Assembly: GCA_015654525.1 (NCBI GenBank)
Contig: JAATGT010000153.1
Location: 1-40,881, forward strand
Length of the DNA: 40,881 nt
Direction: 5' to 3'
Source: Bacteroidales bacterium
Lineage (GTDB): Bacteria > Bacteroidota > Bacteroidia > Bacteroidales > Paludibacteraceae
Shown: positions 1 to 40,881 of the stretch, one piece after another
Numbering within the stretch: the stretch's first letter is position 1
Layout: each line of letters opens with the position of its first letter
The notes under the pieces: model-generated
Seen by the model: only the letters and a program-made list of their open reading frames with translations
What the model was told of the DNA's origin: nothing
Database searches by the model: none
Translations under genes and position numbers: made by a program

Positions 1-34
1 CCCCTAAATCCCCTAAAGGGAACTTTAAAATTAG

Positions 35-74
35 AAACTCCCCGATATACTGATGCATATCGGGGAGTTTTTTT
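35..74 (+). terminator. Rho-independent terminator
   Basis: A perfect 14-bp stem (35-48 with 57-70) around an 8-nt loop runs into a T-tract. It probably ends a plus-strand gene that lies left of the window. Confidence 0.8.
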
Positions 75-150
75 AAACTTTTATTGAATTCAAAACCATC
101 ACTCTCAATTCTCGATACATAAAGAATCAGACCGTACAGACAAAAAGAAA

Positions 151-261
151 ATTCTCCTCTGCCCATCATTGGCAAACAAGAAGTAAAACTAATTCTTCCA
201 GCCCCAGCTTGGGCAAGCAAGAAGTGAAACTGATTCTCCTCTCCCCAGCGTGGGTAAACAA
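151..261. repeat. 41-bp tandem repeat, about 2.7 copies
   Basis: Diverged units start at 151, 192 and 233, each opening with attct and carrying a core like gcccagc..tgggcaa followed by caagaagt. The 41-bp step is exact between the three starts. The third unit degenerates into an A-run. No coding or regulatory role is visible. Confidence 0.75.
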
Positions 262-687
262 AAAAAAAATTACCTAAGAGCAAATAATATCGGATGAGGT
301 TTATTTTATACAACAAAACAAATAAAAATTTAAATCAATTACAACTGCCCAACCTATTCTAAATATAAACTGTTTTAGAAACGACAAATATATTAAATCA
401 GCATTGTAAAACGTTTAAATTTTAAATTATGCCACTACTTAAACTAATAAGCCGGATAGGGCAAGGAGCCATGACCGGATTGGGAATGAATCGTAGCACC
501 AACAATTGGACAATGATTAAAGTAGCATACAATAAAAGCATAACAAACAAAACGGCAAATACACTTCATTTTAATTGCCTGCACGTCCGGAACGGAAGCA
601 GAGGAAATGGAATAGGAATGGGACATCAGAGCAGACTCGGAAAAATAAAATAAATAAGATAAAAACAGAGTGATTAAAATAAATTAT

Positions 688-778
688 TATATTTGCAATT
701 GAATTTCAGCCATACTTTCTTTTTTTAATATTTTATATAGTGGCAGACCGGTTCGAGAGAATCGGTCTGTTTTTTTTT
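688..778 (+). ncRNA. Possible short transcript between a -7 box and a terminator
   Basis: TATATTTG at 688-695 matches the Bacteroidota -7 consensus. A terminator (stem 744-750 with 763-769, then nine T) follows, so a transcript of about 75 nt from near 702 is possible. No -33 TTTG is seen and no ORF fits inside. The hairpin could instead simply end transcription arriving from upstream. Confidence 0.25.
744..778 (+). terminator. Rho-independent terminator
   Basis: Stem cagaccg (744-750) pairs with cggtctg (763-769) and is followed by a run of nine T. It separates the gene-poor left edge from the LytTR gene. Confidence 0.75.
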
Positions 779-861
779 GCAAATCATCACATGTAAGTAT
801 CTTGCACCAGCATTGCACTATAAAACTCTTACGAAATCATTCAGTTTCGGGGAGTTTTGTT

Positions 862-869
862 TAAATTTG
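862..869 (+). promoter_or_regulatory. -7 element of the LytTR gene
   Basis: TAAATTTG fits TAnnTTTG. It overlaps the TTG at 857 that would give the longest reading frame, so translation should begin downstream at the ATG at 923. No good -33 box is visible. Confidence 0.5.
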
Positions 870-922
870 CAGTTCAGAAAACTACCGTACGCTTATCAGT
901 CAAAACTAGTGATCGAAAAAAG

Positions 923-1780
923 ATGATTAAAGACTACTTGAACCAACCTTACCCATTCTACCACAGCAGATGGAAAACATCTCTTATATTTTGTATCTAT
1001 ATTGGATTATTTATGCTTATTTTCCAACCTTTCGGGTTGTCAAATTATCACGGCATTTACAAAACACTTATTTGCTTCGGATATGGTTTGGTAACGCTAA
1101 CAATGCTAATCTTTGATTCCTATATCATCCAGTCTCTTCTATCCAAAAACTGGTTCAATAATAACAATTGGACTGTAAAGAAACAAATCATCTGGCATTT
1201 AGTGGTTATTTTCAGCATCGGACTAGGCAATTCCATTTACACTTCGTGGCTAAACTCATCTTGGCGGGTATCCACTTTTATAATTTTTCAGTTTTATACC
1301 CTAGCTGTCGGCATCATTCCAATAGTGATCACCACAATCATTACCCAAAACCGCATGTTATCAGAAAATTTAAAATCGGCGCAAGAGCTTAACAGTACCC
1401 TACATCTACAAGAAGAAGCAATCGACAATAGAGCTGTCCATCTCGTGGCCGGCAACGAAAAAGACTACTTTGAGCTAGAATTATCCCATCTATTGTACAT
1501 CGAATCGACAGGCAACTACATTGAAATTTTCTACACCCTAAACGATGAGCTTAAGAGTTTACTTCTTCGTTCGACCTTAAAACGAACCGAGTCTCAGCTA
1601 AAAGCCCACCCCACCATTCTGAAATGCCACAGAGCATTCATGGTTAACACAAACAAAATCGCACAAGTAAAAGGCAATTCACAAGGACTTAGACTAGTTT
1701 TAAAGCACACCGAAACAGAGATTCCCGTATCGCGCAATTTCTCAAGAAGTTTAAAAGATCAATTAAATTCCATCCAGTAA
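923..1780 (+). CDS. Membrane protein with LytTR DNA-binding domain
   Basis: The 285-residue protein has about four hydrophobic segments (roughly residues 20-37, 47-70, 88-105 and 117-142), a short helical linker and a C-terminal LytTR domain (about 175-285). LytTR hallmarks are visible: LLYIESTGNYIEIFY, KCHRAFMVNTNKI and EIPVSRNF. This architecture, a membrane-embedded transcription regulator without a receiver domain, is common in Bacteroidota. It presumably senses an envelope signal and binds a promoter nearby. The frame stays open upstream to a TTG at 857, but a -7 box covers that codon, so ATG 923 is the chosen start. The outer-membrane barrel gene 233 bp downstream on the same strand is a plausible target; that is inference from position only. 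Confidence 0.85.
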   Translation: MIKDYLNQPYPFYHSRWKTSLIFCIYIGLFMLIFQPFGLSNYHGIYKTLICFGYGLVTLTMLIFDSYIIQSLLSKNWFNNNNWTVKKQIIWHLVVIFSIGLGNSIYTSWLNSSWRVSTFIIFQFYTLAVGIIPIVITTIITQNRMLSENLKSAQELNSTLHLQEEAIDNRAVHLVAGNEKDYFELELSHLLYIESTGNYIEIFYTLNDELKSLLLRSTLKRTESQLKAHPTILKCHRAFMVNTNKIAQVKGNSQGLRLVLKHTETEIPVSRNFSRSLKDQLNSIQ

Positions 1781-1889
1781 AACAGCTTTCGATTGATACT
1801 TAAACTAGACCTTCTGATGTCAATATGCATTAGAGAGTTTATATTTCTGTATTTTTTTTAATAAAAAGCCGCAGTTCAATTAAACCTTT

Positions 1890-1897
1890 TACCTTTG
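1890..1897 (+). promoter_or_regulatory. -7 element of the outer-membrane barrel gene
   Basis: TACCTTTG matches the TAnnTTTG consensus 117 bp before the ATG at 2014, which implies a 5' leader of about 110 nt. The -33 region is weak. Confidence 0.5.
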
Positions 1898-2013
1898 CAT
1901 TCGTCAATTAAACAAATAAAAAGTTTAGCATTGCAGAATTGGAATACACGCCAGCTTGCAATTCTTAATATTGAAGTTCTACAATTGATAATTATTTATT
2001 GACATTCTACCTT

Positions 2014-4836
2014 ATGAGACACTTTTTACTTATTGCCACAATTATTCTTTCTGCCAGCATGCCGGCTCTTGCTCAGCATAGCATTCAAGCCATGGTATTC
2101 GATGGAAAAAACGGATTACCCATCGAGATGGGTTCTGTCAGGCTTTTGCACTTACCAGACTCTGTGTATGTACAGGGAACGCAAACCAATGAGAAAGGTA
2201 ACTTTATGCTGAATAAAATAAAACCAGGAAATTACAACTTAGTAATAACCATGGTGGGCTATGTTGATTATCACCAAAACATCATTATGGATAGTAAAAA
2301 CATTATACTCAAGACCATTCACCTTCAAGAAAATTCGAGGTTGTTGGGCGAAGTTGAAGTTAAAGGTACAGCAGCCCAGATGGTAGTAAAAGGCGACACA
2401 CTGGAATACAATGCAACAGCATTTAAAACTAACCAAAACGCAGTAGTAGAAGATTTATTGAAACGACTACCCGGCGTAGAAGTGGGTACGGATGGTTCAA
2501 TAACCGTAAACGGGCAACAGATAAAAAAGATACGGGTTGATGGCAAAAAGTTTTTTGGTGACGATGTAGAAATGGCCACTAAAAATATACCAGCCGATAT
2601 GATTGAGAAAGTACAGGTACTTGAACAAAAATCGGATATGGCACAACTCACAGGCTTTGAAGATAACGACACAGAACAAATAATCAACCTAACCACTAAA
2701 CCCAACAGAAAAAGAGGAACTTTTGGTAATATCACAGGCGGTGCAGGATTAGATTTAAATAACGATGCCCGATATGATGCTAATAGTTTTATAAACATCA
2801 TGGATGGAGATTCGCAAACCGCTATAACAGCTGGCGGAAACAACACAAACACCACCAGAAGCGGGCGTGGACGAGCCGGAATGGGAAGTCCAAGTGGTGG
2901 AATCACTCAAACTCAAAACTTTGGAGTGAATCACAATTCTCCGTTAAATTCTAATTTGAAAATTGGTGGTGATGCATCGTTTAATCATTCTACAAATGAG
3001 TCAATTACTGAGACAAACAAAGAAAGTTATCTGTTAGGATCAAAATATACCGACCATTCCAACAGTACCTCGAATCCCGAAAACTACTCTGCTAATTTGC
3101 GACTGGAGGCAGAATGGAAACCCGACACATTGAATACTATTTTATTTCAACCTACCATAGGCTATAACCGTTCATTCTCCAACAGTAGCAATAGTTATTC
3201 GTATCTGACAGGAGCTGATACCACCACAGTAGGAAACTCAAGTACTACTGGTAACGGCACATCGCTGGATGCAAATTTAAATATTATTTTCAGTCATAAA
3301 TTTGCTTCAAAAAAAGGACGTACTTTAACAACAAATCTTCAAACTGAAGTTGTACAATCAAACAGTGAAAGTTATAATCTTTCCGATAAAACCACAACTG
3401 GTGTACTTACCTCTATAAATCAATATACGAAAAACCACTCGGATCAATACAATTTCAGTTTACGTATGTCGTATGTAGAACCGCTATGGAATGAAAAGAA
3501 CCTGTTGGAAACAGCTATTGCTGCGAAAATGACAAACAGTACTGCAGAGAAAGATCAATATAATAAAGATCCTCTTAGCAATAATTACACATCAAAAGAC
3601 AGCACATACAGTAACAATTTCAGCAATCATTTTTACAGCGAAACTGTAGAAATGAACTTTCGCCATGTAGAAAAACTATGGAACTTCCTGTTGGGAGCTA
3701 AAGCCGAGCCTTCGCAGACAATCAGCAACACAACCTATGGTGATGGCTCTGTACGTGACATTCCAGCACTGCATGTTGTCAACTTTTCACCTACAGCCCG
3801 TTTTCAATACAATTTCAAGAAGAAAAAATTTATGCGGATCGATTATAGGGGACAAACATCGCAGCCAAGTATCAGCCAGATGCAACCTGTCAAGAACAAC
3901 TCGAACCTGATGAATGAAATAGTGGGTAACCCAAATCTGAATCCATCATTCAGTCATAACTTCCGGGTAATGTATTCGGCATTTAACAGTGAAGTCTTTT
4001 CTTCGTTCAATGCTTTTCTGAATGTTCAGGCTACCAAAGATGCTCTTGTCACTAATAGCTTATATGATGAAACAGGAAAACAGTACAGTCAAACCGTAAA
4101 CGCCGGTTCAACGCCTTACAATATCAATGGTAATGTTATGTTCAACACACCTATTATTCAGAAAAGATTACATTTCAACACCAGTACATCGTTCGGTCTG
4201 GATCAACGTTACGGTTATTCTTCAAAAAATTTAAACTCTCAAACAGTAAATGTAGATAATCTTCCACTTGGCGATTTGAGCAATACACGTAGGTACAATG
4301 CAGGTGAATCACTTGCACTCACTTTCACTCAGGATGTATTTGAAATCGGAATTAAAGGAAGTTTCAAGTATTCCAGCACCAAGAATAATTTAAATCCGGC
4401 ACTAGCAATAACCAAAGACTGGACAGGATCAGGGAACATCGTATTACATTTGCCCTACAACATCAATTTCGGAAGTGATCTGAACTACTCTACTTTGCAG
4501 GGATACTCCACTACCGATCAAAATCAACTTATCTGGAACGGATATATTGACAAAACATTATTTAATAACAAAGGAGCCATATCATTAAAGGTTAATGATA
4601 TCTTACACCAACAATTAAATTACCGACAAACAATTGGTGATAATTATATTCAATACAGCAAGTTCAATACACTTACAACCTATTTTCTTGTAAGTTTTAC
4701 TTACAAGATAAGCAAGTTCACCGGAGCAAAAAATCCGGCAGAGCGCAGACTTGATTTTGAGCGTTTCGGCCCTGGCGATGGAGGAGATCGACCATCCAGA
4801 AGAGGTGGTAACGATGGTCCTCCGCCACAAATGTAA
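2014..4836 (+). CDS. TonB-receptor-like outer-membrane beta-barrel protein
   Basis: The 940-residue protein starts with a signal peptide (RHFLLIATIILSASMPALAQ). A carboxypeptidase-regulatory-like beta-sandwich follows (about 22-100), then a plug-like domain (LLKRLPGVEVGTDGSITVNG, then VRDGKKFFGDD-type residues IRVDGKKFFGDD, then IIN). The rest is a long Ser/Asn/Thr-rich barrel with alternating amphipathic strands. The tail is Gly/Arg/Pro-rich and ends in PPPQM. This is the OMP_b-brl_3 type of TonB-dependent-receptor relative that is common in Bacteroidota. It sits in the outer membrane; the substrate cannot be told from sequence. There is no SusD partner beside it, so it is not a classic polysaccharide-utilisation pair. 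ATG 2014 is preferred over an upstream TTG at 1999 because the signal peptide begins there. Confidence 0.85.
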   Translation: MRHFLLIATIILSASMPALAQHSIQAMVFDGKNGLPIEMGSVRLLHLPDSVYVQGTQTNEKGNFMLNKIKPGNYNLVITMVGYVDYHQNIIMDSKNIILKTIHLQENSRLLGEVEVKGTAAQMVVKGDTLEYNATAFKTNQNAVVEDLLKRLPGVEVGTDGSITVNGQQIKKIRVDGKKFFGDDVEMATKNIPADMIEKVQVLEQKSDMAQLTGFEDNDTEQIINLTTKPNRKRGTFGNITGGAGLDLNNDARYDANSFINIMDGDSQTAITAGGNNTNTTRSGRGRAGMGSPSGGITQTQNFGVNHNSPLNSNLKIGGDASFNHSTNESITETNKESYLLGSKYTDHSNSTSNPENYSANLRLEAEWKPDTLNTILFQPTIGYNRSFSNSSNSYSYLTGADTTTVGNSSTTGNGTSLDANLNIIFSHKFASKKGRTLTTNLQTEVVQSNSESYNLSDKTTTGVLTSINQYTKNHSDQYNFSLRMSYVEPLWNEKNLLETAIAAKMTNSTAEKDQYNKDPLSNNYTSKDSTYSNNFSNHFYSETVEMNFRHVEKLWNFLLGAKAEPSQTISNTTYGDGSVRDIPALHVVNFSPTARFQYNFKKKKFMRIDYRGQTSQPSISQMQPVKNNSNLMNEIVGNPNLNPSFSHNFRVMYSAFNSEVFSSFNAFLNVQATKDALVTNSLYDETGKQYSQTVNAGSTPYNINGNVMFNTPIIQKRLHFNTSTSFGLDQRYGYSSKNLNSQTVNVDNLPLGDLSNTRRYNAGESLALTFTQDVFEIGIKGSFKYSSTKNNLNPALAITKDWTGSGNIVLHLPYNINFGSDLNYSTLQGYSTTDQNQLIWNGYIDKTLFNNKGAISLKVNDILHQQLNYRQTIGDNYIQYSKFNTLTTYFLVSFTYKISKFTGAKNPAERRLDFERFGPGDGGDRPSRRGGNDGPPPQM

Positions 4837-4879
4837 AACAGAAAGTCCTCCGGAATAATTTTCGGAGGACTTTCTGTTT
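4836..4879. terminator. Bidirectional terminator between convergent genes
   Basis: A 17-bp perfect stem (4836-4852 with 4863-4879) carries A-rich and T-rich ends, so it can work on both strands. It overlaps the stop codon of the minus-strand epimerase gene. Confidence 0.85.
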
Positions 4880-5759
4880 ATTTCAACAAATTATAAAGAG
4901 CTTTATCAATATCAGGATAGGCAAATTGAAAGCCGGCATCGAGCAAGCGTTTTGGCAAGATATAAGAACTATTCAAAATTAATTCTGGTTCTGTGCCCAT
5001 AACCCTGGCTCCTAATTTAATAATGAAGGCTGGAGCGCAAATACCGATCAAAACCCGAAGATGTTTGCGGATTGAGCACATAAAATCGTTATTCGTAATC
5101 GGATTAGGTGACGTGCTATTAATCACACCCCGAACCGAATCATTATCGCAAAGGAAAATCAAAGTTCGAAAATAATCTTCAATATGAATCCAACTGAAAA
5201 TCTGATTACCATCAGCTTGCTTCCCTCCTAACCAAAGCCTACTCAAAGTCACCAAAGGCTTTAATACACCACCATCTCTGCCCAACACAACCGAAGTACG
5301 CAAAGCTACTTGCCGGGTGTCCGTCAGATTAAATCCAAAAAAAGTTTTTTCCCACTGACGTGCAACATCTGATAAAAAATCGTCACCCAACTGAGTTTCA
5401 TTTTCTGTCATCGGACGATCTGTCGTCGATTTATAAATTCCGGTAGCACTGGCATTAATCCATAATTCAGGAGGTTTCTTGCAAGCTTCAATTGCATTAC
5501 CAATCCACAGGGTAGTATTAATTCTCGATTGAACAATTGCACTCTTATTAGCTTCGTTGTAAGTACAGTTTATATTTTTACCTGCAAGATTAATCACCAC
5601 ACTGGCTCCTTCAAAAGCCTCTATCAATTCAACAGGTGACCAGGAAACATGCTTGGGAGAACGGGAAACAATTACCACCAGAAAACCACTTTCATGAAAA
5701 CGCTTAGCTATATAAGTTCCGATAAATCCGGTTCCGCCGGTAATAACCACCTTTTTCAT
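4878..5759 (-). CDS. TIGR01777-family NAD(P)-dependent epimerase
   Basis: The 293-residue protein starts with a Rossmann motif, VVITGGTGFIGTYIAKRF, typical of extended short-chain dehydrogenases. It also has VINLAGKNI, the segment NASATGIYKS that corresponds to the active-site region, and a C-terminal DUF1731-like tail (RLLDAGFQFAYPDIDKAL). These features place it in the YfcH/SulA-like TIGR01777 family of about 300 residues, for which no physiological substrate is established. It is transcribed away from the pseudouridine synthase terminator and ends inside the hairpin shared with the outer-membrane barrel gene. The family call is secure; the reaction is unknown. Confidence 0.88.
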   Translation of the reverse strand: MKKVVITGGTGFIGTYIAKRFHESGFLVVIVSRSPKHVSWSPVELIEAFEGASVVINLAGKNINCTYNEANKSAIVQSRINTTLWIGNAIEACKKPPELWINASATGIYKSTTDRPMTENETQLGDDFLSDVARQWEKTFFGFNLTDTRQVALRTSVVLGRDGGVLKPLVTLSRLWLGGKQADGNQIFSWIHIEDYFRTLIFLCDNDSVRGVINSTSPNPITNNDFMCSIRKHLRVLIGICAPAFIIKLGARVMGTEPELILNSSYILPKRLLDAGFQFAYPDIDKALYNLLK

Positions 5760-5797
5760 AAATCTTATTTATTTACTTTAAGTATGTCCCCTATAAC

Positions 5798-5832
5798 AAA
5801 AAATCCTCTACAAAAGTTGCAGAGGATTTTTT
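5798..5832. terminator. Terminator after the pseudouridine synthase gene
   Basis: A 12-bp stem (5798-5809 with 5821-5832) has an A-run on one side and a T-run on the other. It lies 20 bp beyond the stop of the minus-strand pseudouridine synthase and before the epimerase start. Confidence 0.8.
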
Positions 5833-5852
5833 ATAAATAATGAATATACGAT

Positions 5853-7391
5853 TTACTCGTGAGCACCCATTTTCAACATACTGATTTCGCGTTCGTTCAA
5901 GAAACGATATTTTCCACGTGGAAGTTGTTTTTTTGTCAATCCGGCAAAGAAAACACGATCCAGACGAATAACTTTGTATCCCAGCTTTTCGAAGATGCGA
6001 CGTACTACACGGTTTTGACCAGAGTGAATTTCAATACCAACTTGTTTCAAATCACCTTCTTTTACAAACTCCAGTGCATCGGCAGCTATTATACCATCGT
6101 CCAACGGTATACCGGCCAATATAGTTTCGAAATCTGCTTTCTCAAGCGGTTTATCAAGGGTTGCATGGTAGATTTTTTTCTTGTCATATTTAGGATGAGT
6201 TAGCTTGGAAGCTAAATCACCATCATTAGTCAACAGTAAAACACCAGTCGTGTTTCTATCCAAACGACCTACCGGATAAATACGTTCGCTACAAGCATTT
6301 TTCACCAAATCAAGTACCGTTAACCGATCGTGCGTATCTTCCGAAGTCGTCACACAATCTTTGGGCTTGTTCAACAACAGATACACCTTACGTTCAGAAC
6401 GTACAGGCTGATCGTGGAACATAATTTTATCGGTAAGTAATACTTTAACCCCCATTTCGGTAACAATTTCGCCATTAACCGAAATTACACCGGCTTGAAT
6501 ATATTCATCAGCTTCACGACGGGAACAGATTCCCGCATTGGCTAAAAATTTGTTCAAGCGGATTGGTTTTGTCAAATCAACAACTGTTTTCTTAAATTCA
6601 AGTTGTTTTTTATTGCTGTACTTTGAGTTAGGATCGTAATTATCATCAGCTCTACGAGCCGGTTTACGAAAAGTTACACCATCCTTTTTATTATCATAAC
6701 GAGTTTCAATAAATTCAGATTTCTGACCTTCGCCGGCTTTTCTGAAACTTAATTTACCATTGTGTGGTTCATCATCCGATGCATTATTATAACTTCTTCC
6801 ATATGTTTTTTCACCATTGCTATCAACGCGGTCTTCCCATGGTTTAGGTTTGCTGTCGCGATTTTCCCATGGTTTTTTAGGGCCATTAAAATCCGGACGA
6901 GCACCCTCGCGGTTTTCCCATGGTTTCTTTGTTCCTCCAAAAGCAGGGCGACCGCCTTCGCGATTTTCCCATGGCTTACGATCTCCATAGGCCGGTTTAT
7001 CACCACGATTTTCAAATGATTTCTTCTCTCCGAATGAAGGACGACCACCCTCGCGGTTCTCATACGGTTTTCTATCTCCGTAAGCTGGTCGGTCTGCACT
7101 TCCGCTACTGTGGAACGATCTTTTTTCTGCAAAAGGACGACTGTCATTATTTCCAGCAGGTTTTCTGTCGCCATAAGCAGGACGACTGTCATCTTTTTTC
7201 TTATAATCCGAATTTCCGAATGTGCGGTTATCATCGCGGGCTGGTTTGTCCGAACCAAATTTTGCAGCTCCACGTGATCCTTTCAATATCGATTTCACAT
7301 CGCGTTTCTCAAACGGTTTACCATCACGGCCGGCACCTGAATTCGATTTGTTGCCCGAATTGCCTTGCCATTTTTCATTGTTTGTCTTCAT
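5853..7391 (-). CDS. RluB/RsuA-type rRNA pseudouridine synthase with repetitive N-terminal tail
   Basis: The last 235 or so residues of this 512-residue protein form a normal large-subunit-type pseudouridine synthase. An S4 RNA-binding domain starts near residue 277 (IRLNKFLANAGICSRREADE). The catalytic loop is GRLDRNTTGVLLLTNDG with Asp378 as the expected nucleophile. The closing segment is GQNRVVRRIFEKLGYKVIRLDR. The first 270 or so residues are low complexity and rich in Gly, Arg, Lys, Pro and Asp, with repeats of the type KPWENREGGRPAF, AYGDRKP and SFGEKK. Such basic disordered extensions are common on Bacteroidota members of this family and probably bind RNA. The protein isomerises a uridine in 23S rRNA; the exact position is not deducible here. 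Confidence 0.9.
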   Translation of the reverse strand: MKTNNEKWQGNSGNKSNSGAGRDGKPFEKRDVKSILKGSRGAAKFGSDKPARDDNRTFGNSDYKKKDDSRPAYGDRKPAGNNDSRPFAEKRSFHSSGSADRPAYGDRKPYENREGGRPSFGEKKSFENRGDKPAYGDRKPWENREGGRPAFGGTKKPWENREGARPDFNGPKKPWENRDSKPKPWEDRVDSNGEKTYGRSYNNASDDEPHNGKLSFRKAGEGQKSEFIETRYDNKKDGVTFRKPARRADDNYDPNSKYSNKKQLEFKKTVVDLTKPIRLNKFLANAGICSRREADEYIQAGVISVNGEIVTEMGVKVLLTDKIMFHDQPVRSERKVYLLLNKPKDCVTTSEDTHDRLTVLDLVKNACSERIYPVGRLDRNTTGVLLLTNDGDLASKLTHPKYDKKKIYHATLDKPLEKADFETILAGIPLDDGIIAADALEFVKEGDLKQVGIEIHSGQNRVVRRIFEKLGYKVIRLDRVFFAGLTKKQLPRGKYRFLNEREISMLKMGAHE

Positions 7392-7716
7392 TCAAATTTT
7401 TATATGTGTATTTGGGGCACAAAGATCGTAAAAAATCCCGAATAAACCGCACATTTTTAGCTGAAAAGCAAGTTTAATCCGAAAAATAGAAAGTTGTCAA
7501 TCTGAAATTTTCAACTTTAAGCCTTGTACTCCACATTCATGGTTATTAATCAGAGATTGAAAAAAAAGGAAAACATATTTCGCCCTTTTATTGTTTTGAA
7601 TGCAAGTTTGTTTAACTGGACTCAGTATAAAATTAAATATTTTGATCCGAATAAATACGTTTGATTATTTCTGCCTGAAAAGACTTACTTTTGTAACAAA
7701 AAAAACAACAACATAT
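7392..7716. other. Divergent intergenic region
   Basis: This 325-bp spacer separates the minus-strand pseudouridine synthase from the plus-strand DUF1003 gene. A poor -7-like box (CAAAGATC read on plus, 7420-7427) may serve the minus gene, and a better promoter (7660-7693) serves the plus gene. No ORF or RNA is supported. Confidence 0.5.
7660..7693 (+). promoter_or_regulatory. Promoter of the DUF1003-DUF1697 pair
   Basis: TTTG at 7660-7663 and TACTTTTG at 7686-7693 fit the Bacteroidota -33/-7 pattern with a slightly long 22-nt spacer. The position implies translation from ATG 7717 with a very short leader, not from the longer open frame starting at 7600. Confidence 0.6.
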
Positions 7717-8430
7717 ATGGATAACTTTAAAAGTGACTTGTCAAACGCTGAATTTCCTGCATCTGAAAAAATATCAGGAAAATCTGTCAGGAAGTCTATT
7801 ATGGACATTATTTTGAAAGATCATCCCGCTTTTTCCAAGGACAAATTCTTATCTGATACAGAGCTAAACAGCTACCGTGAAAAATATATTGAATCTTTTC
7901 TGACCAAACAGATAGGCGAACTAACCTCGCTGGAAAAAACGGTGTTGGAATCACTGAAAGATAAAACAACCCTGACCGACAAGCTGGACGATGATGTGCG
8001 GCCGTCAACATACGGAGAACGAATTGCCGACAAGGTGGCTGAGTTTGGCGGGAGCTGGACATTTATCATTTCTTTTTCGGTATTTCTGCTGGTATGGATA
8101 CTTTTAAACATATTCTGGCTGGCAAATAAAGCTTTTGACCCCTACCCTTTTATTCTTTTGAATTTAATACTGTCTACCATTGCCGCCATGCAGGCACCGG
8201 TGATTATGATGAGCCAAAACCGTCAGGAAGACAAAGATAGGGACCGGGCTAAGAATGATTATATGGTCAATTTAAAAGCCGAAATGGAAGTGAGAATGCT
8301 ACACGAGAAAATAGATCACATGATTATCAGTCAGCAGCAGGAAGTGTTGGAAATTCATAAGGTACAAATTGACCTGATGAACGATATACTGAAACGGGTA
8401 GAAAAAATTCCGCTTCATGACGCAAAGTAA
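7717..8430 (+). CDS. DUF1003 family membrane protein
   Basis: The 237-residue protein has a soluble N-terminal half and two hydrophobic helices (about residues 107-130 and 137-160: WTFIISFSVFLLVWILLNIFWL and PFILLNLILSTIAAMQAPVIMMSQNR). A charged coiled-coil tail follows. The segment ERIADKVAEFGGSWTFI and the AAMQAPVIMMSQNR signature are typical of DUF1003, an inner-membrane family of unknown function. The open frame reaches back to 7600, but the promoter covers that region, so ATG 7717 is used. The last 14 bp overlap the next gene, so the two are probably co-translated. Confidence 0.85.
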   Translation: MDNFKSDLSNAEFPASEKISGKSVRKSIMDIILKDHPAFSKDKFLSDTELNSYREKYIESFLTKQIGELTSLEKTVLESLKDKTTLTDKLDDDVRPSTYGERIADKVAEFGGSWTFIISFSVFLLVWILLNIFWLANKAFDPYPFILLNLILSTIAAMQAPVIMMSQNRQEDKDRDRAKNDYMVNLKAEMEVRMLHEKIDHMIISQQQEVLEIHKVQIDLMNDILKRVEKIPLHDAK

Positions 8431-8974
8431 CTGCACATACATCTCCATATTGCGGGGTATCAATGTGGGCGGACGCAACAGCATTAAAATGGATGCTCTG
8501 CGACAGATGTATTCCGACCTTGGTTACACGGATGTGCAGAGTTACATTCAAAGCGGGAATGTGCTCTTTCACCACCAACAATCCGACACACAGACTCTGG
8601 AACAGGTAATAAGTCATTCTATAACCGAAACCTTCGGAATCAATGTTCCTGTATTGGTTCTGACAATAGATAAGTTACGCGATGCGATAAATAACAATCC
8701 TTTTACTACAACCGATCCGAAAGATCTGAATACGATTCATCTCAACTTTTTATCGAGAATGCCCGACACTGGTTTAGTCGATAAAATCACACCCGAACGC
8801 TTTTTGCCCGACGAATTCAGACTATCGGGTAAAGTCATTTACCTCCACTGCCCCAACTGTTATGGTAACACCAAACTGAACAATACTTTTTTTGAAAAGA
8901 GGCTGAAAATTGCAGCTACCTGCCGCAACCTGAAAACCACTACCGAACTGCTGGCGATGGCAGAGAAGCTGTAA
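8417..8974 (+). CDS. DUF1697 family protein
   Basis: The 185-residue protein starts with YISILRGINVGGRNSIKMDALRQMY and continues with YIQSGNVLF, the signature segments of DUF1697, a cytosolic family of about 180 residues without a proven function. The start overlaps the end of the DUF1003 gene by 14 bp in another frame, which suggests translational coupling. No catalytic motif can be assigned. Confidence 0.88.
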   Translation: MTQSNCTYISILRGINVGGRNSIKMDALRQMYSDLGYTDVQSYIQSGNVLFHHQQSDTQTLEQVISHSITETFGINVPVLVLTIDKLRDAINNNPFTTTDPKDLNTIHLNFLSRMPDTGLVDKITPERFLPDEFRLSGKVIYLHCPNCYGNTKLNNTFFEKRLKIAATCRNLKTTTELLAMAEKL

Positions 8975-9233
8975 CACCTTTTTAAGCTTACGGCAAAATA
9001 ACTCTGAGGATTCAGGCTGTTTAGTGCAATATTTTTTAAGAAACAGCTCGTTAATTTAAACATAATTATTATCTTTACGCCTGATTAACAATTCTGACAC
9101 TCAAGCGTCTGGTTGTTTACGAGTTGTTATGCCGGTTTATGCAGCATTCATAAGGTTTAAATCGGGATTCGGGATTAGAACAGATGCATTTTTCAACTAA
9201 ATTATCTATATACAATTAAAAAATCAATCAGTA

Positions 9234-10223
9234 ATGAAAAACTATTTCAAGTTCAATTTAACCGGACGAAAACTCTTACCGGTATGGCTTTTTTACATGT
9301 TTCTATTTTTAATTCCGTACATCTGCATTCAGGTCAGGATGCAAAGTTTCAAGAGTCAACCCACCACCAATCCTCATGAAACAATGCAGCACATGTCTGA
9401 AATAGTTGGATTGTTCGGCATAACGCTTTTACTTATGATTGTGCGGTATGCTATTAGTTTTTTCATAGCCAAAATGTCTATTGAAAATACGGAGTTTAAA
9501 CTTAAGAACTTTGAATTCGGTGGTAGGTTCGGCGAGTTCATAGGTCTGATCATTCTGGGCTTTTTTCTTACTGTCATTACGTTGGGAATTTATTCGCCCT
9601 GGTTTATAAAAAGAATATTTGACTTTTTTACGGAAAACTCGGTACACGACTCCAACAGTTTTAAATTCAATGGCAAGGGGCTGGACCTATTTGGCATCAT
9701 TACGCTATTTATTGTGGCTATAGTAATTCTTATTATAATTCTTACTATAATTACAATAGGTAGCTTCAACCATACTTCATCGTCACCAAAGCAAATCGGC
9801 GTATTTCTATTAATTTTTGTTGCAATGATTCCCTATCTATATTATGTTACAAAATGGTCTGTAAACTTTACGTTCAAAGGATACACCATCAAGATGGAAA
9901 CCCAACTTTGGAAATCGCTCGGTAAAATAGCCCTTGAACTGTTGCTTTCGGTTATCACGCTGGGCATTTATCTACCTCTTGCAAACCTGAAACTGTACCA
10001 GTATTTTGCCGAAAGGACTTTTGCCGAATCGGACGAAAAAAGCAAAACATTTGGCTACGACATGGAAGCAGGAAGCGATTTTTTATTTATATGGGGACAG
10101 CTATTTCTGACTATTGTCACACTCGGGTTTTACTTCCCGTGGGCATATTGTAAAACAACCGACCGTATTATGAGCAAGACTTACTCCGAAGATCTTGAAA
10201 TGGACGAATTTGCAATAGAATAA
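9234..10223 (+). CDS. DUF898 (YjgN-like) polytopic membrane protein
   Basis: The 329-residue protein has about seven hydrophobic segments. It shows the duplicated DUF898 pattern: FxFxGxG or similar (FKFNGKGLDLFG), FKGYTIKM, and helices followed by TLGIYSPW, TLGIYLPL and TLGFYFPW. The YjgN/DUF898 family lies in the inner membrane and has no known function. A near-consensus -7 box (TATCTTTA, 9070-9077) lies 157 bp upstream, giving a leader of about 150 nt. It appears monocistronic and is followed by the long gene-less block. Confidence 0.85.
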   Translation: MKNYFKFNLTGRKLLPVWLFYMFLFLIPYICIQVRMQSFKSQPTTNPHETMQHMSEIVGLFGITLLLMIVRYAISFFIAKMSIENTEFKLKNFEFGGRFGEFIGLIILGFFLTVITLGIYSPWFIKRIFDFFTENSVHDSNSFKFNGKGLDLFGIITLFIVAIVILIIILTIITIGSFNHTSSSPKQIGVFLLIFVAMIPYLYYVTKWSVNFTFKGYTIKMETQLWKSLGKIALELLLSVITLGIYLPLANLKLYQYFAERTFAESDEKSKTFGYDMEAGSDFLFIWGQLFLTIVTLGFYFPWAYCKTTDRIMSKTYSEDLEMDEFAIE

Positions 10224-10233
10224 AAGCAGAAGT

Positions 10234-10301
10234 AGTTACGAGTTATGAATTATGAGACTGTTTATCTGAATGTAGCTTACTAAAAAACAGATCATTAATT
10301 A
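10234..10301. repeat. Diverged direct repeat, left copy
   Basis: The copy opens with agttacgagtta and continues with ttatctgaat, then cagatcatta. The right copy at 11182-11243 follows the same order with small gaps. The two enclose about 0.9 kb that includes the tandem array. Confidence 0.5.
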
Positions 10302-10388
10302 ACGTGAGTTCGGAATAAGTAAGTTCTTATAAACTAACAGATATTGACAAAAAAAGGCATGGACCCTGAAGGGGTTAATAATACACAT

Positions 10389-10428
10389 TTAGAATGTGAA
10401 CCCCATTCGAGGTTCACATTCTAATTTT
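10389..10428 (+). terminator. Strong hairpin, possible terminator or attenuator
   Basis: A 14-bp perfect stem (10389-10402 with 10411-10424) with an 8-nt loop is followed by a short T-run. An upstream ggggtt (10371-10376) can pair with aacccc (10399-10404), which would break this stem. An accc at 10363-10366 can pair with the same ggggtt. The three pairings are mutually exclusive, as in attenuators. No downstream gene is close enough to assign a role. Confidence 0.5.
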
Positions 10429-10604
10429 ACTTTGATCCACAAACTTCACCCGTAGTTATTCACATACAACTCCTTTTAGCTTGTAAAGTATTAAAATTCA
10501 AAGAATCTTATATCAAGCTCACATTAAAATACATTCAAAACAGACACTCCTGTTCTGATATAGCTTACACACTTTTAGATATAGCCTCAACATATACAAA
10601 GAAT

Positions 10605-10995
10605 GCACTCACATCGACAAACTACGTTAAAATACATTCATATATTGCACTCATATTTATAAACAGAGCACTCACATTTACAGACTAAGTTAAAACATAT
10701 TCAGATATTACACTCACATTTACAAAGAGAGCACTCGCATTAATATATAAAGTTAAAACATTTATAAAGTAAGTACTCACATTTACAAACAAAGCACCTG
10801 CATTAACATATAAGGTTAAAACATATTCAAATATTGCACTCACATTTACAAAGAGAGCATTCACATTTACACAAAAGCTTAAAACATTTATAAAGTAGGC
10901 ACTCACATTTACAAACCAGACACTCACATTTATACAATAGCTTAAAACACACACTGAATTAGCACTCACATTTACAAAGTAAGCTCTCACAACTT
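10605..10995. repeat. Tandem array with 21-bp subunits and exact 63-bp higher-order period
   Basis: The core gcactcacatttacaaa recurs at 10605, 10647, 10668, 10710, 10731, 10773, 10794, 10836, 10857, 10899, 10920, 10962 and 10983. The spacing alternates strictly 42 and 21 bp. The intervening 21-bp slot carries a second core, gttaaaacat. The period is kept although the copies have diverged. The minus strand reads as seven-residue units such as LFVNVSA and YFINVLT, without any start or promoter that supports a gene. Confidence 0.9.
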
Positions 10996-11181
10996 CTACC
11001 CTGCCATATTTTTTTTAACAAAACTGCATTCTAACTTCAAACACAAATAAGACAATCAGGCATTAAGTATCTGTTTTTCAATAAATCACCTGACATATTT
11101 TCATATCCAGCAATTAAAATCGGACCTGTACAACCTGAAAATTGGCGGCACAGTATATAATATAAGTATTTATAAGTATAC

Positions 11182-11243
11182 AATTACGAGTTACAAGACT
11201 ACTTATCTGAATATAACCTGCAGAAAACATATCATTACTTATC
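11182..11243. repeat. Diverged direct repeat, right copy
   Basis: This copy matches the left copy at 10234-10301: attacgagttac, then acttatctgaat, then agaaaacatatcatta. A third fragment, agttacgagttacaacatga, lies at 11299-11318. Confidence 0.5.
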
Positions 11244-11461
11244 TTAGTTGCACTTCGACACACAACAAACCGATTTTAAATAATAGTCACAAGTACATAG
11301 TTACGAGTTACAACATGACTATATAGAAACAAGCACAACAAACGTGAATTTAATCGTCTATTTGCCAAATAGTATATAAAATCAGGAACATTAACCGCAT
11401 TATCAACACTTCTGCCAAACAAACAGCATCGGACAAACGTTTCACATCCAAAAAATAGACT

Positions 11462-11992
11462 ATGAGAAAACTGTTTATACTCTTTAGTGTCCTTATGTGC
11501 TTCAACGTTTACGGACAACTGGCACGCAAAAAAGCAATTAAGCCCGTCGCTGCCGCTACACAGCAACAAGCGTTGAAGATAGTGGATTTCGAGGAACTCA
11601 AAACCATTATCAACAAAAAGGACGACAAATTGTATCTCGTTAATTTTTGGGCTACGTGGTGTAAACCCTGTGTGGCCGAACTACCAGGATTTATGGAAGT
11701 AAACAAAATATACCGCAACAATCCCCACTTCAAAATGATTCTGGTAAGTATGGACATGGCCAAAGAGCTGAACGCAGGAGTCAAAACTTTTATAAAAAAA
11801 AACGACATCACCCCCGACGTATATCTGCTGGATGACAATAAGCGAATGAACGAATGGATACCTACCATAGATACAAACTGGAGTGGAGCTATACCAGCAA
11901 CAGTGTTTTATCGAAACGGGAAAAAACTGGAATTTATTGAAAACGTAATAGAAAAAGAAGAATTAGTAAAACTTATTAATAGACATTTATAA
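11462..11992 (+). CDS. Exported TlpA-like thioredoxin-fold protein
   Basis: The 176-residue protein has a signal peptide (RKLFILFSVLMCFNVYGQ) and a thioredoxin fold with the active site NFWATWCKPCVAELPGF. A cis-Pro segment, GAIPATVFYRNGK, lies near the end. It should act in the periplasm as a thiol-disulfide reductant. Its length and the WCKPC motif fit short TlpA/ResA-like proteins. A second exported thioredoxin-fold gene starts 15 bp after its stop, so the two are likely an operon. No clear promoter box is seen in front. Confidence 0.85.
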   Translation: MRKLFILFSVLMCFNVYGQLARKKAIKPVAAATQQQALKIVDFEELKTIINKKDDKLYLVNFWATWCKPCVAELPGFMEVNKIYRNNPHFKMILVSMDMAKELNAGVKTFIKKNDITPDVYLLDDNKRMNEWIPTIDTNWSGAIPATVFYRNGKKLEFIENVIEKEELVKLINRHL

Positions 11993-12007
11993 ACAAAAAC
12001 AATCGAT

Positions 12008-12649
12008 ATGAAAAGAATAGGATTTATATTAAGTGCAGTAATATTGCTGATTATAATCACACCACAGACAAATGCTCAGCAAATGAAAACCACAACGCAC
12101 GGTGGTTACAAGATTGGCGACAGTGCTACTGATTTCAGTTTAAATAACGTGGATAACAACACAGTTTCATTATCCGATTATACGGATGCAAAAGGATTTA
12201 TCGTTATTTTCACCTGCAATCACTGCCCCTTTGCCAAAGCTTACGAAGACCGGATTATTGCGTTGAATGATAAATACACCTCACTGGGTTATCCCGTCAT
12301 CGCGATTAACCCCAATGACCCAATAGCAGAACCCATCGATAACTTTGAATGCATGCAACAGCGAGCTAAAGAAAAAGGATTCACATTCCCGTATCTTGTA
12401 GATGAAGGTCAACAAATCTATCCTCAATACGGAGCCACCAAAACTCCGCACGTTTTTGTGCTAAACAAAGAAGATGGTAAAAATATCGTTCGCTACATCG
12501 GAGCCATCGACGATAATTATGCCAAGCCCGACGAAGTAAACAATAAATACGTGGAAGCAGCGGTAGATGCCCTACTTACCAACAAGCCTATAGCCCAAAC
12601 CACCACTGTGGCTATTGGTTGTGGCATCAAAGCAGCATCAAAGAATTAA
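12008..12649 (+). CDS. Exported thioredoxin/peroxiredoxin-like protein with CNHCPFAK motif
   Basis: The 213-residue protein has a signal peptide (about 1-23, ending TNAQ). An AhpC/TSA-like fold follows: GDSATDFSLNNVDNNTVSLSDY, then the redox motif FTCNHCPFAKAYEDR, then AINPNDP and TPHVFVLNKED. The CNHCP motif marks the PRX_like1 subgroup, whose members act as thiol reductases or peroxidases. The gene lies 15 bp after the TlpA-like gene; the two presumably share a periplasmic redox task. It ends before a terminator shared with thrS. Confidence 0.85.
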   Translation: MKRIGFILSAVILLIIITPQTNAQQMKTTTHGGYKIGDSATDFSLNNVDNNTVSLSDYTDAKGFIVIFTCNHCPFAKAYEDRIIALNDKYTSLGYPVIAINPNDPIAEPIDNFECMQQRAKEKGFTFPYLVDEGQQIYPQYGATKTPHVFVLNKEDGKNIVRYIGAIDDNYAKPDEVNNKYVEAAVDALLTNKPIAQTTTVAIGCGIKAASKN

Positions 12650-12672
12650 TTGACGCTAAATTATTAGACAAT

Positions 12673-12709
12673 AAAAAAGCGAACCGGGTAAAACCGATTC
12701 GCTTTTTTT
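12673..12709. terminator. Bidirectional terminator between convergent genes
   Basis: The stem aaaaaagcgaa..cgg with ccg..ttcgctttttt encloses a short loop. A-run and T-run flanks let it serve both the plus-strand redox operon and minus-strand thrS. Confidence 0.8.
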
Positions 12710-12760
12710 GATCTCAGAGTGTGAGCTTCACTTAGAGTGAGACTCTCATAAAAAATCCAT

Positions 12761-14710
12761 TTAGTTTGCTTCAGCTTGTTTTATTAAGCTATCTACTTCT
12801 TCCGTAATCAGTTTAGTAAAGTCAGCCACCTTCATAGTTCCCTTGTCGCCCTCACCTTGTCGACGTACGGCAACCTCGCCATTTTCGGATTCTTTCTCAC
12901 CTACAATAAGCATGTAGGGAATACGTTTCAATTCGTTATCACGAATTTTACGACCAATCTTTTCATTACGGTCGTCAACAGTTACACGAATATCCTGCAT
13001 ATTCATTTCTTTGGCAATCTGAAATGCATAGTCATTGAACTTTTCGCTGATAGGCAGCACAACTACCTGATCGGGAGTTAACCACAACGGAAATTTACCG
13101 GCAGTATGCTCGATTAATACCGCCACGAAACGTTCCATAGAACCGAAAGGTGCACGGTGAATCATTACAGGACGGTGTTTCTGGTTGTCATCTCCGGTAT
13201 ATTCGAGTTCAAAACGCTCAGGCAAATTATAATCCACCTGAATAGTTCCCAACTGCCATTTACGACCGATAGCATCGCGAACCATAAAGTCAAGCTTCGG
13301 ACCGTAGAAAGCAGCTTCACCCAGTTCCACTTTGGCTTTCAATCCTTTTTCCTGACAGGCTTCTACAATAGCGCTTTCAGCCTTGTCCCAGTTTTCGTCA
13401 GAACCAATATATTTTTCTTTATTATTCGGATCGCGCAGTGAAATCTGAGCTTCAAAGTTTTTGAATTCAAGTGCATTGAAAATAATAAAGATAATGTCCA
13501 TTACTTTCAAAAACTCATCTTTCACCTGATCAGGACGACAGAAAATATGTGCATCATCTTGTGTAAAACTACGTACACGAGTCAATCCGTGCAACTCACC
13601 ACTTTGCTCGTAACGATATACAGTACCAAATTCAGCAAAACGCAAGGGTAGATCTTTGTACGAACGTGGTTTGAATTTATAAATTTCACAGTGATGAGGA
13701 CAATTCATAGGCTTCAACAGGTACTCTTCACCTTCTTCAGGTGTATGTATCGGTTGGAACGAATCTTTACCATATTTAGCATAGTGCCCGGAGGTAACAT
13801 ACAACTGTTTGTTACCGATGTGAGGTGTCATCACCTGCTGATAGTCAAAACGACGTTGAATCTTTTTCAAGAATTCTTCCAGACGCAAGCGCAATGCCGT
13901 TCCGCGTGGTAACCACATCGGAAGCCCCTTGCCCACCATTTCGGAGAACATAAACAATTCAAGTTCTTTACCAATTTTACGGTGATCACGTTTTTTAGCT
14001 TCTTCAAGTAATACCAGATATTCATCAAGCATTTTCTTTTTGGGGAACGTGATACCGTAAAGACGTGTAAGCATTTTACGTTTTTCGTCACCACGCCAGT
14101 AAGCGCCAGCCACACTCAATACTTTAATGGCTTTAATATCGCCGGTGTTAGGTAAGTGAGGACCGCGACATAAATCGGTAAAATTACCCTGAGTATACAA
14201 GGTGATCGTCCCGTCAGCCAAGTCGCTGATCATTTCAGTTTTATATACTTCGCCAATATCCCCAAACCGTTTCAGCGCATCAGCTTTACTGATATCACTA
14301 CGCACAATGGCTTCTTTGCGTGCAGCCAATTCCTGCATTTTAGCTTCGATAACCGGCAGGTCTGTTTCTTTTATAGCTGTTTCACCCGGATCTACATCGT
14401 AGTAAAATCCGTTTTCTATAGCCGGACCTATTCCGAACTTAATACCCGGATACAATTCCTGAAGCGCTTCAGCCATTAAGTGAGCTGACGAATGCCAGAA
14501 AGCATGTTTGCCCTCTTCATCATCCCATTTATGTAGTTTAATGGTTGCGTCGGTTTCAATAGGTCGTGTGAGATCTCGGATTTCTCCATTTACACTAATA
14601 GCCAGCACTTCTTGTGCTAAGCGGGAGCTGATACTTTCAGCTAATTGCAGTCCGGTTATGCCTTTGGCAAATTCGCGCACCGAACCATCGGGGAATGTTA
14701 CTTTAATCAT
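12761..14710 (-). CDS. thrS: Threonyl-tRNA synthetase
   Basis: The 649-residue protein has the full ThrRS layout: TGS domain (about 1-60), the second-additional editing domain ([17 protein letters not shown], later [17 protein letters not shown]), the class II catalytic core and a C-terminal anticodon-binding domain. Motif 2 is visible ([19 protein letters not shown]). So are the zinc-ligand contexts MNCPHHCE (Cys), DDAHIFC (His) and [12 protein letters not shown] (His). It charges tRNA-Thr in the cytosol. The often-linked infC, rpmI and rplT genes are not beside it; the neighbours are redox genes and a divergent catabolic operon. Confidence 0.97.
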
Positions 14711-14750
14711 GGTTTTTGAACCTTACAAATGGTTTTTAAATTTTGAAATG

Positions 14751-14758
14751 CAAAGATA
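14751..14758 (-). promoter_or_regulatory. -7 element of thrS
   Basis: On the minus strand TATCTTTG lies 41 bp before the thrS start codon. The -33 box is not recognisable. Confidence 0.55.
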
Positions 14759-14895
14759 AGAAAAAATGAAATGTTTCCTGCAGGTTTCGTAGATAAACAC
14801 ATACTTAGGAAACTTTTCATAAAAATATCAGAGCTTAGCAATTACAAAACCGTCTTTCTTACGTCTTATTATTTTAATATTGAATTTTATATATA

Positions 14896-15801
14896 ATGCA
14901 AAAACGTTTTTCGGGTGTAGTGGTACCAATGATAACTCCACTTAATAAAGATTTCACAGTTGACACGGAAGCTGTAGATAGAATCATGCGTCTGTTTGAC
15001 AAACACAGTATCAATCCATTGGTACTTGGAACTACTGGTGAGTCAAGCTCAATTAGTGAAACTGAAAGTTATCGGTTTGTTGAAGCTGCAGTTCGTGCAA
15101 AAGGTAAAAATCAATGTGTATACGCCGGATTGGTGGGCAATCAGGTAGAATCGCTGATTGAGCGGGGTAATAAATTCATAGAACTCGGTGCCGATTGTGT
15201 GGTTGCAACTTTGCCGTCATATTACATTCTCACCCCGGCTCAAATGACAGCTTTTTACACACAATTGGCGGATGAAATTTCCAGTCCGGTAATGATGTAC
15301 AATATCAAAGCCACTACACAAATGACGATTCCACTCGATGTCGTTGAACAACTGAGCTTTCATCCGAATATTTACGGGCTAAAAGATTCCGAACGCGATG
15401 CTGACCGAATGAAATCCTGTATTGAAACGTATAAAGAAAATGCCAATTTCTCGTATTTCTGCGGTTGGGGAGCTAAAAGTGAAGAAAGCATGAAACTTGG
15501 TGCTGACGGAATTGTGCCAAGTACAGGTAATATTGTTCCCGAGATGTATGGAAAACTTTATTCGGCGGCTTTAAACAACGCATGGAGCGAGTGTAGCAAA
15601 TGGCAGGAAGCAACAGATAAAGTAGCAGTTATATATCAAAATAACAGAACCTTAGGCGAATCATTGGCAGCATTAAAGGTTTTAATGAATGGAGCTGGAA
15701 TATGCAATTTAACGATGATGCCACCATTAACCGAGTTACTAGAGACTGAAATCAGCCTAATAAGCGAAAAATTTGCCGAACTTATGAAAGTTATAGGCTA
15801 A
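14896..15801 (+). CDS. DHDPS/N-acetylneuraminate-lyase family aldolase
   Basis: The 301-residue TIM-barrel protein has GTTGESSS (residues 45-52), Tyr135 in MMYNIK and the Schiff-base Lys163 in IYGLKDSERD, the hallmarks of class I pyruvate-dependent aldolases of the DapA/NanA family. It is the first gene of a catabolic operon with a symporter, an alcohol dehydrogenase, a PdxA homologue and an acid-sugar kinase, so a role in lysine synthesis is unlikely. I infer that it cleaves a 2-keto-3-deoxy-type acid into pyruvate and an aldehyde. True DapA usually has YNxP after the Tyr; here the sequence is YNIK, which also argues against DHDPS. The substrate is unknown. Confidence 0.82.
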   Translation: MQKRFSGVVVPMITPLNKDFTVDTEAVDRIMRLFDKHSINPLVLGTTGESSSISETESYRFVEAAVRAKGKNQCVYAGLVGNQVESLIERGNKFIELGADCVVATLPSYYILTPAQMTAFYTQLADEISSPVMMYNIKATTQMTIPLDVVEQLSFHPNIYGLKDSERDADRMKSCIETYKENANFSYFCGWGAKSEESMKLGADGIVPSTGNIVPEMYGKLYSAALNNAWSECSKWQEATDKVAVIYQNNRTLGESLAALKVLMNGAGICNLTMMPPLTELLETEISLISEKFAELMKVIG

Positions 15802-15827
15802 CCGATAATTAATGAAAAATCAAACAA

Positions 15828-17375
15828 ATGATGAATAACCCAATTCACTGGATTGACACCTTGATTGTTATTGTTTCGGTATTTTTCACCATCGGAACAG
15901 GATTCTATTTTTCAAGGCGTCAAAAGAGTTCCGATCGTTATTTCTCAGGGAGTAAAACCATCCCGGCATGGGCTATCGGAATTTCCATTTTTGCAACATT
16001 ACTCAGTAGTGTTACTTTTTTGGCTTATCCCGCAGCAGCATATAAATCCAACTGGATTTTATTAGTCCAAGGATTTATGATTCCAATTGTATTGGTAGGT
16101 CTTATTGGTTTTATCGTACCTTTGTTTCGCAAGGTTATCCGGCTCAGCACATACGAATACTTTGAACGTAGATTTGGTATTTTTGCCCGAGTGTATAGCT
16201 CTGTCGCATTTATGTTGACTCATTTTTCTAAAATGGGGACTGTTTTATACCTGGTTAGTATTGCACTAAATAGTTTTACACATTTCCCGGTACTAGGCAT
16301 AATGCTTTGCTTAAGTATCGCAATTATCACACTAACTATGTTAGGCGGTATGGAAGCCGTGATATGGATGGACGTAGTGCAAGGTGGGTTACTTGTTGGC
16401 GGCGGTTTAATTTGTTTAGGAATTTTACTTTTCAAACCCGAAGGTGGAGCAATGGTCACCATGCATCAGGCTTTCAATATGGGGAAAATTGATATTGGTC
16501 CCTATAATTTTAGTTTGTCACAACTGACCATTTGGGTAATGATTATAAATGGTGCATTTTATGCCATTCAAAAATATGGAACCGATCAAACTATCGTACA
16601 ACGCTATTTAGCCGCAAAATCTGACAAGGATGCTAAACGAGCAGCCTATATCGGTGTGTTTGCTAGTGTAGCTGTTTGGACGCTTTTTATGTTGATTGGT
16701 TCATTATTATATGTTTTTTATCATACAGGAACTGCTCCTTTACCTAACGATATTTCGGCGGATAAGGTTTTCCCATACTTTATCAGTACACAATTGCCTG
16801 TTGGTGTCTTAGGATTGGTTCTTTCGGCTCTGGTGGCAGCAGCTCTTGCAAGTCTTCAGTCCGACTTAAACTGTTTATCGGCTATTGGTGTTGAAGATTA
16901 TTATCAACGATTTAAACCAAACTGTACAGATAAACAACGATTAAACATGGGACGCATTTTGGTTTTTGTAGCTGGTGTGATTATGATGTCTGTGGCATTT
17001 TTATATGTTCAATGGGAAGGCGAAGGTGTTTTGGGCGTTGTCTTTGGACTGTATGCTATTTTTTCAGCTGGCATTGTAGGAATTTTCTTACTTGGTTTAT
17101 TGTCTAGAAGAGCTAACAAGCAAGGTTTGTATGTCGGAATTGGAGCTTGTATTATTTTCACAGCTTATGCAGTTTTAACCACAACAAAAATTGGTGGCAG
17201 TTTGATTCTGGATTTAGGTAAATTCAATTTTCCACATCACAAATATATGCTTGGAGTTTATAGTCATATTATCGTTTTCGTAGTAGGTTATGTAGCGAGT
17301 TTATTCTTTAAATCTGAACCTGCAGAGGATCAACTAACGATATACGGCTATTTCAAAGCAAAAAAAACAGAGTAG
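15828..17375 (+). CDS. Sodium:solute symporter (SSS family)
   Basis: The 515-residue protein has about 13 membrane helices. It shows SSS signatures: RYFSGSKTIPAWAIGISIFA then TLLSSVTFLAYPAAAY in the first helices, GGMEAVIWMDVVQGG, and KYGTDQTIVQRYLAAKSDKDAKRA. It should import an organic solute with Na+ through the inner membrane. It starts 26 bp after the aldolase stop, so it is probably the uptake system for the acid or sugar acid degraded by this operon. The family alone does not name the solute. Confidence 0.9.
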   Translation: MMNNPIHWIDTLIVIVSVFFTIGTGFYFSRRQKSSDRYFSGSKTIPAWAIGISIFATLLSSVTFLAYPAAAYKSNWILLVQGFMIPIVLVGLIGFIVPLFRKVIRLSTYEYFERRFGIFARVYSSVAFMLTHFSKMGTVLYLVSIALNSFTHFPVLGIMLCLSIAIITLTMLGGMEAVIWMDVVQGGLLVGGGLICLGILLFKPEGGAMVTMHQAFNMGKIDIGPYNFSLSQLTIWVMIINGAFYAIQKYGTDQTIVQRYLAAKSDKDAKRAAYIGVFASVAVWTLFMLIGSLLYVFYHTGTAPLPNDISADKVFPYFISTQLPVGVLGLVLSALVAAALASLQSDLNCLSAIGVEDYYQRFKPNCTDKQRLNMGRILVFVAGVIMMSVAFLYVQWEGEGVLGVVFGLYAIFSAGIVGIFLLGLLSRRANKQGLYVGIGACIIFTAYAVLTTTKIGGSLILDLGKFNFPHHKYMLGVYSHIIVFVVGYVASLFFKSEPAEDQLTIYGYFKAKKTE

Positions 17376-17443
17376 CTTACTAGACCAGCGCTCAGTAGTC
17401 CGATATTACAATATATTATTTATTTAAACAACTTATAATTTAC

Positions 17444-18592
17444 ATGAATTCAATAACATTACTTCAGCCGGGAAAAATCGTTCTCGGTGAAAATAGCATA
17501 CTTCAAATTGCTGAAGACAATTTAATATGCCAATCTGAAAAAGTTTTATTTCTGGTAGCCACTCCATTACTCAACGCTACTCAACCAGTATGGGAAAAAC
17601 TTTCTGAAACGGGCAAAAAGATTGTAGTACTGGAATATGATTTTCCTGGCGAACCCACTTTTTATCAATTTGACACTTTGTTGAACAAATCAACTTATTT
17701 CAATCCTGATTGTGTAGTTGGTATCGGTGGTGGCAGTGTCCTTGATTGTGCCAAACTATTGGCAGCACTTACCCAAAACAGCCAAAAATTAGAAGAAATT
17801 GTTGGAATCGGATTTTTAAATGGGCGAAATAAAAAGCTCATCTGCGTACCAACTACTTCCGGTACAGGAAGCGAAATGTCACCAAATGCAATCCTGTTGA
17901 ATGAAGTAACAGCTGCTAAAAGTGGTATTATCAGTCCGTATCTGATACCTGATGCCTGTTATATCGATCCAGCATTAACAGCAAGCCTACCAGCCCGGCT
18001 TACAGCCGAAACCGGAATGGATGCACTTTCACATTGCATTGAAGCATATACAAACTTATTTGCTCATCCAACTGTTGATACTTATGCGTTGCGAGGAATC
18101 GAGCTGATTGCTGCAAATCTGAAAAAGGCCTGCGAAAACGGACAAGATATGAATGCCCGTTCGGCTTTATCAGTAGGTTCTATGTACGGTGGATTATGTC
18201 TTGGTCCAGTAAATACGTCGGCAGTACATGCGCTTTCATACGGTCTGGGAGGTAAATTTCATATTCCACACGGACTGGCGAATGCCATTCTGATGCCTGA
18301 AGTATTACACTTCAATTTATCGGCTAACCCAAAGCGCCATGCAGATGTAGCCAGAGCGTTAGGAGTGAAAGTTTTGGGAACTGACGAAGAAGTTGCTTTG
18401 GCCGGAATTGAAAAAATAATTGAAATATCCAAAGCTTGTGGCATTCCACAGCGATTGACTGAAATAGGAATCACCGAAGAGATTCTGCCAGAACTGGCTG
18501 ACATAGCCATGAACGTTACCCGATTATTAAAAAATAATCCACGCTTGGTTACCAAACAAGATGCGATTGATATTTATACCAAATTACTTTAA
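17444..18592 (+). CDS. Iron-containing alcohol dehydrogenase (group III)
   Basis: The 382-residue protein has the NAD-binding loop GIGGGSVLDCAK (Gly95-Ser98), PTTSGTGSEMSPNA, and a metal site made by Asp193 and His197 (GMDALSHCIEAY), His262 and His276 (HIPHGLANAI). The positions match FucO-type enzymes almost residue for residue. It should interconvert an alcohol and an aldehyde or ketone with NAD(P)H. In this operon it may reduce the aldehyde released by the aldolase, or oxidise a hydroxy-acid intermediate. It lies 68 bp after the symporter. Confidence 0.9.
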   Translation: MNSITLLQPGKIVLGENSILQIAEDNLICQSEKVLFLVATPLLNATQPVWEKLSETGKKIVVLEYDFPGEPTFYQFDTLLNKSTYFNPDCVVGIGGGSVLDCAKLLAALTQNSQKLEEIVGIGFLNGRNKKLICVPTTSGTGSEMSPNAILLNEVTAAKSGIISPYLIPDACYIDPALTASLPARLTAETGMDALSHCIEAYTNLFAHPTVDTYALRGIELIAANLKKACENGQDMNARSALSVGSMYGGLCLGPVNTSAVHALSYGLGGKFHIPHGLANAILMPEVLHFNLSANPKRHADVARALGVKVLGTDEEVALAGIEKIIEISKACGIPQRLTEIGITEEILPELADIAMNVTRLLKNNPRLVTKQDAIDIYTKLL

Positions 18593-18628
18593 CCACAACC
18601 CTTAAGGGGGCAAATATTTATTATTAAA

Positions 18629-19717
18629 ATGAACAATTCTGATATTAAAAATAGACAAAACCTGTTTGAGAGTGCTCAGAGCAAGATACCTCTTTCAAAG
18701 ATTGGAATTTCAATGGGCGATCCGGCTGGAATCGGACCTGAGATTTGCATAAAAGCATTATCGCGAAAAGATGTTTATGAACGCTGCAACCCTCTTATTG
18801 TAGGTTCTGCAGCTGTCATTCAACTTGCAGCAAAAGCTTTAAACTCCAATTTGAAAATAAACTCGATTCAATCCGTCAAAGATGCCAAATTTGAATATGG
18901 AACAGTTGATGTTCTTGATTTGAAAAACGTTATTATTGACCAATTGCAACCAGGAGTTGTATCTGCGATGGCAGGAAATGCTGCTTTTGAAGCTGTAAAA
19001 AAAGTGATTGATTTGGCTATGGCTGAAGAAATTGATGCTACAGTTACTGCCCCCATCAACAAAGAATCTATTCATAATGCTGGACATAAATTTTCAGGAC
19101 ATACCGAAATTTACGCACATTATACAAATACCACCAAATTCGCAATGTTACTTGCAGATGAAAATTTGCGTGTAATTCATGCTACAACACATGTTTCACT
19201 TCGCAAAGCTTGTGATCTATGTAAAAAAGAACGTATTTTGGAAGTGATTTCGCTCTTAAATGATGCTTGCATTCAATTTGGGATTGAAAAACCACGTATT
19301 GCAGTTGCAGGGTTAAACCCACATGCAGGTGAGAATGGTTTATTTGGGGATGAAGAAATTGAAGAAATAATTCCTGCTATTAACGAAGCTAATTCACTTG
19401 GATTTACAGTTGAAGGTCCAGTGCCACCTGATACTATGTTTGTAAAAGCTGTTCAGGGAAAATACGACGGTTGTGTGGCAATGTATCATGATCAGGGACA
19501 TATACCATTCAAACTTGAAGGATTCCAGTGGGATAATGAAAAACAGACCATGAAAAGTGTAAAAGGTGTTAATATTACACTTGGATTACCAATCATTCGT
19601 ACATCAGTAGATCATGGAACAGCATTCGAAATTGCAGGAAGAGGAATAGCCTCACCTGATGCAATGTTAGTTGCTATTGATTATGCTATTTTGATGGCAA
19701 AACACAGGATGAAATGA
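18629..19717 (+). CDS. PdxA-family 4-phospho-tetronate dehydrogenase (PdxA2-like)
   Basis: The 362-residue protein has the PdxA signature ISMGDPAGIGPEI (about 27-39), and metal-binding histidines at His188 (ATTHVSLR), His232 (NPHAGE) and His287 (MYHDQGHIPFK). PdxA oxidises 4-phosphohydroxy-threonine in vitamin B6 synthesis. The PdxA2 subgroup oxidises 4-phospho-D-threonate or D-erythronate and decarboxylates the product to DHAP. The kinase gene overlaps its stop by 4 bp, and no pdx gene is near, so the catabolic PdxA2 role is more likely. It has about 25 extra N-terminal residues compared with E. coli PdxA. Confidence 0.85.
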   Translation: MNNSDIKNRQNLFESAQSKIPLSKIGISMGDPAGIGPEICIKALSRKDVYERCNPLIVGSAAVIQLAAKALNSNLKINSIQSVKDAKFEYGTVDVLDLKNVIIDQLQPGVVSAMAGNAAFEAVKKVIDLAMAEEIDATVTAPINKESIHNAGHKFSGHTEIYAHYTNTTKFAMLLADENLRVIHATTHVSLRKACDLCKKERILEVISLLNDACIQFGIEKPRIAVAGLNPHAGENGLFGDEEIEEIIPAINEANSLGFTVEGPVPPDTMFVKAVQGKYDGCVAMYHDQGHIPFKLEGFQWDNEKQTMKSVKGVNITLGLPIIRTSVDHGTAFEIAGRGIASPDAMLVAIDYAILMAKHRMK

Positions 19718-20871
19718 TTATTGTTATTGCCGATGATATAACAGGTGCAGCCGAAATTGCGGGCGTCTGTCTACGTTATGGCCTGACGGTTGCTTTTGGA
19801 ATTGATTCACTACCCGAAGAAGTAGCTGATGTCCAAATCATAGCAACGGACAGTCGTTCGGCAACTGAAATAGATGCATATGCAACTCATTTCAAACTTT
19901 CTTCTGATATTTTTCTCAAACATGCTTCACTTGTATTTAAAAAATGTGATTCTGTTTTACGTGGCTTTGTGCTAACTGAACTATCTGCCATGTTGAAAGT
20001 AAGTAGGTTGAAAAAGGTATTACTTCAGCCTGCGAATCCCAATGTTGGACGATGCATCCTAAATGGAACTTATTGTATTGATAATAAGTCAATCGAAAAT
20101 ACAGGCTTTGCTAGTGATCCCGACTTTCCGGCACGTGTATCTAAAGTTGAAGGCTTGCTTTTAGAGCGGTCCTCAAAGCATATAAACATTGGGAATATTC
20201 ATTCAGGTAGAATTATATCAATTGATAGTGACGGACTTTTTATTCCTGATTGTAATTCGGAACAAGAATTAAAAAATTGTTCTAAGTTGGCTAATGAACA
20301 AATGCTTTTGTGTGGTAGTGCTGCTTTTTTCGAACAATTATTAATTCAAAAAGGGCATTCAATCCAAACAACTAAAATCGAGACTAAACCAATCTCCGAA
20401 AAATTTTTGTTGGTTTTAGGAAGCATACACCCGGAAAATAAAAAATTCGCACAACATATGGAAGAACTTGGTTGTCCTGTAGTTTCATTTCCTGAAATTA
20501 TGCTGAGAGAAAAAGTGAAAAAAGAAGTATTGAACGACTGGGCAGCTGGATTAGTCCAGATTTGTAAAAACAGTAAAAAGCTGACCCTTTCAATTTCGGA
20601 TAAACAAGTTGCTTTTTCAGAAAGTTCAATTATCCTGAAACAAAGAATGGATTATATTATACAGAAAATAATTGAGAACTGCGAAATCAATGAATTGTTG
20701 ATTGGAGGTGGGGCAACCGCCTACAGTGTGTTGAAGCAATTAAATCTAAAAATATTACTACCAATTAATGAGTTAGCTCCGGGAGTTGTCCGAATGAAAG
20801 TATTACAACATTCAAATTTATTCTTAACCATAAAGCCAGGCAGCTATTTATGGCCAAAAAAATTGTTTTAA
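19714..20871 (+). CDS. Four-carbon acid sugar kinase (DUF1537, DtnK/OtnK-like)
   Basis: The 385-residue protein opens with IIVIADDITGAAEIAG and has the substrate-site region FKKCDSVLRGFV, then VLLQPANPNVGR and GGGATAYSVLKQ near the nucleotide site. This is the DUF1537 kinase family, which phosphorylates D-threonate, D-erythronate or 3-oxo-tetronate at O4. Start and stop codons overlap with the PdxA-like gene (ATGA), so the two enzymes are made together. This fits the described kinase plus PdxA2 route to DHAP. It is a little shorter than the usual 420 or so residues. The natural substrate cannot be fixed from sequence. Confidence 0.88.
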   Translation: MIIVIADDITGAAEIAGVCLRYGLTVAFGIDSLPEEVADVQIIATDSRSATEIDAYATHFKLSSDIFLKHASLVFKKCDSVLRGFVLTELSAMLKVSRLKKVLLQPANPNVGRCILNGTYCIDNKSIENTGFASDPDFPARVSKVEGLLLERSSKHINIGNIHSGRIISIDSDGLFIPDCNSEQELKNCSKLANEQMLLCGSAAFFEQLLIQKGHSIQTTKIETKPISEKFLLVLGSIHPENKKFAQHMEELGCPVVSFPEIMLREKVKKEVLNDWAAGLVQICKNSKKLTLSISDKQVAFSESSIILKQRMDYIIQKIIENCEINELLIGGGATAYSVLKQLNLKILLPINELAPGVVRMKVLQHSNLFLTIKPGSYLWPKKLF

Positions 20872-20894
20872 ATTAAATCACTTCACATTAAATT

Positions 20895-20934
20895 AATCGG
20901 CTGAACTTAAGTATATAAGTCCAGCCGATTTTAT
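20895..20934 (+). terminator. Terminator of the acid-sugar operon
   Basis: Stem aatcggctg (20895-20903) pairs with cagccgatt (20922-20930), with further inner pairing of actta and taagt. A short T-rich tail follows. Confidence 0.75.
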
Positions 20935-21003
20935 TATTTGAAAAGTCTAATTTGTTAAATATATATTTATTCATAGAGAAGAAACAATTACATTCGGAAA
21001 ATA

Positions 21004-21019
21004 GTTATACTTTTGTAAC
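21004..21019 (+). promoter_or_regulatory. -7 box and possible MarR operator
   Basis: TACTTTTG (21008-21015) fits the -7 consensus 32 bp before the regulator start. It sits inside an imperfect inverted repeat, gttata-cttt-tgtaac, so the MarR protein could repress its own operon here. The operator call is an inference. Confidence 0.4.
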
Positions 21020-21046
21020 CAATTTCAGAAAAAGATAACATTACAA

Positions 21047-21550
21047 ATGGAAAGAAATAAACCATCATTGAATGAATCTGTTGTCGAAAATTTGATGGCA
21101 ATTTATCCTTTGCTTTCAAAAAATTTCGCAAGAGCCATACGAACTAAAACGACTTTTACACCCGGAGTATTATTCACATTGGGAGCACTTTATCATCACA
21201 AAAGACTAACAATGACTGGAATTGGATGCCATTTATCCATTCCCAAACCACATGCTACAATTTTAGTTGACAAACTTATAAAAGATGACTTAGTTGTTCG
21301 TCTTCCAGATCCAAACGACAGGAGAGTAATTTATATAGAACTTACAGAAAAAGGAAGAGATACACTCAAATCACTTAAATCAATTGTCTCTGAAGAATTA
21401 ATAAATAAGCTTAAACTGCTCACTAAGGGACAAATGCAAATACTTTCAACAGCTTCAGATCAAGTAAAAGAAATACTAATATTATTGGGAGATCTTTTAG
21501 CTAGCGGTGAAACTGCAACTTGCTGCAAACAAATTGAAAAAATAAAATAG
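21047..21550 (+). CDS. MarR-family transcription regulator
   Basis: The 167-residue protein has a winged-helix core: LTMTGIGCHLSIPKPHATI as the recognition region, then DKLIKDDLVVRLPDPNDRRV and the wing IYIELTEKGRDTL. It heads an operon with an EmrA-like adaptor (14 bp later), an EmrB-like transporter and a TolC-like channel, so it most likely represses this efflux system and is released by its substrates. A possible operator overlaps its promoter. The paired cysteines TCCKQ near the C-terminus might be redox sensitive; that is speculative. Confidence 0.9.
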   Translation: MERNKPSLNESVVENLMAIYPLLSKNFARAIRTKTTFTPGVLFTLGALYHHKRLTMTGIGCHLSIPKPHATILVDKLIKDDLVVRLPDPNDRRVIYIELTEKGRDTLKSLKSIVSEELINKLKLLTKGQMQILSTASDQVKEILILLGDLLASGETATCCKQIEKIK

Positions 21551-21564
21551 AAAAAAATAGGTAT

Positions 21565-22560
21565 ATGAAAAAGAAAAAAGATTGGAAAATTTACATTCCG
21601 TTAACTGCAGTTATTTTATTAGTAATAGTAGGTGGTATTTACTGGTACATCGACTATTCAAGTTACATTAGGACAGACGATGCTGTGGTTGCATCCGATA
21701 ATATTTCGGTAAGTCCCAAAATTATGGGACGCATCAGTAAACTCTATGTTGACGAAGGAGACTCTGTAAAAAAAGGACAATTACTTGCCGAGCTGGACAG
21801 TGTCGATTTATTAGCTCAAAAACAACAGATTCTAGCATCAAAGGTGCAAACAGAAGCAAACAAGTCGCAGACAGAAGCAAACTATCTCTATGGTCAGAAA
21901 AACATAAAAGTGCTGGAAATTGCGCTTGCAAAAGCAAAAGAAGATTTTGCCCGTGCAAAAGCCCAAAATGCCGGAGGTGTAATCACAAAAGAACAATTTG
22001 AGCACACACAGAAAGCAGAAGAAACAGCTCAGGCACAATTAGAAGCTGCCAAAGCGCAATTATTAGTATCTAAAACGCAAATCAAAAGTGCCGAAACAGC
22101 GATATCCAGCGCTCAAGCCCAAATAGGCGTCATTTCAACTCAATTGAACAACACTCGTTTATATGCACCGGTAGATGGTATTGTGGCAAAACGTTGGTTA
22201 CTTTCCGGTGATATTGCACAGGCAAGTCAATCTATCTATACTATTAATAATAATAGTAAATTCTGGATTTTGGTTTATTTGGAAGAAACAAAGATGGAAA
22301 CATTGCACATCGGACAAAAAGCCAAGTTCACACTTGACACATACCCTGATGTCGTTTTCACAGGCAAAATATTTACCGTGGGTTCCACCACTGCATCTCA
22401 GTTTTCACTCATTCCACCCAATAATGCTTCGGGAAACTTCACTAAAGTAACCCAACGTGTGGCAATAAAAATTTCAATTGAAGGAACCGAAGGAGGTCAA
22501 AAGCTTTCGTCATTCAATCTTTTGACGGGTATGTCAGCAGTTGTCAGAATAATTAAATAA
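21565..22560 (+). CDS. HlyD/EmrA-type membrane fusion protein
   Basis: The 331-residue protein has one N-terminal membrane helix (about 9-29), the biotinyl-lipoyl segment ISVSPKIMGRISKLYVDEGDSVKKGQLLAELD, a long Ala/Gln/Lys-rich coiled-coil hairpin (about 75-190) and the returning barrel LYAPVDGIVAKRWLLSGDIA. It links an inner-membrane pump to an outer-membrane channel. The pump gene follows after 2 bp, so it is the adaptor of the EmrB-like protein. Its length is typical for the family. Confidence 0.92.
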   Translation: MKKKKDWKIYIPLTAVILLVIVGGIYWYIDYSSYIRTDDAVVASDNISVSPKIMGRISKLYVDEGDSVKKGQLLAELDSVDLLAQKQQILASKVQTEANKSQTEANYLYGQKNIKVLEIALAKAKEDFARAKAQNAGGVITKEQFEHTQKAEETAQAQLEAAKAQLLVSKTQIKSAETAISSAQAQIGVISTQLNNTRLYAPVDGIVAKRWLLSGDIAQASQSIYTINNNSKFWILVYLEETKMETLHIGQKAKFTLDTYPDVVFTGKIFTVGSTTASQFSLIPPNNASGNFTKVTQRVAIKISIEGTEGGQKLSSFNLLTGMSAVVRIIK

Positions 22561-22562
22561 AG

Positions 22563-24197
22563 ATGCGGAAAATATCAAATACACATCGAATTCGCCGCAA
22601 ACTACGAAGTCGTGATTCTGCCTATCACCCCAAAAGCCCATTATACAAATGGTTTGTATTAGCCAATATTATGGTAGGTACTTTCATGGTGGTTTTAGAC
22701 AGTACCATTGTAAACGTAAGCTTACCTAAGATTATGTCATCATTCGGGGTTGGACTCTCCACCATTGAATGGGTGATTACAGCTTATATGCTGGCTATGG
22801 CGGCTATGTTACCAACTTCCGGATGGATGGCGGATAAATTTGGCTATAAACGGGTTTATTTCTGGGGATTGTTCCTATTTACATTAGGTTCGTTATTATG
22901 TGGTTTATCGAATGATGAAGGTACATTAATCATGTCGCGTGTTATTCAGGGATTGGGAGCCGGAACAGTTCAACCACTTGGTATGGCAATCATCACTCGT
23001 GAATTTCCGCTTAAACAACGTGGACTTGCACTGGGTTTTTGGTCAATTGCAGCAGCAGCTTCAGTTTCTTTCGGACCGTTGATCGGAGGTTATTTGGTTG
23101 ATAATTTTAGCTGGCAGCTTATCTTCGACGTTAATATTCCTGTAGGTATCATTGCACTAATCTTTACAGTTATTATTCAACGGGAATTTGTTAGTCCTAA
23201 TGCCAGAAAATTCGATTATATCGGCTTTATATCGGTTATCATATTCTTACCCGTCTTGCTTTATGCTCTTTCCGAAGGAAATGCACAAACTAATTCTGCC
23301 GGTTGGACAGCACCGTATATTTTAGCTTGTTTTGCGATATCGGGAATAGCACTGGTCGTATTTCTTACCCGGGAACTAACTACCAAGTATCCGTTACTAG
23401 ACTTACGGCTACTTGGTGATAGAAACTTTGGAATGAGTAATGCCCTGATGTTTGTATTTAGCATTGGGATGTTCGGAAGTACTTTCCTTCTACCTCTGTT
23501 TTTACAAAATTCATTGGGATATACAGCATTGCAGTCTGGAGCCGTATTTTTACCGGTTGGAATTATTCAGGGTATACTCTCACCAATATCTGGCTGGTTT
23601 TCAGATAAAGTCAGTGCCAAAGTACCTATTATTACAGGCGTTGGACTATTAGCGTTTAGTTTCTTTATCAATTCGCACTTATCGTTTCTAACGGAACATT
23701 CATATATAATGACCTCATTGTATATCCGCGGACTAGGACTGGGACTTGTTTTTACCCCATTAAGTACTTTGTCGTTAATAACCATTCCTCGCGAAAAGAT
23801 GGCACAAGCCTCGGGAATTATGAACACTGTTCGTCAAATCGGAGGTAGCATTGGTGTAGCCTTGTTATCAACCTTGCTGACTGCACGGGTAAACTTCCAT
23901 TCGCAGATGTACGGTAGTGCCATTCAATCCAGTTCTCAAACATATCAACATGTGACAAGGAATATAGCCTATTACATTCAGCAACATGGTGGCGGTTCAT
24001 TCACCACGGCACTTAAACAAGGACAGAGCTTAATTATGTCCAATATCAACACACAAGCTTTTGTTCAAGGTGTAAATGATGACTTCCTAATTGCTGCATG
24101 TATTTCTATACTTGGTTTTATACCTATTCTATTTTTACGTTCTAAAAAGAAAGCATTGAAATCTATCGAAGCCGAACATTTATCCACGTTGGAATAA
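22563..24197 (+). CDS. DHA2-family MFS drug efflux transporter (EmrB-like)
   Basis: The 544-residue protein has about 14 membrane helices. It shows the MFS motifs LDSTIVNVSLPKIM, SGWMADKFGYKRVYFWG (motif A) and FGPLIGGYLVDNFSWQLIFDVN (motif C, typical of antiporters). It belongs to the EmrB/QacA subfamily of proton-driven multidrug exporters. The N-terminus has about 28 basic residues (SNTHRIRRKLRSRDS) before the first helix, which is longer than E. coli EmrB. It is co-transcribed with the adaptor and the outer-membrane channel. Confidence 0.93.
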   Translation: MRKISNTHRIRRKLRSRDSAYHPKSPLYKWFVLANIMVGTFMVVLDSTIVNVSLPKIMSSFGVGLSTIEWVITAYMLAMAAMLPTSGWMADKFGYKRVYFWGLFLFTLGSLLCGLSNDEGTLIMSRVIQGLGAGTVQPLGMAIITREFPLKQRGLALGFWSIAAAASVSFGPLIGGYLVDNFSWQLIFDVNIPVGIIALIFTVIIQREFVSPNARKFDYIGFISVIIFLPVLLYALSEGNAQTNSAGWTAPYILACFAISGIALVVFLTRELTTKYPLLDLRLLGDRNFGMSNALMFVFSIGMFGSTFLLPLFLQNSLGYTALQSGAVFLPVGIIQGILSPISGWFSDKVSAKVPIITGVGLLAFSFFINSHLSFLTEHSYIMTSLYIRGLGLGLVFTPLSTLSLITIPREKMAQASGIMNTVRQIGGSIGVALLSTLLTARVNFHSQMYGSAIQSSSQTYQHVTRNIAYYIQQHGGGSFTTALKQGQSLIMSNINTQAFVQGVNDDFLIAACISILGFIPILFLRSKKKALKSIEAEHLSTLE

Positions 24198-24235
24198 CAA
24201 TTGAATTTATGTATACTCATACAAACATAATTAAA

Positions 24236-25549
24236 ATGAAAACTATATTTAAACTAGCTGTACCTTTATTGCTGTTACCATTTATGGCAACAGGCCAAAA
24301 CACAGCCAATATCTCAGGTGATTCACTGACTCTGAATGAAATTCTGAATGAAGTGATACATAATTACCCTTCAATCAAAAAAGCACAATCGGATTTAGAA
24401 TCTTCGGATGCTAAAATAGGATTAACAAAAACAGCTTATCTGCCAGATGTTGATATTTCAGGATCTTATACCCGAATAGGCCCTACATCCACCATCACAA
24501 TCCCTACTTTAGGCTCATTTCAAATGAGTGCGGCAAATAATTACTCAGCTATGCTGAACGTCAACGAGAATATTTACGACTTTGGAAAAACCGAGAAAAA
24601 TATCACATTAGAGAAACAAAACAAAGAACTCGTAGGACTCTCAATTGATCAGCTAAAACAAAAACTATCAGGTATGATGGTTGGAAACTTTTATTCTATT
24701 CTTTTTCTGCAAGAAGCCATCAAGATTAAAGATGAAGAACTTATCACATTAAAAGAACATTTCCATTTTGTTGAGAAAAAAGAAGCTTCAGGTTCGGCTA
24801 CTAAATATGAGATTTTGACTACCAAGGTTCGTATATCAACCAACGAAAGTCAGAAGACCGATTTACTGAATGCACTTCAGATACAACTCAGTCAACTGAA
24901 TTCTTTTCTTGGAAAATCGCAGGACACAAAATTGAAAGTAAAGAATCAATTATTGGCTCCTCAACTTTTTGCATCAAATGATTCGCTGTTCTCGTTTGCT
25001 TTCGATCATCGAAGCGAAATGAAGATTGTACGTCAGAAAAACGAATTAGCCAACACGCGCTTGAAAATGGTAAATATTCAAAATAATCCTTCGCTGAATT
25101 TCTTTGGCAGTGGAGGTTTAAAAAATGGATATATACCCGATTTGAATAAACTTACACCAAACTTTGCCGTAGGTGTAGGCCTTAAGATTCCTATTTTTGA
25201 TGCAGATCGTTCAAAATATTCGAAAGTTATGGCACAGTCAGAAATCAAGGGTAATACACAGGAAATTGACCTGACCCGCAGAAATATTGTAAACGAAGTA
25301 GTTGAAAGCAAGGCAAATGCAGAATCGGCTTTGAAGAAAGTTAATCTATCGGAATTACAGCTGGAACAAGCTCAACAAGCTTATATGCTTGCCGAAACGA
25401 GCTTTAGTGCAGGTGCAATTACAAATCTCGAATTAATGTATAGCTACACCGCAGTAACTGACAGCAAGCTGGCATTGCTCAAAACTAAAATTGATTATTC
25501 GGTAAGTTTACTGAAGCTCAAGATTGCACTTGGAGAACAAATTTTTTAA
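24236..25549 (+). CDS. TolC-like outer-membrane efflux protein
   Basis: The 437-residue protein has a signal peptide (KTIFKLAVPLLLLPFMATGQ) and two OEP repeats rich in long helices. They include LTLNEILNEVIHNYPSIKKAQSDLE, later VGVGLKIPIFDADRSKYSKV and LEQAQQAYMLAETSFSAGAI. It forms the outer-membrane channel of the tripartite pump. An ATG nine codons upstream (24209) is in frame, but the signal peptide starts cleanly at 24236, so that start is preferred. It closes the operon, before a strong terminator. Confidence 0.92.
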   Translation: MKTIFKLAVPLLLLPFMATGQNTANISGDSLTLNEILNEVIHNYPSIKKAQSDLESSDAKIGLTKTAYLPDVDISGSYTRIGPTSTITIPTLGSFQMSAANNYSAMLNVNENIYDFGKTEKNITLEKQNKELVGLSIDQLKQKLSGMMVGNFYSILFLQEAIKIKDEELITLKEHFHFVEKKEASGSATKYEILTTKVRISTNESQKTDLLNALQIQLSQLNSFLGKSQDTKLKVKNQLLAPQLFASNDSLFSFAFDHRSEMKIVRQKNELANTRLKMVNIQNNPSLNFFGSGGLKNGYIPDLNKLTPNFAVGVGLKIPIFDADRSKYSKVMAQSEIKGNTQEIDLTRRNIVNEVVESKANAESALKKVNLSELQLEQAQQAYMLAETSFSAGAITNLELMYSYTAVTDSKLALLKTKIDYSVSLLKLKIALGEQIF

Positions 25550-25593
25550 ACACAAACCAGAAAAATACACTTTTTTATTTTTTAAACTTTGGG

Positions 25594-25624
25594 GAGCTAA
25601 CCATTTGGGTTAGCTCTTTTTTTT
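25594..25624 (+). terminator. Terminator of the efflux operon
   Basis: Stem gagctaac (25594-25601) pairs with gttagctc (25609-25616), followed by a long T-run. Confidence 0.85.
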
Positions 25625-25660
25625 AGCATCCATAGGTAGACCAATTTAAAATGATTTGAT

Positions 25661-25668
25661 TATATTTG
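25661..25668 (+). promoter_or_regulatory. -7 element of the SGNH hydrolase gene
   Basis: TATATTTG covers the TTG at 25666 that opens the longest reading frame. Translation should therefore begin at the ATG at 25717, where the signal peptide starts. Confidence 0.6.
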
Positions 25669-25716
25669 AAGCCCCAAAATAAATCTAAATATAGACACTT
25701 TAGTCTGAAAAAAATT

Positions 25717-26430
25717 ATGAGATCAAAATTATTACTTAAATGTCTTTTTATGTCTGTATTATTATTCTCCGGTTTGGAACTTGAAGCGCAAGACTGGCCA
25801 AATCTGAATCGTTTTCGAGCTGAAAACGCATTGCTGGGAGCACCGGATAAAAGTGAAAAACGGGTTGTATTCATGGGAAATTCCATCACCCAGGGTTGGA
25901 TAGAAAAACGTCCGGAATTCTTTTCTAAAAATCCGTATATCAATCGTGGAATAAGCGGACAAACAACTCCACAAATGCTCATCCGTTTTCGTCAGGATGT
26001 GATTGCGCTACAGCCCAAGGTAGTGGTGATTTTAGCTGGTACCAATGACATTGCCGGGAATACCGGACCGTCTACACTCGAAATGATTGAAGACAATCTG
26101 GCATCAATGGCCGAATTGGCTAACGCCAATGAAATACGCGTAGTGCTCTCGTCGGTTTTACCGGCTTATGATTATCCATGGAAAACCGGAATGGAGCCTG
26201 CCGAAAAAATTGTAACGCTCAATGCATGGATCAAAAGCTACTGCGAAAAACGTGGATTTACCTACCTTGATTATTTCACTCCGCTGGCCGATGACCGCCA
26301 TGGCATGAAAGCCGAACTGACTTACGACGGCGTACATGCAAATGTAGCCGGTTACAAAGTGATGGAACCACTGGTACAGGATGCCATTAAACGAGCTTTG
26401 AAAAACAAACCTAAGAAGTACACAAATTAA
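25717..26430 (+). CDS. Secreted SGNH/GDSL-family hydrolase
   Basis: The 237-residue protein has a signal peptide (RSKLLLKCLFMSVLLFSGLE) and the SGNH blocks in order: FMGNSITQGW with the nucleophile Ser56, NRGISGQTT, LAGTNDIAG and, near the end, YDGVHANVAGY with the catalytic Asp and His. It should hydrolyse an ester in the periplasm; members of this type in Bacteroidota often deacetylate carbohydrates. It stands alone between the efflux operon and rpsA, so no substrate hint comes from the neighbours. Confidence 0.9.
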   Translation: MRSKLLLKCLFMSVLLFSGLELEAQDWPNLNRFRAENALLGAPDKSEKRVVFMGNSITQGWIEKRPEFFSKNPYINRGISGQTTPQMLIRFRQDVIALQPKVVVILAGTNDIAGNTGPSTLEMIEDNLASMAELANANEIRVVLSSVLPAYDYPWKTGMEPAEKIVTLNAWIKSYCEKRGFTYLDYFTPLADDRHGMKAELTYDGVHANVAGYKVMEPLVQDAIKRALKNKPKKYTN

Positions 26431-26522
26431 AAAAGCGAACAGGCGCATAAATACCTTCAATTGAATATTCCAGCTGTTTTTTTCAACAAAAGGAGCTAAT
26501 GCGGTCATTTACCTTCATTTGT

Positions 26523-26553
26523 TTTGTCAATTCAATATATTCTCGTATCTTTG
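26523..26553 (+). promoter_or_regulatory. Strong promoter of rpsA
   Basis: TTTG (26523-26526), a 19-nt spacer and TATCTTTG (26546-26553) match the Bacteroidota consensus exactly. The leader to the ATG at 26630 is about 70 nt and has no Shine-Dalgarno sequence. Confidence 0.85.
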
Positions 26554-26629
26554 CGCCCGTATTTTGTAAAGTTATCATAATGTCTAACCTACTAATTTAT
26601 TAGTAATTAAAAAAAACAAGTTTTCAGAA

Positions 26630-28699
26630 ATGGAAGAAAACCAAAACATCCCGGAAGAAGTAATTCCAACCGTGGAAGAAACAGTAATCGAAGAAACACC
26701 AGTTGCAGCAGAAGTTATTGCTGAAGTAGAAGTTCCTGTAACCGAAGTTATCGAAGAAGCCCCATCTGCTAAAGTAAAAGCCCCTAAACCTGTACCTGCA
26801 GGTGATTTCGACTGGGATGCTTACGAAAAAGGAATCACCCTAAGCGACTCAGCTAAGGAAGATTTAGAAAAAATTTACGACAACACTTTGAACGCTATTA
26901 AAGATAAAGAAGTTGTTGAAGGAACTGTTATTTTGATCAACAAACGCGAAGTCGTTGTAAACGTTGGTTACAAATCAGACGGTGTTGTACCAATGAGCGA
27001 ATTCCGCTACAATCCGGATTTGGCAGTTGGCGACAAAGTAGAAGTTTATATCGAAAGCCAAGAAGATAAAAAAGGACAATTAATCCTTTCTCATAAACAA
27101 GCTCGTGCAACCCGCTCTTGGGATCGCGTAAACGCAGCATTGGAAACACAAGAAATTGTAAAAGGTTTCGTAAAATGCCGCACAAAGGGTGGTATGATTG
27201 TAGATGTATTCGGAATCGAAGCATTCTTACCAGGATCACAAATTGATGTGAAACCTATCCGCGACTACGATGTATTCGTGAATAAAACAATGGAATTCAA
27301 GGTTATCAAAATCAATCATGAATTCAAAAACGTTGTTGTTTCGCACAAAGCGCTTATCGAAGCAGAACTTGAATTACAGAAAAAAGAAATTATCGGTAAG
27401 CTTCAAAAAGGTCAGGTTCTTGAAGGAACCGTTAAGAACATCACTTCTTACGGTGTATTCATCGACCTTGGTGGCGTAGACGGTCTAATCCACATCACCG
27501 ACCTTTCATGGGGACGTGTTTCTCATCCTGAAGAAATTGTGGCTTTGGATCAAAAACTTAATGTTGTTATCCTTGACTTCGATGATGAGAAAAAACGTAT
27601 CGCTCTTGGCTTGAAACAACTTTCTGCTCATCCTTTGGATGCTTTGAGCGCCGAACTTAAAGTTGGTGACAAAGTAAAAGGTAAAGTAGTGGTTATGGCC
27701 GACTACGGTGCATTTGTTGAAATCGCTCAAGGTGTTGAAGGTTTAATCCACGTTTCGGAAATGAGCTGGTCACAACACTTACGTTCTGCTCAGGACTTCC
27801 TGAAGGTAGGCGACGAAGTAGAAACAGTTATCCTGACTCTGGATCGCGACGAACGCAAAATGTCTTTAGGTATCAAACAATTGAAATCTGATCCTTGGGA
27901 TAATATCGAAGAACGTTACGCTCTTGGAACAAAACATACAGCTAAAGTTCGCAACTTTACCAACTTTGGTGTATTTGTTGAAATCGAAGAAGGCGTTGAT
28001 GGTTTAATCCATATTTCTGATCTTTCATGGACTAAGAAAGTAAAACACCCATCTGAATTTACTCAAATAGGTGCCGAAATCGATGTTCAGGTATTGGAAA
28101 TCGATAAAGCTAATCGTCGTTTGAGCTTAGGCCACAAACAACTGGAAGAAAACCCTTGGGATGTATTAGAAACAATGTTTACTGTTGACAGCGTACACGA
28201 AGGTGTTATCATCGAAATGTTAGACAAAGGTTCTGTAATTTCATTACCTTACGGTGTTGAAGGTTTTGCTACTCCAAAACACTTGGTAAAAGAAGACGGA
28301 TCACAAGCTCAGGTTGATGAAAAATTAGCTTTCAAAGTAATTGAATTCAACAAAGACGCTAAACGCATCATTCTTTCTCACAGCCGCATCCACGAAGATG
28401 CAAAACGTGCTGAAAAAGGTGAAGCTCCTGTTTCAACAGAAGCTCCAGCTAAAAAAGCTGCACCAAAACGTGCTAAGAAAGAAGAAGCTCCGGTATCGTC
28501 AATTCCTGCTGCTGAAAAAACCACATTGGGTGACATTCAGTCATTGTCTGATTTGAAAGACAAAATGGATCAGGCTGCTGAAAAAGCTGCTAAAAAAGAA
28601 AAGAAAGCTAAAGCTGCTGCAGAAGCGCCAGTTGTTGAGACTCCTGTTACAGAAGCGCCTGCTGCAGAAGCTACACCAGAAGTGGCTCCTGAAGCATAA
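26630..28699 (+). CDS. rpsA: Ribosomal protein S1
   Basis: The 689-residue protein has six S1 (OB-fold) repeats between about residues 85 and 600. The best conserved are VLEGTVKNITSYGVFIDLGG then VDGLIHITDLSW, KGKVVVMADYGAFVEIAQG and AKVRNFTNFGVFVEIEEG. Ahead of them is an 80-residue tail rich in Glu, Val, Ala and Pro. After them is a tail of about 90 residues rich in Ala, Lys, Glu and Pro. S1 binds mRNA on the 30S subunit. The two tails make it longer than E. coli S1 (557 residues). It has its own consensus promoter and terminator. Confidence 0.96.
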   Translation: MEENQNIPEEVIPTVEETVIEETPVAAEVIAEVEVPVTEVIEEAPSAKVKAPKPVPAGDFDWDAYEKGITLSDSAKEDLEKIYDNTLNAIKDKEVVEGTVILINKREVVVNVGYKSDGVVPMSEFRYNPDLAVGDKVEVYIESQEDKKGQLILSHKQARATRSWDRVNAALETQEIVKGFVKCRTKGGMIVDVFGIEAFLPGSQIDVKPIRDYDVFVNKTMEFKVIKINHEFKNVVVSHKALIEAELELQKKEIIGKLQKGQVLEGTVKNITSYGVFIDLGGVDGLIHITDLSWGRVSHPEEIVALDQKLNVVILDFDDEKKRIALGLKQLSAHPLDALSAELKVGDKVKGKVVVMADYGAFVEIAQGVEGLIHVSEMSWSQHLRSAQDFLKVGDEVETVILTLDRDERKMSLGIKQLKSDPWDNIEERYALGTKHTAKVRNFTNFGVFVEIEEGVDGLIHISDLSWTKKVKHPSEFTQIGAEIDVQVLEIDKANRRLSLGHKQLEENPWDVLETMFTVDSVHEGVIIEMLDKGSVISLPYGVEGFATPKHLVKEDGSQAQVDEKLAFKVIEFNKDAKRIILSHSRIHEDAKRAEKGEAPVSTEAPAKKAAPKRAKKEEAPVSSIPAAEKTTLGDIQSLSDLKDKMDQAAEKAAKKEKKAKAAAEAPVVETPVTEAPAAEATPEVAPEA

Positions 28700-28724
28700 T
28701 TCTGATCTTTATTATAAGTCAAAG

Positions 28725-28760
28725 AATGGCTGTTCGAAAAATTCGGACAGCCATTTTTAT
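28725..28760 (+). terminator. Terminator of rpsA
   Basis: The stem aatggctgttcgaa (28725-28738) pairs with ttcggacagccatt (28742-28755) with one mismatch and runs into a T-rich tail. Confidence 0.85.
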
Positions 28761-29031
28761 TATTGCTTTTCTCTCCTCCTACCCGATCGACTTAAGACTT
28801 AAAGTAAAAATAAACTTTCGAAATAAGTTATTTTACATCATTAGATCTATTTGTCAGACAAGTCTGAATGATCCCATCACAGGCATGTTACATGCAGACT
28901 CAACATCCTGAATATTTTTCAAATTCTTGCAAGAAGTGACAAATTGAAGCTATCAACACCTATATCCTGACATAAAAAAACTTATTTTATTCATTTAGAA
29001 AATAATTTTTTCAAAAAAATTCAATAAATAT

Positions 29032-29061
29032 TTTGTAACTAGAAATATTTATTTAGATTTG
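29032..29061 (+). promoter_or_regulatory. Promoter reading through the palindromic array
   Basis: TTTG (29032-29035), an 18-nt spacer and TAGATTTG (29054-29061) form a good Bacteroidota promoter. Transcription from about 29068 would include all five 42-bp repeats in a leader of about 400 nt before the ATG at 29470. Confidence 0.7.
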
Positions 29062-29162
29062 CAGCGTAAAATACATCTAATAGATACTACGGAAGAAAAT
29101 AAATCGCAAATAACGCTCCGCTGTAGAGTCACGAATAAGAGATTTTTTAATCAATAAAACGT

Positions 29163-29372
29163 CGTACTAATACGAACGAGCTTTGCAGACCGAAAAACAT
29201 CAGTCGTACTAGTACGAACGAGCTTCGCAGAGTGGAAAACATCAATCGTACTAGTACGAACGAACTTTGCAGACTGAAAAACATTAGTCGTACTAGTACG
29301 AACGAGCTTCGCAGACCGAAAAACATCAATCGTACTAGTACGAACAGGCTTTGCAAGCAGAAAATGCTCGTT
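29163..29372. repeat. Five 42-bp repeats, each with a 14-bp palindrome
   Basis: Units start at exactly 29163, 29205, 29247, 29289 and 29331. Each carries TCGTACTAGTACGA (a perfect palindrome in units 2-5, one mismatch in unit 1), then acgagctt(t/c)gcaga and gaaaaacatca. The fifth unit degenerates. The next segment holds gctcgttcgtac (29366-29377), the exact reverse complement of the gtacgaacgagc found in the repeats. It sits in the probable 5' leader of the downstream gene. Confidence 0.9.
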
Positions 29373-29469
29373 CGTACCGATACAGCGCTTTACGAATGAT
29401 GCAGAACGAATATGTAATTTTAGATATTGACATATAATTTTTTATTTACCTTAAAATCGAAATTAGATC

Positions 29470-30213
29470 ATGTTGAAAATTGAAGATTCTCCATTAAGTC
29501 GTTTTCAAAACGAGGAACATTACAAGTATTACACCGATGTAGACGGTCTCATTACTATTTTTACCGCTGCCACATTACTAATTGTACCCGAGTACGAAAG
29601 TTTCAAAAAATCATACGCCGACGAAGGTGAAGCATTGAACTATGTGCGTAAGAGTACTTACACCAAAATGCTTCGAGAGGCAGATACAAAAATAAACAAT
29701 ACCTTCGATGGTATAGAAGATGCTGTAAATAGCGGACTAAACCACTATTCTCAACCAGTTAAAGAAGCCGCTGAACGCCTCAGAGTACTGCTGGACGCAA
29801 ATGGGAATATTAAAAGAAAAACCCAACAAAATAAATCTGGAGCTACCCTGAAACTGGTTACTGAACTAAAAGGATCAACCTACGCAACCGATGTAAATAC
29901 AGTCGGACTTAATGGATGGGTGGATAAACTGGATGCAGACTATAAAAATCATTATGCATTACAAACCAGCAAGCTCAACGAACAGGACGCCAGGACACAT
30001 CTGCGCATGAAAGTAGTCCGTACCGAAATAGACAGCGTGTACCGTCGAATTACCGAAAAAATAAATGCATTGATCATTGTAAACGGTGAAGCCCCTTACG
30101 TGGAATTTGTAAACAAGCTCAATCTACTTATTCATTCCTACGAGAACAGCTTATCATTACGTAAAGACAAAGATAAAGACGACAGCACGACAACAACTCC
30201 GGAAGTAAAATAA
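29470..30213 (+). CDS. Uncharacterised protein, probably DUF6261 family
   Basis: The 247-residue protein is largely helical and charged, with no signal peptide, no membrane segment and no recognisable catalytic motif. It opens with a segment like SPLSRFQNEEHYKYYTDVDG and has VPEYESFKKSYADEGEALNY, a central region of probable helices, and a hydrophilic tail (RKDKDKDDSTTTTPEVK). From memory this pattern (an early L.R.NEEH motif, about 250 residues, acidic or low-complexity tail) fits DUF6261, a family known mainly from Bacteroidota with no function assigned; I could not search to confirm it. The gene stands alone behind a palindromic 42-bp array and a consensus promoter, and before a terminator. 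Confidence 0.65.
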   Translation: MLKIEDSPLSRFQNEEHYKYYTDVDGLITIFTAATLLIVPEYESFKKSYADEGEALNYVRKSTYTKMLREADTKINNTFDGIEDAVNSGLNHYSQPVKEAAERLRVLLDANGNIKRKTQQNKSGATLKLVTELKGSTYATDVNTVGLNGWVDKLDADYKNHYALQTSKLNEQDARTHLRMKVVRTEIDSVYRRITEKINALIIVNGEAPYVEFVNKLNLLIHSYENSLSLRKDKDKDDSTTTTPEVK

Positions 30214-30235
30214 GAAGATAAGAATACCTGATAAT

Positions 30236-30271
30236 AAAAAACAGGCTACCCATTTCGGATAGCCTGTTTTT
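30236..30271. terminator. Bidirectional terminator between convergent genes
   Basis: The stem aaaaacaggcta (30236-30247) pairs with tagcctgttttt (30260-30271). It can end both the DUF6261-like gene and the minus-strand ribonuclease gene. Confidence 0.85.
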
Positions 30272-30281
30272 GAATTTATTG

Positions 30282-31856
30282 TTACGATATTTTTTCTATT
30301 TCTTCTTGTAGGTCAATTTCATTTCCCTTTTTGTCGTAGAATTTGTATTGCAAAAAGCCCAGCTTCTGAGCTGCTATCACTTTACATCCTCTACCGAATT
30401 TTCGTTTCCACTGCCACTTTATCGAGATTAAGCCTTTAGAGATATAGGCATCTACGTAAGGGTGAATATGCAATGTAAACTCTTTAATTAATAATTTATT
30501 TACCAGATAGTCAATTTTACTTTCCAGCTGATCGGTAAACAAGATCGATGGTTTTATTTTTCCATGTCCATAACAAGTCGGACAGGTTTCTTCAATATCA
30601 AAATGAATCACCGGACGAACACGTTGTCGCGTTATCTGCAATAACCCGAATTTACTCAAAGGCAGAATATTGTGCTTAGCTCTGTCATTAGCCATATTTT
30701 CACGCATTCTGTCAAATAATTTCTGACGGTTTTCTGTCTCGTGCATATCGATAAAATCGACCACAATAATACCTCCCATATCGCGTAAGCGAAGTTGACG
30801 GGCTATTTCATCGGCTGCAGCCAGATTCACATCCAGCGCGTTGTCTTCTTGTCCATTACCTGCTTTAGAGCGATTACCGCTGTTAACGTCGACTACATGC
30901 AAGGCTTCGGTGTGTTCAATTATCAGATAAGCGCCGTTTTTGAACGATACGGTTTTACCAAAGGCTGATTTTATTTGTTTGGTTATACCGAAACTATCGT
31001 AAATCGGAACTTCATCCTGATATAGCTTTACAATATCTTTCCGATCGGGTGCTATCAGATTTACGTAATCGCGCACTTCGGCAAACACTGCCTGATCGTT
31101 GATATGAATATGCTTAAAACTTGGGCTGAATAAATCTCTAATTATTCCTACCGTACGACCTAATTCTTCTAAAATAAGCGTAACTCCTTTTGTTTGTTGA
31201 GTTTTGGCTACAGCTTCTTCCCAGCGTTTTACCAAAATTTTCAACTCATTATCGAGTTCTGCTACTTTTTTTTCCTCAGCAACTGTTCTGACAATTACAC
31301 CAAAACCTTTTGGTTTAATGCTTTGAATCAATTGTTTGAGTCTTTGTCGTTCTTCCTCCGTTTTTATCTTTTGCGATACCGACACTTTATCGGCAAACGG
31401 AATCAAAACTAAAAACCGACCTGCTATGGATATTTCGGCAGTCAATCTTGGACCTTTGGTGGAGATAGGTTCTTTGGTAACTTGTACCAGGATTTCCTGT
31501 CCCGTTTTCAAAATGTCGTTAATCGAACCGTTTTTCTCAATTTCCGGTTGCAGCTTGGTTTTCTGAATAGCAGGCGTCTTTTTACGGTCGCTCAACGCCT
31601 GCGTTGTAAATTGTGTAAGGGTGTTGAAATTGGAACCTAAATCAAGATAATGTAGAAAAGCGTCTTTGTCGTAACCAACGTCCACAAAGGCTGCATTTAA
31701 ACCGGGCATTATTTTTTTTACCCTGCCTAAATAGATATTCCCCACGGCGAACTGTTCTTCTCGTCCTTCCTGGTTAAGTTCTACAAGGCGTTTGTCTTCG
31801 AGCAGCGCAATAGAAATTTCGGATGCGTTAACATCCACTACTAATTCGCTATTCAC
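30282..31856 (-). CDS. rng: Ribonuclease E/G family protein
   Basis: The protein, about 524 residues, has an N-terminal S1 domain interrupted by a sub-domain, as in RNase G (GNIYLGRVKKIMPGLNAAFVDVGYDKDAFLHY, here in pieces). It has the catalytic-core segments HVVDVNSGN and GGIIVVDFIDM with the metal-binding aspartates, and the zinc-link CPTCYGHG. It cuts single-stranded RNA for rRNA maturation and mRNA decay. The frame is open up to a TTG at 31892, but a hairpin with T-run covers that region. The family normally starts with SELVVDV, so the GTG at 31856 is preferred. It lies downstream of the HU and COX24-like genes, a gene order common in Bacteroidales. Confidence 0.9.
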   Translation of the reverse strand: MNSELVVDVNASEISIALLEDKRLVELNQEGREEQFAVGNIYLGRVKKIMPGLNAAFVDVGYDKDAFLHYLDLGSNFNTLTQFTTQALSDRKKTPAIQKTKLQPEIEKNGSINDILKTGQEILVQVTKEPISTKGPRLTAEISIAGRFLVLIPFADKVSVSQKIKTEEERQRLKQLIQSIKPKGFGVIVRTVAEEKKVAELDNELKILVKRWEEAVAKTQQTKGVTLILEELGRTVGIIRDLFSPSFKHIHINDQAVFAEVRDYVNLIAPDRKDIVKLYQDEVPIYDSFGITKQIKSAFGKTVSFKNGAYLIIEHTEALHVVDVNSGNRSKAGNGQEDNALDVNLAAADEIARQLRLRDMGGIIVVDFIDMHETENRQKLFDRMRENMANDRAKHNILPLSKFGLLQITRQRVRPVIHFDIEETCPTCYGHGKIKPSILFTDQLESKIDYLVNKLLIKEFTLHIHPYVDAYISKGLISIKWQWKRKFGRGCKVIAAQKLGFLQYKFYDKKGNEIDLQEEIEKIS

Positions 31857-31894
31857 TTCTTTTGATTTTGATTGAGTTGTTTTTATAAACAAAA

Positions 31895-31934
31895 AAACAA
31901 ACTTAAAGCCAAGATATCGCTTTAAAGTTTGTTT
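31895..31934 (-). terminator. Hairpin terminator after the COX24-like gene
   Basis: Read on the minus strand, aaacaaactttaaag pairs with ctttaagtttgttt (one bulge) and is followed by a T-run. It would end the HU/microprotein transcript just before rng. The second arm also contains TAAGTTTG, a -7-like box (31898-31905), so the same DNA may start rng transcription. Confidence 0.65.
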
Positions 31935-31966
31935 TCTTGGACTTTAATAACTAAAGACCAGTAGAC

Positions 31967-32056
31967 TTATTTTTTCTTATGTCTATTTTTTCTTAGTCTT
32001 TTTTTTCTTTTGTGAGTCGACATTTTATGTCGTTTTCTTTTTTTACCGCTTGGCAT
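31967..32056 (-). CDS. 29-residue AURKAIP1/COX24-domain (mS38/bS22-like) microprotein
   Basis: This frame encodes an extremely basic 29-residue peptide that starts MPSGKKRKRHKM and ends HKRKKRLRKNRHKKK, followed by TAA. It matches the small COX24-like proteins conserved in Bacteroidota that are related to mitochondrial ribosomal protein mS38 and mycobacterial bS22. It is therefore probably a small-subunit ribosomal protein. More than half of its residues are Lys, Arg or His. It lies 29 bp after the HU gene on the same strand, before a hairpin terminator. The recognition of the conserved sequence is from memory but specific. Confidence 0.85.
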   Translation of the reverse strand: MPSGKKRKRHKMSTHKRKKRLRKNRHKKK

Positions 32057-32085
32057 CTTAATTGTAATTAGTTAATATAAAAAAT

Positions 32086-32358
32086 TTATTTTACTACGCT
32101 CACGAAAGTTTTTGCAGGTTTGAATGAAGGAATGTTGTGAGCAGGAATAATGATTGTAGTATTTTTAGAGATGTTACGAGCAGTTTTTTCAGCGCGTTGT
32201 TTGATAACAAAGCTACCAAAACCTCTTAAATACACGTTTTCATTTTTAGATAGTGAATCTTTTACAGTTTCCATAAAAGCTTCAACAGTTGTCAATACAG
32301 TAACCTTGTCAATACCTGTATTTTTAGCAATTTCGTTTACGATGTCTGCCTTAGTCAT
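32086..32358 (-). CDS. HU-family DNA-binding protein
   Basis: The 90-residue protein has the complete HU fold: TKADIVNEIAKNTGIDKVTV helices, VYLRGFGSFVIKQRAEKTARN leading into the beta-arm, and IIIPAHNIPSFKPAKTF ending at the usual position. It bends and compacts DNA as a dimer. It has its own promoter on the minus strand and is probably co-transcribed with the COX24-like microprotein. HU beside rng and mutY is a familiar Bacteroidales arrangement; here a TlpA-like gene lies between HU and mutY. Confidence 0.95.
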   Translation of the reverse strand: MTKADIVNEIAKNTGIDKVTVLTTVEAFMETVKDSLSKNENVYLRGFGSFVIKQRAEKTARNISKNTTIIIPAHNIPSFKPAKTFVSVVK

Positions 32359-32423
32359 TTCAGTAATTTTTTATAAGTTAGTTAATAAATGATATTTCCT
32401 TTTTTTTTAATTCAAACGGACTG

Positions 32424-32431
32424 CAAATATA
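32424..32431 (-). promoter_or_regulatory. -7 element of the HU gene
   Basis: On the minus strand TATATTTG lies 66 bp upstream of the HU start codon. A convincing -33 box is not seen. Confidence 0.55.
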
Positions 32432-32492
32432 TTGCTTTTATTCTGATTAAAAAACAATTGCAGGACTTTTTTTTTCAAAATAGCTATTTTTT

Positions 32493-33596
32493 TCATTTAA
32501 TCACAGCTTTTTCAATCAGTAGTTTCTCTATTTCAGGCAAACTCAAATTCCGCCCCACAATGCGACCCTGTTTGTCTATTAATACAGTGCACGGAATTGA
32601 ATTTACAGCATAAGTTCTTGAACCTTCAGACTTCCAACCTTTTAGATCAGACACCTGCTTCCAGGTCATTTGATGCGATGTGACAGCACCACCCCAGGGT
32701 TCTTTTGTTTTATCGAGCGAAACACCTAAAATTTCAAACCCAATTCCCTTATGCTTGGCATAAAATGTTTTTAATTCCGGTAAAAACCGCATACAAGGTC
32801 CACACCAGGATGCCCAGAAGTCAACCAATACGTAATCGGTTTTACCTACCAGATCGGACAAGGCAATCAAATTACCATCCAATCCCGGAAGTTTAAAATC
32901 AATATATTTATTACCTACCGCTACCCGTTTTTCTATCTCCACATCGGCAATGATTTCCTGAACACGTTTTACTTTTCGGGTTTCAGCATTAAACAAAGCA
33001 ATAACAGCTTCTTTATCTTTGGTAGTCCAATTATAAAATGAATTTATAAAAACATAGGTTCCAACCAAAGTATTTATATTGTCTGTTGCAAATCTTTTAT
33101 CAATAGCAGCCTCTTCCCTATCCAGATTTTCTTCTTCTTTTGAAAAAGATAATTTTTGCTCCGGGGTTACCACATTATCTTTATGAGCAGTATAAAATGC
33201 TTCTGCCTTTTTATTGAATGTATTCTTGGTATATTGGTAAGTTTGCAGCACATCATTTTGCGGTGTTCCTGTAATGACCATAAATCCGGCAGTATCTACT
33301 TCAGCGGTTATTTCTCCACTTTCCAGCACAAACGCCTGGCGAACATTATTCGTTTTCGGGAATTCGTATCCCAAATAGACTATTTTTGCTGTATCGACTA
33401 CACCTTTAAATGCAAACTTTCCATTAGTAATAACCGCACTATCCACCAATTGCCATGTTCCGTCGACGCGCTCTTTTATAAAAATCGTTTTTCTATTTAA
33501 TGCTTCCTGGTCAACAGTACCTTTTATAAGAAACGACTTGGTGGTGAACGACGATAAACAAAGTGCTGCAAGTAAAAGCAATATAATTTTCTTCAT
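32493..33596 (-). CDS. TlpA-family thiol-disulfide oxidoreductase with DUF4369 domain
   Basis: The 367-residue protein has a signal peptide (KKIILLLLAALCLSSFTTKS), an N-terminal DUF4369-like beta-domain (FLIKGTVDQEALNRKTIFI, later GKFAFKGVV), a helical middle part, and a C-terminal thioredoxin domain. The domain shows VLVDFWASWCGPCMRFLPEL and the cis-Pro region YAVNSIPCTVLIDKQGRIV. It acts in the periplasm. The frame is open upstream to 33716, but the signal peptide begins at ATG 33596 and the upstream DNA carries the divergent mutY promoter. It is unusual that an extra Cys follows the cis-Pro (IPCT). Confidence 0.9.
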   Translation of the reverse strand: MKKIILLLLAALCLSSFTTKSFLIKGTVDQEALNRKTIFIKERVDGTWQLVDSAVITNGKFAFKGVVDTAKIVYLGYEFPKTNNVRQAFVLESGEITAEVDTAGFMVITGTPQNDVLQTYQYTKNTFNKKAEAFYTAHKDNVVTPEQKLSFSKEEENLDREEAAIDKRFATDNINTLVGTYVFINSFYNWTTKDKEAVIALFNAETRKVKRVQEIIADVEIEKRVAVGNKYIDFKLPGLDGNLIALSDLVGKTDYVLVDFWASWCGPCMRFLPELKTFYAKHKGIGFEILGVSLDKTKEPWGGAVTSHQMTWKQVSDLKGWKSEGSRTYAVNSIPCTVLIDKQGRIVGRNLSLPEIEKLLIEKAVIK

Positions 33597-33624
33597 GAAT
33601 TTCGGGTGTTTTAATGATTTCAAT

Positions 33625-33655
33625 TTTGAACGTTGGGAACAAGATCTTACCTTTG
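33625..33655 (+). promoter_or_regulatory. Promoter of mutY
   Basis: TTTG (33625-33628), a 19-nt spacer and TACCTTTG (33648-33655) match the consensus. The promoter is intact although the gene downstream is broken. Confidence 0.75.
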
Positions 33656-33726
33656 CTGCAAAGTTGCAAATTATTCTTGCAATGAGCAATACCACAAGGA
33701 GGGTATTTTTATACAAATCACAGAAA

Positions 33727-34797
33727 ATGGACTTTCAAAATAAAACTACAGAGATTTCCGATCTATTAACCGAGTGGTATAAACAAAACAAACGCGATCT
33801 GCCCTGGCGTGACATTTCGGATCCTTATAAGATTTGGATATCAGAAATTATCCTTCAGCAAACGCGCGTAAATCAGGGAATGAATTATTATCTCAGATTC
33901 ATCGAACACTTTCAGACTGTCGAAGATCTGGCAAAAGCAGATGAAGACGAAGTCCTAAAATATTGGTAGGGACTTGGCTACTACACGCGTGCCCGAAACC
34001 TGCATAAAGCAGCGAAACAAGTTGTTTTAGATTTCAACGGTATCTTTCCAACTCTACATGCCGATATACTGAAATTAGCCGGAATAGGAGATTATACGGC
34101 AGCAGCCATAAGTTCTTTCGCGTTTAATCAACCCTATGCAGTTGTAGACGGAAATGTTTTTCGCGTTTTGGCACGGGTATTCGGAATAGAAACAGCCATT
34201 GACAACAATGTAGGAAAAAAAGAATTTACACAGCTGGCTCAAAATCTACTATCCGAGTCTGATCCGGCTTTGCATAATCAGGCAATAATGGAATTTGGAG
34301 CTTTACAATGCGTACCTGGTTCGCCAGACTGCAACAATTGTCCTTTAATTTCCCATTGCCGAGCATTTGAACTTAATACGATTTCAAAATTACCTGTAAA
34401 ATCACAAAAGACAAAAGTAAGTAACCGATATTTCAACTACCTGTTTATAGAGTTCCAAGGCAATACATTTATTCAAAAACGAACAGCAAAAGATGTATGG
34501 CAAAACCTCTACGAATTTCCGCTAATCGAAACCGACCAACTCTTAAGTTCATCGGAGCTGATTGAAAATGATTATTTCAAATCTCTGTTTGCCGACGTAA
34601 CCGAAGCCAATATTCTAAAAACATCAAACCCGATGAAACATGTATTGAGTCATCGGGTTATATATGCACAGTTTATTTCAATAAAGATATCAAATCTGTC
34701 AAAATCATTCAATCAGTTTAATCAAATAAAAATAAATGATCTGGATGATTTTGCCGTTTCCCGATTGATGGAATTGTTTATGGAAAAACTAAGCTAA
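33727..34797 (+). pseudogene. mutY: Adenine DNA glycosylase MutY, interrupted by an amber codon
   Basis: The frame reads as a normal MutY of about 356 residues except for TAG at 33967-33969 (codon 81), where homologues have Gln in the motif YWQGLGYYSRARNLH. A single C-to-T change (CAG to TAG) explains it. The rest is intact: catalytic Glu in SEIILQQTRV, helix-hairpin-helix LKLAGIGDYTAAAI, catalytic Asp in VVDGNVFRVLARV, four cysteines of the iron-sulfur cluster spaced C-x6-C-x2-C-x5-C, and the C-terminal NUDIX-like domain that recognises 8-oxoG. As read, only an 80-residue fragment is made. A restart at 34168 would lack the HhH motif. It could be a real recent knock-out, a mixed population or a sequence error. 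Confidence 0.88.
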
Positions 34798-34800
34798 GAA

Positions 34801-35235
34801 TTACTTGCTAAAAAAATAAGTTTGCACTAACTTTTCAAACTCATTATAATCGCGATAACCTAATTCCGATTTGTATTTTTCTTTAGAACCCATAAAAACT
34901 ATGGTTGGCATTGCCTGTACATTAAATCGTTGAGCTAATGCAGGTTCTTGATCAACATCGATTTTATAGACAATCAGCTTACCATTATATTTATTCTGAA
35001 TAGCCTGCAAGTGAGGAGCCAACATTTTACATGGACCGCACCAGGTTGCATGAAAATCGAGAATAATTGGCAAATTACCAACACGTTTAAACAATTTATC
35101 TTTATCAAAATTCCAAACTTTCTGCTTAAAAGTCTGTGCATTAAGCTCTATGATTTGTACGTTATTTGTCTTTTGTGCAATTGCCGCCGAGCTTACAATA
35201 ATACAAAGCAGGAGCATCTGAAGTGTCTTTTTCAT
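34801..35235 (-). CDS. Periplasmic thioredoxin
   Basis: The 144-residue protein has a signal peptide (KKTLQMLLLCIIVSSAAIAQ) and one thioredoxin domain with ILDFHATWCGPCKMLAPHL, KIDVDQEPALAQRF and the cis-Pro QAMPTIVFM. It should act as a periplasmic thiol reductant. It is convergent with mutY, with only 3 bp between the stop codons and no visible terminator. It is the fourth exported thioredoxin-fold gene in the window. Confidence 0.9.
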   Translation of the reverse strand: MKKTLQMLLLCIIVSSAAIAQKTNNVQIIELNAQTFKQKVWNFDKDKLFKRVGNLPIILDFHATWCGPCKMLAPHLQAIQNKYNGKLIVYKIDVDQEPALAQRFNVQAMPTIVFMGSKEKYKSELGYRDYNEFEKLVQTYFFSK

Positions 35236-35339
35236 TTTTTATTTGCTGGTTTATCTTGTTTTTATTTTAACTACTAACTATTAATTCTGTGGAAAATTTT
35301 CACTTCGAACCATCTGAAAGCTATCAAACAAACTTCATC

Positions 35340-36176
35340 CTATTTTAGTTGCTTTTCTCGTCTGATTCTTGCAATAATATTTTGTGCCTTTTTTATTTCT
35401 TTCTGCAGTTTATCTACATCTTTTTTTACAATCCACAAATGGTATGTCGCAGCAATGGCTTTTTTGTCTCCATCCGGCAAGTAATACACATATGATTTTT
35501 TCCCGTGCAACGTAACTTTAATTCGCAGGCCCGTATTCTGAGCTATAAATGCAGCGACTCCTTTATCCGCTTCATTTTTAAATGTCAGCGTTTCCCAATG
35601 TGAACCAGCATCATTAAAACTGTGATAAGCCGGATTTGAAACTGAAAGTGTATCAGTATGAGCAAATAAATCATTAACTGACACTTCCAATGAAGTATGT
35701 TCTATTTTCCCCCCACAATAATTGCTTATCATATAAAAATCGGCATTCTCATCGACATAGGTTTTTAGATAAGTCCGAGTTACATTACTTTCTGTTAGCT
35801 GCGTTTTATAAATAAAGTTGCCCACTTCCTGATATTTTTTATCCTTTTCAAACCGAAAATTCTTTTGAATAGAATCAGCTTCATGCTGTTTAACCGGTAA
35901 AATGCTATCGCAATAAGCTAAGTTACGGGTGCTTTCGCGACGCGCTATGGTGTCCGCTAGCGCAGCTGCTATACGCCGTTTATCGACTAGCCTTGGGAAC
36001 AAAATATGTATACTGTCAATTTGTATTTTGGCTGCATTCAGTGAGTTTTGATTAATAAGAGTTTCAATACGTTTAAGCCTCTCATCAGCCAGTTTCTCCT
36101 GCTTATGGCGAGAATCGCAAGAAACCAAAAGTACCAAAACCAATAATAGTATGGGATTTCGAATAATACCTTTCAT
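35340..36176 (-). CDS. Lipoprotein of unknown function
   Basis: The 278-residue protein has a lipoprotein signal peptide with lipobox LVSC at about residues 17-20 (NPILLLVLVLLVSCDS). A charged coiled-coil segment follows (LADERLKRIETLINQNSLNAAKIQIDS in part), then a beta-rich middle part (YMISNYCGGKIEH, LHGKKSYVYYLPDGDKK) and a helical tail rich in Lys and Arg. I do not recognise a family with certainty; similar lipoproteins occur in Bacteroidales. It probably sits in the outer or inner membrane facing the periplasm. It stands alone on the minus strand. Confidence 0.75.
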   Translation of the reverse strand: MKGIIRNPILLLVLVLLVSCDSRHKQEKLADERLKRIETLINQNSLNAAKIQIDSIHILFPRLVDKRRIAAALADTIARRESTRNLAYCDSILPVKQHEADSIQKNFRFEKDKKYQEVGNFIYKTQLTESNVTRTYLKTYVDENADFYMISNYCGGKIEHTSLEVSVNDLFAHTDTLSVSNPAYHSFNDAGSHWETLTFKNEADKGVAAFIAQNTGLRIKVTLHGKKSYVYYLPDGDKKAIAATYHLWIVKKDVDKLQKEIKKAQNIIARIRREKQLK

Positions 36177-36323
36177 TATTTTATTTTATTTTTTTACAAA
36201 CCAAGTCGCTATTATTATTTCAAAATAAATAAACAAAACACAGAAATCTACATTTTATAAATTCTATCATTCTGGGTTTTGATTCTCGCCACTTAATCGA
36301 GAATTTACCCAAACAAATAAACT

Positions 36324-36554
36324 AACTTGTTCCAAAATCAGGGCATTTGTTCTAAACAATATTCCATTTCTTTGAAACAATGCCCTATTTCTTCTAAATA
36401 ATGCTCCATTTCTTTGAAATAATACTCCGTTTCTTTGAAACAATGTTCCGTTCCTTTGAACAAATGCTCTATTTCTTCTAAATAATACTCCATTTCTTTG
36501 AAACAATACAGCATTTCTTTGAAAAGATGAACCATTTTTTGCAAAAAACAATGC
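36324..36554. repeat. Eleven tandem units of exactly 21 bp
   Basis: Units start every 21 bp from 36324 to 36534 (36345, 36366, 36387 and so on) without a single slip. The main form is like atttctttgaaacaatgctc; a second form has cttctaaataat instead of ctttgaaacaat. The second form recurs at 36387 and 36471, 84 bp (four units) apart, hinting at a higher-order period. On the minus strand two reading frames stay open and give heptads such as FQRNGVL and FKEMEYY. Confidence 0.9.
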
Positions 36555-37267
36555 AGCTCAACAAAAAATCATACTCAGTTCTAATTCAGTACAAGTTATT
36601 CTTAAAAAAAACAGCTTGCAATGCGAGTAAATTCAGGCCGATTCGGGTTCCGGTCGGTGCATTTCTCCCTGTTTTCGGATCATTGTTTCAAAATTTCTTT
36701 GCAAATTTAATTGAATTTTTCAAAAGCGCCAATTTCAGGGACGAAACAAAACATCTTTTAGTGGAACCAAATTCATTTGATCAAATAATGATTAAGCTCT
36801 GTGAACCTTTATTCTATTGTCCGTGAATAATAAGATATTAATATTCCTGTAAAAAACCGAATAAAGAGGCGATGCTATATTTTGATTTTGATAGTTTTGA
36901 TAGATTTATACCTTTATAATCAACCAAATAATCGGAAACATTAACCACTTACGCTTATAAAACAATTGCAAAACGAGTATAAACGCAGAGGTTCTGCAAC
37001 ATATATAAAAATCTGATATATAAGTTTCGGATGACCATTAAAAAGCGATGATGATCGGACGAAAACAAGAATGATTCTGCTTAATTTGAAAGAATTAATT
37101 ATTTACAAAAGAAATGGCAAGTTGTGGATTCGGTTTTGGATAGAATAGTACAATGCAGACAGAAGTTTCGACTACAAATAATCAAACTTTTATTTTTTCC
37201 GACTAAAATAATTCAAATCTTGATCTGCATTTTCTTCTCTAATTGTGGCTATTTTACATATTTTGTA

Positions 37268-37275
37268 TATCTTTG
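37268..37275 (+). promoter_or_regulatory. -7 element of the polysaccharide export locus
   Basis: TATCTTTG matches the consensus 26 bp before ATG 37301. A weak ATTG (37242-37245) with a 22-nt spacer may stand for the -33 box. Confidence 0.6.
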
Positions 37276-37300
37276 CTATCAATTTCTCTTAAAAAATCAA

Positions 37301-38083
37301 ATGATGCGAAAACCGCTAATCCAGCTTTTGTTTTTCATGCTGTTAATCTTACAATTAACGTCATGTATAACAACGCACCAACTAAATTATTTACAAGAAC
37401 CAAAGAACAAAATTCCGTCCTATAAGGATACAATTTCATATAAAGACTATCATTTAAAAGAAGGTGATCGTTTATATATTCAGGTATATTCCACCGACGA
37501 AAAAACAAACACACTCTTCAATGGTTCCGGAAGCTCAGGAATGCAAACCTCATCAAGTTCGGGCGAGAATACTGATTTATATACTTATTTGGTAAAATCG
37601 GATGGTAATATTAAGTTTCCGCTAGTTGGAGATGTAAACATAAAAGGTAAAACACTGAGAGAAGCTAAAGAAACTCTGGAAGATGCAATTCGGCCGGTTC
37701 TTAAATTAAACTCCGTTGATATTCGAATGGTTGGCAGAACATTTAGTATAATTGGTTCCGGCAAAGCAGGTCGTTTTCCTTTTCCTCGTGAAAAAGTAAA
37801 TATTTATCAGGCCTTGGCAATGGCCGGAGACCTAAGTAACTCAGCAGATCGAAGTAAAATCAGAATTTTGCGGGTTAATGAAAACGGGAATCAGGTAAAA
37901 ACATTTGATCTCCGAAGTGCAGATATCATTAACTCTGAATTTTACTATTTAGAGCCCGACGATGTAATTTTTCTTCAGCCAATGAAAGAGCAATTCTTTG
38001 GAGTATCCACTTTTTGGGTAGCATTGTCAACAGTAATCACAACTTATTCATTAGGCTATTTTATTTATAAAAGTTTTTTCTAG
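37301..38083 (+). CDS. Wza-like polysaccharide export lipoprotein (first copy)
   Basis: The 260-residue protein has a lipoprotein signal (LIQLLFFMLLILQLTSC) and a Poly_export domain: YKDYHLKEGDRLYIQVYS, YLVKSDGNIKFPLVGDVNIKGKTLREAKE in parts. A SLBB-like segment follows (FSIIGSGKAGRFPFPREKVN, then ALAMAGDL), and a C-terminal hydrophobic helix (FWVALSTVITTYSLGYFIY). It forms the outer-membrane exit for exopolysaccharide or capsule. The frame is open back to 37124, but the promoter box covers that part. ATG 37304 directly after 37301 is an equally good start. A paralogue follows 60 bp downstream. Confidence 0.88.
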   Translation: MMRKPLIQLLFFMLLILQLTSCITTHQLNYLQEPKNKIPSYKDTISYKDYHLKEGDRLYIQVYSTDEKTNTLFNGSGSSGMQTSSSSGENTDLYTYLVKSDGNIKFPLVGDVNIKGKTLREAKETLEDAIRPVLKLNSVDIRMVGRTFSIIGSGKAGRFPFPREKVNIYQALAMAGDLSNSADRSKIRILRVNENGNQVKTFDLRSADIINSEFYYLEPDDVIFLQPMKEQFFGVSTFWVALSTVITTYSLGYFIYKSFF

Positions 38084-38143
38084 GACAAACTGACTATAAT
38101 AGTTTTACAAAACAACATCTATTGAAATCAGATTGCTGACAAC

Positions 38144-38890
38144 ATGAAAAATAAAACTAACACATTGTTGATTTTTTTATTATTACTTACACTTTCATCG
38201 TGTTACAATTATAAAAAGATGAGGTTATTACAAGATAATAATCGTAAATTACCTGTTTACGAAAAAACGAGCTATAAAGATTATAGAATTCAGGTAAACG
38301 ATGAATTGATCTACAGACTTATTACCTCAGATGAAACTATTTCAAAAATAATTTCATCATCATCTTCTTCGTCAGGCCAAAGTCAGATCTCATATCGTGT
38401 TTATACCGATGGAACCATAGATTTACCTTTTATATCTCATATTCATGTGGTTGGACTTACGTTGGATGAAGCGGCGGTGGTGATCGAAAATAGTTTTAAA
38501 AAATTAATACCCGATGCAGTTATAAAACTGAGTCTTGCGAATAAAACATTTACTATATTTGGAGATTCCGGATCTGGTATTTTTCCAATTTATAAAGAGA
38601 AACTGACTATTTTTCAGGCATTATCCATGTCGGGTGATTTTAGTGAAACCAGTGATAGAAAACGTATTCGTATAATTCGGGAATCAGAGAAAGGAACTCA
38701 GGTTATGGAGTTTGATATTCGTCCCAGAAGTATTATCGATTCAAAATATTACTATGTTTATCCGAATGACATCATTTACGTACAACGTGAATTTTCCAGT
38801 TTTTATAAAGTCAGCAATTACGCAACATTATTGAGTGTTATAAATTTCTCATTTTCATTACTATTTGGAGTCCTGAACTACAAAAAGTAA
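38144..38890 (+). CDS. Wza-like polysaccharide export lipoprotein (second copy)
   Basis: The 248-residue protein repeats the architecture of its neighbour: lipobox LSSC near residue 20, SYKDYRIQVNDELIYRLITSDE, a poly-Ser loop, YRVYTDGTIDLPFISHIHVVG, FTIFGDSGSGIFPIYKEKLT and ALSMSGDFSETSDRKRI. A hydrophobic C-terminal segment closes it. The two proteins align along their whole length, so this is a tandem duplication with strong divergence. It may form a mixed channel with the first copy or serve a different polymer. The Wzc-like gene starts 35 bp later. Confidence 0.87.
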   Translation: MKNKTNTLLIFLLLLTLSSCYNYKKMRLLQDNNRKLPVYEKTSYKDYRIQVNDELIYRLITSDETISKIISSSSSSSGQSQISYRVYTDGTIDLPFISHIHVVGLTLDEAAVVIENSFKKLIPDAVIKLSLANKTFTIFGDSGSGIFPIYKEKLTIFQALSMSGDFSETSDRKRIRIIRESEKGTQVMEFDIRPRSIIDSKYYYVYPNDIIYVQREFSSFYKVSNYATLLSVINFSFSLLFGVLNYKK

Positions 38891-38925
38891 TTTATAATCA
38901 TTGTTTTACCTAATGAACCATTACA

Positions 38926-40881
38926 ATGGAACTAAATAATATCGAAAAGCCATTTAGCGAAGAAGAATCTGGCTTTGACATCATGGAATGGGCATCTTAC
39001 TTCCTTAACAATTGGTATCTATTTGTTATTGGAATAATTGTTTCATTAGGATTAGCTTATATCGAAAACCGCTCCTGGTTACCCTCATTTCAAACAGAAG
39101 GCCGAGTTATAATTGATGAAAATCATTCAAATGGAAATAGCTCAGAAGCCTTGATGCAGGGTTTTGGTATTCAATCCGGATATAAAAATGTAAAAAATCA
39201 AGTCATCATGTTAGGGTCTAACGATTTAGTTAGTAAAGTTGTTGACAGCTTACCCTTTCTGAAAGTTGACTATATATCCAAGGGAAGTTTCAAAACCCGC
39301 AATTTGTACAAAACAACTCCTATTATAATTCAGGCTGACTATATTGCTCCTGAGGCTTATGGCGTGCTCTTTAAAATAAAACTACGGTCAAACGGCACTT
39401 ACACAATTTCTGTTGATGAAAATAACTTGTTCAGCAAATTTCAAATTGATGGACGCTACGGTAAAGCCATTCAACATAATTTATTTTTTCTGACAATAAA
39501 TAATATAGACAGATACATGGGAAATACCGAAATGTATTTCAAATTCAGGACAAAAGAATCATTAATATCCGATTTTGCATCCCGTCTAAATTTTGGCTAT
39601 GTTACTGAAGGTTCCTCGGTGTTGAAAATAGCATTAGTAAGCGATACACCCGATCGGGATATCGATTTTATCAATAAATTATGTGACACTTTTCTTGCCG
39701 ACAATCTTAGCAGAAAAAACGATGCTGCCACAAAAACTATAAACTTCATTAATGAACAGTTAGGGTTAGTGTCAAAGTCACTGACAACCTCCGAAGGCGA
39801 GATGACCAATTTCAGGCAGACGAACAAAATTGTTGATGTATCCAGCCATACGAGCGATTTATTATCCAAAGCCACAAAATTCGATAGTCAAAAGGCCGAA
39901 CTTAAATTGCGGGAAACATATTTAGACTATTTGACTAAATATTTAAAGACAAATTTTGCTGATGGAGCTATTATAGCACCTTCCAGCTTAGGGTTGAATG
40001 AACCGATGTTAATGACTTTTGTTCAACAAATCAATGAATTATATAATCTTCGCTCTGAAGTTACCGAAGCAAACCCTATCTATCAGAAGTATAGCAAACA
40101 AATAGAAACTTCCAAGCTTACTGTACTGGAAGTAGTAAAGAGCATGCGTGCTTCGCTTAATATTGAAAAAAATGATTTCCAAACCCGGCTGGCTGCCGTT
40201 AACAAAGAGATTGAAGAGCTTCCAAAAAAAGAACTGGAAATGGTTGCCATCGAGCGAAAGTATAAAATGGATGACAATTATTATACGTTTTTTCTTCAGA
40301 AGCGAGCAGAATCTGAAATTTTAAAAGCATCTAATACGCCTGATAATGACATACTTGATAAAGCAAGAATTGTTTCCATTACCAATTCGGATAAAAGATC
40401 GAAAACAACAATGATCTTTTTATTATTTGGGATTCTGATTCCGACTTTTATAGTCATATTAATGGAATTATTGAATAATACAGTTCATTCAACCAAGGAT
40501 GTCGAAAAGAATTCATCTTTCCAACTTATTGGAGCTGTTCGTCATACAAAAAGTACTGATCCATTAATTGTATCCAAGAATCCACGATCAGCCTATACGG
40601 AGATGTTCCGAATAATACGAACTCGTATAGAATTCATTGTGCAACGAAAAACAAATATCGTAGTCATGACTACCTCCACTGAATCGGGAGATGGTAAAAC
40701 ATATTTTTCTATCAATTTAGCTTCGGTTTATGCGATGGCGAGTAAAAAAACCATTCTGGTGGATATGGATATCCGAAAACCAAGTATAAACCAGAGATTC
40801 AATATAGTCCATCCGCTTGGCGTCACAAATTATTTAGTCAATCAATGTACACTGGATGAAGTTATTCTAAAATTACCCAAA
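38926..40881 (+). CDS. Wzc-like chain-length determinant / tyrosine kinase (cut by window end)
   Basis: At least 652 residues are visible and the frame is open at the window edge. The N-terminus has a Wzz domain with a membrane helix (WYLFVIGIIVSLGLAYIE), a periplasmic coiled-coil region, the GNVR-type segment ELPKKELEMVAIERKY, and a second membrane helix (TTMIFLLFGILIPTFIVIL). The cytoplasmic BY-kinase domain follows: AYTEMFRIIRTRIEF, Walker A STESGDGKT (ends at Thr592) and Walker A' ILVDMDIRKP (611-619 region). It controls polymer length and export through the Wza-like partners. The Tyr-rich tail that would be phosphorylated lies outside the window. Confidence 0.92.
   Translation, partial: MELNNIEKPFSEEESGFDIMEWASYFLNNWYLFVIGIIVSLGLAYIENRSWLPSFQTEGRVIIDENHSNGNSSEALMQGFGIQSGYKNVKNQVIMLGSNDLVSKVVDSLPFLKVDYISKGSFKTRNLYKTTPIIIQADYIAPEAYGVLFKIKLRSNGTYTISVDENNLFSKFQIDGRYGKAIQHNLFFLTINNIDRYMGNTEMYFKFRTKESLISDFASRLNFGYVTEGSSVLKIALVSDTPDRDIDFINKLCDTFLADNLSRKNDAATKTINFINEQLGLVSKSLTTSEGEMTNFRQTNKIVDVSSHTSDLLSKATKFDSQKAELKLRETYLDYLTKYLKTNFADGAIIAPSSLGLNEPMLMTFVQQINELYNLRSEVTEANPIYQKYSKQIETSKLTVLEVVKSMRASLNIEKNDFQTRLAAVNKEIEELPKKELEMVAIERKYKMDDNYYTFFLQKRAESEILKASNTPDNDILDKARIVSITNSDKRSKTTMIFLLFGILIPTFIVILMELLNNTVHSTKDVEKNSSFQLIGAVRHTKSTDPLIVSKNPRSAYTEMFRIIRTRIEFIVQRKTNIVVMTTSTESGDGKTYFSINLASVYAMASKKTILVDMDIRKPSINQRFNIVHPLGVTNYLVNQCTLDEVILKLPK

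Follow-up and report, generated by a model that had tools for sequence, protein, structure and literature searches.

The F plasmid centromere sopC (parS F), the site of ParB F (SopB), is a tandem repeat of units about 43 bp long in which an inverted repeat serves as protein site. It is one sequence on one plasmid, served by the ParB protein and a ParA partner. In REP/BIME elements with their RAYT (Y1) transposases, palindromes go together with a gene family, differ from gene to gene, and also occur in copies away from the gene. In the type III toxin-antitoxin systems (toxIN, cptIN, tenpIN), tandem repeats lie 5' of a gene under one promoter, and the repeat lengths in part of table 3 run from 34 to 55 (PMC6315513).

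The tandem arrays analyzed here, which accompany genes of the DUF6261 family, match sopC in layout only; they occur on chromosomes in many copies whose palindromes differ. Neither a ParA nor a ParB domain was found in the DUF6261 gene of the window (the whole 40,881-nt stretch of DNA that was analyzed), in its two neighbors (S1-domain protein and RNase G), or in the ten other window ORFs scanned. As with REP/RAYT, the DUF6261 palindromes are gene-linked, differ from gene to gene, and have gene-less copies elsewhere, but no Y1/HUH domain was matched in the DUF6261 protein, and its arrays keep a period of 41/42 bp. Tandem repeats and a promoter-like site stand in the type III order in the window; unlike in type III systems, there is no terminator-like site between array and gene, no RNA signature, and no match to a ToxN/CptN/TenpN-type endoribonuclease. 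The protein model is all-helical, and the units measure 41/42 bp instead of showing the 34–55 spread of the cited part of the table. On these comparisons, none of the known systems considered appears to include the DUF6261 loci, with sopC the nearest in layout.

In the window, the DUF6261 gene lies between an ORF for an S1-domain protein with six S1 domains, rpsA (26630–28699), and RNase G (RNase E/G; 30282–31892, minus strand). The gene occupies 29470–30213 on the plus strand and encodes 247 aa. Its placement in DUF6261 was borne out by a match to PF19775 over profile positions 1–154 of 154 (E 1.5e-29; 103.4 bits against a cut-off of 27). Tandem Repeats Finder returned an array with a period of 42 bp, 4.6 copies, and 0% indels at 29161–29355 (plus strand). 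By motif scan, a palindrome with one mismatch, TCGTACTAATACGA, was located on the plus strand at 29162–29175, followed by four exact copies of TCGTACTAGTACGA at 29204–29217, 29246–29259, 29288–29301, and 29330–29343. A degenerate sixth palindrome, TCGTACCGATACAG, with 9/14 letters, was recognized by eye in the 42-bp register at 29372–29385 (plus strand), in the last partial unit. The original prediction of five palindromes at 42 bp was therefore right about the steps, which are exact, but the first palindrome carries a mismatch and a degenerate sixth is in register. Allowing up to three mismatches, TCGTACTAGTACGA had 5 matches in the window, a number never reached in 100 shuffles (mean 0.69).

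A promoter-like site, TTTG-N18-TAGATTTG, of the Bacteroidota type, was matched at 29032–29061 on the plus strand, about 400 nt 5' of the DUF6261 start codon. The match that had been described as a consensus promoter is there, but the window has no excess of such matches over chance (5 versus 2.7 expected, with 11/100 shuffles reaching 5). Across the family, TAnnTTTG was enriched 5' of the array (25/50 arrays versus 6.9 expected). It also occurred between array and gene in 9/50 arrays (3.6 expected), which means that the promoter does not always stand in the same place. The sole terminator-like site in 28690–30300 is the hairpin after rpsA at 28722–28758 (plus strand), which lies 5' of the array; a relative without the module has the same hairpin, and it marks the left module border. 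The hairpin between the DUF6261 gene and RNase G (30237–30271, no strand assigned) had been read as the gene's own terminator. It belongs to RNase G and not to the module, because a hairpin of the same kind stands at the RNase G end in a relative lacking the module and because it is absent from the terminator scan list. From the empty-site comparison, the module would extend over about 1.48 kb between the two hairpins (28761–30236, plus strand), with approximate ends.

Further loci were collected from the same family (28 loci, the gene being found in 18/61 genomes) and from named genomes (27 loci from Paludibacter, Mariniphaga, other Bacteroidota, Prevotella oulorum, Capnocytophaga, plus two Fibrobacterota records). 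Wider sampling covered the order (47/393 genomes), the phylum (12/394), and a second family (24/100), plus 60 stretches taken by place. Five loci with less than 250 bp upstream were dropped from the early set. From the set of 188 upstream regions, 13 loci were dropped for having less than 250 bp upstream or a protein call below 180 aa, and L074 was dropped because a run of N fills the place of its array. Upstream regions identical to each other entered the counts a single time, and L058, L084, and L096 had no gene call. No period was imposed in the Tandem Repeats Finder and top-lag counts.

The window's genome contained 21 DUF6261 matches, and the upstream DNA of 20 was read. Most of these regions had a visible tandem array, nearly every one with its own unit. 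Tandem Repeats Finder gave 41/42 bp or a multiple in 17/20, and the top autocorrelation lag was 41, 42, 82, or 84 in 19/20; the one region that differed belongs to L014, whose contig offers about 300 bp before the gene. The original prediction had proposed looking for arrays upstream of homologues, and they were found there: in 165 of the 188 usable upstream regions, the strongest lag was 41–43 (114 regions) or 81–84 (51 regions), compared with 14/126 in the downstream control of 520 bp after the gene (10 at 41–43, 4 at 81–84). Within 600 bp upstream, the best Tandem Repeats Finder array measured 41/42 bp or a multiple in 132/188 regions, the remainder giving 122 bp in 2, other periods in 5, and no array in 49. 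Control blocks from the same loci showed 41/42 bp or a multiple in 4/447 cases, and the DNA upstream of other ORFs (at least 150 aa) in 2/105. With the 122-bp pair included, the share was 17/20 in the window's genome and 18/22, 16/21, 41/66, and 42/59 in the later sets.

The array in the leader of the DUF6261 gene was thus confirmed as real and not a local curiosity; it is not accidental and belongs with the DUF6261 gene family. Both records named Candidatus Fibrimonas and Candidatus Fibrimonadaceae (metagenome bins of the phylum Fibrobacterota) carried arrays, the Capnocytophaga copies gave a period of 43 in 2/3 cases, and the divergent L020 and L022, in which the NALxxVNGE motif is missing, also had arrays. 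A top lag of 41–43 or 81–84 was absent from 23/188 upstream regions, and the divergent DUF6261 gene L056 had a 42-bp array about 150 bp 3' of its stop codon, not upstream. The claim that the array is locked to a single gene held as far as the association with DUF6261 is concerned, but window-type arrays also occur elsewhere without the gene, and the palindrome varies by gene. The original interpretation was, on the whole, partly supported. In 51/188 regions, 81–84 bp outscored 41/42 bp, which may reflect a higher-order, eight-turn repeat of alternate units.

Among the 50 arrays preselected for a period of 40–43, 202 of 207 steps measured 41 bp (106) or 42 bp (96), and several arrays mixed both. 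A larger set took in every region whose lag score at 41 or 42 was at least 0.62 (156 of 188); here, 583/640 spacings were 41 or 42, a count that is not independent of this selection. Four turns of DNA at 10.4 bp make 41.6 bp. The argument from four helical turns, already put forward in the original prediction, gained strength because arrays of unrelated sequence retain 41 or 42 bp. Dyad arms of at least 6 were present in 83/156 arrays, compared with about 14 expected from mononucleotide shuffles. The dyad was significant on its own in only 23/50 arrays of the smaller set and 60/156 of the larger one (p 0.05 in the latter), and it is therefore not established in each array. In the arrays with arms of at least 6, conservation was 87.5% in the arms versus 77.7% in the rest. 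Compensatory changes within arrays were not above chance (39 versus 34.6 ± 4.8), which supports neither DNA nor RNA. The array L005 had CGTAC and GTACG fixed in 7/7 units around a free dinucleotide. Such a fixed center is not the rule, since the innermost pairs paired less often than the outer ones (237/363 versus 2485/3039 cells).

For most gene pairs compared, the units look unrelated. In 1176 non-independent pairs, mean unit similarity was 0.17–0.19 at a protein identity below 50%, near the shuffle level of 0.16, and reached 0.23 at 50–60%, 0.30 at 60–70%, and 0.43 above 70%. Four loci (L007, L063, L067, and L069) had a linker close to GACCCCTCGGC in common and a different palindrome. The pair L005 and L006 comes from one genome, with 93% identical proteins and similar promoter DNA and linkers. 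Their palindromes differ in nearly all units, one array having CGTACnnGTACG and the other ATCCnnGGAT, and L006 retains one palindrome of the first kind (CGTACnnGTACG) at the start of its array. The letters of the palindrome are consequently not simply set by the protein. What is conserved is the period and, in many arrays, the dyad symmetry, with varying letters.

Pfam assigns no function to DUF6261 (PF19775), and in the parts of the literature covered by our search the family appeared in one paper, as an entry in a table of mutations. That search, which covered a minority of subscription papers and no bioRxiv preprints, returned nothing on DUF6261-linked arrays. The AlphaFold2 model of the protein was all-helical (pLDDT 90.5, pTM 0.60), with one helix of 58 residues, and the two protein halves aligned as profiles (P 1.6e-5, probability 79%). 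This hints at an internal duplication, although helical proteins can mislead such a profile test; two alike halves would suit a dyad site. R75, D72, R184, and D76 were strongly conserved in 189 aligned sequences, and at two of these positions the window copy differs, with I75 in place of R (96%) and N76 in place of D (88%). The predicted pI was below 7 in 43/49 proteins. The NALxxVNGE motif was not read as a catalytic site because the divergent copies without it (L020, L022) have arrays. A Pfam scan of the protein recognized DUF6261 only and no DNA-binding domain, Foldseek gave no PDB or viral match at E ≤ 0.001 among the 50 best of 388 and 430, no sequence relatives were found in the PDB, and the matches in NCBIfam and PADLOC were weak and far below any cut-off.

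The module was missing at the window's place in all three relatives showing both flanks; RNase G was not in view at six other relative loci inspected. In the relative G001, about 30 bp separate the hairpin of rpsA from that of RNase G, compared with 1.48 kb in the window, and two more relatives (L235, and L236 with RNase G identified by eye) have other DNA, a few hundred bp long, between the flanks. In L235, the rpsA–RNase G gap is occupied not by the module but by short repeats, seen by eye and about 11 bp long (CTTTCAAACCT...), and this intergenic place may therefore be a hotspot for inserts. L005 and L006 have promoter, array linkers, gene, and hairpin in common and nothing beyond within 3.5 kb. 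One of the eight genomes fully counted, a single contig of 4.3 Mb, contained as many as 38 DUF6261 matches spread throughout.

Gene-less copies were sought for two array types only. Window-type arrays were found on C312, C19, C256, and C5, contigs without a DUF6261 match, with the best pieces 76–87% identical; the array on C256 is near the contig end. On C250, a copy of the L012 type had two palindromes 41 bp apart, counted by eye. Such gene-less arrays may be mere copies and not independent sites, because the linkers are also common to them. The one on C256 (L027, positions 1–270, minus strand) runs into a terminator-like hairpin and T run (ACGAAATTAAACTTCGTTTTTTT, by eye). None of 38 candidate stretches was confirmed as a viral contig, and a tblastn search of 72,556 plasmid records gave no relative of the family member L059. 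A DUF6261-like ORF of 309 aa (L242) is present in MT837725.1, an unverified, unannotated 6.3-kb phage record from human feces. No 41/42 array was found within the 3.4 kb of this record that were examined, and the record may be bacterial DNA.

Whether the arrays act as DNA or RNA was judged from their changing letters, as an RNA hairpin should tolerate changes leaving G-U more often than changes leaving A-C. Among the 83 arrays whose arms measured at least 6, 124 G-U and 111 A-C were counted, which is the ratio of the unpaired background (737:666; p 0.95), and the 50-array set gave 29 and 21 with a background of 268 to 187. The sense strand was the more stable one in 52/156 arrays, compared with 62/154 in control DNA before the arrays, so that these counts show its lack of advantage and nothing further, and Rfam returned only one chance miRNA match, below the gathering score. 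The suggestion that the palindromes pair with each other as RNA received no support from the G-U and strand counts, and an RNA hairpin array was rejected as the main reading on the G-U/A-C counts, the strand folding energies, and Rfam. Action as RNA, with the leader repeats either bound by DUF6261 or paired from unit to unit as in type III toxin-antitoxin RNAs or RNA autoregulators, would agree with the order of promoter-like site, repeats, and gene in 25/50 loci, with the good folding of the window array as RNA (z −6.4), and with a unit length within the 34 to 55 of type III repeats in the part of table 3 consulted (PMC6315513). We nevertheless consider it quite unlikely, given that folding of the window array is better for the antisense strand (z −8.7), that the sense strand is without advantage and G-U is not favored over A-C, that the window has no terminator-like site between array and gene, that the protein matches no known ribonuclease family, and that type III repeat lengths vary where DUF6261 units hardly do. 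An RNA repeat would have no clear reason for 41/42 bp, whereas DNA at about 10.4 bp per turn would have one. The period is kept and the RNA tests were negative; helical phasing of DNA over four turns fits best, and the array probably acts at the DNA level.

DNA arrays might also be self-spreading intergenic repeats of the REP/BIME or MITE kind, read by another host protein or mobility function, with DUF6261 as cargo or helper. This would account for the gene-less copies on C312, C19, C256, C5, and C250, the absence of the module from three relatives, the likeness of L005 and L006 ending with the module (3.5 kb), palindromes that change where the protein hardly does, and up to 38 DUF6261 matches per genome (eight counted). 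A free repeat, however, would not hold one period before one gene family in unrelated arrays, no Y1 (HUH) transposase or mobility match was obtained in the DUF6261 proteins scanned, and the gene-less copies come from a search with only two array types; we regard this explanation as unlikely. Functionless tandem repeats arising from replication slippage are a very unlikely explanation. The window does have two other tandem arrays (10590–10991 and 36344–36548), so its genome tolerates repeats, but one period prevails (132/188 versus 4/447), the dyads exceed those of shuffles, and the arrays occur in two phyla. As a general account, slippage fails on the period counts and the dyad excess.

The best reading is that DUF6261 or a partner binds the phased palindrome array as DNA. 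The association with the gene, the period, the dyad excess, the negative RNA tests, the presence and absence of the module at one place, the gene-less arrays, and the all-helical protein model were observed; action at the DNA level, binding by DUF6261, and an effect of this binding on the gene are inferred. Each DUF6261 gene would then be a lone-gene module with a palindromic-site array of its own in the leader. Acting as double-stranded DNA, the array would present dyads four turns apart on one helix face, and these phased dyads could carry a cooperative nucleoprotein complex, most simply of the DUF6261 protein itself. The likely outcome would be autoregulation by a roadblock or silencing just 3' of the promoter, and gene-less array copies would be further binding sites. 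The full reading, in which DUF6261 itself binds the array and regulates its own gene, is held tentatively, as falling a little short of probable. Against a simple DNA operator stand the L005/L006 pair, the mostly acidic proteins, the lack of a compensatory excess, the weaker central pairing, and the lack of a match to a known DNA-binding fold.

The comparison points to an apparently undescribed gene-plus-DNA-array module in which the motif letters change and the spacing stays. A bolder and rather doubtful extension is that DUF6261 modules form an undescribed class of chromosomal address elements, in which a two-half helical protein would read dyad symmetry and four-turn phasing instead of a fixed sequence. 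Under the same doubtful extension, up to 38 copies per genome, each with its own palindrome, would have spread as a 1.3–1.5 kb module and seeded the gene-less arrays. With its own DNA array, DUF6261, so far a family without a known function, gains its first testable anchor. Because such an array is characterized less by its sequence than by its period and symmetry, ordinary motif searches would miss it, and if the protein binds such arrays, DNA would be marked in a way new to biology. With so many differently marked copies in a genome, and with L005/L006 as an example of a natural swap, the rule of recognition can be tested directly.

Of the two other tandem arrays of the window, that at 10590–10991 has periods of 21, 63, and 126 bp (CACTCACATTTACAAA...) and is intergenic, before a thioredoxin-like ORF. 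The one at 36344–36548, with periods of 21, 42, and 63 bp (AAACAATACTCCATTTCTTTG), lies upstream of a minus-strand ORF (35340–36176) of 278 aa, which had no Pfam match and, by eye, a lipoprotein-like start.
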